Assembly: GCF_902764455.1 (NCBI RefSeq)
Contig: NZ_CACWVY010000036.1
Coordinates: 1-62,904 of the forward strand
Length of the DNA: 62,904 nucleotides
Source: an uncultured Methanobrevibacter sp.
GTDB taxonomy: Archaea; Methanobacteriota; Methanobacteria; Methanobacteriales; Methanobacteriaceae
Direction: 5' to 3'
Shown here: piece by piece, positions 1 to 62,904 of the stretch
How the letters are laid out: each line of letters begins with the position of its first letter
Position numbering within the stretch: position 1 is the stretch's first letter
Notes under the pieces: model-generated
Told to the model about the DNA's origin: nothing
Databases searched by the model: none
The model's input: the letters and a program-made list of their open reading frames with translations, nothing else
Made by a program: the position numbers and the translations under genes

Positions 1-884
1 TGTGATATCAGCAGTGTAGTTTCCGACATTAAGCATATCTTCAAGAACAACCTTGCCGTTATCGATAACCATGTATACTGTGTAGTTTTCAGCACCGCTC
101 ACATCAAATCTGACAAATCCGGTAGCATTAGGATTAACATTAACAGTTATTGTCACGTTATTGTCAATGACATTGACATCTGCGTCGACTGTTGTGTTTT
201 CAAGGAAAATTTCATTAACAACAAAGGAAATGTCAGTAGTGTTGGAGTTGAATTCATCATCTCCTAGATATGTTGCTGTTACTGTGTATTCGCCAGGAAG
301 CATGACTGTATCCCATACAGCAACGCCGTCATTAACGTTTACAGCCACTACCTTATTATCCAATGTAAATTCAACAAATCCAGTTGCATTTTCGTTGACC
401 TCAACAGTAATGGTCACATTATAACCTGTTACACTAGCATCAGCATCAATTGTTGTGTTCTGCTTGACATATTCTCTAACTTCAAATTCAGCTGAAGTAG
501 CATTAGGATTGAACTTATCGTTACCCATATAGGTTACTGCTACAGTATAAATTCTAGCAGGTAAATTGACATTGTAAACTGCCTGACCATTGTTAACTGC
601 AAGGTATACTGATTGTCCGTCAATATTAAACTCAATAAGGCCGGTAGCCATTTTACTGACAGTGGCAGTTATTGTCACATTGTTTTCAACAGTAGTTACA
701 TTAACATCAATTGGAGTATTTTTCAGTTCACTGGAGGTTTTAAACACTGTAAATGAAACTGTTGTAGATGCATTATTGAAATTATCATCACCAAGATAGT
801 TTACATTAGCAGAGTATGTTGCAGGCAAGAAATCATAAGTGAAAGATGCTTTTCCGTCTTCAACCGGAAGCATAACTGTCGCCT
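1..884 (-). pseudogene. Adhesin-like protein, C-terminal fragment (runs off the window)
   Basis: On the minus strand this stretch is open to the window edge and translates into the same Ig-like repeats as the larger fragments upstream, with motifs such as YLGDDEFNSN, ENATGFVEF and NNVTITVNVNPNATG. It is therefore the downstream part of the giant adhesin that starts at 9085. It is out of frame with the preceding fragment because about 5 nt are missing near 880: the spacing of equivalent repeat landmarks is 1057 nt here (191 to 1248) against 1062 nt in the intact copy. The true C-terminus, probably a wall or membrane anchor, lies outside the window. Confidence 0.75.
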
Positions 885-3800
885 AAAATTTCAATAGTGA
901 CAAAACCTGTAGCATTCTCATCAATGCCCACATCTATTGTTACAGTGGCTTGATCAATAGTAGGAACTGCACTTATAGGTGTGTCCTTTTTGACGTGTCC
1001 GCTAATCTCAAAGCTTACTGTTGTAGCGTTAGGGTTGAAGTTTTCATCACCCATATATGTGATATCCGCTGTGTATTCTCCGACAATAAGTACATCTTCA
1101 AGAACAACCTTGCCATCATCAATAGATAGGTATACTGTGTAGTTTTCAGCACCGCTCACATCAAATCTGACAAAGCCGGTAGCATTAGGATTAACATTAA
1201 CAGTTATTGTCACGTTATTGTCAATGACATTGACATCTGCGTCGACTGTTGTGTTTTCAAGGAAAATTTCTTTAACAATAACGGAAATGTCTTGTTACTG
1301 TGTATTCGCCAGGATTCATGAATGTTTCCCATACGGCAACACCGTCAACAGCCCTTATAACTACAACCTTGCCATCCAATGCAAATTCTACAAATCCGGT
1401 TGCATTTTCATTGATTTTAGCACTAATGGTTACATCATAACCTGCTACGCTAACATCGGATTCTATTGTTGTGTTCTGTTTGATGTGATCTGTAACTTCA
1501 AATTCAGCTGAAGTGGCATTTGGATTGAATTTTTCATCACCCATGTATGTAATGACTACTGTATATGTGTTTGCAGGTAAATTAAGATTATATACTACCT
1601 GACCGTTGTTTACAGCAAGGTATACTACCTGACCTGCAATATTAAACTCAATAAGGCCTGTTGCCATTTGATTAACTGTAGCAGTTATTGTCACATCGTT
1701 TTCCACAGTGGTTACATTAACATCAATATTGGTGTTTTTAAGCTCATCAGATGTTTCAAATACGCTGAATGAAGCTGTTGTGGATGCATTATTGAAGTTT
1801 TCATCTCCTAAATATTTTACATTGGCTGAGTATATTCCTGGGAAGAAATCATAGGTGAAAACAGCTTTTCCGTCTTCAACAGGAAGCATGAATGTCTGAC
1901 CTAAAATGTCAATAGTGACATAACCTGTAGCGTTCTCATCAACTCCTACATCAATAGTTACTGTAGACTTATTGACATTAGTGACTGCACTTATTGGTGT
2001 GTCCTTTTTAACGTGTTCTAAAACTTCGAAGCTTATGCTTGTGCTGTTAGGGTTGTAGTTTTCATCTCCGAGATATGTAATGTCAGCTAAGTATTCACCG
2101 ACAGTCAATACGTCTTCAAGAACAACCTTACCCTCATCAATTGCCATGTATACAGTATAGTTTTCAGCACCTGTGACCTCAAACATGATTAATCCGGTAG
2201 CATTAGGATCAACATTAACAGTTATTGTCACGTTATTGCCGACAATATCCGCAATAGCATCGATTGTTGTGTTTTCAAGAAGCATTTCTTCAACAACAAA
2301 TGAAATGTCTGTAGCATTGGAGTTGAATTCATCATCTCCAAGATATGTTGCTGTTACTGTGTATTCGCCAGGACTCATGAATGTTTCCCATACAGCAACG
2401 CCGTCAACAACTTTTACAGCCACTACCTTATTATCCAATGCAAATTGAACAAATCCTGTTGCATTTTCGTTAACTTCGACAGTAATGGCCACATTATAAC
2501 CAGTTACTGCAGCATCGCCTTCAATTGTTGTATTCTGTTTTATATGGTCTAAAACTTCAAATTCAGCTGAAGTGGCATTAGGATTGTACTTGTCATCACC
2601 CAGATAGGTAACTACCACTGTATATGTGTTTGCAGGTAAAATAAGATTGGATATTGTTGCCTGACCGTTGTTAACAGCAAGATATACTGCCTGTCCTGCA
2701 ATATTAAATTCAATAAGGCCGGTAGCCAATTTATCGACTGTTGCTGTAATTGTCACGTTGTTTTCAACAGTAGTTACATTAACATCAATAGTTGTATTTC
2801 TCAATTTAGGAGATATTTCAGATACGGTAAATGAAGTGTTTGCAGATGCTTCATTGAAGTTATCGTCTCCTAAATATTTTACATTGGCTGAGTATGTTCC
2901 AGGCAAGAAATCATATGTGAAAACAGCTTTTCCGTCTTCAACAGGAATCATAACAGTTCTGCCTGAAATCTCAATGGTCACATAACCTGTAGCGTTCTCA
3001 TCTACACCTACATTGATTGTTACTTCTGTTTCATTAACATCAGGCTCAACGGTTATCGGTGTGTCCTTTTTGATGTGTCCTAAAATTTCAAAGCTTACTG
3101 AAGTAATGTTAGGGTTGAAGTTTTCATCACCCATGTATGTGATATCAGCAGTGTAGTTTCCGACAGACAATACGTCTTCAAGAACAACTTTTCCATCTGA
3201 AAGAACCATGTATAAAACGTAGTTTTCAGGACCGCTGACATTAAATTTGACAAATCCTGTTGCACGTTCATTTACATTTACTGTTATGGTCACGTTATTG
3301 TCAATAATACTGACGATTGCATCGATTGGAGTGTTTTCAAGAAGCATTTCTTCAACAACAAATGAAACGTCTGTAGCATTGGAGTTGAACTCGTCATCTC
3401 CAAGATATGTTGCTGTTACTGTGTATTCGCCAGGACTCATGAATGTTTCCCATACTGCAACACCGTCAACAACTTTTACGGCCACAACAGTGTTATTCAA
3501 TGCAAATTCAATAAATCCTGTTGCATTTTCATTGACTTCGGCGGTAACGGTTACATCATAACCTGCTACACTAGCATTGGCGTCAATTGTAGTGTTCTGC
3601 TTGATGTGGTCTGAAACCTCAAAATCAGCAGAAGTGGAATTAGGATTGAACTTGTCATCACCCATATATGTAACTACTACAGTGTATGCACCTGCAGGTA
3701 AATTGACATCATAAACCGCTTGACCGTTGTTAACAGGAAGATATACGGCTTGACCTTCAATATTAAATTCAATAAGGCCGGTAGCCAATTTATTAACTGT

Positions 3801-4390
3801 TGCTGTAATTGTCACATTATTGTCTACGGTAGTTACATTAACCTCAATTGTAGTATTTTTCATTTCAGGGGATGTTTCAAGTACTGTAAATGAAGTGGTT
3901 GTGGATGCTTCATTGAAGTTGTCATCACCTAAATATTTTACAATTGCGGAGTATGTTGCAGGGAAGAAATCATAAGTGAAAACCGCTTTTCCTTTTGAAA
4001 CAGGAACAAGGAATGTTTGACCCACTACATCAATAGTGACATTGCCTGTAGCAGCTTCGTCGACAGTTGTAACTATTGTAACTGTAGTGCCGTTTACGCT
4101 TGGATTTGCTTCAATTTCTGTATCATTTTTGACGTGTTCGAGAATTTCAAAGCTTACTGATGTGCTTTTGCTGTTATAGTTATCGTCTCCGAGATATGTT
4201 GCAGGTACGGTGTATTTTCCAGGAAGTTGTCTTGTTTTAAGTACTGCTTCACCATCGGAAACTTTTACATATAGCTTGTTGTTATCCAGTGTGAACTCTA
4301 CATATCCTGTTGCATCATCATCAACTTCAACTGTAATGCTTACATCCTGTCCTTCTACTGAAGCGCTGGCTTTGATTGAAGGGTCTTTTT
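191..4390 (-). repeat. 1062-bp supermodule of four Ig-like domains, repeated in tandem
   Basis: The Ig-like domains follow a regular order of four types (openings KNTTIDVNVTT, KQNTTIDANAS, LENTTIDA and KKDTPI) that then starts again. The landmark encoding LENTxxDA falls at about 191, 1248, 2266 and 3328. The 2266-3328 interval is exactly 1062 nt (354 codons); the other two are shortened to 1018 and 1057 nt by the deletions near 1290 and 880. The array probably arose by unequal recombination of the whole four-domain block. Confidence 0.75.
860..1292 (-). pseudogene. Adhesin-like protein, short internal fragment
   Basis: This frame carries about one and a half Ig-like repeats (NPNATGFVRFDVSGAENY, YMGDENFNPNATTVSFEI, ENATGFVTIEILG) and ends at a premature stop near 860, just after ILG, where sister repeats continue with residues like QTFMLPVEDGK. 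The coding frame extends upstream to about 1290, where it should join the 1272-5711 fragment but is out of register after a 44-nt loss. It is not an independent gene: it has no start context and no ribosome binding site. Confidence 0.75.
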
Positions 4391-5711
4391 TGACGTGTTC
4401 TGCTACTGTGAATCTTACAGATGTGGAATTCGGGTTGAATCTGGTGTCACCAAGATAGGTTACATATACATTATAATTGCCTGCAGTGAGATTTGTATTA
4501 TAGACTGCACGGCCATTGTTTACTGGAGCGTAAAATGCTTTGCCTGCAACATTGAATTCGATGATTCCGCTTGCAAGAGGGCTTACAGTAGCAGTAATGG
4601 TTACATCATTATCATTCACATTAACATCCGCATTAATTGGTGTGTTTTTCTTTTCACTGCTTCCGCTATCCACAACAGTGAATGAAACATCAGTAGATGC
4701 TGTATTGAATTTATCATCACCCATGTAAACTACATTGGCATCATAGGTTGCAGGTGGGAACTCATTGGAGAAGCTAGCAGTTCCGCTTACTACCGGAACG
4801 AGGTAATACTGGCCTAAAACAGCAATAGTGACATAACCTGTTGGAGTAGCAGACTTAAGGTCGGATTCCAATTTTATATTAATAGTAACTGTCCTGTTGT
4901 TAACACTAGGACGGGCAGTGATTTCAACATCTGCTTTAGTAGGTTCTTCAACAGTGAATTCAGCCATAGTGCTTGAAGGATTGTAGTTTTCATCACCGCC
5001 ATATTCTACTCCTGCATCATATTTGCCAGGTTCGAAAGTGGAATAGAAAACTCCCATACCATTATTCAAGTCAACTAAATATTTAACTCCCTTGATTTCA
5101 AGTGTTACTGTACCAGTAATCGGAGATGAACCAGAAGAGCCTCCACTGGAGCCTGAACCACTGGAGTCGCCGGAACTTGAACCTCCTGATATAAGGCCTG
5201 AAACAATGTCTACAGCAGTAGTTGCAGCCATAGAACCTGCAGCACCACCATAATAACCGCCAGCAAGACCAGCAATACCTTTAATAATACCAGTCAAATC
5301 ATCATCACCGGAACCACCACTGGAACCACCACCCATAAAGGAACCAATGATTCCACCAATAGAATCAGTTATCCAGTCAGATCCACCGGATTCATCGCCT
5401 CCGATAATTCCTGAAATAACACCTGCCAAAGCACTATAATCAACACCTCCGGATTCACCAGATTCTCCAGATTCTCCAGTCACTTTAATAAGTCCATAAA
5501 TATAATTGGTAATATCTGATGTATCTTCAGCAGTAACGACAATCATCATGGAAACGTCTTTGCCGTCAACCATAGGGACTGCAATAATTTTTGTGTCGAG
5601 TTTTGATGGTTCTTCTACTTTAAATGTGGTTATTGTGCTTGAACCTCGTCTCCGGGGTATGCGATATTTGCTGCATATTCGCCAGGTTCGAATGTGGAAT
5701 AGAAAACACAC
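1272..5711 (-). pseudogene. Adhesin-like protein, large central fragment of Ig-like repeats
   Basis: This is the middle of a secreted surface protein. It opens with a Ser/Gly-rich block (VDYSALAGVISGIIGG, GIAGLAGGYYGG) and continues as a chain of about a dozen Ig-like domains of roughly 88 residues, each with a Y-L/M-GD-D/E-x-FNPNST turn, resembling bacterial Ig-like group 3 repeats. Domains come in sets of four with a 354-residue period. Residues before SSTITTF (about 5645) are out of frame, so the nominal start is not real; this fragment should continue the protein begun at 9085. It ends at a frameshift near 1290 after GEYTVT. Role inferred: cell-surface adhesion. Confidence 0.8.
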
Positions 5712-6250
5712 TTGCCGTTTTGTAAATCAACTAGATATTTTACTCCTTTGATTTCAACTGTTACTGCACCGGTGGCATCAGTTGAACCTGAAGTGCCGGA
5801 TTCTCCACTGGATCCGCCGGAACTTGAACCTCCTGATATGAGGCCTGAAATAATGTCTACGGCGGTTGTTGCTGCCATGGAACCTGTGGCGCCGCCATAA
5901 TAACCGCCAGCAAGGCCTGCAATACCTTTAATAATGCCAGTTAAATCATCATCGCCTGAATCGCCGCCGGAACTGCCGCCCATAAATGAACCAATGATTC
6001 CTCCAATTGCATCAGTCATCCAGTCAGATTCGCCGGATTCGCCGCCTCCGATAATTCCTGAAATAACGCCTGCCAAAGCGCTATAGTCAACACTTCCGGA
6101 TTCTCCGGATTCTTCAGAACCGCTAGTTATTTTAATGAGGCTATAAAGGTAATTGGTAATATCTGATGTATCTCCGTCTGTAACGACAATCATTATGGAA
6201 ACGTCTTTGCCGTCAACCATAGGAACAGCAATAATTTTAGTGTCGAGTTT
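5086..6250 (-). repeat. Tandem duplication of a Ser/Gly-rich block in the adhesin
   Basis: Two copies of a roughly 219-codon block lie head to tail. Both encode SKLDTKIIAVPMVDGKDVS, then VDYSALAGVISGIIGG, then DDDLTGIIKGIAGLAGGYYG, and end with KGVKYLVDLxNG and YSTFEPG. Equivalent points are 647 nt apart (5563 and 6210) where 657 would keep the frame, matching the roughly 10-nt loss at 5640. The hydrophobic Gly-rich stretches are unusual inside an otherwise beta-structured surface protein. Confidence 0.75.
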
Positions 6251-9085
6251 GGAATTCTCTTTAACTGTGAATGATTTGGATGTTGAGTTAGGATTGAATA
6301 CGGAATCTCCGGAGTAATATACGTCAACATCATAATCTCCAAATGGTAAATATAATTCATAAACAGCTTTTCCTTTAGTAACAGGCACATTAACAAGTTT
6401 ATCTCCAATGACAAACTCAATAAATCCAGTAGCAGATGGGTCAACAGTAGCGGTAATGCGCACATCATTGACTACCTCACCAAAAGTAACATCAGCAGAT
6501 ATGTTTGTATTTGTCCTGATAACTGTTATTGTAGCGTTTTTTGTTACTGGGTTATAGCCGAAAACAGGTATTGTTGTGACTGTTAAAGTATGATTGCCAC
6601 CATCCAAACCTGAAATCGGAATGGTGAAATTATTGACAACATTGACCTCCTTTCCGTCAATCATTGCGGTTATTCCGGTTGCATTTTTGGTCTTTACAGT
6701 TAGATTATATGTCTCTCCACGTCTTAAAACCAGATCCTCAAGTGTTAATTCTGAATAAGCATCAGTGATGGTAACAGTTCCATATTGGACATCTAAATAG
6801 TAAAATTCATCACATATTGCACTTATCGGATAAACTCCATAGTTATCAAATGTATATTCTGCCCACCATGTACCGTTAGCACCATAATTAGCATCGATGA
6901 CAGAGCCGTCTGGTAAAACAAACTGTAAATGACGGTTCACAACTTCATTATATATATTGGAATTTGCAGTGAGGTTTACAGTCATATTGTTAGTTGTAAG
7001 GGAGTTTACATTTACATAGATCTTCATATTTGGAAATATATAGTCGGCTGATGTATAATAGGTATCTTCGTCATGGCGAATACTAATGTAAAAGTTGCTA
7101 TTAAGATTTTGATTCAAAATAATCTTTCCTTCATTATTTGTGACGAAAACATCATTAAAAACAACACCACTATTATCAACAAATCCAACAGTTATATTTT
7201 GACCTGCTTCCCTAGTGGATCTGGATGGCTTTACAGGGTTAGGACCTGTGGTTGAAATACCATTTGAGCTCCAATAAATCACATTGGTAAAAATGATGTC
7301 AATATCATTATCAGAATAGATCGCATTTATAAGGTTGTTCTGGCCTGAGAAAATAATTTCAATTTTGTTATCATTCAGTGTCACTTGTAAAGGATTATAA
7401 GTATCTACGTCTGCCCTATTGTCTAAGAAAATAGAATTGGAAATAGTATTATTTGTTTTAGAATTACTGTTGGAGAAATAAATTGCAGAACCGGCTGTCG
7501 CATTATTGCCTGAGAAACTAGAAGATGTCACACTACCTGAATCCATGTAGACAGCACCACCGTTTCCCTTGGTCACGATATTATTATTGAATTCACAACC
7601 AACTACATTTCCGTAATCTTCAAAATTAATTGCACCTCCATCATACAATGCTCGGTTATTATAAAACTTACAATCTTTCACATTTAAATTCTTTTCAGCG
7701 TAAAGCGCACCACCATATATTGCATAGTTATTAGTGAAAATACAATCTGAAAAAGCACCCTCATTCTTAAAATAAACTGCACCGCCCATAATAGCGGTGT
7801 TATTGGTAAAATTACAATTTCTGACATTGCCTGAATATAAATTAACTGCACCACCATCTTCAGCAGTGTTATTATTAAAATTACAATTTATAATCTCACC
7901 ATTATATTCATAGGAAACTGCACCACCATATACTGCAGAATTATCTGAAAAATTACAATTTCTGACATTACCCATTTCTGACTTGAGAGCACCTCCATTA
8001 CGCCCTGCATGGTTATTATTGAAATTACAATTTGTCACATCACCACTATACGTGAAGTAAACTGCACCACCATCATTAGAAGCAGAGTTATTATTAAAAT
8101 TACAATTTATCACTTCACCACTTCTACCTGAGAAGTAAACTGCACTACCATCCTCAGAAACATAGTTGTTAGTAAAATTACACTTTGTCACAATACCTGA
8201 ATATATGTTGACAGCACCGCCCCAATTAATATCGCCAGTTGCTTTGTTATTAACAAAATTACAATTTGTCACAATACCATACCTTACATAAAGTGCACCA
8301 CCATCAGCAAACGCAGAGTTACCTATGAAAGTACAGTCTGTAACCATATTATTATAATCTGGAGGACTAGTCGAATCACCAGGTGACGCTCCAGACTGAA
8401 AATAAACTGCACCCCCAGCATATGTATCCTTACCATCTGCGTGGTTATTAATAAAAATACAATTTGTCAGACTTCCTCTACCTTGCATAAAAACTGCACC
8501 GCCCTTAGTCGAAGAAGAGCAATTAATAAAAGTACAATCTATCAAATTAGTGGTAGCATGACTGCCTGAATAGATGGCTCCACCTCCTCCAGTACTTTTA
8601 CTGCCTATAATAGTCAGATTCTTAATTACTATAGTTTTATCATCCATTATATCAAATATGGGGAAAGATGCATGTGACACGTCAATAATCGCACCGTTAC
8701 CATCAAAAGAGTTTGTTAATCTAATTGTATCATACTTCTGACCAAGACTTGTTCTACCATCATAAATATGGTATATTTTTTTGGTTAATTTACCATTATA
8801 AGCTTCCACCATCAAATCCATATAATCACTTTCTTCACCTGCACCCATGATTTGCGAATCACTAGCACCAGTTACTATTTGTTTATCATCCGTTTGTATC
8901 AACGTATTATTATTTTCGCTTATTTGCAGATTATCCTCTATTATTCCATCATTTGAGGATAATTCCATTTCTTCCGTATCTTGACTGGCTATTGCCGTAT
9001 TATTCACATCACCTGCACTTGCAGCTGCCATTGTGAATAGGAAAATAACCAGTATCAATAGGATTATAATTTTTTTATATTTCAT
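5630..9085 (-). CDS. Adhesin-like protein, N-terminal part (beta-helix plus Ig-like domains)
   Basis: This is a secreted surface protein with a signal peptide (MKYKKIIILLILVIF, cleavage near AAASAG). Residues of about 120-560 form many short N-x-GGAVY / NCNFxNN repeats typical of a right-handed parallel beta-helix; Ig-like domains and a Ser/Gly-rich block follow. I place the start at 9085, not at an upstream ATG (9109), because AAGGTG sits 8 nt before the 9085 ATG and the signal peptide begins there. The frame ends at 5630 (YPGDEVQAQ) because about 10 nt are missing compared with the sister copy of the same block (YGGDENYNPSST); the next frame then resumes at SSTITTF. It is probably one gene of more than 9 kb with the fragments downstream. 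Such proteins are abundant in Methanobrevibacter; the ligand is unknown. Confidence 0.8.
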   Translation of the reverse strand: MKYKKIIILLILVIFLFTMAAASAGDVNNTAIASQDTEEMELSSNDGIIEDNLQISENNNTLIQTDDKQIVTGASDSQIMGAGEESDYMDLMVEAYNGKLTKKIYHIYDGRTSLGQKYDTIRLTNSFDGNGAIIDVSHASFPIFDIMDDKTIVIKNLTIIGSKSTGGGGAIYSGSHATTNLIDCTFINCSSSTKGGAVFMQGRGSLTNCIFINNHADGKDTYAGGAVYFQSGASPGDSTSPPDYNNMVTDCTFIGNSAFADGGALYVRYGIVTNCNFVNNKATGDINWGGAVNIYSGIVTKCNFTNNYVSEDGSAVYFSGRSGEVINCNFNNNSASNDGGAVYFTYSGDVTNCNFNNNHAGRNGGALKSEMGNVRNCNFSDNSAVYGGAVSYEYNGEIINCNFNNNTAEDGGAVNLYSGNVRNCNFTNNTAIMGGAVYFKNEGAFSDCIFTNNYAIYGGALYAEKNLNVKDCKFYNNRALYDGGAINFEDYGNVVGCEFNNNIVTKGNGGAVYMDSGSVTSSSFSGNNATAGSAIYFSNSNSKTNNTISNSIFLDNRADVDTYNPLQVTLNDNKIEIIFSGQNNLINAIYSDNDIDIIFTNVIYWSSNGISTTGPNPVKPSRSTREAGQNITVGFVDNSGVVFNDVFVTNNEGKIILNQNLNSNFYISIRHDEDTYYTSADYIFPNMKIYVNVNSLTTNNMTVNLTANSNIYNEVVNRHLQFVLPDGSVIDANYGANGTWWAEYTFDNYGVYPISAICDEFYYLDVQYGTVTITDAYSELTLEDLVLRRGETYNLTVKTKNATGITAMIDGKEVNVVNNFTIPISGLDGGNHTLTVTTIPVFGYNPVTKNATITVIRTNTNISADVTFGEVVNDVRITATVDPSATGFIEFVIGDKLVNVPVTKGKAVYELYLPFGDYDVDVYYSGDSVFNPNSTSKSFTVKENSKLDTKIIAVPMVDGKDVSIMIVVTDGDTSDITNYLYSLIKITSGSEESGESGSVDYSALAGVISGIIGGGESGESDWMTDAIGGIIGSFMGGSSGGDSGDDDLTGIIKGIAGLAGGYYGGATGSMAATTAVDIISGLISGGSSSGGSSGESGTSGSTDATGAVTVEIKGVKYLVDLQNGKCVFYSTFEPGEYAANIAYPGDEVQAQ

Positions 9086-9336
9086 TTTCTCGACACCTTG
9101 AATATACATTCAATTTAAATAGTTTAGATTTAACAGAAAATATTAAAAATCACTATTTTTGCTAAAAACATTTAATACAATAAAGATTATATTAATAAAT
9201 ATATAAATAAATTTTGTAAAAAATAATTTACATTCTTCTATATTTTGAATTAAAATTAGAATATATATTTAATATTATCATTGCATACTATGGCTATTAA
9301 TCATTATAGTTAGTTACCAAACTTTTTCTATAGGTT

Positions 9337-9890
9337 TCAAACCATGTCATATACTTTTGTATCTAAAATCGACTCAAAGTAAGTATTTATAGTTAATTCT
9401 TGTAAAAATTCTTTGGATTCTAAATAATAATGTTTTATTTCTCTTTTCATTTGTCTCCAATTTTGTTTGATTGGATTTAAATGGGGAGAGTATGGTGGGA
9501 GGTTTTTTAATACGATATTGGGATTTAAAGCTGTTTTTTTATGAATGCGGATTTGTGGATGTTATAATCATCAAGAATTAAACATATTCTTTGTTCGGTT
9601 TGCTTTTTTGTAATTATATTTTCTTTTCTAAAAGATTTAATGTAATTTTTCTTCTTTTCTTTACATTGTTGATTGATTATCTATTGCAGTGTTTTTCCAA
9701 TTATTTAAGCAATAGTGGAGGTTGTATTGTCCTTATATTTTTCAAGTGTTTTTAAAATTTTTTTAGTGAAAACTTCTTTTTTGTGTTAGTTTGGCTAACT
9801 TGAAGGTTTACAATTCCTTTGCTGTTGCTTTTTGAGGTAATTGTTTTTTTGACAAAAATTAAATATTGAAATTATGAAGGGTTCAAAGCG
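9337..9890 (-). pseudogene. Decayed IS630-family transposase remnant
   Basis: The minus strand encodes, with frameshifts, LILDDYNIHKSAFIKK followed after a 1-nt shift by LNPNIVLKNLPPYSPHLNPI and QNWRQMKREIKHYYLESKEF, ending at a TGA at 9337. This is the C-terminal signature of IS630/Tc1-type DDE transposases, in which LxxDNxxxH and LPPYSPxLNPIE carry the second Asp and the final Glu. The catalytic Glu is replaced by Lys (NPIK). Upstream to about 9890 only scattered coding-like pieces with stops remain. I did not identify terminal inverted repeats. The rest of the 9086-9997 gap is AT-rich and holds no gene that I can see. Confidence 0.7.
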
Positions 9891-9997
9891 ATGCCTTCAC
9901 TCATGTCTAAAATAGGAAAAATATCTTTTCAGCATGATTGGTGAGCTTTGATTAATAGCAGGTGTGGTGTTAAATATAATGCTATTAATTTTCGTAT

Positions 9998-10864
9998 TTA
10001 CATTAATTTTTCTGTTTTTTCGCCAAACCAGCCTTTTCTGGTTCCGACATAATATAAGCCTAATGCTGAAATTGTAGTAACAATCATTGTTGAAGCAAAA
10101 TCGAAAGGGCTGATTACGGATGAACTTATTTCAAATCCTATAGCTACAAAATAGGCACTGGTTAGATTATTCACACTGTGGAGTGCAGAACCAACTTCCA
10201 AACCATTGCTGCGCCAGGTCAAAAGTCCTAAAATCATTCCCTGTACGAATACTCCGAGTACTCCCAAAATACTATAAGGGTGCATTGATGCAAAAACTAT
10301 GGATTGGAGAATTATTGCCAGGAGGGGTATTTTAAACCATGATCCGAAGGTTTGCATAATTAAACCCCGGATAAAGTATTCTTCTGCAATACATTGTAAA
10401 GGTATAATAATTAAGCATATTAAAAAGAATGCCAGTGTTAGTGTATTTGGGCCAACAGGACCACGAATTAGGGAAGTTACAGTTTCATAGATTAAATACA
10501 CAACTAATGGAATGCTTAATGATTTAAAAAATAGTTTCCAATCCCATCCTCCTCGTGATGATGAATAGGAGGAAAATGGTCTGTCTCGAACAATTTTGGA
10601 AGCAATATAAAGTGAGGGAAGAAATATTACCACGGATAAATAACTGATGTAGCTTCCAACTTCAGAATTCAAAGACTCGTATCCTTGTGTTAATTGGATA
10701 ACTGCATCCAGTCCGTAGGTCATCCCAAAAATTACAAATATTAAAACTTGCAGTATTATGTATACAATTGCTCCGGTTATGAAAACAAGTATGGGTTTAT
10801 ACCATTTGTATGTTTCAAAAGTTCTGGGGAATGTTATATATTCCGGAAAGTCATCTTCGCTCAT
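9998..10864 (-). CDS. CPBP family intramembrane metalloprotease
   Basis: This is a 288-residue membrane protein with about seven or eight hydrophobic segments. The CPBP/ABI (Rce1-like) signature is present: the EEYFIRG motif (EExxxR) near residue 155, then HPYSILGVLG and LHSVNN, which supply the conserved metal-binding Glu and His residues. Family members cleave substrates inside the membrane; archaeal substrates are mostly unknown. It is divergent from the MFS gene with only 56 bp between starts, so the two promoters overlap. The next gene downstream is the dead transposase. Confidence 0.85.
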   Translation of the reverse strand: MSEDDFPEYITFPRTFETYKWYKPILVFITGAIVYIILQVLIFVIFGMTYGLDAVIQLTQGYESLNSEVGSYISYLSVVIFLPSLYIASKIVRDRPFSSYSSSRGGWDWKLFFKSLSIPLVVYLIYETVTSLIRGPVGPNTLTLAFFLICLIIIPLQCIAEEYFIRGLIMQTFGSWFKIPLLAIILQSIVFASMHPYSILGVLGVFVQGMILGLLTWRSNGLEVGSALHSVNNLTSAYFVAIGFEISSSVISPFDFASTMIVTTISALGLYYVGTRKGWFGEKTEKLM

Positions 10865-10920
10865 GATTATAATATTATTTTAAAAATATATAAATTTCAT
10901 ATTCAAATATATATTAATTG

Positions 10921-12282
10921 ATGGAGAAGAAAAATTTACTCTTATTGATTTGTACAGTATTGTCATTTTTCACGGTTTTTGCGGTCAATGCAGTGACTAT
11001 TGTAATTCCCAGCATTGCAACTGAATTTGGAATGAGCAATATTGTTCAAAACTGGGTAACTATTATTTTTTTATTGGTTGTGGCAGTCCTTTCAGTTCCT
11101 GCAGGTCAGATTTCAGCAAAATACGGCCTTAAGAAAGTCACAATTATAAGTGTAGTTTTATTTATCATAATTTCAATTGTCAATGTTATTGTCACATCAC
11201 AGGAACAGTTCCTGGTTTGCAGATTGATTTTAGGAATTTCTCTGGCATTTATTAATGTTACTTCAATGGCAATGATTGTGAATGCTTTTCCTCCTGAAGA
11301 GCGTGGAAAGGCATTGGGAATAAATATCACCGGTGTTTATGTGGGTTTATCCCTGTCTCCTGTTATTGGGGGAATTTTGAATTATAATTTGGGATGGAAA
11401 TCCGTAGTGCTTTTTGGCGTACCTTTTCTGTTTGTAATTCTGGCATTGCTTTTAACAAAAATTGATGATGAATGGATTTCCTTTGAGGGTATACCATTAG
11501 ACGTTAAAGGATCACTGACATACGGTATAGGAATGGTATTGTTTATGTATGGATTTACCATACTGAACACTCAGTTGGGAATTATTTTAACCATCTTGGG
11601 AGTTGTAATCTTAATAATATTTGCAATGATTGAGCTAAGACAGTCCTATCCTGTTTTTGATATCCGATTTTTCAAAAACCATAAGTTTCTATCAGCCAAT
11701 TTCGCATCACTCTGTGCATATCTTGCGACATATGCAGTCACAACAATCCTGAATTATCACCTGCAATACATCAAGGGATTTGATTCACAGACTGCAGGAA
11801 TGATATTGCTTGTAGCACCGTTGTGTCAGGTAGTGCTGGCTCCAATTGCCGGCAGATTGTCCGACAGGTTCGTACCGCAAATCCTTGCAGCTATCGGAAT
11901 GGCGCTTGGAACAATTTCACTGTTCCTGTTTTCATCTTTGGACAGTGCAACATCAATGGAATTTTTAATCGTGGCAATGATAATTTATGGAATCGGTTTC
12001 GGATTGTTTTCACCGCCAAATACAAATGTCATCATGGGTTCAGTTCCGCCAAAGGACACATCAGTTGCTTCAGCGGCAGTTGCAACAATGCGTACTGTAG
12101 GTCAGGCGATGAGTATGGGAATATTGACATTGGTATTTGCATTTGTAATGGGTGATGTTCCGATAATTGAGCAGTACTATCCTCTATTGATAAGCAGCTG
12201 TCAAATAACTTGCATTATTTGTGTGGTGTTATGTATTGCATCTGTATTTGCTTCATTTGTGGGAATCAAGTCAAATAATTAG
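10921..12282 (+). CDS. MFS transporter, DHA2-like drug exporter family
   Basis: This is a 453-residue protein with about 14 predicted membrane segments and the organisation of the EmrB/QacA group. The motif A region reads GQISAKYGLKK after helix 2, and a second copy occurs as GRLSDRFVPQ in the second half. A proton-driven export role is inferred from the family; the substrate is unknown. I prefer the ATG at 10921 over the in-frame TTG at 10918. There is no clear Shine-Dalgarno site, and an AT-rich TATA-like stretch shared with the divergent protease gene precedes it, so the mRNA may be nearly leaderless. Confidence 0.85.
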   Translation: MEKKNLLLLICTVLSFFTVFAVNAVTIVIPSIATEFGMSNIVQNWVTIIFLLVVAVLSVPAGQISAKYGLKKVTIISVVLFIIISIVNVIVTSQEQFLVCRLILGISLAFINVTSMAMIVNAFPPEERGKALGINITGVYVGLSLSPVIGGILNYNLGWKSVVLFGVPFLFVILALLLTKIDDEWISFEGIPLDVKGSLTYGIGMVLFMYGFTILNTQLGIILTILGVVILIIFAMIELRQSYPVFDIRFFKNHKFLSANFASLCAYLATYAVTTILNYHLQYIKGFDSQTAGMILLVAPLCQVVLAPIAGRLSDRFVPQILAAIGMALGTISLFLFSSLDSATSMEFLIVAMIIYGIGFGLFSPPNTNVIMGSVPPKDTSVASAAVATMRTVGQAMSMGILTLVFAFVMGDVPIIEQYYPLLISSCQITCIICVVLCIASVFASFVGIKSNN

Positions 12283-12331
12283 TTATTTAAAAATAATTTA
12301 AAGATTATACATTAATAAAAATAAAAAAGAA

Positions 12332-12359
12332 GTTGAAAGATAGTTTATCTTTCTTCAAC
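12332..12359 (-). terminator. Hairpin terminator of the cyclophilin gene, overlapping its stop codon
   Basis: GTTGAAAGATA and TATCTTTC-TTCAAC form a near-perfect stem around a GTT loop, followed on the minus strand by CTTCTTTTTTATTTTTA. The stop codon lies within the stem. Confidence 0.65.
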
Positions 12360-12776
12360 GGTCACTTTGTTCATTACGTCGCCCTGTTGGATTGCATTAA
12401 CAACATCCTGACCTTTAATAACTTGACCGAATACGGTGTGAACACCGTCTAAATGTGGTTGTGGGCTGTGAGTAATGAAGAATTGGCTTCCTCCGGTATC
12501 TTTACCTGCGTGTGCCATGGATAATGCACCAGTTCCGTGTCTGTGAGGATTTCCTTCAGTTTCACATTTAATGGTGTATCCTGGTCCTCCGGTACCGTTT
12601 CCTTTTGGACATCCTCCTTGGATTACAAAGTTAGGAATAACTCTGTGAAATGTTAATCCGTCATAAAAACCTTCATTTGCTAATTTTTCAAAGTTAGCTA
12701 CAGTACCTGGAGCTTCATTTGGGAATAATTCCAATTCAATATTTCCTTTATCAGTTTCAATTATAGCGACTTTCAT
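12345..12776 (-). CDS. Peptidyl-prolyl cis-trans isomerase, cyclophilin type
   Basis: This is a compact 143-residue single-domain cyclophilin that catalyses cis-trans isomerisation of proline peptide bonds (EC 5.2.1.8) in the cytoplasm. The family core is clear: [13 protein letters not shown] (catalytic Arg in FHR), [25 protein letters not shown], and [12 protein letters not shown]. There is no signal peptide. GGTGAT precedes the ATG. It is a single-gene unit, divergent from argD and ended by a strong hairpin. Confidence 0.95.
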
Positions 12777-12845
12777 TTTATCACCAATTTTAAATATTAT
12801 TAATAGTATAAATGTTAATGATTAAATACTTTATGGAGATTTTTT

Positions 12846-14006
12846 ATGAACACTCAAGAACTTATTAAAATTGAAGACGATTATTTCATTAACACTTTCA
12901 CAAGACAACCTGTCGTTTTAGATCATGGAGAAGGTGTTAAAGTAACCGATATTGACGGAAACGAATATTTAGACATGTTTGCAGGTATTGCTGTTAATGC
13001 TTTAGGTCATAATCACCCTAAACTTGTAAAAGCAATCCAAGAACAAGCTGAAAAGCTCATTCATATTTCAAGCATTTATTATAATGAACCTGCTTTGCTT
13101 TATGCTAAAAAATTAATTGATAGAACCAATTTCGACAGAATATTCTATTCTAACAGCGGTGCTGAAGCTAACGAAGGAGCTATTAAATTAGCTATCAAAT
13201 ACACAGGAAAAAGTGAAGTTATCTCAACAATCGAATCATTCCACGGAAGAACTTCAATGACTCTTGCTGCAACTGGTCATGCAGATTATCAGGAACCGTT
13301 TAAAGCAATATTGCCTAATGGTTTTATTAATGTGGAATACAATAACATTGAAGCTTTAAAAGAAGCAGTCAATGAAAATACTGCCGCAATCATTGTTGAA
13401 CCTATACAAGGTGAAGGCGGAGTCAATGTACCTGATATTGAATATTTAAAGGAAATAGAAAAAATATGTCATGAAAAAGACATTGTATTCATTGTTGATG
13501 AAGTGCAGACAGGATTTGGAAGATGCGGAACATTATTTGCACATGAACTGTTCGACGTCAAACCTGATATCATGACAATGGCTAAAGGAATTGGCGGAGG
13601 AGTTCCAATGGGCGGAATTCTTGCAACCGAAAAAGTAGCTGGTGCTTTTGTGCCTGGTGATCACGGAACCACTTTCGGAGGAGGACCTTTAGTCTGTGCA
13701 GCAGCAAATGCAATATTGGATACTTTTGATGAAGAAAATATCCTTGACAATGTTAATGAAGTTGGAGATTACTTCATTGAAGAGCTTAAAAAATTGGATA
13801 AGGAAATAATTGCTGATGTAAGAGGAAAAGGTCTGATGGTTGGTGTGGAACTTACCAAGCCTGGTGCAGAATATGTTGATAAATTCAGAGAAGCAGGATT
13901 TTTAATTAACTGTACTGCAGGAAATGTTTTAAGATTTGTTCCACCTTTAATAGTTACAAAAGCCGATATTGACGAATTTGTTAAAGCTATGGATGAAATA
14001 TTATAG
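12846..14006 (+). CDS. argD: Acetylornithine aminotransferase
   Basis: This PLP enzyme of arginine biosynthesis converts N-acetylglutamate semialdehyde to N-acetylornithine (EC 2.6.1.11). At 386 residues it has the usual class III aminotransferase length. Visible motifs are NSGAEANEGAIKLA, ESFHGRTSMT, VEPIQGEGGVNVP, FIVDEVQTGFGR (PLP-binding Asp) and TMAKGIGGGVPMGG with the Schiff-base lysine. GGAG precedes the ATG by 8 nt. The next gene starts only 8 nt after its stop, so the two are probably cotranscribed. Methanogen homologues may also act on succinyl-diaminopimelate-type substrates; arginine synthesis is the safer call. Confidence 0.93.
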   Translation: MNTQELIKIEDDYFINTFTRQPVVLDHGEGVKVTDIDGNEYLDMFAGIAVNALGHNHPKLVKAIQEQAEKLIHISSIYYNEPALLYAKKLIDRTNFDRIFYSNSGAEANEGAIKLAIKYTGKSEVISTIESFHGRTSMTLAATGHADYQEPFKAILPNGFINVEYNNIEALKEAVNENTAAIIVEPIQGEGGVNVPDIEYLKEIEKICHEKDIVFIVDEVQTGFGRCGTLFAHELFDVKPDIMTMAKGIGGGVPMGGILATEKVAGAFVPGDHGTTFGGGPLVCAAANAILDTFDEENILDNVNEVGDYFIEELKKLDKEIIADVRGKGLMVGVELTKPGAEYVDKFREAGFLINCTAGNVLRFVPPLIVTKADIDEFVKAMDEIL

Positions 14007-14014
14007 GTGATTTA

Positions 14015-14716
14015 ATGGGTGTCCACACTGAATATTCCTGTAGCAAATGTGGATTTAAACTGGAAGATTTCTCTAATATTTTCTGGATTGATGCAAATAA
14101 ACAGGTTTATGTGGATATTTTAACTGTTAGGGCTTCCAATGAAGCTTCTAAAGGATTAGTATTGGGTGGAATCTATAAATACTACTGTTATGACTGTGAC
14201 GAAATTATTTATAATTTCCACATTACAGCAAAATCAGATTTCATTGAAAGGGATGAAATAATCGAGCTTATAGAAAATCTGGATGAAAATGTCAAAATCA
14301 TAGATTTTGACTCCAAATTCCAGAATTGTATTGAGTGCGGAAAAAATTTGGATTTGAAATTGGAAAAATCATTTGCTCTCGATGATGAGGGTGAGTTTTT
14401 CATAGAGGATTCAAATCACAATGCATTTTCAGAAAAGAATCTTGATTTAAGCGGTAAATATTATGGTTATTTCTGCAGGGACTGTTCCAAGCAGATTAAC
14501 AAATTTGTAATTTTTGAAAACAATGCAGAATTGGATGAATCTTTAATAAAAGAGATTTTAGAAGACCACACTAATGATTTGACTGTATTTATCAATGACA
14601 CTTATGCTTTTTGCCCTCATTGTGGAAGTGAACTAAGTGTGTTGGGTGAATCTTCAAAATGTCCAAGCTGCAGAGAAGGGGAATTGGTGTTGGATAATCA
14701 ATCTTTCATCGATTAA
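14015..14716 (+). CDS. Zinc-ribbon protein of unknown function
   Basis: I do not recognise a characterised family. The 233 residues hold six Cys pairs: CSKC near residue 9, CYDC near 58, CIEC near 109, CRDC near 156, CPHC near 200 and CPSC near 215. They suggest three zinc ribbons separated by beta-rich acidic segments, with an internal duplication (YYCYDCDE, YFCRDCSK). The last pair of motifs resembles a classical zinc-ribbon tail (CPHCGSEL ... CPSCREG). It follows argD by 8 nt with GGTGA bridging the junction. It overlaps the convergent Nudix gene by 4 bp at the 3' end. Confidence 0.7.
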   Translation: MGVHTEYSCSKCGFKLEDFSNIFWIDANKQVYVDILTVRASNEASKGLVLGGIYKYYCYDCDEIIYNFHITAKSDFIERDEIIELIENLDENVKIIDFDSKFQNCIECGKNLDLKLEKSFALDDEGEFFIEDSNHNAFSEKNLDLSGKYYGYFCRDCSKQINKFVIFENNAELDESLIKEILEDHTNDLTVFINDTYAFCPHCGSELSVLGESSKCPSCREGELVLDNQSFID

Positions 14717-15111
14717 ATTTCCCAATTTCTTTTTTTTAATAGTTTTTTAAGAGATGTTGATATATTCAATGTTTTAATTTCTTCTAAAGTGGCCCACTTC
14801 CAGTCAGTGTGTTCATCACTTATTTTAACTTCACCTTCAATGTTTTCAAGATACATCATAATTTGTACTGTTCTTTTGTGGGAGTAGTCATTCTGGATTG
14901 CTTCACAAAAGTCTCCGACACTAACATCAAGGTTTGTCTCCTCCTTGATTTCACGAACGAGTGCATCAGTAAAGAATTCTCCGCTCTCCACTTTTCCTCC
15001 GGGAAGTTCCCACATTTCAGGGTCAGTTCTACTTTTCGGATGTCTTTTTAAAACTAAAAGTTCATTATTATTTTTGATTATTCCTCTTACTGTAAGTCCA
15101 TAAGCTTTCAT
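14713..15111 (-). CDS. Nudix hydrolase (MutT-like)
   Basis: This 132-residue protein hydrolyses a nucleoside diphosphate linked to another group, plausibly an oxidised or otherwise damaged nucleotide. The Nudix box is complete in its catalytic part: GGKVESGEFFTDALVREIKEE, matching G-x5-E-x7-RE-U-x-EE; the box Gly after EE is replaced (ETNL). HPKSRTDPEMWELPGG precedes it. The closest type is the NTP pyrophosphohydrolase group near MutT/NudG. No clear ribosome binding site is visible before the ATG. The substrate cannot be set from sequence. Confidence 0.88.
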   Translation of the reverse strand: MKAYGLTVRGIIKNNNELLVLKRHPKSRTDPEMWELPGGKVESGEFFTDALVREIKEETNLDVSVGDFCEAIQNDYSHKRTVQIMMYLENIEGEVKISDEHTDWKWATLEEIKTLNISTSLKKLLKKRNWEI

Positions 15112-15120
15112 ATTATTATT

Positions 15121-15300
15121 TTAAATTTCAACTATTATAATTTCAATGGAAAAATTAATCTGTGTTTCATCAGTGAACCTTTTAATGTTTAAATTTTTAA
15201 GAGATTTTCTAACATGATGTTGTGTTTTTTTCTTTTTTTCAGTTGATTTGTTACTCCAATCGGCAAAATATTTTCCTTCACTAATTTTAAATAGATTGAA
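15121..15300 (-). pseudogene. Possible start-less gene remnant upstream of the Nudix gene
   Basis: The minus strand holds an open frame of about 59 codons after a TAG, ending at a TAA at 15121. It includes EGKYFADWSNKSTEKKKK and FTDETQINFSIEIIIVE and has no ATG, GTG or TTG start. It may be the tail of a deleted gene or a chance frame; I see no family. The remainder of the 15112-15343 gap carries the lysA ribosome binding site (AGGAGT). Confidence 0.25.
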
Positions 15301-15343
15301 CTAAATATCTATTTACATAATGTAACTTTTTAGGAGTTTTATT

Positions 15344-16627
15344 ATGGATTTAAATATTAAAGTAAATGATAAAAACCATTTAGATATTGGTGGTGCCGAT
15401 GCTATTGACATCGCAGAAGAATTTGGAACTCCAACCTATGTAATTGATGAGAATAGGATAAGAGATAACTATAACAGATTTTATAGTACTTTTTCAAAAT
15501 ATTACCCTGATTTTAAAGTATTTTATGCATGTAAGGCCAATACCAACCTTGCAGTATTAAAAATATTGGAAAGTGAAGGCTGCTGTATTGATGCAGTTTC
15601 ACCTGGAGAAGTTTACACTTCTAAAAAAATCGGATTTTCAGGTGACAGAATATTATTCACAGGTAACAACATCACTAATGAAGAATTAAAATTTGTGCAT
15701 GATGAAGGAGTGGTCTTAAATATAGATTCTGTATCTGCACTTAAAAGACTGGCCAAAATGGTTGATCCTGAAGGATTGAAAATTTCATTTAGGGTAAACC
15801 CAATGGTTGGTGCAGGTCACCACGACCACTGTATCACTGGTGGGGTAATGAGTAAATTTGGTATTATGGACAATGAAGCTGTTGAAGTTTATCAGTTAGC
15901 TAAAGAATTGGGCTTTAATCCTATTGGTATGCATTCTCATATCGGTTCAGGTATTTTAGATCCGGAACCTTTCAAATTAGCTATCGAATCTACAATGGAT
16001 ATTGCAGGAAAAGTTCATCAGGAAGCTGGAATTGATTTCGAATTTGTTGATTTCGGAGGAGGTGTTGGTGTTCCTTACACTCCTGAAGAAAACATAGTGG
16101 ATTTAGACAAATTTGCAGAAGTCAATGTAGGCTTATTTAAAGAAAAATTAGAAGAATTTGACATGGGCAATCCTACAATGTTTTTAGAGCCTGGAAGATA
16201 CATTGTTGCTGATGCAAGCGTACTTTTAGTAACTGTTAACAGTGTAAAACAAAGTTACAGAAAATTCATTGGGGTAGACGCTGGTTTCCACACCCTCTTA
16301 AGACCTGCAATGTATGATTCATACCATCATATTGTTGATGCAAGCAAAATGGATGCTCCAATTACTCAGGAAGTGGATATTGCAGGTAACGTATGTGAAT
16401 CCGGAGATTTATTTGCACGTGACAGACCAATGCCTGATGTCGAAGAAGGCGATGTATTGGGTATTCTTAATGCAGGAGCATATGGATTTACAATGTCTTC
16501 AAATTACAACTCAAGACCTCTTGCAGCTGAAGTGTTAGTAACTGACGGAAAATGCAATGTAGTACGTGAAAGACAAACCTTTGAAGATTTATACGCACAA
16601 CAAATCATTCCGCCACATTTAGAATAA
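15344..16627 (+). CDS. lysA: Diaminopimelate decarboxylase
   Basis: This is the final enzyme of lysine biosynthesis, decarboxylating meso-diaminopimelate to L-lysine (EC 4.1.1.20). It is a 427-residue fold-type III PLP enzyme. Motifs: [14 protein letters not shown] with the PLP lysine near residue 65, HSHIGSGI, the phosphate-binding [18 protein letters not shown], and the C-terminal [11 protein letters not shown] with the catalytic Cys. The start is set by AGGAGT 7 nt upstream. It is followed after 9 nt by dapF, forming a lysine operon. Lysine is also the diamino acid of pseudomurein, so the pair serves the cell wall too. Confidence 0.96.
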
Positions 16628-16636
16628 GTTGATACT

Positions 16637-17497
16637 ATGTTAGACTTAAAAGGATTAAAATTTTCAAAAATGCATGGCATAGGCAATGACTTTCCAATAA
16701 TCGATGAAAGTAAAGGGGAAGTTATTCCAGAAGCCGATAAACCGGAAGCCTGCAGAATATTATGCCACAGAAACTTCGGTGTAGGTGGAGACGGCGTATT
16801 GTTTGTTGTTCCATCTGAAGTTGCTGACATTGGATATAGGATGTTCAATCCGGATGGAAGTGAAGCCGAAATGTGTGGAAATGGTATAAGATGCTTTGGT
16901 GACTTTGTTTACAGAAAAGGCATTTTAAAACAGGAAAAAATGACTGTTGAAACCAGAGCAGGAATAAAAACCATTGAAATAACACTGGAAGATGATGAAC
17001 CGGTATTATTTAAAGTTGATATGGGTCTTTCAACATTTAAAACCACTGAAATTCCAATGACCAGTGATGAAGATGAATTTTTGGATGGCGAACTTGATGT
17101 TTTAGATACAAAATTCAACTTAACAGCAATCAGTGTCGGAAATCCTCATGCTATAATCTTTGTTGATAATGTGGATGAGATTGACATTAACAAGTACGGT
17201 CCGGCTATTGAAGCTCATGAAGTTTTCCCTGAAAAAATCAATGTGCACTTCGTTGAAGTTATTTCAAAAAATGAAGGTAAAATGATTACCTGGGAAAGGG
17301 GTGCAGGTGTAACACTTGCATGCGGAACAGGTGCAACTTCCACAGCTATTTCAGGCTATAAACTAGGTTTATTCGATGAAAATGTATTGCTCCACTTGCC
17401 TGGTGGAGACCTGAACTTTACAATTTATGAAAAAGAAGATGCTCTTGGAGCCTTCATGGAAGGTCCTGCAGAGCTTGTTTTCGATGGAGAATTCTAA
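16637..17497 (+). CDS. dapF: Diaminopimelate epimerase
   Basis: This cofactor-independent racemase converts LL- to meso-diaminopimelate (EC 5.1.1.7), directly before LysA. It has 286 residues in two pseudo-symmetric halves. Both catalytic cysteines are present: EMCGNGIRCFG near residue 80 and LACGTGATSTA near residue 231. The N-terminus KMHGIGNDFPIID is a slight variant of the usual KMHGxGNDF-VID. The order lysA-dapF with a 9-nt gap indicates one transcript. Confidence 0.96.
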   Translation: MLDLKGLKFSKMHGIGNDFPIIDESKGEVIPEADKPEACRILCHRNFGVGGDGVLFVVPSEVADIGYRMFNPDGSEAEMCGNGIRCFGDFVYRKGILKQEKMTVETRAGIKTIEITLEDDEPVLFKVDMGLSTFKTTEIPMTSDEDEFLDGELDVLDTKFNLTAISVGNPHAIIFVDNVDEIDINKYGPAIEAHEVFPEKINVHFVEVISKNEGKMITWERGAGVTLACGTGATSTAISGYKLGLFDENVLLHLPGGDLNFTIYEKEDALGAFMEGPAELVFDGEF

Positions 17498-17503
17498 TTC
17501 TCC
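17486..17503 (+). terminator. Hairpin overlapping the dapF stop codon
   Basis: GGAGAATT and AATTCTCC are perfect 8-nt arms around a 2-nt loop that includes part of the stop codon; TATTTATTTACTTTTTT follows. Confidence 0.5.
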
Positions 17504-17667
17504 TATTTATTTACTTTTTTTCTGTATACTCCAAGTGCTATATCAATTACTGCGAGTATAACTATTAACGCAGTCCAGATGCTTGGTCCGCCTCTAAGAA
17601 TTGCAAATATTATTGCAAGAATTAAAAGGGCAGCTCCTGTTAAAATTGACATTTTCCATTGTTCCAT
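17503..17667 (-). CDS. Small hydrophobic membrane protein
   Basis: This is a 54-residue protein with two hydrophobic segments (MSILTGAALLILAIIFAIL, then IWTALIVILAVIDIALGVY) and a basic tail (RKKVNK), so probably a two-helix membrane protein. No family is recognised. An in-frame start at 17697 is possible, but GGTGAT lies 4 nt before the 17667 ATG, so I use that start. It follows the hemK2-like gene and may be the last gene of that operon. Confidence 0.6.
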   Translation of the reverse strand: MEQWKMSILTGAALLILAIIFAILRGGPSIWTALIVILAVIDIALGVYRKKVNK

Positions 17668-17680
17668 TATATCACCATTC

Positions 17681-18265
17681 CTAAATTTTGTAAGCATTAA
17701 TTAAAGTAATATCTTCAAAAAAGAAGTGTTCTTTTGCGGCAATTTCAGCTATAAATCCTAATTCGTCCAGCATCTGCAGGGTCATATTGTTGTCTGAAAA
17801 TGAAGACTGAATTAGCTGAACAATTCCTCGATCATTTAAATGATTTCCCACTTCATTTAAAAATAAATCTATAACTTTTCTACCATTTAATCCACCGTCA
17901 AATGCATAATTTAAATTGCTGTCAATAACTTCGTCTTCTTCAGTAGGTAGATATGGAGTATTAAATAAAATTACATCAAACTTTCTATTTTTTACAGGTT
18001 CGAAGAGATTTCCAAATAAGATTTCAATATTTTCAATGTGGTTTTGCTCGAAATTTTTCCTTGCAAGTTCGCAGGCATCGAAGTTGATGTCTGTTACGGT
18101 AATCTTATCAGTTAATTTTGAAGCATACATTGCAACAATTCCTGATCCGGTTCCAATCTCAAGAACACTTTGACCTTCTTTTATGATTAAATTTTCAGCA
18201 AGAAGATAACTGTCTTCAGCAGGAATATAAACGTTGTCATCTGTATTTATTATAAATTCGGACAT
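17681..18265 (-). CDS. HemK2/PrmC-like protein-glutamine methyltransferase
   Basis: This is a 194-residue Rossmann-fold SAM-dependent methyltransferase. SAM motif I is VLEIGTGSGIVAMYA near residue 35, and the catalytic loop NTPYLPTEEDE matches the NPPY-type motif of HemK/PrmC enzymes. Short archaeal and eukaryotic members (HemK2/Mtq2) methylate the GGQ glutamine of release factor aRF1/eRF1, which I infer here. It starts 5 nt after ksgA ends, and together with ksgA forms a translation-linked methyltransferase pair. Confidence 0.85.
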   Translation of the reverse strand: MSEFIINTDDNVYIPAEDSYLLAENLIIKEGQSVLEIGTGSGIVAMYASKLTDKITVTDINFDACELARKNFEQNHIENIEILFGNLFEPVKNRKFDVILFNTPYLPTEEDEVIDSNLNYAFDGGLNGRKVIDLFLNEVGNHLNDRGIVQLIQSSFSDNNMTLQMLDELGFIAEIAAKEHFFFEDITLINAYKI

Positions 18266-18270
18266 ATTAT

Positions 18271-19143
18271 CTACCCATTTAAAATTAAATTCAATTCTTT
18301 TGATAAAAATAGTATCTCTTCAGGGCTGATAGCTGTTACTCTTTTTTTAAGGTACTCATTTATTTCATCGTTTTCAATTGAGTTGATTTTGTTTTTCATC
18401 TCTTTTTTATCAAGGTCGCAGACCACGTGCCTGGAATCGATAAGGGCATTTCTGATTTTTTTATTTCTGTGCTGGAACAGAGCCTTTGTATAATTTGAAT
18501 AAACTTTAAAATCATCTTTGCTGATTTTATTTTCTTTTGGTGTGAGTTTTACAACAGTTGAATCAATTTGCGGCTTTGGAATAAAGCTTTCAGAACTTAC
18601 GTCAGTTAATTTTTCAACATCACATTTAAAATAAAGCATTGCAGACAGTCTGGAATAGTCTTTTGTGTTTACCTGACCGTTCATTCGCCTTGCAAACTCC
18701 TTTTGATACATCAAGACGGCTAAATCAAAATCATAATTTAAAAATTTAAAGGTGATTGGTGATGAAATTTGATAAGGTAGATTGGAGATGATTTTATTGA
18801 ATTTCGGAAAATCAATGTTTAGTGCATCATCATTAATTAATTCTACATTATCTATTTTTTCTTCTTCAAGTCTTTCACTTAAGATATTCGCTATTTTGGT
18901 GTCCTGTTCAATAGCTATTACTTTTCCGGCTTTTTTGGCAAGTTCAATTGTTAGTGTTCCGATTCCAGTTCCGATTTCCAGCACAACATCATCTTTTGTG
19001 AGATTTCCGAAATTAATTATTTGGTCTCTTTTGTTTTTATCAATCAGATAATTCTGACCAAGATTTTTATTTAATTTTATCCCATACTTATTTAAGATGC
19101 CTTTTGTTGTTTTAGATAAAGACTGGCTGGACTCACTATTCAA
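18271..19143 (-). CDS. ksgA: 16S rRNA dimethyladenosine transferase KsgA/Dim1
   Basis: This enzyme dimethylates two adjacent adenosines near the 3' end of 16S rRNA during small-subunit assembly. The 290 residues show the family order: NLGQNYLIDKNKRDQII, SAM motif VLEIGTGIGTLTIELA, IEQDTKIA, the acidic NDDALNID, and catalytic ISNLPYQISSPITF. A C-terminal helical domain (FQHRNKKIRNAL) follows. It lies 9 nt downstream of the DUF655 gene, a gene order common in archaea. Confidence 0.95.
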   Translation of the reverse strand: MNSESSQSLSKTTKGILNKYGIKLNKNLGQNYLIDKNKRDQIINFGNLTKDDVVLEIGTGIGTLTIELAKKAGKVIAIEQDTKIANILSERLEEEKIDNVELINDDALNIDFPKFNKIISNLPYQISSPITFKFLNYDFDLAVLMYQKEFARRMNGQVNTKDYSRLSAMLYFKCDVEKLTDVSSESFIPKPQIDSTVVKLTPKENKISKDDFKVYSNYTKALFQHRNKKIRNALIDSRHVVCDLDKKEMKNKINSIENDEINEYLKKRVTAISPEEILFLSKELNLILNG

Positions 19144-19152
19144 ATTATCACT

Positions 19153-19779
19153 TTATCTTCTAGGTTTTCTTGGAGGCTGGGTAAAGATATAATATTTATT
19201 TTTACCTCTTCTTACAGTTGAGGTATCTAATTCTTGTTTAACTCTGTTAACAATCATTCCTGCAGGATCAGTTAATGTTGGAAGCCTTTTGGTAATGTCT
19301 TCAAAACTTTCGAAAGGCTTTTCTTCTCTTGCTTTGATTATGTCCCACATATATTTTTTACCAATTCCAGGAATTAACTCTAAACTGTGAAGCCTTGTAC
19401 TTAATGAATCAGTAGTATTGAAGAAATTGACATATTTTTCTTCGTTTGCTTCAACAATGTCACGAATTGCATATTCCAATTCGATTCTGCTTGTTGCAGT
19501 TAAATTTTCGAAATCTAATTTCCCTAAAACTCTGTATATTTTATCTCTCTTACCTTTTCCAATATAAACGGTATCTTGAATTTCCAAATCTACACCAGTT
19601 TTTGGAGCTAATTCTAGTAAAGTGAATTGTTCAGTACCAATAGCTTGAGCAATAGCTTTTCCACCAAATTTGGACATATCAGATTTAACATATCCTCTAC
19701 TTAAATAATCAAGTATAACAGCATATTCTTCTTTTTTCACTGTTGGTGTTTTCTCTTTTTTTTTGTTCCTATTATCCAT
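19153..19779 (-). CDS. DUF655 family protein
   Basis: This 208-residue protein is conserved in archaea next to ksgA and L21e/rpo4 and matches DUF655 by content and context. The N-terminus is a basic tail (NKKKEKTPTVKKEEY). A beta-rich middle follows (VYIGKGKRDKIYRVLGKL), then a helix-hairpin-helix-like segment (LELIPGIGKKYMWDII) and a basic C-terminus (RRGKNKYYIF, PPRKPRR). A nucleic-acid-binding role is inferred; no enzyme activity is known to me. GGAGTGAT precedes the ATG. It is separated from rpo4 by 151 bp with a terminator-like hairpin. Confidence 0.85.
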   Translation of the reverse strand: MDNRNKKKEKTPTVKKEEYAVILDYLSRGYVKSDMSKFGGKAIAQAIGTEQFTLLELAPKTGVDLEIQDTVYIGKGKRDKIYRVLGKLDFENLTATSRIELEYAIRDIVEANEEKYVNFFNTTDSLSTRLHSLELIPGIGKKYMWDIIKAREEKPFESFEDITKRLPTLTDPAGMIVNRVKQELDTSTVRRGKNKYYIFTQPPRKPRR

Positions 19780-19916
19780 AGTATCACTCCACTATTGTTT
19801 TTCATTTGTCAAAAAATATGACATAGAATAAATATTATATATAGTTATTATTTTTAAGTGTAATAAACATATCTAAAAAAAGCTAATTTATTTGGATATA
19901 AAATAAGTAAAAAAAG

Positions 19917-19936
19917 GAATAGTTTTGCAACTATTC
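19917..19936 (-). terminator. Hairpin terminator after rpo4
   Basis: GAATAGTT and AACTATTC form a perfect 8-bp stem with a 4-nt loop at the end of rpo4, followed on the minus strand by CCTTTTTTTACTTATTTT. It separates L21e-rpo4 from DUF655-ksgA-hemK2. Confidence 0.65.
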
Positions 19937-20275
19937 AATAATGTCGTATTGTTCTAAAAGTTCAAGAATTTTTTCCATTTCTTCTTTGTCATGCTGGCCC
20001 GGTTCTTTAGCAAATATTAATCTTAAATCAGCTAAATCCTGCGGCACCAAATCTACAATATGAACTGCAACTCTAGTCCTTAAATTAAAGTCTGTTTGAA
20101 GCTTTTCCATAATCTCTTCGGCATCTTCAAGTGAATATCTTTTGAATCTTTCGAGATGTCCTAAAGTTACGTTCTGTTCATAGTTTAATTCATTTGTTTC
20201 GGAAAATTCATCAAGAACTTCTTTAACCTTAACACCTGGAATAGGTTCACTTTCAATAATCTCTTTTCCAATCAT
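19931..20275 (-). CDS. rpoF: DNA-directed RNA polymerase subunit Rpo4 (RpoF)
   Basis: This is the 114-residue Rpb4-family subunit that, with Rpo7, forms the stalk of archaeal RNA polymerase. Features are the N-terminal strand with GKEIIESEPIPGVKVKEVL and a C-terminal HRDC-like helical part (LGHLERFKRYSLEDAEEI, DLADLRLIFAKEP). It starts 5 nt after the L21e stop, the standard archaeal L21e-rpo4 pairing. Confidence 0.93.
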   Translation of the reverse strand: MIGKEIIESEPIPGVKVKEVLDEFSETNELNYEQNVTLGHLERFKRYSLEDAEEIMEKLQTDFNLRTRVAVHIVDLVPQDLADLRLIFAKEPGQHDKEEMEKILELLEQYDIIE

Positions 20276-20280
20276 AAAAC

Positions 20281-20571
20281 TCAGTTTTGTAATTTTAGGT
20301 GGTCTGGTCTAACAATTAATTCTTTTGCTTTGTTTCCATCTTTTAAAGATACAAGGTATGCTTTTCCTTTTTGACCAACAATTTTACCTGTTTTACCGTG
20401 GAATCTAGGTGCAGGTTGACCTTTTTGAATACTTGGGTTAATGGTAATGTGAACCAAATCTCCTTCTTCGAATTTTTGGAGTCTGTTAGTAATTGGGTTG
20501 GTTCTTCCTGGTCTTTGTACTTTAGTCATTTTTTTCCTTGATCTACTTTTTAATCCTCTTGATCTTTGCAT
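20281..20571 (-). CDS. rpl21e: 50S ribosomal protein L21e
   Basis: This 96-residue archaeal/eukaryotic-type ribosomal protein shows the basic N-terminus ([20 protein letters not shown]), [20 protein letters not shown], and [15 protein letters not shown]. It leads the operon with rpo4. AGAGGT precedes the ATG, and a TATA-like TTTATAC lies about 31 nt upstream on the minus strand. Confidence 0.96.
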
Positions 20572-20601
20572 TATATAACCTCTAATCAGTTCTAGTCTGG
20601 G

Positions 20602-20608
20602 TATAAAT
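20602..20608 (-). promoter_or_regulatory. TATA-like box of the L21e-rpo4 operon
   Basis: The minus strand reads GATTTATACCC, a reasonable archaeal TATA element about 31-37 nt before the L21e ATG, implying a leader of about 10 nt. A long bulged inverted repeat begins right beside it. Confidence 0.4.
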
Positions 20609-20661
20609 CTATGTTATCAGCGACCTAGTATTAAAAAAGCCCATAAATACTAGTAACATAG
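20609..20661. repeat. Bulged 16-bp inverted repeat upstream of the L21e promoter
   Basis: CTATGTTA (20609) and CTAGTATT (20625) pair perfectly with AATACTAG (20646) and TAACATAG (20654). The 8-nt bulge TCAGCGAC is on one side only and the loop is 13 nt. It abuts the TATA-like box. Confidence 0.7.
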
Positions 20662-20953
20662 AATGTTAAAATAATAAATTATCACCAGTGATATGATAAT
20701 ATTATATTTTTAGTTTAATGTCATTAATATACTTTTAGTTTTTTAGTTAATGCAGGTGGAAATTTTAATTTTTAAGGGTTTAAGATCATTCTTATTTTCC
20801 TTATTTTTGTAGCAAAATAGGCGTTATTTTTCATTTTTAGCCAGTTCTGATTAATTTCAAAACTCCATTGTCTCCTTTTAAAAAACCAGTTATGCTTTCA
20901 TTTGAACGGGCTTTATGATGAATATTAGTCTTTATCAAAAAAATAAAAAAAGG
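20662..20953. other. Intergenic AT-rich stretch, no gene recognised
   Basis: Apart from the inverted repeat to its left and the terminator to its right, I see only a 34-codon minus-strand open frame ending at 20837 (ARSNESITGFLKGDNGVLK). It has no start site and no recognisable family, and may be a gene remnant. Confidence 0.4.
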
Positions 20954-20971
20954 GAGGAAAGTAATTTCCTC
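20954..20971 (-). terminator. Hairpin terminator of the first protease-adhesin gene
   Basis: GAGGAAA and TTTCCTC flank a 4-nt loop, and CCTTTTTTTATTTTT follows on the minus strand. It lies 3 nt beyond the original stop of the undamaged reading frame (LKVKR at 20973), not beyond the premature stop at 21069. Confidence 0.6.
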
Positions 20972-21068
20972 TTAACGTTTAACTTTTAATGTTGTTTTGA
21001 TGGTGTTTTTGAGGTATGTAACCTTCATGGTGTATGTTTTTCCTGCTTTGAGTTTTTTGATAACATTT

Positions 21069-24000
21069 TTATGTTTTACCATTGACTTTTAATGTTATTT
21101 TTTTACCTTTTACAGCAGTTTTGCCGTTTTTAAGGGTTGCTTTAACTTTGAGTTTTTTAGCAGTTTTTTTAACGGTGTATTTGCTTGTTTTAAGGTTTTG
21201 TTTTACTTTAACAGTTTTTGAGATTGTTTGACCTTTGTAGGTTGCTTTTAAGGTATATTTACCTGGTTTTACTGTATTTGGTATTTTTAAGGTAATGTAG
21301 CCATTTTTATCGGTTTTAACTTTGTAGGTTTTTTTGTTGAGTTTGATGGTTACTGCCTGATTTTTACCTACAAATTTACCATCATCACCAACAATCCTTG
21401 CTTTGAATTTGGTTCCGTCAAAGTAATACATTGCAACGTTTTTAGCGCCGCTGAACCTTGATTTTACTGTAATTTTAGTCTTTTTATTGTCCGCATTTGA
21501 AGGGTTTACAGCAATAATTGTTTGCTGTTTGGTCAGTTTGGTAAATTTAAGGGTTACATATCCTGAACCGTCAGTTGTATAATTCTTCATCTTACCATTG
21601 ATGGAAATTGGAACCTTGGTGTTGCTTAAAGGTTTTCCAGCAGAAGTCACTATTTGTATTTTATAATTGTAGTTGCTGTTATAACCTCTTGTAACATCTG
21701 AAGAGATAATTGTACTGTTTATTTTAATATAATTGACAATTGAAATGTTGTTGTAAGTTGTTGTAATGTTATAATTTCCAGTATCCTTGTCTATTGGAAG
21801 TTTGGCTATTCCATTTTCATCTGCAATTACAGTATAGTTTTCATCATCGAATTCAAAAATGACTGTTTCGCCCGGACCCACTTTTGCAATAAATGGAGTG
21901 TCATTACCATAATATTTTACTAAAGGATTAGTAATGTTAATGTCAGTAATGGTATAAGCTTTTGCGATAGCAACAGCATTTACACCTGCCAAATCTATCC
22001 ATGTATCACCATTAACATCTGTACTTACTAATGACTTGTCGGGTAGGAGATGAATTCTAGAATTCAGGATAAGTGGTGCTTTATTTTGGAATACTACTCT
22101 AAAAACATCGCCTTTTTTGATTTGAACATATTTGTCAAGTTTAATGGTTTCATATCCTCCAAATGAACTTACACCAGTTTTAGTATAAACTGCAATACCA
22201 TTTACGCCTATTGCAAGTTCATAACTTTGACCAGGGTTATCAAAGTATGTTCCAACTGCCGCAATTAATTCGTCTTTTTCAGCAGTAAATTCATTCAAAT
22301 AATATTTACTGTCTTTATAATATCCTTTGTCTCCACCTACATCCAGCTGATAAACCCTGTTGTATGAATCATTATTAATCAGGTATGCTATACTTACATC
22401 ATCAGCAAATGATTTGTCATAATATGATACATAGAAATATCCATTGTCACCCCAATCGGTTCCCCAGCTGTTTTTAACAATCCATGCACCGTCACCAGGA
22501 GGTCTGTTTAATGGATTGAAATTACCTGCAGAAAAATTGTCGTCCCATCCTACAAGGGCGACCATGTGACTTGAAGCTTCCTTGCCGTTGTAAAATTGTG
22601 CACTATATACTGGGTTATAATATTTACTTTCATTGAAATCTGCTCTGTGACTAACTGATAATACTCCGTATTTGATTAAGGCTTCTTTGAGTAAATCATT
22701 ATCCTCCATTTTTTCTATTGCAGGAATAACAATCACATTTTGAATGTGAATATCTTCAGGAGTGATAAACAATGAGGATATTTTACCAAGTTCATCATAA
22801 CCGTCATATTCCTCCGGGTAAATTCCCAACCAATCAATCATGTATTCTAAACCGTGGAAATTATTTGCTCCCTCAACAAAACTTTTAGTTCCATATTTTG
22901 AATATTTTAGCATTGTATTTTGAACATTATTTACGGATAAGGAATATGTCACGTTTGCATATCTCATAAGTGCTGATTCTAATGCAGCCATATTACCGAA
23001 TGCCCAACATGCACCCATGAATCCCTGGTCTTTTACAGGGGAAACCCAACCGTAAGTTCTTAAATCGAATTTATCTGGTAATTCATCAAATGAAAGAGAA
23101 TTGTTCAATATTATAAATGGGTTTGCTACATTTTCAAAATTATAGTTATAGTTTGTGTTGTTAGTTGAATGTTTATCATTAGTAAAGTTGTTTCCACTTG
23201 AAAGTACTTTTCCATATACTGCATATATGCTTGTAACATTGGAAGGGTTATTGAAATAGTTATCTATCAAAGTTACATTGCTGTCATATGAAAAGAGGGT
23301 TGAAACATCATGACCTAAGTTATTTGTAAAATCGCTTTCAACAATGCGTATTCTTCCCATATCGAAATAAGCCGCTCCACCATAGGATATATTGTCTAAA
23401 AGGGTGTTTGAATCGAATTTTGAATTAGTAATTTGCACAATAGCATAACTGGTATAGAGTGCACCACCTTCATATTCTGCTACATTTGATGTGAAATTTG
23501 AATTTAAAACAGTTAACCCTCCACCTAATTGGAGAATGGCTCCACCAAATCCGGAATAACAGTCAGTGAATCTGCTTTCATCTATCCAAACGGTCATAGG
23601 ATTATTTTTAACAATATTTCCATTTGCATCTGCGAAGATTGCACCACCATTATTGGCGCTGGTAGCGTTGTCAAATTCACAATTTTCAACATTTAATGAT
23701 TTAATTAGTTTAATTGCAATTGCTCCTGCGGTTTTATTTGCGTGCAGGTTTTTAAATCTTGAATTGGTAATTTTTAACTCCAGTTCTTTTTCGGCAAATA
23801 TTGCCGCTGCGTACCTAGAGGTAGTATTTAAAAAATTACATTTGTCAATTGTTGCATCTGATTGGTAAAGATAAATCTGACCTTTGATGATTTTATCTGA
23901 ACTGCTGATAAATGTAGAATTACCGACTATTACTATAGAGCCATAACCTGATATTGAAGCTCCTTCTTCTCCAGCATTATCAATAAAATTAGAATTCATA

Positions 24001-24497
24001 ACAGTTAATAGGGCTTCACTTGAAAAAACCGCACCTACATTCTCAGTTCCGTTACCTGAACAATTTATAAAAGTCACATTTTTTAATGTTAAACTTGATG
24101 TGGATTTGATTGCTGAACCCAAATCATGAAATCCATTCTTAATAATTAGATTATTTACCATCACATTGCTTCCAGTGATAGTAAATGCTCTTGCTTGATT
24201 GTTACAGTCAATTACGTGATTGTTTCCATTAATCACATAATTGTTCTTGGTTATATTTATTCCGTCTACATACAGCAAATCGCTTGTATTATCGAATTTA
24301 TAGTTCTGTTCAAGGTTAAATGTTGAACCCTGAAGTGACATGTCTCCTTCGAGATTCATAAAGGATCCGTCTTGATTATCATCTTTTAAAACATCAAAAT
24401 TGTCTGTATCATTCAAATCGGCTGCAGATATTGCCGTAATTGAACACAATAATACAAACAATATTAATGTGTGTAAAATAAACTTTCTGTATTTCAT
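21069..24497 (-). CDS. Secreted beta-helix / papain-like protease adhesin 1 (3' end damaged)
   Basis: This secreted surface protein has a signal peptide (MKYRKFILHTLILFVLL). Residues of about 60-440 form a beta-helix of N-x-F-x-N/GGAI repeats. A papain-like (C1) peptidase domain follows: QGFMGACWAFG with Cys about 497, HMVALVGWDD with the His, and KNSWGTDWG with the Asn. Ig-like and Lys-rich C-terminal modules (FVGKNQAVTIKLNKKTY) end the protein. The start is 24497, with GAGG 6 nt upstream, rather than the in-frame TTG at 24509. The frame stops at KVNGKT; the expected tail (KLKAGKTYTMKVTYLK ... LKVKR) lies just beyond in another frame, so a short deletion has cut the end. Role inferred: wall-associated proteolysis or adhesion. 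Confidence 0.8.
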   Translation of the reverse strand: MKYRKFILHTLILFVLLCSITAISAADLNDTDNFDVLKDDNQDGSFMNLEGDMSLQGSTFNLEQNYKFDNTSDLLYVDGINITKNNYVINGNNHVIDCNNQARAFTITGSNVMVNNLIIKNGFHDLGSAIKSTSSLTLKNVTFINCSGNGTENVGAVFSSEALLTVMNSNFIDNAGEEGASISGYGSIVIVGNSTFISSSDKIIKGQIYLYQSDATIDKCNFLNTTSRYAAAIFAEKELELKITNSRFKNLHANKTAGAIAIKLIKSLNVENCEFDNATSANNGGAIFADANGNIVKNNPMTVWIDESRFTDCYSGFGGAILQLGGGLTVLNSNFTSNVAEYEGGALYTSYAIVQITNSKFDSNTLLDNISYGGAAYFDMGRIRIVESDFTNNLGHDVSTLFSYDSNVTLIDNYFNNPSNVTSIYAVYGKVLSSGNNFTNDKHSTNNTNYNYNFENVANPFIILNNSLSFDELPDKFDLRTYGWVSPVKDQGFMGACWAFGNMAALESALMRYANVTYSLSVNNVQNTMLKYSKYGTKSFVEGANNFHGLEYMIDWLGIYPEEYDGYDELGKISSLFITPEDIHIQNVIVIPAIEKMEDNDLLKEALIKYGVLSVSHRADFNESKYYNPVYSAQFYNGKEASSHMVALVGWDDNFSAGNFNPLNRPPGDGAWIVKNSWGTDWGDNGYFYVSYYDKSFADDVSIAYLINNDSYNRVYQLDVGGDKGYYKDSKYYLNEFTAEKDELIAAVGTYFDNPGQSYELAIGVNGIAVYTKTGVSSFGGYETIKLDKYVQIKKGDVFRVVFQNKAPLILNSRIHLLPDKSLVSTDVNGDTWIDLAGVNAVAIAKAYTITDINITNPLVKYYGNDTPFIAKVGPGETVIFEFDDENYTVIADENGIAKLPIDKDTGNYNITTTYNNISIVNYIKINSTIISSDVTRGYNSNYNYKIQIVTSAGKPLSNTKVPISINGKMKNYTTDGSGYVTLKFTKLTKQQTIIAVNPSNADNKKTKITVKSRFSGAKNVAMYYFDGTKFKARIVGDDGKFVGKNQAVTIKLNKKTYKVKTDKNGYITLKIPNTVKPGKYTLKATYKGQTISKTVKVKQNLKTSKYTVKKTAKKLKVKATLKNGKTAVKGKKITLKVNGKT

Positions 24498-24576
24498 ATT
24501 TAGCCTCAAATATTTTATACAAATTATAATTTATAAGATAAAATATTTAAAGTTATTCAAAAAATAGAAAGAAAAT

Positions 24577-24599
24577 GTTAGAGACTTTGAACCTCTAAC
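24577..24599 (-). terminator. Hairpin terminator of the second protease-adhesin gene
   Basis: GTTAGAG and CTCTAAC flank a 9-nt loop at the end of the original reading frame (LKVKR tail). The stem contains the original stop codon. ATTTTCTTTC follows on the minus strand. Confidence 0.5.
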
Positions 24600-24691
24600 G
24601 TTTAACTTTTAATGTTGTTTTGATGGTGTTTTTGAGGTATGTAACCTTCATGGTGTATGTTTTTCCTGCTTTGAGTTTTTTGATAACATTT

Positions 24692-27600
24692 TTATTTAAC
24701 TTTGAGTTTTTTAGCAGTTTTTTTAACGGTGTATTTACTTGTTTTAAGGTTTTGTTTTACATTAACAGTTTTTGAAATTGTTTGACCTTTGTAAGTTGCT
24801 TTTAAGGTATATTTTCCAGGTTTTACTGTATTTGGTATTTTTAAGGTAATGTAGCCATTTTTATCGGTTTTAACTTTGTAGGTTTTTTTGTTGAGTTTGA
24901 TGCTTACTGCCTGATTTTTACCTACAAATTTACCATCATCACCAACAATCCTTGCTTTAAACTTGGATCCGTCAAAGTAATACATTGCAACGTTTTTAGC
25001 GCCGCTGAACCTTGATTTAACTATAATTTTAGATATTTTATTTTCTCCATTAGAAGGATTTCTAACTAGAATTGTTTGCTGTTTGGTTAATTTTGTAAAT
25101 GGGATGGTAATGTAACCTGAATTGTCAGTTGTATAGTTTCTTGAGTTGCCATTGATGGAAATTGCAACTTTAGTGTTGTTTAAGGGGGTCCCGGCAGAAG
25201 TCAATATTTGCATTTTATAATTGTAGTTGCTGTTATATCCTTTTGTAACATTGCTTGAAAGAATTGCGCTCTTTATTATAATATAATTGACAATTGAAAT
25301 GTTGTTGTATGTTGTTGTAATGTTATAATTTCCGGTATTTTTGTCTATTGAAAGTTTGGCTAATCCGTTTTCATCTGCAATTACAGTGTAGTTTTTACCT
25401 TCAAATTCAAAAATGACGGTTTCGCCTGCACCAACTTTTGCAACAAATGGAGTGTCATTACCATAATATTTCACCAGATTACTTGTAATATTAATGTCAG
25501 TAACTGTATATGCTTTTAAAATAGCAACGTTTCCCTGTTTTACCAAATCTGTCCATGTTTTACCTTTATCGGCACTTCCAAATGATTTGTCTGTCTGTGC
25601 ATGAACTCGATAGTCATAGGTAACAAACAATTTATTATTGTCTATGAATACTGTAAAGTTATCTCCTTTTTTTATTTGGACATATTTATCTAGTTTTATT
25701 GTTGCATATCCGCTAAATTCACTTATTCCATTTTGTTTGTAAACTTCGATATCATTTACTTCTATTGTTATTTCATAATTTGTGCCGGTTTCGTTGAAAT
25801 AAGTTCCAACTGCACCAATCAATTCGTCCTTTACTGCGGTAAAGACATTCGCATAGCAATCCATATCAAGGGAAGTTAATGTCCCTCCAATACCATTTTG
25901 ATAAATCATGTTGTAGGTGTCATTGGTGATAATGTATCCTGTAGGATGTCCGTGGCGTGCAATGGAGGTGTCATAATATGAAACATAGAAATATCCCTCA
26001 TCACCCCAATCGGTTCCCCAGCTGTTTTTGACAATCCATGCACCGTTTCCGGGAGGGGTTTTAGCGAAATTCTCTTTTGGATAGGTATCGTTCCATCCAA
26101 CTATACAAACTGTATGGTCTGCTTTTTCATTCCCATAATAATATTGTGTGCCGAGTAGCGATTCAAAGTAACTATTATTGAAGTTTGCTTTATGAGTAAC
26201 CGCTAAAGCACCATATCTGATTAAAACACTTTTTATTAGGTCATTGTCTGTGCTGTTTTTTCTTGGAGGGATAATTATCACATTTTGAATATGGAAATCA
26301 TTGGCTGTTGTAACTAATGAAGAAATTTTTCCCAGCTCATCATAACTGTCATAGACACTGGGGAAAATTCCAAGTCCGTCAATTACATAAGCTGCTGCTG
26401 CATATGGGCTTGCACCTTCTGTTGATTCCAGTTCACCATATTTTGAATATTGGAGCATTGTATTTTGAAGATTGTTTTCTGAGAGTAGATAAGTGCTGTT
26501 TGCATATCTTAGTAATGCTGATTCCATTGCAGCGACATTTCCGAATGCCCAACATGAACCCATGAATCCTTGATTTTTAACCGGAGAAACCCAACTTAGA
26601 TTTCTCAAATCAAATGCGGAAGGCAATGTGGTATATGCTATGGTATTGTTAAGCAATATGAATGGTTTATTTGAAAGTTCTATATTGAAAACGTAATCTG
26701 TATTGTTAAATGATAGGGTGTCGTTGTTGAATTTGTTCTCGTCTTGCAGTGTTGCACTTCCAAATTCTGTGTATATGCTTGTAACTTCTGAAGGATTGTT
26801 GAAGTAGTTACTGCTCAAAGTTAGATTGATATCATGTGCATAGATGGTGGAAACTTCAAAGCCCAAATTGTTTTCAAAAATGTTTTCTTTGAGAATAGCA
26901 GTTCCCATATCAAAGTATGCGGCTCCACCGTAGGACATTTCGTCGATTAAACTGTTGAATTTAAAATTTGATTTGGAAATGTTCACATTGGCAAAACTGG
27001 TGTAGATAGCTCCCCCTTCATATTTTGCCTGATTTGAAGTGAAATTTGAATTTTCAATATTTAACTCTCCACCTAACTGAAGAAAGGCACCGCCAAATTC
27101 AGAATAACAATTGTTGAAGGTGGTATTTTCAATTTTAACTGTGCCTTCATGATCTCGTTCACCTCCATCTATGTCTGCAAAGACCGCTCCAGCATTCTTT
27201 TCACTGAGGATATTGTCAAATTGACAATTGATTATTTTCAAGCTATCAGATAATTTTAAAAAAATTGCACCGGCAGTTTTATTGGCCATAAGGTTTTTAA
27301 ATTTGGTGTTGTAGATTGCTACATTGCCCTTCAAAGCGAATATTGCTGTTGCATACTTTGATGTTGTATTTGAAAAGCTGCAGTTTGTAACTGTAAGATT
27401 TGAATTTTCCACTCGTATGTGTCCTTTGAGAATACGGGTGGAACTGCTTGTAAAAATTGAATTGTATATGGTGACTGTGCTGTTTGAAGCATATATTGAA
27501 GCGGAATTCTCTCCTGAATTGTCTATAAACTTACAATTGTTGATATTTAAGTTGTTAAATGTAGAAAATACTGCTCCGAAATTATTGTTAGTTGTCCTAT

Positions 27601-28039
27601 TTAGACCATTACAATTTATAAAAGTTACATTGTTTAGGGTTAGATTATTGTTTGAGGTAATTGCAGAACCCAGAGCTATATATCCATTTTTAATAATTAA
27701 ATTATTTATTTCTAAGCTGCCGTTTGAATGCTCAAATGCCCGTGTCATATTGTTGCAGTCAATTATATGATTATTTCCATTAATTACAAGGTCTTTTTCT
27801 ATTGGAATTCCTGAAATATAGTTTATATCTTCGTCAATGTTAAATTTATAATCACTATCAAGGTCAATTTTTGTCGTGTTGCTCTTTATTGTTTCATAAA
27901 AATTATCATATGTTTTAGGGTTATTTGATATGTCTCCGAAATTATCAGTATCATTTAAATCGGCTGCAGATATTGCCGTAATTGAAAACATTAATACGAG
28001 CAATATAAATGACTGTAAAATAAGTTTCTTATATTTCAT
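24692..28039 (-). CDS. Secreted beta-helix / papain-like protease adhesin 2 (3' end damaged)
   Basis: This is a close paralogue of the neighbouring 21-24.5 kb gene, with the same domain order: signal peptide (MKYKKLILQSFILLVLM), beta-helix, C1 peptidase, Ig-like and Lys-rich modules. Catalytic residues are kept: QGFMGSCWAFG (Cys about 496), DHTVCIVGWND, and KNSWGTDWGDEGYFY. GAGG supports the ATG at 28039. The frame ends early at AKKLKVK; the conserved tail follows in another frame, as in paralogue 1 but with a larger deletion. Upstream sequence (AAAATATTTAA near 28085 and 24540) is also conserved between the two, so promoter and gene were duplicated together. Confidence 0.8.
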   Translation of the reverse strand: MKYKKLILQSFILLVLMFSITAISAADLNDTDNFGDISNNPKTYDNFYETIKSNTTKIDLDSDYKFNIDEDINYISGIPIEKDLVINGNNHIIDCNNMTRAFEHSNGSLEINNLIIKNGYIALGSAITSNNNLTLNNVTFINCNGLNRTTNNNFGAVFSTFNNLNINNCKFIDNSGENSASIYASNSTVTIYNSIFTSSSTRILKGHIRVENSNLTVTNCSFSNTTSKYATAIFALKGNVAIYNTKFKNLMANKTAGAIFLKLSDSLKIINCQFDNILSEKNAGAVFADIDGGERDHEGTVKIENTTFNNCYSEFGGAFLQLGGELNIENSNFTSNQAKYEGGAIYTSFANVNISKSNFKFNSLIDEMSYGGAAYFDMGTAILKENIFENNLGFEVSTIYAHDINLTLSSNYFNNPSEVTSIYTEFGSATLQDENKFNNDTLSFNNTDYVFNIELSNKPFILLNNTIAYTTLPSAFDLRNLSWVSPVKNQGFMGSCWAFGNVAAMESALLRYANSTYLLSENNLQNTMLQYSKYGELESTEGASPYAAAAYVIDGLGIFPSVYDSYDELGKISSLVTTANDFHIQNVIIIPPRKNSTDNDLIKSVLIRYGALAVTHKANFNNSYFESLLGTQYYYGNEKADHTVCIVGWNDTYPKENFAKTPPGNGAWIVKNSWGTDWGDEGYFYVSYYDTSIARHGHPTGYIITNDTYNMIYQNGIGGTLTSLDMDCYANVFTAVKDELIGAVGTYFNETGTNYEITIEVNDIEVYKQNGISEFSGYATIKLDKYVQIKKGDNFTVFIDNNKLFVTYDYRVHAQTDKSFGSADKGKTWTDLVKQGNVAILKAYTVTDINITSNLVKYYGNDTPFVAKVGAGETVIFEFEGKNYTVIADENGLAKLSIDKNTGNYNITTTYNNISIVNYIIIKSAILSSNVTKGYNSNYNYKMQILTSAGTPLNNTKVAISINGNSRNYTTDNSGYITIPFTKLTKQQTILVRNPSNGENKISKIIVKSRFSGAKNVAMYYFDGSKFKARIVGDDGKFVGKNQAVSIKLNKKTYKVKTDKNGYITLKIPNTVKPGKYTLKATYKGQTISKTVNVKQNLKTSKYTVKKTAKKLKVK

Positions 28040-28119
28040 TTTTAGCCTCAAAATATTTTATACAAATCCTACTTTATCTGATAAAATATTTAAGGTTATT
28101 CAAAAAAAATAGAAAGAAA

Positions 28120-28142
28120 GTTAGAGAATTTGAATCTCTAAC
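28120..28142 (-). terminator. Hairpin terminator of the third protease-adhesin gene
   Basis: GTTAGAGA and TCTCTAAC form a perfect 8-bp stem around a 7-nt loop. The stop codon is inside the stem, and TTTCTTTCTATTTTTTT follows on the minus strand. Confidence 0.65.
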
Positions 28143-31100
28143 GTTTAACTTTTAAGGTTGTTTTGATGGTATCTTTAAGATAGGTAATTTTAACGGTGTA
28201 TTTTTTACCTGCCTTAAGTTTATTGATAGCTGCTTTTTTAATTGTAACTTGAACAATTCCTTTTTTATTAGTGTTAGAAGAGTATGTTTTTCCATTTACT
28301 TTAAATGAAACTTTTTTATATTTTATAGCTTTGTTTTTACTGGTTTTGAGGGTTGCTTTTAAAACTAATTTTTTAGCGGATTTTTTGACAGTTACAGTTT
28401 TCTTAGCTGCTTTCAATACCTGTTTTACTTTAACTGTTTTTACAATACTTGAACCGGCATATGTAACTTTTAATTTAGAGGTTCCTGGTGTAATGGTATT
28501 AGGTATTTTAAATGAAACGTAACCATTTGCATCAGTAGTTCTTGAATAATTCTTATTTTTAATTTTAAATGTTACTTTTTTGCCTTTTCCAGCAGGGTTT
28601 CCGTTATCATCAAATATTCTTACTTTAAATGCAGTTCCATCATAGTAATCCATTACAATATTGTTGACATTGGAGAATCTTGATACGATATTGATTGTAG
28701 TAAAAGATATTTCTCCAGTTTTAGGATTGAGTAATATCAATTCATGTGTGCCTATAGCTAATTTGTTGGGGTCTACAGTCACACTACCATTGACATCAGT
28801 AGTTAATGTGAAGTTTTTATTATCAACTGATCCTGTAATGCTGGTGTTATTTAAAGTGTTACCTAATTCATCATAGAATTTAGCTTCAATTTTTAATTCG
28901 GCACCGTATGCTTTTTTATATTCATCATCTGCATCAATAGTGGAATATATTTCGAAGATATCTTCAATTTCGATGTCATCATACTCTACAGTAAGACTAT
29001 AATTTCCAGGGGTTAAATTTTTGTCAAATTCTGCTTTACCGTTTTTAACAGTAGTTGAAGCTATGCTTTTACCGTCCTGGGAAATAGTTACTTTAGCACC
29101 TTCAACAAATCCTTTAATTACAGTATTGCCTGGACTGTAATATTGAGTTGGATTTGAATCAGTATTATTATTTTTGAAGGTATATGCTTTAATACAAAAT
29201 GCTTTACCTTCAGCACTGAAATCTATAATGTTATCGCCGTTTTGATATATTGAAGTGCCTTTTTCAAAGTATTGTCTTGAATTTTCAAGGTATGGGGCAG
29301 TTTTTGTTTGAATTTGGATTGTAAAATTACTATTTTTGCCGACAGCAACATATTTGTTTAATTTCACTGTTTCAAATCCTTTGAATTTAGATTTTCCACT
29401 TTGGGTGTATACCTGTTTGCCGTTAACAAAAACTGTTATTTTATAATTTTGATTAGGGTTTTGGAAATAGGTTCCAACAGCAGCAATCAAATCCCCTTCT
29501 GCACTGGTATAATAATTTCTGTAAAGTATGTCATTGCCTTTTGTACTGCCAAAGTAGCTGTCTTGGAAAGCGGCAACATCATACTGGTAAAGCCTGTCAT
29601 AGACTTCAGTATTGTTGATTACATAACCCACTGCATAGTCGCTTGTAAGTGGTGCATCATAATATGAAAGATAGAAGTATCCCTTATTTCCCCAGTCTGT
29701 TCCCCAGCTATTTTTAACAATCCATGCACCGTCATGACCTGGATCTAATTTAAAGTTTGTTCTGGAATAGTTGTCATCCCAACCGACTACGGTAACGAAA
29801 TGATTTCCTAAACTTTCATTGTTACAGTAGGAAGCATTTGTTTCATTGTTGAAATATTCATTTTTTGGATTTGCTCCATTAACAAAAACGGTCAATGCTC
29901 CATACTTTATTAATGCATCTTTCATTGAAGTGATGTTTTTAGGTTCAAGGATGACTGCATCTGTAATATGGTAGTTGTCTTCTGTAAATATTACTGGAGA
30001 TATTTTTCCAAGTTCATCGTATTGGTCGTTTTCAGTATTTACAACACCTAACCAACTTAAAATGTAGCTTAAACCGCTGAAAATGTAACCTCCTTCAGTT
30101 ACGGTAGGTATTCCATAAATTGAATATCTGATACCGGAGTTTTGGATGTTATTGTTGGAAATATCTAATGTAATTCCTGTTGCTTTTAAGAATGCGGATT
30201 CAAAAGCACCTGTAGTACCAAATGCCCAACATGCTCCGTTATCTCCCTGATTTTCAACAGGAGTTACAACTCCAAATTTACGCAAGTCAAATGAAGTGTC
30301 ATCAACACTTCCGGTTACTTCAATTGGGTTTAAAACTATTTTTTTACCTGTAAAATCTACAAAAGTTGCAAATTCTTCATCGTTTAAGTCGAATTTATCT
30401 TGGCTTTTTGTACTAATTCCATTGTAATATGAGCCTTTTTTAAGGAATGCGCCATGAAGTGCTTCTTTGTTATTTTCAAATGTGGAATTTTTGACTGCAA
30501 TATAACTGCCAAATGAATAGATTCCTCCGCCTTCATAAGCTAAATTATTTAAGAAATCTGAAAATTCAATCTCTTGGATGCCGTAATCTAGATACATTGC
30601 TCCACCTTTGGCGAAGTACTGGTCTTTATATAAAAGAGTATTGTTTTCAAAAACGTCTCCTCCAGCATAAAATGTACAGTTGGAGGTATAAACAGCTCCT
30701 CCGCAGTAAGTTGCCTTATTGTTTGACAATGTACTGTAAATAATATTCAATTTTCCTCCAAGCTGCAGAACGGCTCCGCCGAATCCGGAGGAACATTTGT
30801 CAAATAGGGTATTATTGATTATAACCCATTCAGTAGCATAAGAAGAATTGCTAATAGCACCGTTAACATCCGCATAAATTGCTCCACCGTTTTTTGCAGA
30901 GCTGACATTTACAAATTTACACTTTTGTATATTGAATGAAAATGGGTCGTCTCCTTTATATAAGTTTTTGATACCTATTGCACCTGCACTTGCACTGGCA
31001 TATAAATTTGAGAATACACTGTCTTTAATATTTATTTTGGATCCTGTTGCATAAAGTGCTGTTGCATATGTGGATGTCGCATTTTCAATAAGAGTATTTT

Positions 31101-31743
31101 GAATATCAATAATTGATTGTGTAGCGTAAATTAATGACCACTTTACAGGATTTTTATTTGTTAATGTAGTCATTTTAATGTACAAGTTACTTTCATCAGC
31201 AAAAATAGCTCCACCATTCGGAGCGTCATTGTTTTCAAACAGACAGTTATATGTATTCACTATACTGTTATATGAATAAACGGCCGCACCAGTTGTAGGA
31301 TCTTTATTGTTTATAAAATTCACGTTGTTTAATGTTATTGTAGAAGATTGTGCTATTATAGCACTTTCTGCACAGTTTTTAATAGTCAAATCATTAATTA
31401 CAAAATCACCTTTGGTAAATTTGAAAACCCCTGCAATGTTGCTTGCATCAATAGTATGGTTATTACCGCTAATGATATATTTATAATTAGGTTCTCCTGT
31501 AATGTTAATTCTCTTTAACGTATCGCTTTCTTTGTTATATGTATAATCTGCTGTTAAATCTGCTTTTTCATCACCGATACTTTTAAATAAATCATCATAA
31601 GTTTTAACTTCACCGGCTGAAATGATGTCTCCATCATTTATTTCTAAATTATCGCCGGTCTGATTTATATCTTCGGCACAAACAAATCCAACAGAGAAAA
31701 TCATTAATAATAGAAATATTGTACTTATCTTAAACAATTTCAT
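28138..31743 (-). CDS. Secreted beta-helix / papain-like protease adhesin 3 (intact)
   Basis: This 1201-residue secreted protein has a signal peptide (MKLFKISTIFLLLMIF), a beta-helix to about residue 450, a papain-like domain (NQGDNGACWAFG with Cys about 505; GNHFVTVVGWDD; VKNSWGTDWG), then Ig-like modules and a strongly basic C-terminus (KTVTVKKSAKKLVLKATLK, TYLKDTIKTTLKVKR). It is the most divergent of the three tandem copies and has the complete C-terminal module, so it shows what the other two have lost. AAAGGAG lies 10 nt before the ATG. The basic repeats may hold the protein on the wall polymer, which is inference. Confidence 0.88.
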   Translation of the reverse strand: MKLFKISTIFLLLMIFSVGFVCAEDINQTGDNLEINDGDIISAGEVKTYDDLFKSIGDEKADLTADYTYNKESDTLKRINITGEPNYKYIISGNNHTIDASNIAGVFKFTKGDFVINDLTIKNCAESAIIAQSSTITLNNVNFINNKDPTTGAAVYSYNSIVNTYNCLFENNDAPNGGAIFADESNLYIKMTTLTNKNPVKWSLIYATQSIIDIQNTLIENATSTYATALYATGSKINIKDSVFSNLYASASAGAIGIKNLYKGDDPFSFNIQKCKFVNVSSAKNGGAIYADVNGAISNSSYATEWVIINNTLFDKCSSGFGGAVLQLGGKLNIIYSTLSNNKATYCGGAVYTSNCTFYAGGDVFENNTLLYKDQYFAKGGAMYLDYGIQEIEFSDFLNNLAYEGGGIYSFGSYIAVKNSTFENNKEALHGAFLKKGSYYNGISTKSQDKFDLNDEEFATFVDFTGKKIVLNPIEVTGSVDDTSFDLRKFGVVTPVENQGDNGACWAFGTTGAFESAFLKATGITLDISNNNIQNSGIRYSIYGIPTVTEGGYIFSGLSYILSWLGVVNTENDQYDELGKISPVIFTEDNYHITDAVILEPKNITSMKDALIKYGALTVFVNGANPKNEYFNNETNASYCNNESLGNHFVTVVGWDDNYSRTNFKLDPGHDGAWIVKNSWGTDWGNKGYFYLSYYDAPLTSDYAVGYVINNTEVYDRLYQYDVAAFQDSYFGSTKGNDILYRNYYTSAEGDLIAAVGTYFQNPNQNYKITVFVNGKQVYTQSGKSKFKGFETVKLNKYVAVGKNSNFTIQIQTKTAPYLENSRQYFEKGTSIYQNGDNIIDFSAEGKAFCIKAYTFKNNNTDSNPTQYYSPGNTVIKGFVEGAKVTISQDGKSIASTTVKNGKAEFDKNLTPGNYSLTVEYDDIEIEDIFEIYSTIDADDEYKKAYGAELKIEAKFYDELGNTLNNTSITGSVDNKNFTLTTDVNGSVTVDPNKLAIGTHELILLNPKTGEISFTTINIVSRFSNVNNIVMDYYDGTAFKVRIFDDNGNPAGKGKKVTFKIKNKNYSRTTDANGYVSFKIPNTITPGTSKLKVTYAGSSIVKTVKVKQVLKAAKKTVTVKKSAKKLVLKATLKTSKNKAIKYKKVSFKVNGKTYSSNTNKKGIVQVTIKKAAINKLKAGKKYTVKITYLKDTIKTTLKVKR

Positions 31744-31901
31744 ATTTATTTTTCTCCTTTAAATTATAGTAATTATTTTGTTTGAGTCAATGTTTAATAG
31801 GTTAATAATGGTGATATATAAAATTGATTATATGTGTGGTATATATTAAAAAGTGAATTATTTTAAACAATATTGTAAAAGTATTAAAAGAAAATTAAAA
31901 T

Positions 31902-31920
31902 ATGTGGCATTAAGCCACAT
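31902..31920 (-). terminator. Hairpin terminator of the small secreted protein gene
   Basis: ATGTGGC and GCCACAT flank a 5-nt loop just past the stop; ATTTTAATTTTCTTTT follows on the minus strand. Confidence 0.6.
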
Positions 31921-31932
31921 TCAAAAAAGTAG

Positions 31933-32418
31933 TTATACTTTCAGTAGGGATCCGATTGTATCTTCATTTGGAGCTACAATCTCACATATTTTACCGTCAA
32001 TAAGGTAATCGAAAAGTACTTCACCATCTTTTTCAGTAACGAATCCTTTTTGACCACCAATAGTTTTTTCAGTTGCATTATCAGCGTTTAGGTTTTCGTA
32101 TTTACCGTCTGTTGCGAAGAATGTTTTAATTACGATGGTACTATTGTTGTTGTAGAATTCAGTAGCAGATACTTTTCCGTTTTCACCAAATTGATTAGTG
32201 TCTTTAGCTAATATTCTAGCAGATTCATTTTCTTTGTATCCTTCAGGGATTTTGAAGTTTATACCTTGAAGGGAAAGCTTGTCATTGTCTATTTTAATGT
32301 CTCCGCCATCGGAGCTGCTGGAGCTTCCGAAGTTGAAACTCCAATCTGCTGCACTTGCAGCACTAATTGTAATGCAAATTGCAAGTAATGCAATTAATAC
32401 AAGTAAACCTTTTCTCAT
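31933..32418 (-). CDS. Small secreted protein of unknown function
   Basis: This 161-residue protein has a clear signal peptide (MRKGLLVLIALLAICITIS, cleavage near ASAAD), followed by a Ser/Asp-rich linker (FNFGSSSSSDGGDI) and a compact domain. The domain has alternating strands (KLSLQGINFKIPEGYKENES) and a C-terminal KICEIVAPNEDTIGSLLKV. Similar short secreted proteins occur in Methanobrevibacter, but I know of no function. It forms a single-gene unit between the protease-adhesins and nrdD, with its own TATA-like upstream region and hairpin terminator. Confidence 0.7.
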   Translation of the reverse strand: MRKGLLVLIALLAICITISAASAADWSFNFGSSSSSDGGDIKIDNDKLSLQGINFKIPEGYKENESARILAKDTNQFGENGKVSATEFYNNNSTIVIKTFFATDGKYENLNADNATEKTIGGQKGFVTEKDGEVLFDYLIDGKICEIVAPNEDTIGSLLKV

Positions 32419-32594
32419 TTTTTCACCTTTTAATTTAAAATCGTATAACTAATATTAGTTATGTTAATAGATATGTTATATATTATATAAATATGTACTA
32501 TAATATTTAAGTTTTAGAACGAGTTAAGGATTTTTTTTTAAAATAATGAGTTTTAATAAGTATTGATGGTTTGGTGTAAAAAAAATGGTGTGAA

Positions 32595-32618
32595 GAAGAT
32601 AACTGTTTAGTTATCTTC
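32595..32618 (-). terminator. Hairpin terminator of nrdD, overlapping the end of the gene
   Basis: GAAGATAACT and AGTTATCTTC form a perfect 10-bp stem with loop GTTT spanning the nrdD stop; the minus strand then runs CACCATTTTTTTTACACC. Confidence 0.7.
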
Positions 32619-34925
32619 AAATCTTCTTCTATCAATTAATTCTTGACGTTTACCTGGGTTCCATCCTCCGGATGCAGATTTTGCACGTCCAACTTGTTGT
32701 ACGTATCCGGTAATTCTGTCATACCATTCTACATCTTCACTTTCACCGCAGGTAGGACAAGTATTGTTTAAACCTTTCATTAAGGTTTTACATTTTAAAC
32801 AGAAGCTTAATGCTGAGCTGTAAGCCCAGAATCCGATATCGGATTTTCTTGCAATTTTGTTAGTTAAACTCATTAATGAATCTGGATCTGAGTAAGATTC
32901 TCCCATGAATGCATGGAAGATGTGTCCACCAGGAGTTAAACTGTGATATTGTTCTTCAATTTTGATTTTTTCGATTAAGGATAATCCGGTATCTACTGGT
33001 ACATGTGAGGAGTTAGTATAGTAGTTAGCATTTCCGTCACCTTGTACGATTGCTTGGTCTCCGAATAGTTTTTTATCGAGAGTTGCAAATCTGTATGCAG
33101 TGGATTCTGCAGGGGTTTGTAAAACAGACCATCTAAGTCCAGTTTCCTCTTTTAATTTTTCAGCTCTGTCATTTACGTATTCGAGACATTTGATACCAAA
33201 TTTGTTGGCTTCAGGATTTTCAATACCTTCACCGAATAAGGATAATAACATTTCGTTAAGTCCGACAAATCCAAAAGATAAGGTTGAATTTTGGATTCTG
33301 TAATAGGAATCTTCAGCAACTTGCTGTTTTAAGAATGGTAAAATGTGGAAATCATTTAAACATTTTAATCCTTGTTCTCTTCTGAGCATTAATGTTTCAG
33401 TTGCAAGATCCATGTATTCATCTAAGTATTCAAATACTTGGGATTCGTCTTTGGATTGGTATCCAATTCTTGGGAAGTTTAAAGTTACATATGCAAGGTT
33501 ACCTGTTCTTAAACAGTCTTGATCCCAGTCACCAGTCCAGGTGTCTTGTAAACAGGTTCTGCAACCCATATAGTTTGCCATTTTTCCTCTGTATTTAGGG
33601 AACATGTTTACAAAGTAGGATGAACCGTATTTTGCAGATAATTCGTGAACTAATCTTATGTCATCTTCGTATTCACTGGTCATTGTTTCTTCACGGAGGG
33701 TGTAAATAGTATTTGGGAATAAATGAGGTTTACCTTCGTTGTCTCCTGCGAGTAATGTTTCAGTGAATGCTCTTTGGATTAATCTGGTTTCTTCTTCAAA
33801 ATCAGCATAGGTTCCAACTACTTTACCTTTTGGTCCGTATGCGGTTTCATCTTTTAAGAAGTCAGGAACTCCGAATTCCAATGCCATACTTGTAAATGGT
33901 ACTTGGGATCCTCTTGCTGCGTAAGCCATGTTTAAGTTGTAAACAAGCATTTGTACTGATTGTTTGATTTCATCGTAGGTTCTTCCTCTTGCAAATGGAG
34001 CAACAAATACGTTCCAAAGGGACATTCCTTGTCCACCGGACATGTTTTGTTGTGCTGCGAGCATGATTTCACCTGTGTGGTTCATTAAAGTTTCCATGTG
34101 GTTTGGTGCACCTGCAATGGATGTGTGGTCACCGGTACCGTCCACTTTAAGTCCGTATTTGATGAAGGTTCTTATATCATGCTGCATACAGTTGAGAGGT
34201 CTTCCTGCGAAGAATTCCAAATCGTGAATGTGAATGTCACCGGACATGTGTGCGTCTGCTAAATGTGCAGGTAACATTTTTAAGAGTGCGTATTGTTTTA
34301 ATGCTTCGTCTGCTACATGTTTGTGAATACTTTCAGGGTTGTGAATCATGTTTGCGTTATCTCTGTTTCCGTTTTCAATTAATGAGGTGATATTGTATAC
34401 CGGAATACCTAAACGAGTGTAACGGCTTCTTAAGTCTTCTAAACCATATTCAATTAATTTTGTGTTAACCATTTCCCTAATCATAGGAGCGGTCAAGTAT
34501 TCAACATTTAATTTTTTAAGTTCTTTCCAGGTTTCAGTAGCAATTTCAAAAGCAGTTTCTTGGCTAGCACCAGTTTCTTCAATTAAGGTGTTAGCGATTT
34601 TTGATAAGTCAAATGCTTCAATAGTGTCTCTGGATGTACGTACTTTTAATTGTGTACTTGCTAAGTATTTATTTGCGATTTCTGGGTCGATATCTTCAAG
34701 GCATTCGTAGACGATTTTTTTAATTTCTTTAGTTTTAATTCCATCATATAACTGAGATACTACTGTAGCTACAATTTTGTCAGATTCAAAGAATGGGGTT
34801 TCCACCATTACTAATGATTTTACTAATTTTTCATAACTGAATCTTTCTCTGATACCGTTATTTTTCTCTACATTTATTTTAACGGTTTCATTTAAATTAT
34901 TTCCTAATTCTGAGATCTTTTCCAT
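32607..34925 (-). CDS. nrdD: Anaerobic ribonucleoside-triphosphate reductase, class III
   Basis: This oxygen-sensitive glycyl radical enzyme makes deoxynucleotides from NTPs (EC 1.1.98.6). It has an N-terminal ATP-cone (about residues 15-105; IRERFSYEKLVKSLVMVE), the large barrel (DIHIHDLEFFAGRPLNCMQHD, AQQNMSGGQGMS), a C-terminal zinc site (CLKC ... CPTC near 710-725), and the glycyl radical region RITGYV with Gly about 740. It has 772 residues from the ATG at 34925, chosen over the GTG at 34934 because GGTG is 8 nt upstream. The activating enzyme NrdG is not in this window. Its promoter is flanked by two unusual palindromes. Confidence 0.94.
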   Translation of the reverse strand: MEKISELGNNLNETVKINVEKNNGIRERFSYEKLVKSLVMVETPFFESDKIVATVVSQLYDGIKTKEIKKIVYECLEDIDPEIANKYLASTQLKVRTSRDTIEAFDLSKIANTLIEETGASQETAFEIATETWKELKKLNVEYLTAPMIREMVNTKLIEYGLEDLRSRYTRLGIPVYNITSLIENGNRDNANMIHNPESIHKHVADEALKQYALLKMLPAHLADAHMSGDIHIHDLEFFAGRPLNCMQHDIRTFIKYGLKVDGTGDHTSIAGAPNHMETLMNHTGEIMLAAQQNMSGGQGMSLWNVFVAPFARGRTYDEIKQSVQMLVYNLNMAYAARGSQVPFTSMALEFGVPDFLKDETAYGPKGKVVGTYADFEEETRLIQRAFTETLLAGDNEGKPHLFPNTIYTLREETMTSEYEDDIRLVHELSAKYGSSYFVNMFPKYRGKMANYMGCRTCLQDTWTGDWDQDCLRTGNLAYVTLNFPRIGYQSKDESQVFEYLDEYMDLATETLMLRREQGLKCLNDFHILPFLKQQVAEDSYYRIQNSTLSFGFVGLNEMLLSLFGEGIENPEANKFGIKCLEYVNDRAEKLKEETGLRWSVLQTPAESTAYRFATLDKKLFGDQAIVQGDGNANYYTNSSHVPVDTGLSLIEKIKIEEQYHSLTPGGHIFHAFMGESYSDPDSLMSLTNKIARKSDIGFWAYSSALSFCLKCKTLMKGLNNTCPTCGESEDVEWYDRITGYVQQVGRAKSASGGWNPGKRQELIDRRRFEDN

Positions 34926-34972
34926 TTCATTCACACCATTTTCCTAGTTTTTAAAAAAATTTATTATCCAAG

Positions 34973-34992
34973 TGAGAGAGAGTCGTCTCTCA
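34973..34992 (-). promoter_or_regulatory. Hairpin in the nrdD leader
   Basis: TGAGAGA and TCTCTCA form a 7-bp stem with a 6-nt loop in the predicted 120-nt nrdD leader, about 50 nt before the ATG. It could affect translation or mRNA stability. Confidence 0.4.
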
Positions 34993-35028
34993 GTTGTTAT
35001 AATCTATGTCAACACATGTATAATTATT

Positions 35029-35046
35029 GTTCGTATACATACGAAC
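35029..35046. promoter_or_regulatory. Palindromic operator candidate at the nrdD start site
   Basis: GTTCGT-ATACAT-ACGAAC is a perfect 6-nt inverted repeat with a 6-nt spacer, and the symmetry extends to 20 bp (35028-35047). It lies about 26 nt downstream of the nrdD TATA box, so it should cover the transcription start. Confidence 0.65.
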
Positions 35047-35071
35047 ATATAGTTAATACATAGTTTTTCAT

Positions 35072-35083
35072 GGTATATAAATC
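35072..35083 (-). promoter_or_regulatory. TATA box of nrdD
   Basis: The minus strand reads ATTTATATACC, a strong archaeal TATA element lying exactly between two identical-arm palindromes. It predicts a start near 35047 and a leader of about 120 nt. Confidence 0.6.
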
Positions 35084-35101
35084 GTTCGTCTTATTACGAA
35101 C
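35084..35101. promoter_or_regulatory. Palindromic operator candidate upstream of the nrdD TATA box
   Basis: GTTCGT-CTTATT-ACGAAC has the same arms and the same 6-nt spacing as the site at 35029, with a different spacer sequence. It abuts the TATA box on the BRE side. The two sites are 55 nt apart, about five helical turns. Confidence 0.65.
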
Positions 35102-35146
35102 AATATTTGTCCACTCTGAAATTTACTATATAATTTCTAATAAAAA

Positions 35147-35168
35147 TCAAATGTCCGAGAGCATTTGA
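35147..35168 (-). terminator. Hairpin terminator of polC
   Basis: TCAAATG and CATTTGA form a 7-bp stem with an 8-nt loop, followed by TTTTTATTAG on the minus strand. Part of it is the 19-nt repeat also found at 47814. Confidence 0.55.
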
Positions 35169-35176
35169 GAAGTAAT
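35158..35176. repeat. 19-nt repeat, copy 1 (after polC)
   Basis: AGAGCATTTGAGAAGTAAT occurs here, 4 nt past the polC stop, and again at 47814-47832, 3 nt past the stop of an unrelated regulator gene. Confidence 0.7.
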
Positions 35177-35180
35177 CTCA

Positions 35181-38100
35181 CTAGAAGAAAACATCCAGTG
35201 AGCTTTGTTTGGACTTGTCACTTTCAAACAGCGAGTTAATACCAAACTCTTGAATTTCTAAACGTTGTCTTAAGTATGGAGATATAGGGTACCTGTTAAT
35301 CAGTTCCTGTGAAATTTCAAGGTATTTTGTAACAGACCCTTTTGAAACTGACAGGATTAAATTACCTCCACATCTGCACTTTCCGCTGAGGGGTATTCTG
35401 CGGTATTTTGATCCGCACTTGGTGCATCTTACCTTCTGTTTAGAAAAGGCTCTTGAATTGCCCATGATGTCTGGCAAGAAATGAGAAGACAATACCTTTT
35501 CAACAACTCCTCTTTGATCAACTGCCCTGATTTTCTCAGCAAGACTAATTTGAGCTTCAACTTTTTCTCGCATTGATGGTAAGGTTTTATAAAGACAAAT
35601 TGTAGGTCCTGCATGGATATTTGATGTGTGATGGGAAAACATCAGTCCTTCGTATTGCTGCGGAGTTCCCAGATGCATTTCCACATTGTCAATGTATTCC
35701 AAAACCTCAGCAGGTTTTAAAGGGCTGTATGTTTTTTCATAAAATTCTACAGGGAATCTTTCAAAGATATCCAGGTTGTGAGATTCGTCATCTATCTCTT
35801 CCGGGTCAATTCTTGAAGATAAAACTAAAGGAGCATCCATACTTCCTCCTCTAGTATTTGGTAAGTATGATTTTGAAAAGTTAATTAAAGCATCCAAAAG
35901 CAGCATGACTGCATCTTCGTCACTATCACAGTTTCTACGTTTTGCTGAATGGAAATAAGGGTGGGCATAACATCCCAATGCCTTTGTAAATCCTATAATT
36001 CTTCCAAGCACTCCTGCTGATGTGTGAGGTGCAAGACCTGCAACAAGATGTCCGATTAAATCGCTTTTCTCCTTAACATTATAGAAGGGTTCCATATCAT
36101 AAAATCTTGTAAGTTCGTCATCAATGAATTGTGCGGTTCTAAGCAGATATTCTCCGCAATTGTCGGAAATTACAATATCCTGTACTCTAAGTTCTATAAT
36201 TTGCTCTTCATTTTCAATAGGATTTCCATAACAATCTTTTTCATAGCCCATTTCTTTGAGCTTTTCAACAGTAACTCCGATTTCCTTTGGGATAAAATGT
36301 GTCAATGGCAAATCTGTTGAATCGTGTCGTATTGTTCCATCCTTAAATGTAAACACTTCATTTTTGGATCTTAATATTCCTTTTTCAAGAGGTTCGGCCA
36401 GTTTTGATTCGGAAATCATACCTACTACGCCCTTAACTTCGTCAACTCTTCTTACTTTAACGTTATCTGATGCTTTTTTAAGCATGGATGCGAGAGGTAT
36501 GTTTTTTTCACTGGCAGCACCGATTTCAGTCGGACTTCCGCATTTCGGACAAAGAGAATTGTTTGAACTGATTCCGCAGGAAGGATTTGTACATTTCCTT
36601 CTTGCTAGCTGCACTTTGATACTTCCTTTTTTAGCTGCTGTTGCTATCAGTCTTCTGGAACCTCCGAAATTTCCAATTGGGAACAGTCCATGTGGTGCAG
36701 GTCTCATAAGTCTTTCTTTAGATTTTTCAGGCCTGCCGACACGTGTACCGATGTATGCCGGAGCTTTATTTTTAATTTCAATAGGTGAAACTTCATTAAC
36801 GGCTTCTATTGTTGTGTCCTTTTCAGGCAGCCTTTTGGATAATGTCACCAAAAGGGCATATGAATGGTCCTTGTCTATAATGATTTTGCCGTCACGGACA
36901 ATGTGAGGAACGCCGATAATTTCCAAAACTCTTTTAGGATAAGATAAGTCTAATTTCAATTCCTCATTCGGTTTATAATTTAATTTGGCAGATTCTATTA
37001 AATCAATCAATGAATTCAAATCTTCAATGGTAACGTCATTATAACAGTAAGTGTATTTTGGATGAAGAGGAATATCATATTTTTTTGATAATGTCAGTGC
37101 TTCAACTGAACTTAAATATTCGTATTCAAGCTTATGCAAATCCAGATCGTTATTGTCCTTGTCAAAGTTCTCACTTTGCATCAGCAGTTGAATCCACCAT
37201 TCTTCAACCCATCCTGACGGGTATAACGGCTGGTTGTTTCTTAAAAATTCTCCGAATGCAACAAGCATGTCACCTAAAAAGAGTATTTCAACGACATCCT
37301 TTTTAACTTCACGTGCTTTTCTAACGCTGTCAAGAATTAAAACATCACCATTTTTAAGCTTAACAGTAGGTCCTTCAATGGAATCTACAGGAACAACACA
37401 GTTACCTTTTCCGGGATATTCAATCTTAAGCTGTGTTCCGACGGCTAAAAATTCAAGCAGTGCCATTGTTGCAGGGTGAACTCCCATGGTAGCAAGGCCG
37501 GTATTTCTTGATCTTCCGTATCTTAATCTGAATGCTCCCTTTTCTGAAGGATATCCTAAAATAGGCCTTCCTCCAATAATATCTTGAATATATTTAGGTT
37601 CGCTTACAATATCTGAATCTCCGCTGTCATCTCCTGTGGAATCATCTTTTTTAGGTTTTGAATACTCGGTAAGCCATTCCCAGTCGAGCCCTAATTTTTT
37701 AGATATTTTATGAATCTTTTTGGATTTCTGGATAACTCCTTCAACCATCGCAAGCAGTGCTCCCCCACGGATGTTGTTGGTTTCAACACGCTCCAAATCC
37801 CTGTGTGAAACTTCTACCTGGTCGGTCTGTTCTCCTGAAACTTCCACGGGGATGTGGTTAGCGGCAAATCTCACTTCTTCTGGTGTTGGTGAGTATTGCA
37901 GGTTTGTAACTTCGGACTCATAAAGTTCAACTTCTTCCACATATCTTTCGATTTCATCTTCAATAGGTTTGAATGCATCAATATTTATAGCCTGTCTGAT
38001 TTTATCTCCCAGAAGCACAGCTAAAGCAGCAGCAGTACCTCCTGCACTTCTGATAGGGCCTGCAAAGTAAACTCCAATGTATTTTGTTCCATCAAAATTT

Positions 38101-38480
38101 TCTTTGATTTTAACATCTGAAATACCTTCTAACGGTGCAGCTACTACTCCTTCTGTTAAAATTGCAAGAGCAGTTCTTAAACCTTGGTCACACCTTTGCT
38201 CCTCATTCCAATCTGCCTTTTCACCGGTAAGTTCAAATTTTCCTGATGCAATTTCGGCTGCAATTTCAAATGCAACAGACTCTCTGTCCATATCATTTTC
38301 CAATTCCTTAATACGTGCTGCCACACCTTCAGGGCCAACCAGCCCTTCTACTCTTTCAGCTAAATCCTTTGCAAGGGGCACTTCTGTTTCTGTTTCAACA
38401 TCCAATCCTTTGGACCTTGCCTTATTAGCTATGTCGTATAGGTGATGGGTTTCTTTTTCTAATCTATCAAAATAATCCAT
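35181..38480 (-). CDS. polC: DNA polymerase II (PolD) large subunit DP2
   Basis: This is the catalytic subunit of the euryarchaeal replicative polymerase D, which works with the exonuclease subunit DP1 (not in this window). It has 1099 residues from the ATG at 38480; the upstream TTG at 38492 is less likely. Features include GVYFAGPIRSAGGTAAALAV near residue 140, zinc-binding pairs (CTNPSCG ... CPKCGSP and CTKCGSKYRRIPLSGKCRCG), HPYFHSAKRRNCDSDEDA with the catalytic acidic residues, and a C-terminal QSSLDVFF, a textbook PCNA-interacting box. There is no intein. It is divergent from a coiled-coil membrane protein gene. Confidence 0.96.
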   Translation of the reverse strand: MDYFDRLEKETHHLYDIANKARSKGLDVETETEVPLAKDLAERVEGLVGPEGVAARIKELENDMDRESVAFEIAAEIASGKFELTGEKADWNEEQRCDQGLRTALAILTEGVVAAPLEGISDVKIKENFDGTKYIGVYFAGPIRSAGGTAAALAVLLGDKIRQAINIDAFKPIEDEIERYVEEVELYESEVTNLQYSPTPEEVRFAANHIPVEVSGEQTDQVEVSHRDLERVETNNIRGGALLAMVEGVIQKSKKIHKISKKLGLDWEWLTEYSKPKKDDSTGDDSGDSDIVSEPKYIQDIIGGRPILGYPSEKGAFRLRYGRSRNTGLATMGVHPATMALLEFLAVGTQLKIEYPGKGNCVVPVDSIEGPTVKLKNGDVLILDSVRKAREVKKDVVEILFLGDMLVAFGEFLRNNQPLYPSGWVEEWWIQLLMQSENFDKDNNDLDLHKLEYEYLSSVEALTLSKKYDIPLHPKYTYCYNDVTIEDLNSLIDLIESAKLNYKPNEELKLDLSYPKRVLEIIGVPHIVRDGKIIIDKDHSYALLVTLSKRLPEKDTTIEAVNEVSPIEIKNKAPAYIGTRVGRPEKSKERLMRPAPHGLFPIGNFGGSRRLIATAAKKGSIKVQLARRKCTNPSCGISSNNSLCPKCGSPTEIGAASEKNIPLASMLKKASDNVKVRRVDEVKGVVGMISESKLAEPLEKGILRSKNEVFTFKDGTIRHDSTDLPLTHFIPKEIGVTVEKLKEMGYEKDCYGNPIENEEQIIELRVQDIVISDNCGEYLLRTAQFIDDELTRFYDMEPFYNVKEKSDLIGHLVAGLAPHTSAGVLGRIIGFTKALGCYAHPYFHSAKRRNCDSDEDAVMLLLDALINFSKSYLPNTRGGSMDAPLVLSSRIDPEEIDDESHNLDIFERFPVEFYEKTYSPLKPAEVLEYIDNVEMHLGTPQQYEGLMFSHHTSNIHAGPTICLYKTLPSMREKVEAQISLAEKIRAVDQRGVVEKVLSSHFLPDIMGNSRAFSKQKVRCTKCGSKYRRIPLSGKCRCGGNLILSVSKGSVTKYLEISQELINRYPISPYLRQRLEIQEFGINSLFESDKSKQSSLDVFF

Positions 38481-38553
38481 GGTATCGCCCAAGTTACAAA
38501 ATTAATTCAGTATAATATAGTTAGATTTTCATATTATTTTAAGATTTTCCAAT

Positions 38554-39744
38554 ATGAAAAATCATGATAAAAAAAAGTTAAATATGTTATTAAATATAAC
38601 TCTATTATATTGTATTTGGACTGTCGAATTTTTAATTATAATTGCTATTACGGTGATTTTAATGCCAAGTGATAAACCAATGAATGCCATGTATGGCCAA
38701 AAAGTTAAATTAGATTTAGACAAAATTAAAAATAGAAAATCAGAAGCTGAAGAAGCTCCTAAAGAAGTTTCCGAAGAACCTGTTGTTGAAAAAGTAACTA
38801 GCGAACCTGTAGTTGAAGAAGCTAGTGAAGAAATTGTCGAAGAGCCTGTTGAAGAGGCTGCTGATGATGAACCGGAAGAGGTTTTCGAAGAGCCTGTTGA
38901 AGAGGATGACGAGACTGAAGAGGTTATTAATGAACCTGTCGTTGAGGAAGTTATTGATGATCCGGTAATCAATGGAGTCATTGATGATGAGGAACCTGTT
39001 GGTGAAAATAAATCAGCCGATAAAAATGATTCCAAATTTGATGATTTGAAAAAGAAACTCAAAGAAAAAGATGAAAAATTATCAAATCAGTCAAGTGAAC
39101 TAAATTATTTAACTAATAAAATTATACCAAAACTCAAAAAAGAAAATGCCGAGTTGAACAAACTTAAAAAAGAATTGACTGATGCATTGGAAAAAACCAC
39201 AAGGAAATATTTCGATCAATTGGATATTAATGCAGATTTAAGTAATAAAATTGGAAAACTCGGTGCTGAAAGTGCTGTTAGTAAAGTAAGAGCAGACAAA
39301 CTGGAATCTGAAGTTGATTCTGTTCGTGAAAAACTTGAAGCTAAAATACAAGAGTATAAAGATAAATTAGCTGCTATCGATGTTCATGATATCAAAGAAG
39401 AAAACGCCAGATTATCCAATGAAGTCGATGAATTAAGTGAAAAACTGGCAGCTTCCAGAAAAGAAAATGTAGAGCTTTCTGAAGAAGTTGACAAGTTAAG
39501 AGCTGAACTTATTGAACTTGGAAACTATAAAGAGGAAGTTGACAACAATAACAAAAAAGAGATTGAAGGATATAAGGAAGAAATCTCCTCTCTTAAAACT
39601 CAACTTAAACTTAAGGAAAGCAGCTATGACAAATTGTCCAATGATTCAAACAAGACCATTTCTGAATTAAGAAAACAAATTGCTAAACTTGAAGAAGATT
39701 TGGAAAAACAATCCAATAAAGGATTATTCAACAGATTTAAATAG
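38554..39744 (+). CDS. Membrane-anchored coiled-coil protein
   Basis: I do not recognise a family. Residues of about 12-34 form one membrane helix (LLYCIWTVEFLIIIAITVIL). Residues of about 60-150 are an acidic Pro/Val/Glu-rich region with imperfect repeats of the type EEPVVEEV/DDPV. From about 165 to 390 the sequence is a long heptad-rich coiled coil (LSNEVDELSEKLAASRKEN, ELSEEVDKLRAEL). It ends with KGLFNRFK, which could be amphipathic. This build suggests a scaffold, spacer or division/envelope-linked protein with the coil in the cytoplasm. A cytosine deaminase gene follows closely. The opposite-strand Ser-rich frame at 38562-39062 is an artefact of the Glu codons. Confidence 0.7.
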   Translation: MKNHDKKKLNMLLNITLLYCIWTVEFLIIIAITVILMPSDKPMNAMYGQKVKLDLDKIKNRKSEAEEAPKEVSEEPVVEKVTSEPVVEEASEEIVEEPVEEAADDEPEEVFEEPVEEDDETEEVINEPVVEEVIDDPVINGVIDDEEPVGENKSADKNDSKFDDLKKKLKEKDEKLSNQSSELNYLTNKIIPKLKKENAELNKLKKELTDALEKTTRKYFDQLDINADLSNKIGKLGAESAVSKVRADKLESEVDSVREKLEAKIQEYKDKLAAIDVHDIKEENARLSNEVDELSEKLAASRKENVELSEEVDKLRAELIELGNYKEEVDNNNKKEIEGYKEEISSLKTQLKLKESSYDKLSNDSNKTISELRKQIAKLEEDLEKQSNKGLFNRFK

Positions 39745-39780
39745 ATGATTAATTTCATCTATAACTTATTTTTTTTTAAA

Positions 39781-40269
39781 ATGACTCAAGATGACTATTT
39801 TATGGGTGAAGCAATTAAGGAAGCTCAAATATCTTTAGAGGAAGGCGGAATTCCAATAGGAGCAGTCCTCGTTAAAGATAATGAAATCATATCCAGAGGA
39901 CATAATAGACTAATTCAGAATGATTCTGTTGTTTTGCATGCGGAAATGGATGCAATCGAAAATGCAGGGCGTCTCAATTATGAAGATTATATTAAATGCA
40001 CTCTCTATACTACATTATCTCCCTGTCCGATGTGTTCGGGAGCTGTAATACTGTATAATATACCAAAAGTTGTCATAGGTGAGAATACCACACTTATGGG
40101 CGCTGAAAATTTTCTTAAATGCAACGGCGTTGAAGTTGTTGTTCTAAATGATTTAAGATGCAGGGACTTGTTTTTGAAATTCACCTGCAATAACTGTGAA
40201 ATCTGGGATGAAGAGCTTGCAAAAGTAGGAAATACTACGGAGGCTAAAGATGGAAATAATAGTGACTGA
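39781..40269 (+). CDS. Cytosine deaminase-like protein (FCY1 type)
   Basis: This zinc deaminase of about 162 residues has HAEMDAIENAGRL (zinc His and proton-shuttle Glu) near residue 56 and SPCPMCSGAVILY with two zinc Cys near residue 87. Several stretches recall yeast cytosine deaminase Fcy1 more than tRNA adenosine deaminases: EGGIPIGAVLV, LYTTLSPCPMC, NIPKVVIGEN, and VEVVVLND. The likely reaction is cytosine to uracil for pyrimidine salvage (EC 3.5.4.1), although guanine or nucleoside deamination is possible. I start it at 39781 on homology; the frame runs back to 39745 but that extension (MINFIYNLFFFK) is not family-like. No clear ribosome site is seen. It overlaps the next gene by 20 nt. 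Confidence 0.82.
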   Translation: MTQDDYFMGEAIKEAQISLEEGGIPIGAVLVKDNEIISRGHNRLIQNDSVVLHAEMDAIENAGRLNYEDYIKCTLYTTLSPCPMCSGAVILYNIPKVVIGENTTLMGAENFLKCNGVEVVVLNDLRCRDLFLKFTCNNCEIWDEELAKVGNTTEAKDGNNSD

Positions 40270-40627
40270 TGAAAGGGATGAAAGATTTATAGAATTCTGT
40301 GCATCTTTCGGGTGTAAGATAGATGACCCTCAGGTAGTATTGCTTTTAGATAATTTCGGAAAAATTGTTGGTTGCAGCAGTTTTAAAGTATATGATGCCG
40401 ATTCTGCAGAGATTATTACTTTATTTTTAAATTCATATGATAACCGTGAAAAAATAGCTTATAAACTAATCAGGCAACTCGAAAAAATTGCAATGGACTA
40501 TGAATTTAGTAGTGTGGTTGTCAAATTTGATAGCAGGGAAGATATTTTAGTTGAAATTTTTGAAAAATTGGATTATCGTTTTGTAGATGAATTTTTAATG
40601 AAAAAAGAGTTCAAAAGTTTAATTTAA
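40250..40627 (+). CDS. Hypothetical protein, possibly GNAT-like
   Basis: This 125-residue protein has no family that I recognise with confidence. The pattern is strand-strand-helix: VVLLLDNFGKIVGCSSFKVY, AEIITLFLNSYDNREKIAYK, LIRQLEKIAMDYEFSSVVVK, then LVEIFEKLDYRFVDEFLMKK. This recalls a reduced GNAT acetyltransferase fold, with NREKIAYKLIRQLE where the acetyl-CoA loop and helix would be, but the usual Q/RxxGxG/A motif is absent. A strong GGAGG lies 6 nt before the ATG inside the end of the deaminase gene, so the two genes are translationally coupled. Confidence 0.6.
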   Translation: MEIIVTDERDERFIEFCASFGCKIDDPQVVLLLDNFGKIVGCSSFKVYDADSAEIITLFLNSYDNREKIAYKLIRQLEKIAMDYEFSSVVVKFDSREDILVEIFEKLDYRFVDEFLMKKEFKSLI

Positions 40628-40642
40628 AAAAAGAAAAAATTT

Positions 40643-40672
40643 AAAAGATTAAGCTTCCTGTCTTAATCTTTT
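40643..40672. terminator. Bidirectional hairpin terminator between the GNAT-like gene and lysS
   Basis: AAAAGATTAAG and CTTAATCTTTT form a perfect 11-bp stem with an 8-nt loop; T-rich runs lie on both exits. The lysS stop codon is inside the stem. Confidence 0.65.
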
Positions 40673-42232
40673 TACTACAAAGTCTTTGTCAAGGCTTAAC
40701 AGGAATGATGCTGCTCTTGGACCTTGTTTTTGACCTAAAATCATTTTATATATTGCCTGGAAACCTTTTTGAGGTTTTAAGCCTTGCGCTTCCAGGATTT
40801 CATACATTGCATCGTGCAATTCAGTTGCATCTTTAAACTCATTATTTTCAATCAAATCAGCTAAATCGCCTAAGAATGCGGTTTGTTCGTCGGTTAATGG
40901 TAATTTAGGTACTTTTTTGGTTTGCACTTGGAATTTTACAAATTTAGGTGCATAAGTATCCAACCAATATTTTACATTATCGACTCTTTCACGGTATTGA
41001 GCTAATTCCAATTCGGTTAAATCACCAAATTCTTTATTTTCAAAGCTTTTGGTTAGTTGTGAGTTTCTTTTTAATATTTCAAAGATTTTTTCTAAATCAT
41101 CACCTGCAATCTGGTAAGCATTGACCAAAAATCTGAATGGAGGTCTGAAAGGCAGAGGTGCATCCGGATTCATCTGCACTATTTCATAGATTTCCTTGAA
41201 TTTCCTTTCTTCTTTTTCAGATGGTGCTTCCACTTCATCGTAGAATACTTTTTCAACAGTATCGAACTGATCAATAAAGTCCAGGAAAGGCATTTTTGGT
41301 GAGAAATCTTTTGCTTTCATAGGTTTTGATCTGAACAGGTAATAATGGAGACTTTCAGCAGGTCCGATTTTTAACCATTCATCAGGAGCGAAAAATACTC
41401 CGTGGGATTTACTCATAGCTTCTCCGTCGAGTGTAATCCATTCGTATGGCACTGGATATGGTGCAGGATGGTTAAAGATTTCTTCTGAAATCACACTACT
41501 TACATCGTAGGATCCGCCGCTTGCAGCATGGTCTTTTCCGAACGGTTCGCAGGTGGTTCCGAATATTTTCCATCTGGCTGCCCATTCAACTCTCCAGGTG
41601 AGTTTACCGTTTCCTGATTTGATGTCCATTTCACCGTCATGGCCACATTCACATCTGTATTTGATGATGTCGCCGTCATAATCATAAGCATAGGTGGTGT
41701 TTACTCTACCACATTCATCACAAATCGGGTTGTAAGGAAGCCAGTCATCAGCCAACGGTTCTCTTCTGTATTCGTTGAAGATTTCCTTGATTCTTTCAAC
41801 ATTTTCAAGTGCGGTTCTTATGTAGTCGTTATATACACCTGACTTGTACATTTCAAAACCGGATTTGGCTTCTATTTCTATTCCATAATCGTCCATTACT
41901 GAAAACAATGGTTTTTCAAAGTGTTCTACAAAGTTTGCACAGCATCCGTCAGGACATGGAATCATTGAGTATGGCATTCCAAGGTATTTGCCATAAGATT
42001 CAGGTAATGGATATGGAACTTTTCTTAAAGGGTCGTGGTCATCTGCAATCCATATTGTTTTAGCTTTCTTTCCTTTTTCTCTTAATTTTTTTCCAATTCC
42101 GTTAGCTATAAATATGTCGCAAGAGTTTCCAATATGTATTGAACCTGAAATTGAGGTTCCGCTTGCAATGATATGTTCTTCTACATCCATTTTACTTAAT
42201 TCATCAGCTATGTTTTCAATCCAGTGTGTCAT
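40649..42232 (-). CDS. lysS: Lysyl-tRNA synthetase, class I
   Basis: This attaches lysine to tRNA-Lys (EC 6.1.1.6) and is the class I form found in many archaea rather than the bacterial class II enzyme. It has 527 residues. The HIGH-type motif is [11 protein letters not shown] near residue 28 and the KMSKS-type motif is GEAMSKSHG near residue 275. Zinc-type Cys pairs occur in the insertion ([14 protein letters not shown]). A C-terminal helical anticodon-binding region follows. It is a single-gene unit, with its stop codon inside a terminator stem. Confidence 0.96.
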
Positions 42233-42319
42233 CTATATTCACCATTATTAATAAAAAAATTATCATAAAATAAGTTATATTATAATAATATATCTATCTA
42301 TTAATATAAAAAGATTAAC

Positions 42320-43504
42320 TTATTTGATATTTTCCATAATTTTATCGATTGCATCCAGGAAATCTTTTGAGATGACTTTTTTTCTTTCGGCTCTGATTGC
42401 AAACATTCCGGCTTCTGTGCATACTGCCTTCAGGTCAGCTCCGGATAATCCATCTGTAAGTTCGCTGATGCTGTCGAAATCAATGTCCTCATCTATCTTC
42501 ATTTTGGCAGTATGGATTTCAAGGATTTTTTGTCTGCTTTGTTTTACTGGATTCGGCACTTCAATTGTCCTGTCAAATCTTCCAGGTCTTAAAAGAGCTT
42601 CATCAAGAATGTCCGGTCTGTTTGTAGCGCCGATGATTCCTACATCTCCTCTTGATTCAAATCCATCAAGTTCTGCTAAAAGCTGCATTAATGTCCTTTG
42701 GACTTCTCTGTCTGCTCCTTCGCTGCTGCTTACACGTTTTGTTCCTATTGCATCAATTTCATCAATGAATATTATTGCAGGACTTTTTTCTTTTGCAAGC
42801 TCAAAGACATCACGCACAATCCTTGAACCCTCTCCCAGGTATTTGTTTACAAATTCAGATGCCACGATTTTTATAAATGTTGCATTGGTTTCGTTGGCAA
42901 CTGCCTTTGCAAGAAGTGTTTTACCGGTTCCTGGAGGTCCGTAAAGAAGTATTCCTTTTGGGGGATCGATTCCGATTTCCTTAAATATTTCAGTATTTTT
43001 AATTGGAAGTTCCACTGTTTCTTTAATTTCTGTAATTTGCAAATCCAGTCCGCCAATGTCTTCATAGGTGGTTTCTGGTTTCTCGTCAATTTCCATTGCT
43101 GCTACATTCTTGTCTTTTTTAGCTGGAAATACACTGACAACACCTAAGTTCTTCTGATTCAGTGCAACTCTGGCGCCGGGCTGAAGTAATTCTTTTTTTA
43201 TTGAACCGGGATATGTAACTAAAAATTCATGGCCTACAGCTCCCTGAATTCCAACCTGCTTGTCGTCAAAGACTTCTGTTACTGTTGCAAGAATCAGTGG
43301 GGTCTTTTTGAATGAGTTGATTTCACCTTTCAGTTCTCTAATCTTTCCTTCCATTTGGCGATTGGTGATGTTGGTTTTGAGCTGTTCACCTTCAATACTT
43401 CTTAGCTTTTCCATTAGTTCATCAACGGTCTTTTCATTTTCCTGCTTTAAAAATTCAATTGTTTCAATTAATTCCTCTCTAGAAGCATCACTGTTAGTTT
43501 CCAT
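42320..43504 (-). CDS. pan: Proteasome-activating nucleotidase (PAN)
   Basis: This AAA ATPase unfolds substrates and feeds them to the archaeal 20S proteasome. Order: N-terminal coiled coil (residues about 10-70), OB domain (VTEVFDDKQVGIQGAVGHEF), then the AAA core with Walker A GPPGTGKTLLAKAVA, Walker B IIFIDEIDAIG, and the arginine-finger region RPGRFDRTIEVPNP. It has 394 residues. Oddly, it ends at DAIDKIMENIK without the hydrophobic-Tyr-X tail that docks PAN on the proteasome in other archaea. GGGAGATGATTGA precedes the ATG, and a perfect palindrome lies 20 nt upstream. Confidence 0.93.
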   Translation of the reverse strand: METNSDASREELIETIEFLKQENEKTVDELMEKLRSIEGEQLKTNITNRQMEGKIRELKGEINSFKKTPLILATVTEVFDDKQVGIQGAVGHEFLVTYPGSIKKELLQPGARVALNQKNLGVVSVFPAKKDKNVAAMEIDEKPETTYEDIGGLDLQITEIKETVELPIKNTEIFKEIGIDPPKGILLYGPPGTGKTLLAKAVANETNATFIKIVASEFVNKYLGEGSRIVRDVFELAKEKSPAIIFIDEIDAIGTKRVSSSEGADREVQRTLMQLLAELDGFESRGDVGIIGATNRPDILDEALLRPGRFDRTIEVPNPVKQSRQKILEIHTAKMKIDEDIDFDSISELTDGLSGADLKAVCTEAGMFAIRAERKKVISKDFLDAIDKIMENIK

Positions 43505-43523
43505 TCAATCATCTCCCATTGAA

Positions 43524-43544
43524 TTAACATTTGGTGAATGTTAA
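43524..43544. promoter_or_regulatory. Perfect palindrome in the pan upstream region
   Basis: TTAACATT-TGGTG-AATGTTAA has 8-nt perfect arms with a 5-nt spacer and is followed by further TTAACA repeats (43541-43557). It is about 20 nt before the pan ATG, upstream of its ribosome site, so it could be an operator or a leader hairpin. Confidence 0.5.
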
Positions 43545-43689
43545 CATTAACATTAACGGTTGATGTTCGCTATTTTGAAGTTAATTTGACAATTGGATAT
43601 ATCACTATTTTAAAATTTGCTGTAGAATTTGAAATGTCAATGTTAATGTAAAAGAGATACAATTAAATTAAAGATAGGCGGGTATCTAT

Positions 43690-44358
43690 CTAATTGCATG
43701 ACCGGAATTCAGTAATGCTTAAAAAGTTTGTATTATGGTTTAAGATTTTTTCTATCATTTTTTTATCAGCTGAAATGAATATCAAATCGTCATGGTTTTT
43801 TCCGCAGTCGTGAGCATCGATGACTATTTTGCAGTCAGGCTTGTGAACACCCCATTTGTATAATTTTTTTGCATAATCTAAATATTTTAAATAGTTGTTT
43901 AAACCGCAATCATGCAAAATTAAAATGTTTTCCAGTCGTGATTCTCGTGTATAATATATTAGTTCAAAATAATTTATAAAAACTGAAAATTTTGATGAAA
44001 TGATTCCAGAAATACCTTCTGAAAAGCCATATTTCTCCCAAAAATGTTCAAGAATTTTTTGTTTTTTAGTTCTATCTAAGTTACATTCTCCTGTTCTTTT
44101 AAGAAGATATTTTTCAAAATCGTAATAGTTTATAAAATCTTTATTATTAATGTTTAGCAAATCTTCTGATGTTTCCAAGAAATTTGTCACTTCATCAATA
44201 ATGTCTCCTAATTTTTCATCATACTCTTTTTTAACTAAGTTGGACCAAAAAATATTGTCTTTTTCATGTTTTTTAAAAAATTTAATTGCATTTTCATGCC
44301 ATTTGTCATGAATAACGGTGTAGGCTATAGGTATGTTAGTATCAGTGAAAAATTGCAT
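43690..44358 (-). CDS. PIN-domain protein, probable ribonuclease
   Basis: This 222-residue protein has the acidic layout of a PIN nuclease: FTDTNIPIAY with Asp6 at the end of the first strand, and HDDLIFISADKKMIE with Asp190/191 and Asp198 near the C-terminus, closing with FLSITEF. DAHDCGKNHDD adds extra acidic and Cys/His residues. It is longer than typical VapC toxins (about 130 residues) because of a helical insertion (residues about 60-170). It starts 5 nt after the stop of the upstream gene, so the pair is one operon. Function is inferred: RNA cleavage, either as a toxin or in RNA processing. Confidence 0.7.
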   Translation of the reverse strand: MQFFTDTNIPIAYTVIHDKWHENAIKFFKKHEKDNIFWSNLVKKEYDEKLGDIIDEVTNFLETSEDLLNINNKDFINYYDFEKYLLKRTGECNLDRTKKQKILEHFWEKYGFSEGISGIISSKFSVFINYFELIYYTRESRLENILILHDCGLNNYLKYLDYAKKLYKWGVHKPDCKIVIDAHDCGKNHDDLIFISADKKMIEKILNHNTNFLSITEFRSCN

Positions 44359-44363
44359 TCATC

Positions 44364-44873
44364 TCATTCCATTAATGTTTTATGAATATTATAAATCTCT
44401 TTTTCATTATATTCTCCGTCAGGATGGTAAATATTGAGATAAAACTCACGTCGATACTTGTGGCATCTTCTTTTAAATGAAATTTGTCGTGTTTCATATA
44501 ATTCTAATTCTTTTTGAGAAAATTCTTTATTTAATTTAATTCTTGCATCCCATATTTCCATAAAAAAGTCAAATAACTCTAATGCGAAGTCATAATGGCC
44601 ATAATTTTTGTCTTCACAATTTTGGTAAATGATGTGTAATATTTTCCTTTTTATGAAACGGAAATAAGCAAATTCATTGCTGAAAGATTTAATGTTGCGT
44701 AATTTATCGGCAATTTCGTTAAATTTTTCTTTTAATTCAAAGTATACTTTAAATTTTGAAGATTTTACACTAAAAAATGAGTTTAGTTTGTCAAATCCTT
44801 CTTTTATCATTATTTTTATGGTATTTAGTGTTTCTGTGTCATAAACAATGGAAATGTTTTTGTTGATGTTCAT
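44364..44873 (-). CDS. Hypothetical partner of the PIN-domain protein
   Basis: I do not recognise this 169-residue protein. It is mostly helical, rich in Lys, Phe and Tyr, with KIMIKEGFDKLNSFF, YFELKEKFNEIADKLR and a basic C-terminus (RQISFKRRCHKYRREFYLNI). No ribbon-helix-helix, AbrB or Phd-type antitoxin signature is apparent. The start is set at 44873 by AAAGGTGA 5 nt upstream; an in-frame ATG at 44936 has no such site. It is directly followed by the PIN gene, so it may bind or regulate that protein. Confidence 0.55.
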   Translation of the reverse strand: MNINKNISIVYDTETLNTIKIMIKEGFDKLNSFFSVKSSKFKVYFELKEKFNEIADKLRNIKSFSNEFAYFRFIKRKILHIIYQNCEDKNYGHYDFALELFDFFMEIWDARIKLNKEFSQKELELYETRQISFKRRCHKYRREFYLNIYHPDGEYNEKEIYNIHKTLME

Positions 44874-45270
44874 ATTGTTCACCTTTAAAATTGGTTTGGT
44901 TGTATTTATATTCTGATTATATTTAAATATTTTCATTTATAACTATTTTAAAGGTAATATTTTAGGTAACTGGATAATTTAAATACTTATTTCTTAAATT
45001 GCAGTCATTTGGTAAAATTGTTGTGACTTTGTAAAATTGTTGTCAAATATCCATTGACATTAACGTCAGCAATTTGCATTTTTCAATGAGTTTTACCTGC
45101 AGGATATATACCCCAGTTCAAAAATCAGATGTGAATTTCAAAAGCTTAGTGTTAATGAAAAATAAGGTCTTTTAACTTAAAATTAAAAATGAAAATTTTT
45201 TCTTGTTTTTGAGGTTTTTGAATTTTTTGAGGCAATGATTTATACAACATTAAAAATAAAAAAAGAAGTT
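44874..45270. other. Intergenic region upstream of the PIN pair, no gene
   Basis: This AT-rich stretch holds the promoter region of the PIN pair on the minus strand. It also contains short repeats (GTAAAATTGTTGT twice near 45012-45045). I see no gene or RNA element in it. Confidence 0.4.
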
Positions 45271-45292
45271 AAATAGATAAGAATATCTATTT
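45271..45292 (-). terminator. Hairpin terminator of thiC
   Basis: AAATAGATA and TATCTATTT flank a 4-nt loop at the thiC stop; AACTTCTTTTTTTATTTTT follows on the minus strand. Confidence 0.6.
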
Positions 45293-45802
45293 GATTAAGT
45301 CGGAATCGGATTGATCCAACCATTCGTTTACGATTTTTACTGCACAGAAGTTACCGCACATGGTACAGGTGTCTTCTTCTTCAGGAGGTCTTTGATCCCT
45401 TTTTGCACGTGCAGCTTCCGGAAACATTGCACAGGCATATTGTGCTTCCCAATCGAGATTTTTACGAGCTTCAGCCATTGCTAAGTCTTGTGAACCGTCG
45501 ATTTGGCCACTTGCCAGGTCTCCAGCGTAAGCTCCGATTTTGGTTGCAATTACTCCTTCTCTTACGTCATCAGGGTTAGGTAAAGCCAAATGTTCTGCAG
45601 GAGTTACGTAACAGATGAAGTCTGCTCCGGCTTTTGCAGAGGATGCTGCACCGATTGCGGATACGATGTGGTCGTAACCTGGTGCTACGTCACATACAAT
45701 AGGTCCTAACATGTAGAAAGGAGCGTTGGAACACATTTTCTTTTGAATCATTACATTTGTTGGAATTTCATTGATTGGAATGTGTCCTGGTCCTTCAATC
45801 AT
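45287..45802 (-). pseudogene. thiC: Phosphomethylpyrimidine synthase ThiC, C-terminal fragment
   Basis: This frame contains the second half of Thi[21 protein letters not shown], the catalytic-domain segment [19 protein letters not shown], and the C-terminal iron-sulphur motif [13 protein letters not shown] (CxxC-x4-C), which binds the radical-SAM cluster. Its nominal ATG is internal to the enzyme. It is separated from the N-terminal fragment by a deletion and frameshift near 45805. Confidence 0.85.
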
Positions 45803-46515
45803 ACATTGGTTGAATCGGCAATGGACCCTGCTCTCATACCGTTTGCAAGTGAAAGAACTACGTCATGTTCTTTTGCAATTTCTAAAACATAATCGAAGTT
45901 AGCGTATAATGGGTTTTCCTGTTCATTTTCAACAATCCATCCGGACATGAATGAACCTCCTCTTGAGACGAGTCCGGTTACACGGCCTTGCCTTTTGAGT
46001 CTGGTTAAAGTTTCAATGTTAATACTACTGTGGACTGCCATAAAGTCAATACCATCTTTTGCCTGTTTTTCGATGGTGTTGAATAAATCATCTTCAGTCA
46101 TGTAAACTACAGAGCCGTCTCTTCTGATACTTTCAATAGCTGCCTGATAAACAGGTACTGAACCTACTGGTAATGGAGACATGTCTAAAACTCTGTTTCT
46201 TATTACGTCTAAGTCTCCTCCGATACTTAATTCCATTAAACAGTCTGCACCGTTGTCTATTGCGATTTGTGCTTTTAATACTTCTTCATCAAAGTTAACG
46301 ATATCGGTTGAAGTACCTACAGTTGCATTTACTTTGGTTCTTAATCCTGCACCAATACCTGATGCTTCAATATCTCTATTAACGTTACTTGGTATTACAA
46401 TGGTACCTTCAGCTACTGATTTTAAGATGAAATCTTCTGAAACACCTTCAATTTCTGCAACATGTTTCATTTCATCTGTTAAAATGCCTTTTTTTGCATC
46501 ACTAATTTGTGTCAT
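45799..46515 (-). pseudogene. thiC: Phosphomethylpyrimidine synthase ThiC, N-terminal fragment
   Basis: ThiC rearranges aminoimidazole ribotide into the pyrimidine of thiamine (EC 4.1.99.17). This fragment has 238 residues: [35 protein letters not shown], and [17 protein letters not shown]. It ends at [12 protein letters not shown], where intact enzymes continue through about 25 more residues before the EGPGHIP that opens the next frame. GGAGGAGA stands before the ATG, and a TATA-like element (46552-46560) leaves room for a leader of only about 15 nt. There is therefore no space for a thiamine riboswitch. The rest of the gene is well preserved, so the lesion is recent or artefactual. Confidence 0.85.
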
Positions 46516-46750
46516 TATTCTCCTCCTTAATTAATAGATTAAACAGTCAAATTTATATTACTATTTTCTCATTATAGATTGATATTGTGTTATTTTTATT
46601 TAATAGTATTTAAATTAATTGGATTATTGTTAATTCAAACTTTATTGATATATATAAATTTTTTTTTAAAAAATAGTAATTCTTCATTTAGTATTTCAAA
46701 ATTAAAGCCTTATTGATAATAATAAAGTATACTTTAAAAAAAGTTAAGGA

Positions 46751-46772
46751 AATGGATTTAGTAAAATCCATT
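46751..46772 (-). terminator. Hairpin terminator of the PfkB kinase gene
   Basis: AATGGATTT and AAATCCATT form a 9-bp stem with a 4-nt loop at the stop codon; CCTTAACTTTTTTTAAAG follows on the minus strand. Confidence 0.6.
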
Positions 46773-47672
46773 CATTCTCTCAAATGCATCATCGAAACTA
46801 GGCATGTTGGTTTGACAGCCTTGTTGTTCTATAATAAAAGAAGATACTGCAGATGCAAATTTAGCGGATTCTTCTAATGATGCGCCATTTAAGAATCTTG
46901 ACAGGAATCCTGCTCTGTAGGAATCTCCTGCACCTGTCGGATCGACTGCTTCTGTTTTTATAGCGTCGATTTTAATTTTTTCTTCATTTGAGTAAATTTC
47001 ACTGCCTTGTGCTCCACAGGTTTTAACAATGATTTTAGGTCCTAATTCCCTAAGTCCATTTAAATCAAGCTCCAGTGCATCAAGGATTCTTTCAATTTCA
47101 TGATGATTGCAGAAAAGGATTGTAGTGTTTTCCAAAACATCAATCAATTTTTTAGTATCATACATTCCAAGGTCCTGGCCCGGATCAAATGAAACAAGCA
47201 AATCTTCATTTTTAGCTTCTTCGGAACATTTCCAGTTGAAATCAGGATCGCCTGTTGCCAAGTGTATTGCTTGAGCATTTTTAATTGCAGATGAAGGAAC
47301 TTTGCTTTCTGCAAATTCACGGGCAGCTCCCCAGTAGAAATAACTGATCTGGTCATCATTGTCATCGGTGAGGACGAATGCGGTTGGTGTTGCTTCACCT
47401 GGAACAATGATTAATGAATCGGTATCAATACCTAAATTTTGCATATGTTCAAAGTATTCGCTTTTCTTAAAGTCACCGCCAACAGCTGAAACCAATGATG
47501 TTTTCAATCCGAGGTTTGCACCAACACACGCAACATTGGCTGCTGCACCACCATTAAAGGTTTTCATATTGGTAATTGGAGCTGAAAAGTTTGCTTTTGG
47601 AAATTCAGGCACTCTAATAATGTAATCATGAGCAGAGTGGCCAATTGCTAATAAATCTCTGTTTTTTGCCAT
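46758..47672 (-). CDS. PfkB/ribokinase-family kinase, probable archaeal nucleoside kinase
   Basis: This 304-residue sugar or nucleoside kinase has the PfkB signatures: FNGGAAANVACVGANLGL near residue 38 and DPTGAGDSYRAGF near residue 242, with Asp of GAGD as catalytic base. The N-terminus DLLAIGHSAHDYII and the central GDPDFNWKCSEEAK resemble the methanogen nucleoside kinase group (M. jannaschii MJ0406 type), which phosphorylates inosine, guanosine or cytidine. Substrate is inferred from overall similarity and not certain. It stands alone with its own hairpin terminator. Confidence 0.82.
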   Translation of the reverse strand: MAKNRDLLAIGHSAHDYIIRVPEFPKANFSAPITNMKTFNGGAAANVACVGANLGLKTSLVSAVGGDFKKSEYFEHMQNLGIDTDSLIIVPGEATPTAFVLTDDNDDQISYFYWGAAREFAESKVPSSAIKNAQAIHLATGDPDFNWKCSEEAKNEDLLVSFDPGQDLGMYDTKKLIDVLENTTILFCNHHEIERILDALELDLNGLRELGPKIIVKTCGAQGSEIYSNEEKIKIDAIKTEAVDPTGAGDSYRAGFLSRFLNGASLEESAKFASAVSSFIIEQQGCQTNMPSFDDAFERMNGFY

Positions 47673-47813
47673 AATATCGCCTTTTTATATTTCAATATAA
47701 TATTGTGCTTTCTCATTATTTAATCTTTTGAAAGTAATAAAAAACACATCTGTGAAATTTCACATTGTCACTGAAACTACTATATATAATATATTATATA
47801 ATCTATTTTTGCA

Positions 47814-47832
47814 AGAGCATTTGAGAAGTAAT
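47814..47832. repeat. 19-nt repeat, copy 2 (after the ModE/LysR-like gene)
   Basis: AGAGCATTTGAGAAGTAAT, identical to 35158-35176, lies 3 nt past the regulator stop codon. Here the pairing arm that makes a hairpin after polC is missing. Confidence 0.7.
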
Positions 47833-47835
47833 TTT

Positions 47836-48702
47836 TCAGATAGGTATGAAGCCCTGATTTTTAATTGATTCCTGACCCTCATTTAATATAAAGTCAATAA
47901 ACTCATCAACTTCGCTTTTATCTTCGTTAACTTTAATTAAACTGATTACATGGCGTGTATCGAATTTTAATATTTCATTTCCTTTAAAATAACTTGCATT
48001 TAAAAAACAATGCAGGTTTTCTGAGTTTCTAACCAATTTAAAAGCATCAAACTGGGATGTGAGTTTATATTTGATATTGTATTCTATATCATAATGCTTC
48101 AGTGTGTTCCATGCAAGCCTTTGGGCCGAGCCTGTAACATTTACAAAATCCAGATTTCTCAAATCGCTGATATTTTTTATCTCCTCACAGTTCGGGCTTG
48201 AAATCAGAACAAGATAGTCATAGGCTATCGGTGTAAAATCGATATCTCTTTCATATGCTATAAGGGGATCGTCCAATGTTAAAATATCTACTGCACCTCT
48301 TCTTGCAAGCTCGAATGCATCCTTGTCTGAACTGCTGTAGATGTTCGTATTGAATGGATGCTTAATGCTTTCCAGAAGTCCGGAGCTTATATGTCCTCCG
48401 GCAATGTTCAGGTTGTTTGTAGTTTCAATTTTTATTATGTATTTTTGAAATTCTTCAAGTAAATCAAGGCCGTCTCTTGTAAGTATTGTGCCGTTTCCCA
48501 CTTTTTCAGTAATTTTAAAACCTAATTTTTCTTCAGCTTTAAGCAATCTTCTGTTAAAGACTGTATGGGATATGTTTAATTCTTTTGCAGATTGTCTTTG
48601 TGATTTTGTTTTGGATAGTGATTCTAGGCTTTGGTACAATTTATAGCTATAAATTTCACCATTTATATCTAGGCTTATCAGTCCTTTGCTATGAAATTTC
48701 AT
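47836..48702 (-). CDS. LysR/ModE-like transcriptional regulator
   Basis: This 288-residue regulator has an N-terminal winged helix of the LysR/ModE kind (SQRQSAKELNISHTVFNRRL, KAEEKLGFKI, GNGTILTRDGLDLLEEF). A periplasmic-binding-like domain follows (about 95-288), including ARRGAVDILTLDDPLIAYER and DYLVLISSPNCEEI. Archaeal proteins of this build are often annotated as molybdate-responsive. The genomic setting (fdhD, fdhCAB, moaA, mobB, fwd) fits sensing of molybdate, tungstate or formate supply, but the ligand is not shown by the sequence. It is divergent from hxlB, with 63 bp and two TATA-like elements between. Confidence 0.78.
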   Translation of the reverse strand: MKFHSKGLISLDINGEIYSYKLYQSLESLSKTKSQRQSAKELNISHTVFNRRLLKAEEKLGFKITEKVGNGTILTRDGLDLLEEFQKYIIKIETTNNLNIAGGHISSGLLESIKHPFNTNIYSSSDKDAFELARRGAVDILTLDDPLIAYERDIDFTPIAYDYLVLISSPNCEEIKNISDLRNLDFVNVTGSAQRLAWNTLKHYDIEYNIKYKLTSQFDAFKLVRNSENLHCFLNASYFKGNEILKFDTRHVISLIKVNEDKSEVDEFIDFILNEGQESIKNQGFIPI

Positions 48703-48765
48703 TAATTATATATAAAGCAGAATCATAATATAAAATATATTGTTTTAACTTTTTGGGTAGATATA

Positions 48766-49356
48766 ATGGAAATAATGAAAGATTCAATTCAGGCGATATT
48801 GAATAATATTGAAAATGCTGTAGAATATCTTGATGAAGAAACTATAGAAGAATTTGAAAATGTGATTATCAGTGCCAAAAATGTTTTTGTAACTGGTGCG
48901 GGAAGGTCTGGTCTTGCAGCTAAGGCATTTGCCATGAGATTAATGCATTTGGGAATAAGTGCATATGTTGTTGGTGAAACTATTTCTCCTGCTATTTATG
49001 AAAAAGACTGCATTATAGCTATTTCAGGTTCCGGTGAAACTAACACTATCGTTTCTGCAGCGAATATTGCTAAAAGTAGGGGTGCCAAAGTATTGGCTGT
49101 CACTTCCTATCCTGATTCAACTCTTGGTCAATTGGCTGACGGTTATCTTTTTGTTAAAGGAAGAACCAAACAGGAAGTGGATGATGAAAACTATATGAAA
49201 CGTCAGATTCATGGTAACTATACTTCACTTACTCCTTTGGGAACAGCGTTTGAACTGACTACTTTAGTGTTTTTAGATGCAGTAGTTTCTGAATTGATGG
49301 ATAAGATGCATCAGACTGAATCTGATTTGAAAAACAGACATGCAGTGATGGAGTAA
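48766..49356 (+). CDS. hxlB: 6-phospho-3-hexuloisomerase
   Basis: This SIS-domain isomerase interconverts fructose 6-phosphate and hexulose 6-phosphate (EC 5.3.1.27). In methanogens it works with hexulose-6-phosphate synthase, in reverse, to make ribulose 5-phosphate, since the oxidative pentose pathway is absent. The 196 residues contain VTGAGRSGLAAKAFAMRL, VVGETISPAI, ISGSGETNTIV, and SLTPLGTAFELTTLVFLD. The partner synthase is not in the window. A second in-frame ATG lies at 48775. It is convergent with fdhD and shares a terminator hairpin with it. Confidence 0.93.
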   Translation: MEIMKDSIQAILNNIENAVEYLDEETIEEFENVIISAKNVFVTGAGRSGLAAKAFAMRLMHLGISAYVVGETISPAIYEKDCIIAISGSGETNTIVSAANIAKSRGAKVLAVTSYPDSTLGQLADGYLFVKGRTKQEVDDENYMKRQIHGNYTSLTPLGTAFELTTLVFLDAVVSELMDKMHQTESDLKNRHAVME

Positions 49357-49375
49357 TTTTAGTCAAAAATTACTC
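49351..49375. terminator. Bidirectional hairpin covering the stops of hxlB and fdhD
   Basis: GAGTAATTTT and AAAATTACTC form a perfect 10-bp stem around a 5-nt loop; both converging genes end inside it. It lacks a long T-run, so termination is less certain than pairing. Confidence 0.5.
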
Positions 49376-50108
49376 TGTTCTGATTATTATATATATTACA
49401 GCGTTGGCCTCTTAAAAATCCGACCAGTGTAATATTTCCTTTTTTTGCAATATTGTATCCTGAATTTGCAGGGGCGGCATTAGACGCCAGAATAGGCACA
49501 CCTGCTCTTGTCATTTTTATAACCATGTCCGCAGGCATTCTTCCGCTATATATTACATAGGAATGTGTTAAATCAAAATCATTCAATAGCCCATAACCAA
49601 TAACCTTGTCCACAGCAACATGTCTACTTACGTCTTCTTTTACAATAAACTGATCTTTATAGACAATTCCGGCAACGTGTGTTCCTCCGGTGGCCTGCCA
49701 GATTTCAGCATTGTTTTTTAACTCTTCGATTCTGTCAATCAGTTCACTGACACTGACTTGAAAATCGGATTCAACGGGATTGACATGTTTGATTTTACTT
49801 CTCCATCCTCCTGCAGAGTCAGAACATAAAACGGTTTCATTTGTTTTCAAAAGGGTATCGTCAATTTCCACATTAATCTGAGATCCGTCAACTTCTATCT
49901 TTTTTATGTCATCAAGTGTTTTTACCATGTTCTCATTGAGAAGATATCCTACTGCAAATTCTTCAAGAGAATCTTCAATGGCAGATAAGCTGCGGCTAAT
50001 GTCATTGTTAATTGTCAGTGTAATGGTTTCATCAAGTACGACTTTTTCTTCAACTTCTTTTGCTTTTCCATTTTTATAGTTGATTGCTTCAATTGTTTCG
50101 ACTTTCAT
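49359..50108 (-). CDS. fdhD: Formate dehydrogenase accessory protein FdhD
   Basis: FdhD is a sulfurtransferase that passes sulphur to the molybdopterin cofactor of formate dehydrogenase. It has about 249 residues with TLTINNDISRSLSAI, EEFAVGYLLNE, the active loop VLCSDSAGG, ATGGTHVAG, DVSRHVAVDKVIGYGLL, and GFLRGQRCNIY. The active loop keeps only one Cys where E. coli FdhD has a CxxC pair. The start is the ATG at 50108, with GAGG 7 nt upstream, rather than the TTG at 50120. It is divergent from fdhC across a long intergenic region. Confidence 0.92.
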   Translation of the reverse strand: MKVETIEAINYKNGKAKEVEEKVVLDETITLTINNDISRSLSAIEDSLEEFAVGYLLNENMVKTLDDIKKIEVDGSQINVEIDDTLLKTNETVLCSDSAGGWRSKIKHVNPVESDFQVSVSELIDRIEELKNNAEIWQATGGTHVAGIVYKDQFIVKEDVSRHVAVDKVIGYGLLNDFDLTHSYVIYSGRMPADMVIKMTRAGVPILASNAAPANSGYNIAKKGNITLVGFLRGQRCNIYNNQNRVIFD

Positions 50109-50784
50109 AATAATCCTCAAAACAATATATAATAATTATTTTTATTAATTTTTCGATATTTTTGAGGATTTATGCTATATTTCATTGATGTGAATGGTAT
50201 GAGTAAACGAGTTTTAATTTTTTAAGTAAAATTTAAGTTATATTGATTTGAGTTAAATTTTCTTTCGAAAAAGTATTTTATTCGATTTAATCAAAGTTTG
50301 TTTGATATTATACGAATATTTATTATAATTTTAGGTCAATAAAAAAATATTTTCATTGTTTATTTTTTGTAAATTTTTTACCAACGATTAGGCCTTTTTT
50401 AGCTAAAAGTGATATGAAATTATATTATAATCGATATTTTAGAAACACTCTATACTGCATTTATTTTTAGATTACAAGTTAAAAAATACTTTTTTTTAGA
50501 ATTACTTGATAAAATTTTATTATAAACCAGTAATATGGATAATCAAAAGGTAATTAATAAAAAAATAGATATGTATCGTTATGAAAAAAAATTTATAATG
50601 ATTAATTATTACAATTATATATAATTCAATTCTCCTATTTAAATATTTCTTTTAGCTTCATATAACAAAGCCTTTTTATATATTAAAGCTAAACATATTA
50701 TCATAATACTTTGAATTAATCTTATTTATGGGATTCCATAGTATTATTTTAAAAATTAAAAAAAGGGAATAAGAGGTTGATAAA
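50109..50784. other. Long intergenic region between fdhD and fdhC
   Basis: About 675 bp of AT-rich sequence without a gene. It holds the divergent promoters of fdhD and fdhC. TTTATATA at 50675-50682 is the best fdhC TATA element, predicting a leader of about 80 nt. I see no riboswitch fold, tRNA or copy of the ATGTGTAGT palindrome in it. Confidence 0.45.
50675..50682 (+). promoter_or_regulatory. TATA box candidate of fdhC
   Basis: TTTATATA matches the archaeal TATA consensus, about 100 nt before the fdhC ATG. GAGGT in AAGAGGTTGATAAA then serves as the ribosome site. Confidence 0.5.
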
Positions 50785-51582
50785 ATGAGTTCATCTTTTA
50801 AAAGTCCAGTAGATACTGCGAAAGCAATTTCCGGAACTGCTGGCGCAAAAAACTCTGCAAATATTGTTAATGTAATATTACTCTCCTTTTTAGCAGGAGC
50901 TTATATTGCATTCGGTGGTTTATTAGCTATCGTAGCTAGTGCAGGAATGTTAAAAGCAGGCGCACCTATGGGTTTAGAAAAATTCGTATTCGGTGCAGTG
51001 TTCCCTGTAGGTTTAATCATTGTTGTAATTGCAGGATCTGAGTTATTTACAGGAAATGTAATGTTTATGACTTTAGGTCTTTTAGATGGTAATGCTTCCG
51101 CTGGAGGTCTCGCTAAAAACTGGGTTATCAGTTGGATCTTCAACTTCGTTGGTGCATTATTCGTAGCATACGTTCTCGCTTTCATGGGCGGAATTGTCCC
51201 TGCTGATCCTTCTAACGCTATTGCCGCTAAAGCAATTGCAGTATCTGAGGCCAAAGTTAAACTGAGCTTTACTGCAGCCTTAATTAGAGGTATAGGTTGT
51301 AACTGGCTTGTATGTTTAGCTGTTTGGTTAGCTAATGCATCTGATGATGTAATTGGTAAAATCGTCGGTATTTGGTTCCCAATCATGGCGTTTGTATGTA
51401 TCGGATTTGAGCACAGTGTTGCAAACATGTTCTTCATTCCGTTAGGTATGTTCTTAGGCGCTGAAGGAGTAAACTGGAGCAGTATTATTATTGGTAACTT
51501 AGTACCAGTTACTCTTGGTAACATTATCGGTGGAGCTATCTTTGTAGCATGTATCTATTGGTACACCTACTTAAAAGGATAA
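50785..51582 (+). CDS. fdhC: Formate transporter FdhC
   Basis: This 265-residue channel of the formate/nitrite transporter family has six membrane helices and forms a pentamer in the cell membrane. Family features: [16 protein letters not shown] near residue 38, the Omega-loop region [15 protein letters not shown] near residue 92, and [14 protein letters not shown] near residue 172. It heads the fdh gene set and would import formate for FdhAB. A strong hairpin separates it from fdhA. Confidence 0.94.
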
Positions 51583-51600
51583 GCTTGTAAATTAAAATTT

Positions 51601-51624
51601 AAAGAAGCTTTTTAAAGCTTCTTT
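51601..51624 (+). terminator. Strong hairpin between fdhC and fdhA
   Basis: AAAGAAGCTTT and AAAGCTTCTTT form a perfect 11-bp stem with a 2-nt loop, then TTTTAAATT. It stands 18 nt after fdhC and 43 nt before fdhA, suggesting transcription is ended or attenuated inside the fdh gene set. Confidence 0.6.
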
Positions 51625-51666
51625 TTTTAAATTATTTAAAAAATAATATATTTTGGAGATTATAAA

Positions 51667-52746
51667 ATGGTTGAAATAAAATATGTACCAACAATCTGTC
51701 CGTACTGTGGTACTGGTTGTGGACTCAACTTCGTTGTAAAAGACGGTAAAATTGTTGGTGTAGAACCTTTAAAAAGACACCCTGTAAACGAGGGTAAAGT
51801 ATGTCCAAAAGGTAACTTTGGATATCAGTTTATTAATAGGGAAGACAGATTAACTACTCCTTTAATAAAAGAAAATGGTGAATTTAGAGAAGCTTCTTGG
51901 GATGAAGCATTAGACCTTGTTGCTAACAAACTCAAAGAAGTATCTGACGAAGATCCTAACAAAGTTGGATTTTACGCATGTGCTCGTTCACCTAACGAAA
52001 ACATTTACATTACTCAGAAATTAGCAAGAGTAGCTTGTGGTACTCAAAACGTAGACCACTGTGCACGTATTTGTCACGGTCCTACTGTAGCAGGTTTAGC
52101 TACTACTTTCGGTTCCGGTGCTATGACCAACGGATTCGACAGTATTAAAGAAGCTGACTACATTTTCTGTATTGGATCAAACAACATGGAAGCACACCCA
52201 TTATTTGGACGTAAATTAATCCAAGCTAAACAAAATGGTGCTAAATTAGTTGTATTAGACCCAAGATTCACTCCTACTGCTAAAATTGCAGATGAATATG
52301 TTCAATTTGAAACTGGTACTGACGTAGCTTTAATGAACGCTATGATTAAAGTCATCATTGACAAAGACTTACAAGATGATGAATTTATCGCAAACAGAAC
52401 CAAAGGTTTCGAAGAAATGAAAGAAACCGTACAAAAATACACTTTAGACATGGCTTCCGAAATTACCGGAATCAAACCTGAAGTTATTGAACACTTAGCT
52501 GTAGAATACGCATCTGCTGACAAAGCAGCTATCGTATACTCCTTAGGTATTACCGAACACTCTCACGGTGCTGATAACGTAATGTCCACTGCAAACCTCG
52601 CAATGTTAACTGGTAACATTGGTAGACAAGGTACTGGTGTAAACCCATTAAGAGGACAAAACAACGTACAAGGTGCTTGTAAGTTAAAGACCCAGAAACC
52701 ACCGCATGGTTCAACGACTACTACAGTGGAGAAGGTTACGAAGTAA
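51667..52746 (+). pseudogene. fdhA: Formate dehydrogenase alpha subunit, N-terminal fragment
   Basis: FdhA is the molybdo- or tungsto-pterin subunit oxidising formate to CO2. This part has the N-terminal 4Fe-4S motif ([12 protein letters not shown] ... [10 protein letters not shown]), [20 protein letters not shown], and [13 protein letters not shown]. The Cys in ARICHGP occupies the metal-ligand position held by selenocysteine in E. coli FdhF. It is genuine to GQNNVQGAC at 52680; the tail [11 protein letters not shown] is out of frame. Comparison with the family suggests loss of about 40 nt there. GGAG precedes the ATG. Confidence 0.88.
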
Positions 52747-53072
52747 ACTTACCAACCACTCCTGGTTTAACTTTAGTAGAAATGATGAACGCTGCTCACG
52801 CTGGTGACTTAAAAGTATTATACATCCACGGGGAAGACCCAGTTCTCTCTGATGCAGATGTACAACACACCAAAGAAGCACTCGCTAACTTAGAAATGTT
52901 AGTTGTTCAAGAATGTTTCTTAACCGATACCGCACAATGTGCTGATGTTGTATTACCTGCAGCAGGTTGGGGTGAACAAGAAGGTACCTTCACCAGTGGT
53001 GAAAGAAGAGTACAATGCTTACACAAAGCTCAAGAACCTCCTGAAGGCGCATGGGGCAGGTATGGACCGTAA
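52683..53072 (+). pseudogene. fdhA: Formate dehydrogenase alpha subunit, middle fragment
   Basis: This frame resumes FdhA with [18 protein letters not shown], then [33 protein letters not shown], and [20 protein letters not shown]. It has no start site of its own. It goes out of register at PPEGA (53051), where intact enzymes continue with a segment like MPDW and about ten more residues before GAGMDRKR. Confidence 0.85.
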
Positions 53073-53676
53073 AAGATTAGACACTCCAGAAGCACTCCAC
53101 TGGCCTTGTCCTTCTGAAGACGACCCATGTCAACCATTAATGCACAAAGAAAAATTCGCACACCCTGATGGTTTAGGTGTATTCCAAGCATTAGAACACA
53201 AAGGTCCTGTTGAAACTGTAGATGATGAATACCCATTATTATTAACTACTACAAGGATTTTATTCCACTACCACGCAGCAATGACCAGAAGATGTGAAAC
53301 CTTAAACAATGAGGTAAAAACTGGATTCATCGAAATCAACACTAAAGATGCTGAAGCAAGAGGAATTATTAACGGTGAAGTAGTAAGAGCATTCTCTAGA
53401 AGAGGAGAAATCGCAATTCCTGCTCGTGTAACTGATGACATCAGAGAAGGTATTGTAAACATTCCAATGCACTTTGTAGAATGTGCTGCAAATGTATTAA
53501 CTAACTCCGATTCTTTCGACCCTAAATCCAAAATGGTTGAATTAAAAGCTTGTGCTATTAATGTAGAAAAACTCCCTGAAAAAGTAGAAATGAAAGGAGA
53601 AGTCTACAAAGATGGTACCGACACTGAAATTAAAGCTGAAAACATGGCTACTACTACCGTAAAAGTAGGTAAATAA
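53050..53676 (+). pseudogene. fdhA: Formate dehydrogenase alpha subunit, C-terminal fragment
   Basis: The C-terminal pterin-binding domain of Fdh[42 protein letters not shown], and [20 protein letters not shown]. It is in frame from [11 protein letters not shown] onward; the short junction reads GCATGGGGCAGG, consistent with a deletion between two ATGGG-like sequences. The three pieces sum to about 670 residues, near full length, so only short segments are missing. fdhB follows after 17 nt. Confidence 0.85.
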
Positions 53677-53693
53677 ATTGGGAGTAGATTTAA

Positions 53694-54791
53694 ATGAGCG
53701 CAAAAATTAACGATATGTACTACGCATACTCTGCTATAGACGATATCAAAGAAAAAGGAGAGTACGGTGGAGTAGTAACCACTATCATGAAATACTTATT
53801 AGAAGAAGGTATCGTTGACGGTGTTGTAGGTGTAACCCAAGGTCACGATATTTATGATGGTGTACCAACTCTCGTAACTGACCCTGCTGATGTTATTAAA
53901 ACTGCAGGTTCCATTCACTGTGGTACTTTAAACATTGCTAAATTTGTATCCAAATACTTAGATGGTGCAAGAGACATGAAACTCGCTGTTGCATGTAAAC
54001 CTTGTGATGCAATGACCATCCGTGAATTAATGAAAAAAGGCAAAATCATCGAAGATAACGTGATTATGATTGGTGTAAACTGTGGTGGAACTATGTCACC
54101 TGTTCCAACCATGAACATGATTAGAGATGTATACGAACTCGATCCTAAAGATGTTATCAAAGAAGAAATTGCTAAAGGAAAACTCATCATGGAAACCGCT
54201 GACGGGGAAAAAGGTTTCAAAATTGATGAATTAGAAGAACAAGGTATGGGTAGAAGAGAAAACTGTCAAAGATGTAATCTCAAAATACCTTCCAACGCTG
54301 ACTTAGCTTTAGGTAACTGGGGAGTTATCGGCGAATTAGCTGGAAAAGCTACTTTCGTAGAAGTATTCTCCGATGCTGGTGCTGAAGTATTAGACAAAGT
54401 AATTGAAGCTGGTTTAATTGAAACCGCTGAACCAATCGAAAAAGGTGTCAAAATCAGAGAAAACATTAACAACTTCATGTTAAAAGAATCTCAAGCTAAA
54501 AAAGATGTTGACTATGCAGGTACTACCGGAGACATTATCGACGTATTCTACCAATACGAAGATGAATTCTCCAAATGTATGAAATGTTACGGCTGTCGTG
54601 AAGCATGTCCATTATGTTTCTGTGAAGACTGCTGTCTTGAAGCTGAAGGTCCTGAATGGGTACCTGGTGGATACAAAGTATGGAGTACTGTAAACAACAA
54701 AGTAAGAGAAATCTACGGATACATCCCTGGTATGGGCAGTGACGACCCACTTCCATTCACAGACCACGTATCCAAAGCTAAATGGTTATAA
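53694..54791 (+). CDS. fdhB: Formate dehydrogenase beta subunit (F420-reducing)
   Basis: FdhB carries electrons from FdhA to FAD and coenzyme F420. This 365-residue copy has the FrhB/FdhB-type flavin and F420 domain ([51 protein letters not shown]) and one ferredoxin motif, [12 protein letters not shown], at Cys295-305. Family members of about 390-400 residues have a second CxxCGQC-x3-CP cluster motif shortly after WVPGGY. Here WVPGGY runs directly into [19 protein letters not shown], so that motif is absent, as by an in-frame deletion of about 33 codons. It is 17 nt downstream of fdhA. Confidence 0.9.
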
Positions 54792-54817
54792 TTGGGATTT
54801 TCCTTTTTATACCAATT
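54790..54817 (+). terminator. Possible terminator after fdhB
   Basis: AATTGG and CCAATT flank a 16-nt T-rich loop, followed by TTTTCTTTTTTTT. The stem is short, but the T-run is strong. Confidence 0.4.
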
Positions 54818-54965
54818 TTTTCTTTTTTTTATTTAATCACTGTTATTGAGCTTTATTTTTTAAAATTCCTAGTTTTCAGTTACTTTTTAGCTCTATTTTT
54901 CATACAAACTTTTAAATAAAAATAATATTATAGTAATAGTATATTACAAAAGAATAAGTGAAAAA

Positions 54966-56219
54966 ATGTTATCTTATATTTTAAAAGAAAAAGGAAATCT
55001 TAAAAAAGCATATAAAATGTATAAAGCTTCAAAAAAAATTAACCAGTTAGATTTATTTGATCCTAATTTTTATTTAAAAAACAATCCTGATGTTAAGGAT
55101 GCTAATGAAAATCCTCTTCATCACTATCTCTATCACGGATATAAGGAAGGCAGACAGCCTGGAAAACTTTTCGATAATAATTTTTATTTAAAACACAATG
55201 CTGATGTTAAGAAATCAGGTGAAAATCCATTGGTACATTATGTGCTGCACGGAAGAAGGGAAGGAAGGCAGCCAAACAATGACAAATTTAAATTGAATGC
55301 TGAGATTAGACGTCTAAAAAAGCAAAATCAAAATCAGTATAAAATTTTGGATTCCTATAACCAATTATTCAATGATTTGTATATTTTCCATGAAACCACA
55401 CCAAAAAGTGCTCTGAAGGATATGCAGGATTTATGCATGGAACTGATGATATTTCTAGACAAAATATGTCAGAAATATGACATTGAATATTGGCTGGATT
55501 ATGGCAGTTTGCTTGGACCTGTCCGTCACGGAGGTTTCCTGCCTTGGGATGATGATTTTGATTTGGGTATGCTTAAACATAACTTCGATAAATTGCTTAA
55601 GTATACAAGAAAAGAGATTAAGGAGAATAATCTTGAAGATTATCTCATAATAAAGGATATGAAAAAATATGATAATACAGTAACAGGTTTTATCCAGCTC
55701 ATATCTCAAAGTCCTAAGTTGCCTAACATGCTTGCATGCGTTGACATTCTTCCATATGAATATTTAAAAAATGATGATAACCTGGAAAAAGAGGAATTGA
55801 AAAATAGAATTTCTGACCAAGTCGAAAAAACTCAAAAAGAATTTTTAGAAAAGGAATATTTCAAAATCAACCCTGTTGAGGCCAATGAAAAACTTAATGA
55901 AATTGTAGGCATTGTTGACCATGAAGATGAATATATTATTCCGTCAGCTATAAACTTAAGGCCAGGCAGAATCAGAATCTATAAAAAAGAAGAAATTTTT
56001 CCTCTGCAAAAGGTTAAATTTGATGACCAGTATTTCCTGGGTGCAAGGGATCCAAAATCTTATCTTGCAATGTCTTATGGTGAAGATTTCATGAAAATGC
56101 CTAAAAACATTAAAATACACACCAGAATACACACATTAATGAAAAAAGATGTGGACTTGCATGCCCTTTTTGTTGAAGAAATAGAAAGAATAAGAGAAGT
56201 TAATGAAAAACTCAATTAG
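54966..56219 (+). CDS. LicD-family phosphotransferase
   Basis: This 417-residue cytoplasmic protein likely transfers a phosphorylated group, such as phosphocholine or a polyol-phosphate, to a surface polysaccharide. The N-terminal 90 residues hold two copies of a short repeat, [20 protein letters not shown] and [20 protein letters not shown], each followed by HYxxHGxxEGRQP, seen in polysaccharide synthesis enzymes. A coiled linker follows, then the LicD core [20 protein letters not shown] with the DDD acidic cluster near residue 195. It stands between fdhB and moaA without an obvious link to either and overlaps the moaA stop by 4 bp. Confidence 0.82.
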
Positions 56220-57148
56220 TCTTTGTTGAACGGTTCACGTTTGTAGATTCCACTCAAAAAGATTTCTTCCAATTTTTCTTCACTTTCATTATTTCTGATG
56301 TGTGATATCAGTTCGACAAGATTGTCGTTTCTAAGCAGGCAAGGTTTTATTTTTCCGTCAGGGGTTATCCTTAATCTGGAGCAATTTGCGCAAAAGGTAG
56401 CGTTATCAACTGGCTTGACTACCTCGATTTCTCCACCGTTAATGTAATATTTTTTACGGCCCTGCATAAACTTACGTTCTCGCACTTCATCAGCTATATC
56501 AGCTAACTCTTTTTCAACATCATCTAACTTATAGTGATAGTCTTCGCTGAATTTATCATCATCACAATTTTCACTTTCAATCAGTTCAATAATCTGAAGT
56601 ACAATATCATTGTCCCTGCAGAATTTAAACATGTCCTTAATTTCATTCTGGTTAATGTCCTTCATTATTACCATGTTGATTTTAACGGGATACAGACCCG
56701 CTTCAACAGCTTTCAGAATTCCTTTTTTCGCAGATTCCAGATAATCCTTTTTTGTGATGAATTCATAAGTTTCACGATTCAGGGTATCAAGACTTACATT
56801 GACCCTGTCAAGACCTGCCTTTTTCAGGTCTTCTGCATATTCCTCTAGAAATGTTCCGTTAGTTGTAAGGGATATGTCCTTGAAATCGAGACTTGCTATC
56901 TTTTCAACAATCTCAACAATGTCTTTTCTAATTAAAGGTTCTCCTCCTGAAAGCCTTATTTTTTTAACTCCAATTTTTTTAGCTATTTTACATATTGTAT
57001 ATAGCTCATCGGCAGTCATTTCATCTTTGGAGCGAACCATTCCATCGTGATGACAGTATAAACAGTTTACATTACATCTGTTTGTTATTGTAATTCTTAG
57101 TGAAAGAATTGGTCTTTCATATTTGTCTTTTACTACATCTTCTAACAT
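56216..57148 (-). CDS. moaA: GTP 3',8-cyclase MoaA
   Basis: This radical-SAM enzyme starts molybdopterin synthesis from GTP (EC 4.1.99.22). It has 310 residues, with the SAM cluster motif [14 protein letters not shown] near residue 24 (CxxxCxxC), the GGEP motif [10 protein letters not shown], and the C-terminal second cluster [18 protein letters not shown] near residue 262. It follows mobB by 1 nt on the same strand, making a two-gene cofactor operon serving formate dehydrogenase and formylmethanofuran dehydrogenase. Confidence 0.95.
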
Positions 57149-57149
57149 A

Positions 57150-58193
57150 TTACCATTCTTCCACTCTGATTGTTATCTGTTTAATTTCACCGTCTGTTTT
57201 CAATGAATTTATTGTAGCATAAATGGTTTCCTTTAAAATTCCCTGTGTGAACTTGTTTATTTCAACGTCATTGCCGTTTGTCTTCAGGCTGATGTCGGCA
57301 TTTTTCAAGTTTCCGTTTGCAATATTGGAAATGTCAATGTCAATCACTTTAACATCACTTTCTGTTTTGATTGAACTTACCATGCCTTTAATTGAATTTG
57401 AGACAATTCTGTTTGTAAATTCATTTATTTCAAGATCTTTATTGTTGATTAAAATTCTGCACCTTGCATCATTCGGACTTTTTTCCGTTTTTTCTTCATC
57501 AGGGATTACAAGTTCAATTTTACCTATATTTTCAACACCGTATTCATCAAGGTTTAATGTGTTGATAATTCCGATAATGCTTTGTTTAAAATAATCGCTT
57601 ACGAATCTGTTCAGCCCAACTACTTTGCCGTCAATTGACAGATAGCTTTCAACATCATCCAAATCATCAGGGGTCATGTTGCCGTTTCGGATTTCACCTG
57701 CAATTGCTTCGCCGTTATTGAACCCGCAGTTATGGGCAAATAAAGTGTCTACAATATCATGACCTCTCTGTTCAATAAGGTCTGCAAGTTCGCTGATGCC
57801 TTTTTCATCTATTGTAAATGAATCTACTTCTTTAATTGTATATTCGTCTCTTACGTTAGGGGATGTTATAATTTTTGGGTAATTGTAGCTTTTGTAGCCT
57901 TCAATTATTACAAAATCAAAATCATCGAAGTGTTTTAACATGTATAGTATTCTATTTAAGTCATGTTCTTTTCTCACATTGAAAAATGTTGTTGAACCGA
58001 CACCAACAACCAGATTTGCACCGGCCTGTTTGTGTTTCCAGGTGTCTGTATTTTCCTTATCCATTTCAATGGAGTGATGCGAATGCTTTATAGAGGCAAC
58101 ATTGTATCCTCTATTGGTCAGTTCTTCAATAACTTTTACGGTTAGTGAAGTCTTACCTGTATTTTTTTTACCGACAATAGATACTATTTTCAT
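57150..58193 (-). CDS. mobB: MobB-type molybdopterin dinucleotide protein with a C-terminal repeat domain
   Basis: Residues of about 1-165 are a MobB GTPase domain: P-loop [11 protein letters not shown] at the N-terminus, [20 protein letters not shown], and [18 protein letters not shown]. MobB assists attachment of the nucleotide to molybdopterin. Residues of about 170-347 are an extra region with three related units: [40 protein letters not shown], and [20 protein letters not shown]. Each follows a predicted strand such as KIELVIP or ADISLK. The protein is about twice the usual MobB length, and the role of the added part is unknown. It starts the mobB-moaA operon; one of the 19-bp palindromes lies about 100 nt upstream. 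Confidence 0.88.
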
Positions 58194-58296
58194 TTTATAA
58201 TCCCCATGATATATTTGTGTTTTTTATTAATTAATTATTTCTAAATTATTGTGGAGAGGTTCAGGTTCTTTGTGAAAAGCAGGTATTTTTTAAATT

Positions 58297-58315
58297 ATGT
58301 GTAGTTACTACACAT
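58297..58315. promoter_or_regulatory. Palindrome ATGTGTAGT-T-ACTACACAT, copy 1
   Basis: A perfect 9+1+9 palindrome in the divergent region between mobB and the ferredoxin gene. On the mobB side it abuts TTTATAT (58316-58322), a TATA-like element whose start site would fall at or near the palindrome. It is 104 bp from the mobB ATG and 356 bp from the ferredoxin ATG. Confidence 0.75.
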
Positions 58316-58585
58316 ATAAATTACATTTTATTTTTCATTAAATATCTTTATTTTTACAAATAACTGTATTTTATATGATATTTAATTTGTAAACGGTTGA
58401 ATTATACGGATTTAATTTAATTTCACTATGTAGTTTTTTTTATTATTTTTATTTAATGGATTATTATTTTTTATTTATTTAAAGTATTTATTGTATTTAA
58501 TTTTAATTATATTAATTTTAATAATGGAATTAGTTAAACCTAAATCTATAAAATTACTTATTTTAAAAAATTTAGAAAAAATAAT

Positions 58586-58609
58586 CGATATGTTTATATG
58601 CTCATATCG
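58586..58609. promoter_or_regulatory. Inverted repeat enclosing the TATA box of the small ferredoxin gene
   Basis: CGATATG and CATATCG are perfect 7-nt arms on either side of a 10-nt spacer containing TTTATATG (58593-58600), the best TATA candidate for the ferredoxin-polyferredoxin operon at 58671. A repressor bound here would block TBP. Confidence 0.5.
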
Positions 58610-58670
58610 TAAAAAATATTATTGTAACATTGATGATATTTTATTTTCATTGTTATTTGGAGGTAGTTAT

Positions 58671-58862
58671 ATGGCAGTAAAAATAGACGGTAATTTATGT
58701 GGACATATAGACAATTGTCCTGTTCAGGGGTTATGTATAAAACTATGTGAACAGGGTGCAATTATTGAGGAAAATGGGGATGTGAAAATTGTCCCTGAAA
58801 ATTGTGACGATTGTGATCTTTGTATACAAAATTGTCCTAATCAAGCAATATCAAAAGCATAA
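58671..58862 (+). CDS. Small 2[4Fe-4S] ferredoxin-like protein
   Basis: This 63-residue protein begins at MAVKIDGNLCGHID; GGAGGT lies 5 nt upstream. Earlier in-frame ATGs in the AT-rich leader give no ferredoxin-like sequence. Cys residues occur as CGHIDNCPVQGLCIKLC, an atypical first cluster motif with wider spacing, and CDDCDLCIQNCP, a standard CxxCxxCxxxCP. It is 12 nt upstream of the 8-cluster polyferredoxin, so it is probably that protein's electron partner, analogous to FwdG in the main fwd operon. Confidence 0.8.
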   Translation: MAVKIDGNLCGHIDNCPVQGLCIKLCEQGAIIEENGDVKIVPENCDDCDLCIQNCPNQAISKA

Positions 58863-58874
58863 GGAGAGATTTAA

Positions 58875-59891
58875 ATGTTTGATATTGAAAGAAATGGAGC
58901 AGAATATCGTAAATTGTCTTACAAAGATGTCAATTGTGTAGGCTGTGGAATTTGTAGTGATGTTTGTCCGACATCTTCCTTAAGATTAGGACCACTGGTA
59001 CCAATTGCACGTGGCCTTATTGAAATGGATCTGATTTCTGTTAATGCAGATACTTGTGTATTTTGCGGATTATGTTCTGCAGCATGTCCGTTCAATGCTT
59101 TGTCCCTTACAATTGATGGTGAGGATATTAAAGAACTTGATGCATATCCTGTCTGGCAAACCGAATCAAGCGTTGATGATGAAGAATGCATTTATTGTGG
59201 CAGATGTTACTCAGTATGTCCTCAGGATTCAATTATTTTTGAAAGAAATCTTCCTGATCCTGTGTCTTTGATTAGAGGAGAAATTGAAATAGATGATGAA
59301 AAATGTATTTATTGCGGATTCTGTGCAGATTTATGTCCTGCTGAAGCAATTATCCTTAAAAATAATCCTACATCAAGTGTAGATTTAGTGAACAATTCTA
59401 TTGAAGTTGATCTTTCCAGATGTGTACAATGTGGTGTATGTAAAAGAATTTGTCCTGAAACTGCAATCAGACAAATCTGTTCTACCTGTATGTTAAGGGA
59501 GGAAATTCCAGCACCTGAAATCACTGGTGATACTTTTATTGTAAATGAAACTTGCGTAAGCTGTTCATGGTGCAGTGAAATATGTCCTGCTGATGCAATT
59601 ACAATCACTAAACCGTTTGAAGGTACTTTAGAAGTGGTTGAAAATGAAGAAGAGGAAAAAATATGTAAGGGCGAATCCTGTCATGCATGTCAGGATGTAT
59701 GTCCATGTAATGCAATAACAATTGTGGATAATAAGGCAGTAACTAATTTGGACTTCTGTAACTTATGTGGAGCTTGTGTAACTGCATGTCCACAGGATCT
59801 TAGAGTCGTATCTAGAACTTCCGTGAAACTGAATAATATTAAATCAGAATCATGGAAAGAAATTTTGGATACAGCTTTAATTGGAAAATAG
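58875..59891 (+). CDS. Eight-cluster polyferredoxin, FwdF paralogue
   Basis: This 338-residue electron-transfer protein has eight 4Fe-4S motifs: CVGCGICSDVCP, CVFCGLCSAACP, CIYCGRCYSVCP, CIYCGFCADLCP, CVQCGVCKRICP, CVSCSWCSEICP, an expanded CKGESCHACQDVCPC, and CNLCGACVTACP. Order, spacer lengths and tail (ESWKEILDTALIGK versus TTWKEALDAIKD) match FwdF encoded at 61046, so it is a diverged copy. It may link formylmethanofuran dehydrogenase, or an alternative molybdenum or tungsten form of it, to other electron donors. It forms an operon with the small ferredoxin upstream and ends in a hairpin terminator. Confidence 0.88.
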   Translation: MFDIERNGAEYRKLSYKDVNCVGCGICSDVCPTSSLRLGPLVPIARGLIEMDLISVNADTCVFCGLCSAACPFNALSLTIDGEDIKELDAYPVWQTESSVDDEECIYCGRCYSVCPQDSIIFERNLPDPVSLIRGEIEIDDEKCIYCGFCADLCPAEAIILKNNPTSSVDLVNNSIEVDLSRCVQCGVCKRICPETAIRQICSTCMLREEIPAPEITGDTFIVNETCVSCSWCSEICPADAITITKPFEGTLEVVENEEEEKICKGESCHACQDVCPCNAITIVDNKAVTNLDFCNLCGACVTACPQDLRVVSRTSVKLNNIKSESWKEILDTALIGK

Positions 59892-59911
59892 AAGACTGAT
59901 TCTCTATTTTC
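59884..59911 (+). terminator. Hairpin terminator after the FwdF paralogue
   Basis: GAAAATAGA and TCTATTTTC form a perfect 9-bp stem with a 10-nt loop overlapping the stop codon; ACCTTTTTTTATTTTTTTT follows. Confidence 0.65.
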
Positions 59912-59959
59912 ACCTTTTTTTATTTTTTTTGAATTTTAATTTTAGTAGTTTCGAACAAA

Positions 59960-59978
59960 ATGTGTAGTTACTACACAT
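59960..59978. promoter_or_regulatory. Palindrome ATGTGTAGT-T-ACTACACAT, copy 2
   Basis: Identical to copy 1 at 58297, 49 nt after the terminator of the polyferredoxin gene and about 617 nt upstream of fwdH. Confidence 0.75.
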
Positions 59979-60240
59979 TCTTGAAAAATTCTATTTTCAT
60001 AACCTTTTTTTCATTTGATTTAGCTAAGCTTTTTTGATGATTTATTTTACATGGGGTAATTTTTTCAGGCATGAATTTAATTTATCTAAATTCTTTTTGT
60101 TTTCTATTAAATTAATTTATATTAATTAAAAATTATAAATTAATGTAAATATTTTTTCTTTTTTCTTTTTTGTGTTTTATAATACTTATTTTTAAATTTC
60201 TCTTTTTTTAAATAAGTTTCAGATTTCAGTTTTGATAAAT

Positions 60241-60259
60241 ATGTGTAGTAACTACACAT
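60241..60259. promoter_or_regulatory. Palindrome ATGTGTAGT-A-ACTACACAT, copy 3
   Basis: Same arms as copies 1 and 2 with A as the central base. It lies 281 nt after copy 2 in the gap before the fwd operon. No gene is visible in 59912-60594, which otherwise consists of AT-rich sequence. Confidence 0.75.
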
Positions 60260-60486
60260 TACTTTTGGCTATCCTAAAAATTTGACATTTTTTCAAATTT
60301 TTTATTATTTTTATAATAATAAGTATTACTAATTTTTTAAATTTTTTCAAAAATTTATTGTTAAAAAGAACGAAATAACTTTTAATTTTATTATATATTT
60401 TTATAACTATTCAGTTTAATAAAATATTAAATTTAATCTCTTAATATTCTTTAATTCCTATTCCTGTTCTTTATTTAAATACTCAT

Positions 60487-60505
60487 TTGTGTAGTATTAC
60501 CACAG
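60487..60505. promoter_or_regulatory. Degenerate palindrome next to the fwd promoter, copy 4
   Basis: TTGTGTAGTATTACCACAG keeps the left arm in 8 of 9 positions and the TGTG-N9-CACA core of the three perfect copies. It directly abuts an AATATATAAAG TATA-like element (60507-60517). Confidence 0.5.
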
Positions 60506-60546
60506 TAATATATAAAGATTTCTAATTAATTCTAGTAGGCAACTAT

Positions 60547-60554
60547 ATTTATAT
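60547..60554 (+). promoter_or_regulatory. TATA box candidate of the fwd operon
   Basis: TTTATATA matches the archaeal consensus and would place the transcription start about 20 nt before the fwdH ribosome site. A second TATA-like element at 60507-60517 gives a possible upstream start. Confidence 0.5.
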
Positions 60555-60594
60555 AAGTTAATCTAATATAATATCATTACACATGGTGGTTCAA

Positions 60595-61053
60595 ATGCCG
60601 AAACATATTGCATCTGGTCTAAAATATTTGGCTGCGGTCAAGTTGAAAGATGCTGGCAAAAGTCACCAAGCAATTGCTGATGAGTTAGGCGTTGACAGGT
60701 CTACCATATCTCATTATCTGAATGGTAGAAATCTCTCTTGGAACTCTATTGATGTTGCAAGAACAATCATCGACCTATGTCCCAGAGATTTCTTGAAAAT
60801 GACCGAGGCGGTATTTGATGAACCAGAACAGAGTCATAAAATTGTGAATATTTGCAGAGAAAGAGATTTCGAAGTAATTATAGAAGATTCTTGTATTGGT
60901 TGCGGCTTATGTGTAAATGCATGTACAATGAGAGCTATTAATTTAGAATCATTGAAAGCCCATGCGAACTCCATACAATGTTGTGGTTGTCAGCTATGTA
61001 GCGATGAGTGCCCAACTAATTCTATAAAAATTTTGGAGATTGAATATGATTAG
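60595..61053 (+). CDS. fwdH: FwdH-like protein: HTH domain fused to a 2[4Fe-4S] ferredoxin
   Basis: Residues of about 1-75 carry an XRE-like helix-turn-helix (KSHQAIADELGVDRSTISHY). Residues of about 95-150 form a two-cluster ferredoxin (CIGCGLCVNACTM and CCGCQLCSDECP). It occupies the position of fwdH at the head of the tungsten formylmethanofuran dehydrogenase operon described in related methanogens. I set the start at 60595 because GGTG is 5 nt upstream; the ATG at 60583 would place that GGTG inside the gene. The fusion suggests an iron-sulphur-sensing DNA-binding protein that could regulate its own operon. Its stop overlaps the fwdF start by 8 nt. Confidence 0.8.
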   Translation: MPKHIASGLKYLAAVKLKDAGKSHQAIADELGVDRSTISHYLNGRNLSWNSIDVARTIIDLCPRDFLKMTEAVFDEPEQSHKIVNICRERDFEVIIEDSCIGCGLCVNACTMRAINLESLKAHANSIQCCGCQLCSDECPTNSIKILEIEYD

Positions 61054-62143
61054 AAATTTAAAAGAGGTTAAAGACAATAACTTTGACATCACAAGATCAG
61101 CTGATGAAGTAAGAAACTTGTCTTTCAATGACCACGTTTGTTTAGGATGTGGAATTTGTGAATCTACCTGTCCTGTAGAAGCAATTACATTAAACGCAAT
61201 TGCTGTAGATGCACGTCACAGAATTTCAAACGACGTTTACTTCAGTGGTCATGATAAGATTGCTCAAAACTTCAAAGATGACTTTGATGTTCAAAGAATA
61301 AGCATTGACGAAAGTAAATGTGTTTTATGTGGTATGTGCAGTGGATTATGTCCTGTTGATGCATTAGTATTAACTATTGATGATGTACCTATCAAAGAAA
61401 TCGAAGCATATCCTCACTATAACGCTTTCTCAGAAATTGACGACGATGAATGTATTTACTGTAAAAGATGTGAAATTGCATGTCCTCGTGATGCAATCGT
61501 CATTGACAGAATTTTACCAGACCGTGCTGACTTAGTAACTGGTGAAATCGAAGTTGATGAAGAAGAATGTATCTACTGTGGTGTATGTGAAGAATTATGT
61601 CCTGCAGAAGCTATTGTTGTTGACCAAGCAACTGGAGCAGAATCTATTGTTATTGATAAAGATCAATGTGTTTACTGTTTAGTATGTAAAAAATCCTGTC
61701 CTGCAAATGCTATTAAAGCAATTTGTAGAGCATGTAACTACGGTGAATACGAATTAGACCCTGCAAAAGCTGTTGTTAAAGGTAATTCTGTCATCGACTC
61801 AGAACTTTGTGTATACTGTGGATGGTGTGAAGGCGTCTGTCCTACTGATGCAGCAAAAGTTAAAAAACCATTTGAAGGTTCTATTGAAATTGATGATGAT
61901 AAATGTCAAGCTTGTGGAGCATGTGTAGATATTTGTGGTTGTAATGCTTTAGCATTCCCTGTATCTTCAGGTCCTGGTTCCAGAATGGAACATGTCACTG
62001 CTTACAATGATTACTGTGTAAAATGTAAAGCTTGTGAAAAAGCATGTCCTAACGGAGCAATTACTGTAAAAAGAACTGAAGTTGACCACACACCTATTAA
62101 CTCAACAACTTGGAAAGAAGCTTTAGATGCAATTAAAGATTAG
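61046..62143 (+). CDS. fwdF: Formylmethanofuran dehydrogenase subunit F, polyferredoxin
   Basis: FwdF is an eight-cluster polyferredoxin that carries electrons to the FwdB active site for CO2 reduction in the first step of methanogenesis. It has 365 residues with eight motifs: CLGCGICESTCP, CVLCGMCSGLCP, CIYCKRCEIACP, CIYCGVCEELCP, CVYCLVCKKSCP, CVYCGWCEGVCP, CQACGACVDICGC (no Pro after the last Cys), and CVKCKACEKACP. GGAG lies 7 nt before the ATG at 61046, so I reject the TTG at 61040. It overlaps fwdH and is followed by fwdG after 8 nt. Confidence 0.93.
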   Translation: MIRNLKEVKDNNFDITRSADEVRNLSFNDHVCLGCGICESTCPVEAITLNAIAVDARHRISNDVYFSGHDKIAQNFKDDFDVQRISIDESKCVLCGMCSGLCPVDALVLTIDDVPIKEIEAYPHYNAFSEIDDDECIYCKRCEIACPRDAIVIDRILPDRADLVTGEIEVDEEECIYCGVCEELCPAEAIVVDQATGAESIVIDKDQCVYCLVCKKSCPANAIKAICRACNYGEYELDPAKAVVKGNSVIDSELCVYCGWCEGVCPTDAAKVKKPFEGSIEIDDDKCQACGACVDICGCNALAFPVSSGPGSRMEHVTAYNDYCVKCKACEKACPNGAITVKRTEVDHTPINSTTWKEALDAIKD

Positions 62144-62151
62144 GTGATTCG

Positions 62152-62382
62152 ATGGAACTTAAAGTTAATCAAGATAATTGTTTAGGATGCGGAATTTGTG
62201 TAATCGCATGTCCTGTTAATGCTGCTATCAGTCCAGAAAACGCTGGTGGTAATGGTGCAAAGACTGAAGAAGTTATTATGATGGTTGAAAACGGATTCAT
62301 CAAACTTTTCAGTCCTGAAAAATGTGAAGAATGTGGAACATGTCAAATGTTTTGCCCAGTAAATGCTATATGGTTAGAATAG
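62152..62382 (+). CDS. fwdG: Formylmethanofuran dehydrogenase subunit G, ferredoxin
   Basis: This 76-residue 2[4Fe-4S] ferredoxin has motifs CLGCGICVIACP and CEECGTCQMFCP, with an insertion (ENAGGNGAKTEEVIMM) between them as usual in FwdG. It joins FwdF to the catalytic subunits. GGTGATTCG precedes the ATG. The operon order F-G-D is that of fwdHFGDACB. Confidence 0.93.
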   Translation: MELKVNQDNCLGCGICVIACPVNAAISPENAGGNGAKTEEVIMMVENGFIKLFSPEKCEECGTCQMFCPVNAIWLE

Positions 62383-62394
62383 GGGGATTATTAT

Positions 62395-62904
62395 ATGCAT
62401 TATGCTAATACTTATTTAGAAAAACCTGTAGTACCTGATGTAAAAATTACTGGTGAAGGAACTACCGATGTTTTAAAATGTATGTTAAACACCGGTTCAG
62501 ATATCTACCAAGGTGCTTGTAAAAAAAGAGGATCCACCTTAAAACAAGAATATAAAAACGCTTCTGGTACTTGTTACATGGATCCAAGAGATATGGCAAA
62601 ATTAGGTGTAAACAACTGGGATACTGTACTTGTAAAAACTGATTTTGGTGAAGTAGTAGTAAACTGCGCAGTATCAAGAGATGCACCTCACGAAGGAACT
62701 GTATTCATTTGTAAAGGACCATGGGCTAACACCATTGTAAGTCACGATACTTACTGTTGTTCTGACCCTACCTACAAAGGAATTAGATGTACTGTTGAAA
62801 AAACAGACAGAAAAGTATTACTCATGGCTGACTTAATGAGATGGGTATACAAAAAATACGTTGATGAAGAAGATGACGATGTTGTTGAAAACATGGAATC
62901 TTTA
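62395..62904 (+). CDS. fwdD: Formylmethanofuran dehydrogenase subunit D, 5' part
   Basis: FwdD is the molybdopterin-dinucleotide-binding subunit that completes the FwdB active site. At least 170 residues are visible and the gene runs past the window edge. Features: [37 protein letters not shown], and [20 protein letters not shown], the small beta-barrel typical of pterin-binding C-terminal domains. The acidic end ([13 protein letters not shown]) may be close to the C-terminus. AGGGGGATTATT precedes the ATG. fwdA, fwdC and fwdB are expected next. Confidence 0.9.

Follow-up and report, generated by a model that had tools for sequence, protein, structure and literature searches.

Two palindromes upstream of nrdD, the gene for a class III (anaerobic) ribonucleoside-triphosphate reductase, raise the question of which regulator acts at this promoter and how its sites are arranged. 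The window, a stretch of 62,904 nucleotides of Methanobrevibacter DNA, carries nrdD on the minus strand at 32607..34934 (TIGR02487, 553 bits; PF13597 and PF03477), and the encoded enzyme includes an ATP cone. The best relatives of nrdD were 94-98% identical and came mainly from uncultured Methanobrevibacter; the source organism is a Methanobrevibacter of the rumen/gut type. No class I or class II ribonucleotide reductase (RNR) large chain was found in the genome, and NrdD is probably its sole RNR. The gene on the 5′ side of nrdD encodes the large subunit of DNA polymerase II (polC, 35181..38492, minus strand; assigned by reading the translation). Since this upstream neighbor is co-directional and no divergent gene uses the same region, the 246-bp polC-nrdD intergenic region serves nrdD only. 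The open reading frame list places the nrdD start at GTG 34934, whereas relatives begin at the equivalent of ATG 34925 (ATGGAAAA), just 5′ of which a GGTG is conserved. ATG 34925 appears more likely to be the true start, and GTG 34934 (window 34923-34936, minus strand) is probably a piece of the nrdD ribosome-binding region.

Both palindromes in the intergenic region were confirmed as given in a preliminary description of this DNA, and their 6-nt arms are perfect. The predicted nrdD-proximal operator GTTCGTATACATACGAAC (35029..35046, minus strand; GTTCGTATGTATACGAAC on the nrdD strand) contains an exact TTCGTA-N4-TACGAA, and the predicted distal operator GTTCGTCTTATTACGAAC (35084..35101, minus strand; GTTCGTAATAAGACGAAC on the nrdD strand) has one mismatch to this pattern. 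The relaxed form TTCG-N7-9-CGAA is also fitted by both boxes. A genome scan for further copies, as proposed in the preliminary description, located TTCGT-N6-ACGAA at only two places in 2.75 Mb, namely the nrdD pair, with one match for the reversed control pattern. The wider pattern GTTCGN8CGAAC has three copies genome-wide, two of them at nrdD. The third (contig C42, L249 1502-1519) lies within ATCTACTACTTTTAGTGAAATTTGTTCG, a sequence that is common to integrase-associated regions elsewhere (L247, L251) and is probably part of a mobile element. Other sites of this pattern that lie in or near an integrase-associated element were rejected as operators.

MsvR is a redox-sensing repressor specific to methanogens that combines an ArsR-type HTH with a V4R domain. 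The operator published for MsvR is TTCGTAN4TACGAA, generalized to TTCGN7-9CGAA, and MsvR boxes overlap BRE/TATA or the start site, with repression occurring by exclusion of TBP/TFB (PMC3729527). Methanothermobacter MsvR represses when reduced and the Methanosarcina acetivorans protein binds only when reduced (PMC3729527, PMC7278568). The nrdD boxes have the same half-site GTTCGTA/TACGAAC and the same TTCGTA-N4-TACGAA as the operators of PmsvR/fpaA from Methanothermobacter thermautotrophicus and PmsvR from M. acetivorans, and they resemble these in their position relative to BRE/TATA, in the presence of several boxes per promoter and in the presence of a cognate MsvR. The match of the predicted operators to MsvR sites is strong at the level of sequence. 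By eye the flanks of both boxes are AT-rich, which is a requirement for MsvR binding in M. acetivorans. The differences are that nrdD would be the target here, in place of msvR or the oxidative-stress operon of fpaA, and that complete palindromes abut the TATA in two tandem operator+TATA modules about 55 bp apart.

The only V4R protein encoded in the genome is an MsvR (NF053755, 304.5 bits at a cut-off of 220) with ArsR-type HTH and V4R domains; its recognition helix GKSKSTVSxHL and V4R cysteines are common to the Methanothermobacter-like MsvR, and msvR adjoins cobI (read from the translation) both here and in a Methanothermobacter-like genome. The earlier proposal of a separate, unknown archaeal regulator is less likely, since the sites agree with the operator published for MsvR and one such protein is encoded in the genome. 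What acts at nrdD appears to be a known regulator with an unreported target; the literature that we searched gave no account of transcriptional RNR control in methanogens or of a link between MsvR and nrdD.

In bacteria the NrdR boxes ahead of nrd operons are likewise paired palindromic repressor sites at an RNR gene. The NrdR box motif differs from the nrdD palindromes, in agreement with the preliminary description, and no NrdR passes the family cut-off in this genome. The sole NrdR match scored 25.5 bits against a threshold of 124.65, and NrdR control was rejected. The NrpR nitrogen operators of methanogens (GGAA-N6-TTCC) are also archaeal palindromes with a 6-nt spacer in methanogen promoters, but their arms and target differ from those of the nrdD boxes. 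A broad MsvR regulon was considered with the relaxed TTCGN7-9CGAA, which gave 29 matches in the genome versus 79 in the control and is uninformative.

The preliminary description had named the nrdD upstream regions of relatives as the place to look for the motif, and there it is kept. Among 150 genomes of the order nrdD was detected in 141, and 110 upstream regions were extracted. Within the genus the box is present in 57 of 58 nrdD upstream regions, at most about 135 nt from the gene, and a second box stands 54-59 bp (mode 55) upstream of the first in 35 of the 58. The arms are near-invariant and the spacers variable. A search for GTTCGN8CGAAC in 23 congeneric genomes gave 46 sites, 36 of which are upstream of nrdD (control total 11), and all 23 genomes have at least one such site upstream of nrdD. 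Boxes with 0-1 mismatch also precede nrdD in three other sampled genera (g2, g4, g15); in genera g13 and g3 the forms are weaker or isolated. Further GTTCGN8CGAAC sites in g4, near trxB between convergent genes or within coding sequence, were discarded as operators. The same applies to TTTGTTCG..CGAACAAA-type palindromes seen in four genomes (L243, L245, L246, L248) between cdc48 and its upstream gene, which is tyrA-like in G034, G101 and G124 and another gene in G044. These follow the upstream gene far from the cdc48 TATA, a position that suggests a 3′-end hairpin rather than an operator.

Each predicted operator at nrdD is directly followed by a TATA-like element. The distal TATA element TTTATATA (35074..35081, minus strand) has the consensus CGAACAATTTATATAC in the 35 twin-box genomes, and the proximal TATA-like element AATTATAC (35018..35025, minus strand) is kept in all box-bearing genomes. 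When promoters of the genus are aligned on the boxes, the proximal box runs on into CGAACAATAATTATACA and the distal one into CGAACAATTTATATAC, and both boxes end 2-4 bp ahead of the TATA-like elements in the same register, which is conserved in the genus. The TATA between the boxes had been taken as the sole strong TATA of this promoter, a view contradicted by the second element in the same conserved register. Single-box species retain the start-proximal module, often with a stronger TATA (TATATATAC), and many have TATATATAC or TTTATATAC. The unit box-AAT-TATA is repeated, and where there is one box it is the start-proximal module that remains. The pair is therefore best taken as a tandem of duplicated operator+TATA modules, of which the start-proximal one is universal, and this describes the arrangement better than the earlier picture of two boxes bracketing one TATA. 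The proximal box would as a consequence also cover the site at which transcription from the distal TATA should begin.

Archaeal transcription is expected to begin about 28 nt after the TATA. About 28 nt past the proximal TATA begins a 5′-leader hairpin, TGAGAGA/TCTCTCA (34973..34992, minus strand; z about −2.8), which thus lies at the predicted start site. It begins 35-39 nt past the proximal box in most genomes and 46-49 nt past it in one subclade, and it is lacking in a few short-leader species. When 45 leaders were aligned with almost no gaps, excluding 12 genomes whose leaders are short or dissimilar, 89% of the cells paired, compared with a mean of 0.80 and a maximum of 0.84 in column shuffles. 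The third pair of the hairpin is G-C in 33 leaders, T-A in 9 and C-G in 1, and another pair varies as A-T, G-C and C-G, where the counts include related sequences and refer to pairs picked by inspection in short aligned leader segments. The hairpin noticed earlier at 34973 is real and conserved, with some compensatory changes, and its placement and conservation support a genuine promoter role for the proximal module. Rfam matches were at chance level only, and assignment of the leader to a known RNA family was rejected.

The half-site also occurs at msvR itself. The msvR/fpaA intergenic region of a single-contig Methanothermobacter-like genome has GTTCGTATATCATCGAAT and then TACGAACTTCTATATAAT, the same 7-bp half-site just before a TATA. 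In Methanothermobacter-like genomes and in some other genera the msvR promoters have full boxes, and twin boxes 54 bp apart were found in three other genera (G035, G072, G078). The msvR promoters of the Methanobrevibacter genus have conserved half-sites in place of the full inverted repeat, mostly as an everted pair, whose relaxed form ACGAACAGTTCGT occurs in 31 of 39; many also have TACGAAC-TATTTTATATG. The everted pair ACGAACAGTTCGTA (ACGAAC-A-GTTCGT) is located at about −146 from msvR, for example in L016 at 2378-2417. In the window genome the msvR promoter has one intact half-site, and the everted pair is changed symmetrically to ACAAAC-A-GTTTGT.

We consider it probable that the twin palindromes are MsvR operators, at which MsvR keeps TBP/TFB from the promoter, represses nrdD and lifts this repression on oxidation. 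Binding, repression and the redox response at nrdD are inferred by analogy with the characterized MsvR proteins. In the proposed mechanism an MsvR dimer on the operator abutting the BRE side of the TATA-like element would block TBP/TFB, and reduced MsvR would hold nrdD at a restrained level. Repression would have to be partial because NrdD is probably the only RNR, which would make the gene essential. Once the V4R cysteines are oxidized, MsvR would bind less tightly and nrdD transcription would rise, by which oxygen-damaged glycyl-radical enzyme could be replaced and dNTPs for repair provided. The preliminary description had proposed that a dimeric repressor controls access of TBP/TFB, and conservation of the motif in relatives supports such a reading. 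Oxygen inactivates class III RNR. With a redox-sensing repressor at its promoter, dNTP supply in the dominant methanogens of gut and rumen would be coupled to oxygen exposure, and the results suggest a redox sensor controlling DNA-precursor supply in Methanobrevibacter.

Several points count against MsvR control of nrdD. A search for expression data turned up none. The in vitro model of MsvR does not show the partial repression that an essential gene would need under reducing conditions. The target of MsvR in Methanothermobacter is fpaA, and the box is absent from the nrdD upstream regions of the Methanothermobacter-like genus g18. The msvR promoter of the window genome retains just the one intact half-site. 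In M. acetivorans the motif alone is insufficient for binding, as seen with rpoK, and the motif by itself is no guarantee of MsvR binding (PMC3729527). Furthermore, a V4R protein was not detected in G002 (about 99% complete, 300 contigs), and the nrdD promoter of this genome still has a one-mismatch site. The latter would fit a different, uncharacterized winged-helix repressor dedicated to nrdD, as would a regulon that seemingly consists of nrdD only, in contrast to Methanothermobacter, where the target is the fpaA operon. Resemblance of the sites to the MsvR box would then be convergent or reflect a shared ancestral operator. We regard such a repressor as unlikely in view of a 7-bp half-site that is identical to that of a verified MsvR promoter, in nearly the same TATA register, and that recurs in the msvR promoters of the genus.

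MsvR might also bind and respond mainly to a small V4R ligand tied to the dNTP or growth state, which would make it a functional analogue of the bacterial NrdR. In line with this, no conserved promoter target besides nrdD was found in the genus, and nrdD probably codes for the sole RNR. Conservation in this MsvR of the cysteines that are key to redox sensing in other MsvR proteins leaves such a ligand signal a rather improbable explanation. A role of the palindromes in RNA, as transcribed leader hairpins instead of operators, is hardly credible, even if a start from the distal TATA would place part of the proximal palindrome in the transcript. The distal palindrome precedes both TATA elements, the arms show sequence conservation and not covariation, the TATA register is fixed, and the real leader hairpin is a separate element. 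Redox-responsive repression by MsvR is the reading we prefer. With somewhat more doubt than confidence we extend it to the possibility that MsvR in the Methanobrevibacter lineage was rewired from the fpaA oxidative-stress operon to become a near-dedicated controller of the sole RNR, a redox-coupled archaeal counterpart of NrdR that works through duplicated operator+TATA modules and a 5′-terminal mRNA hairpin.

Two further observations were made during the searches. In G023 (L242 1511-1560) an nrdD-type module, a box followed by AATAATTATACATCT, precedes an MBL-fold-like reading frame that adjoins DNA methyltransferase-like and Vsr-like genes (names read from translations), as if a defense island had borrowed an nrdD-type promoter. 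A dispersed 18-nt sequence, TTACTTNTCAAATGCTCT, has 28 genome copies at up to one mismatch; its reversed control has no copy. Its window copies (35158-35175 and 47814-47831, minus strand) are both located just past stop codons. Most of the genus retains the copy after polC, and a copy stands directly ahead of an integrase-like gene in L247 and L251, which come from other genomes.
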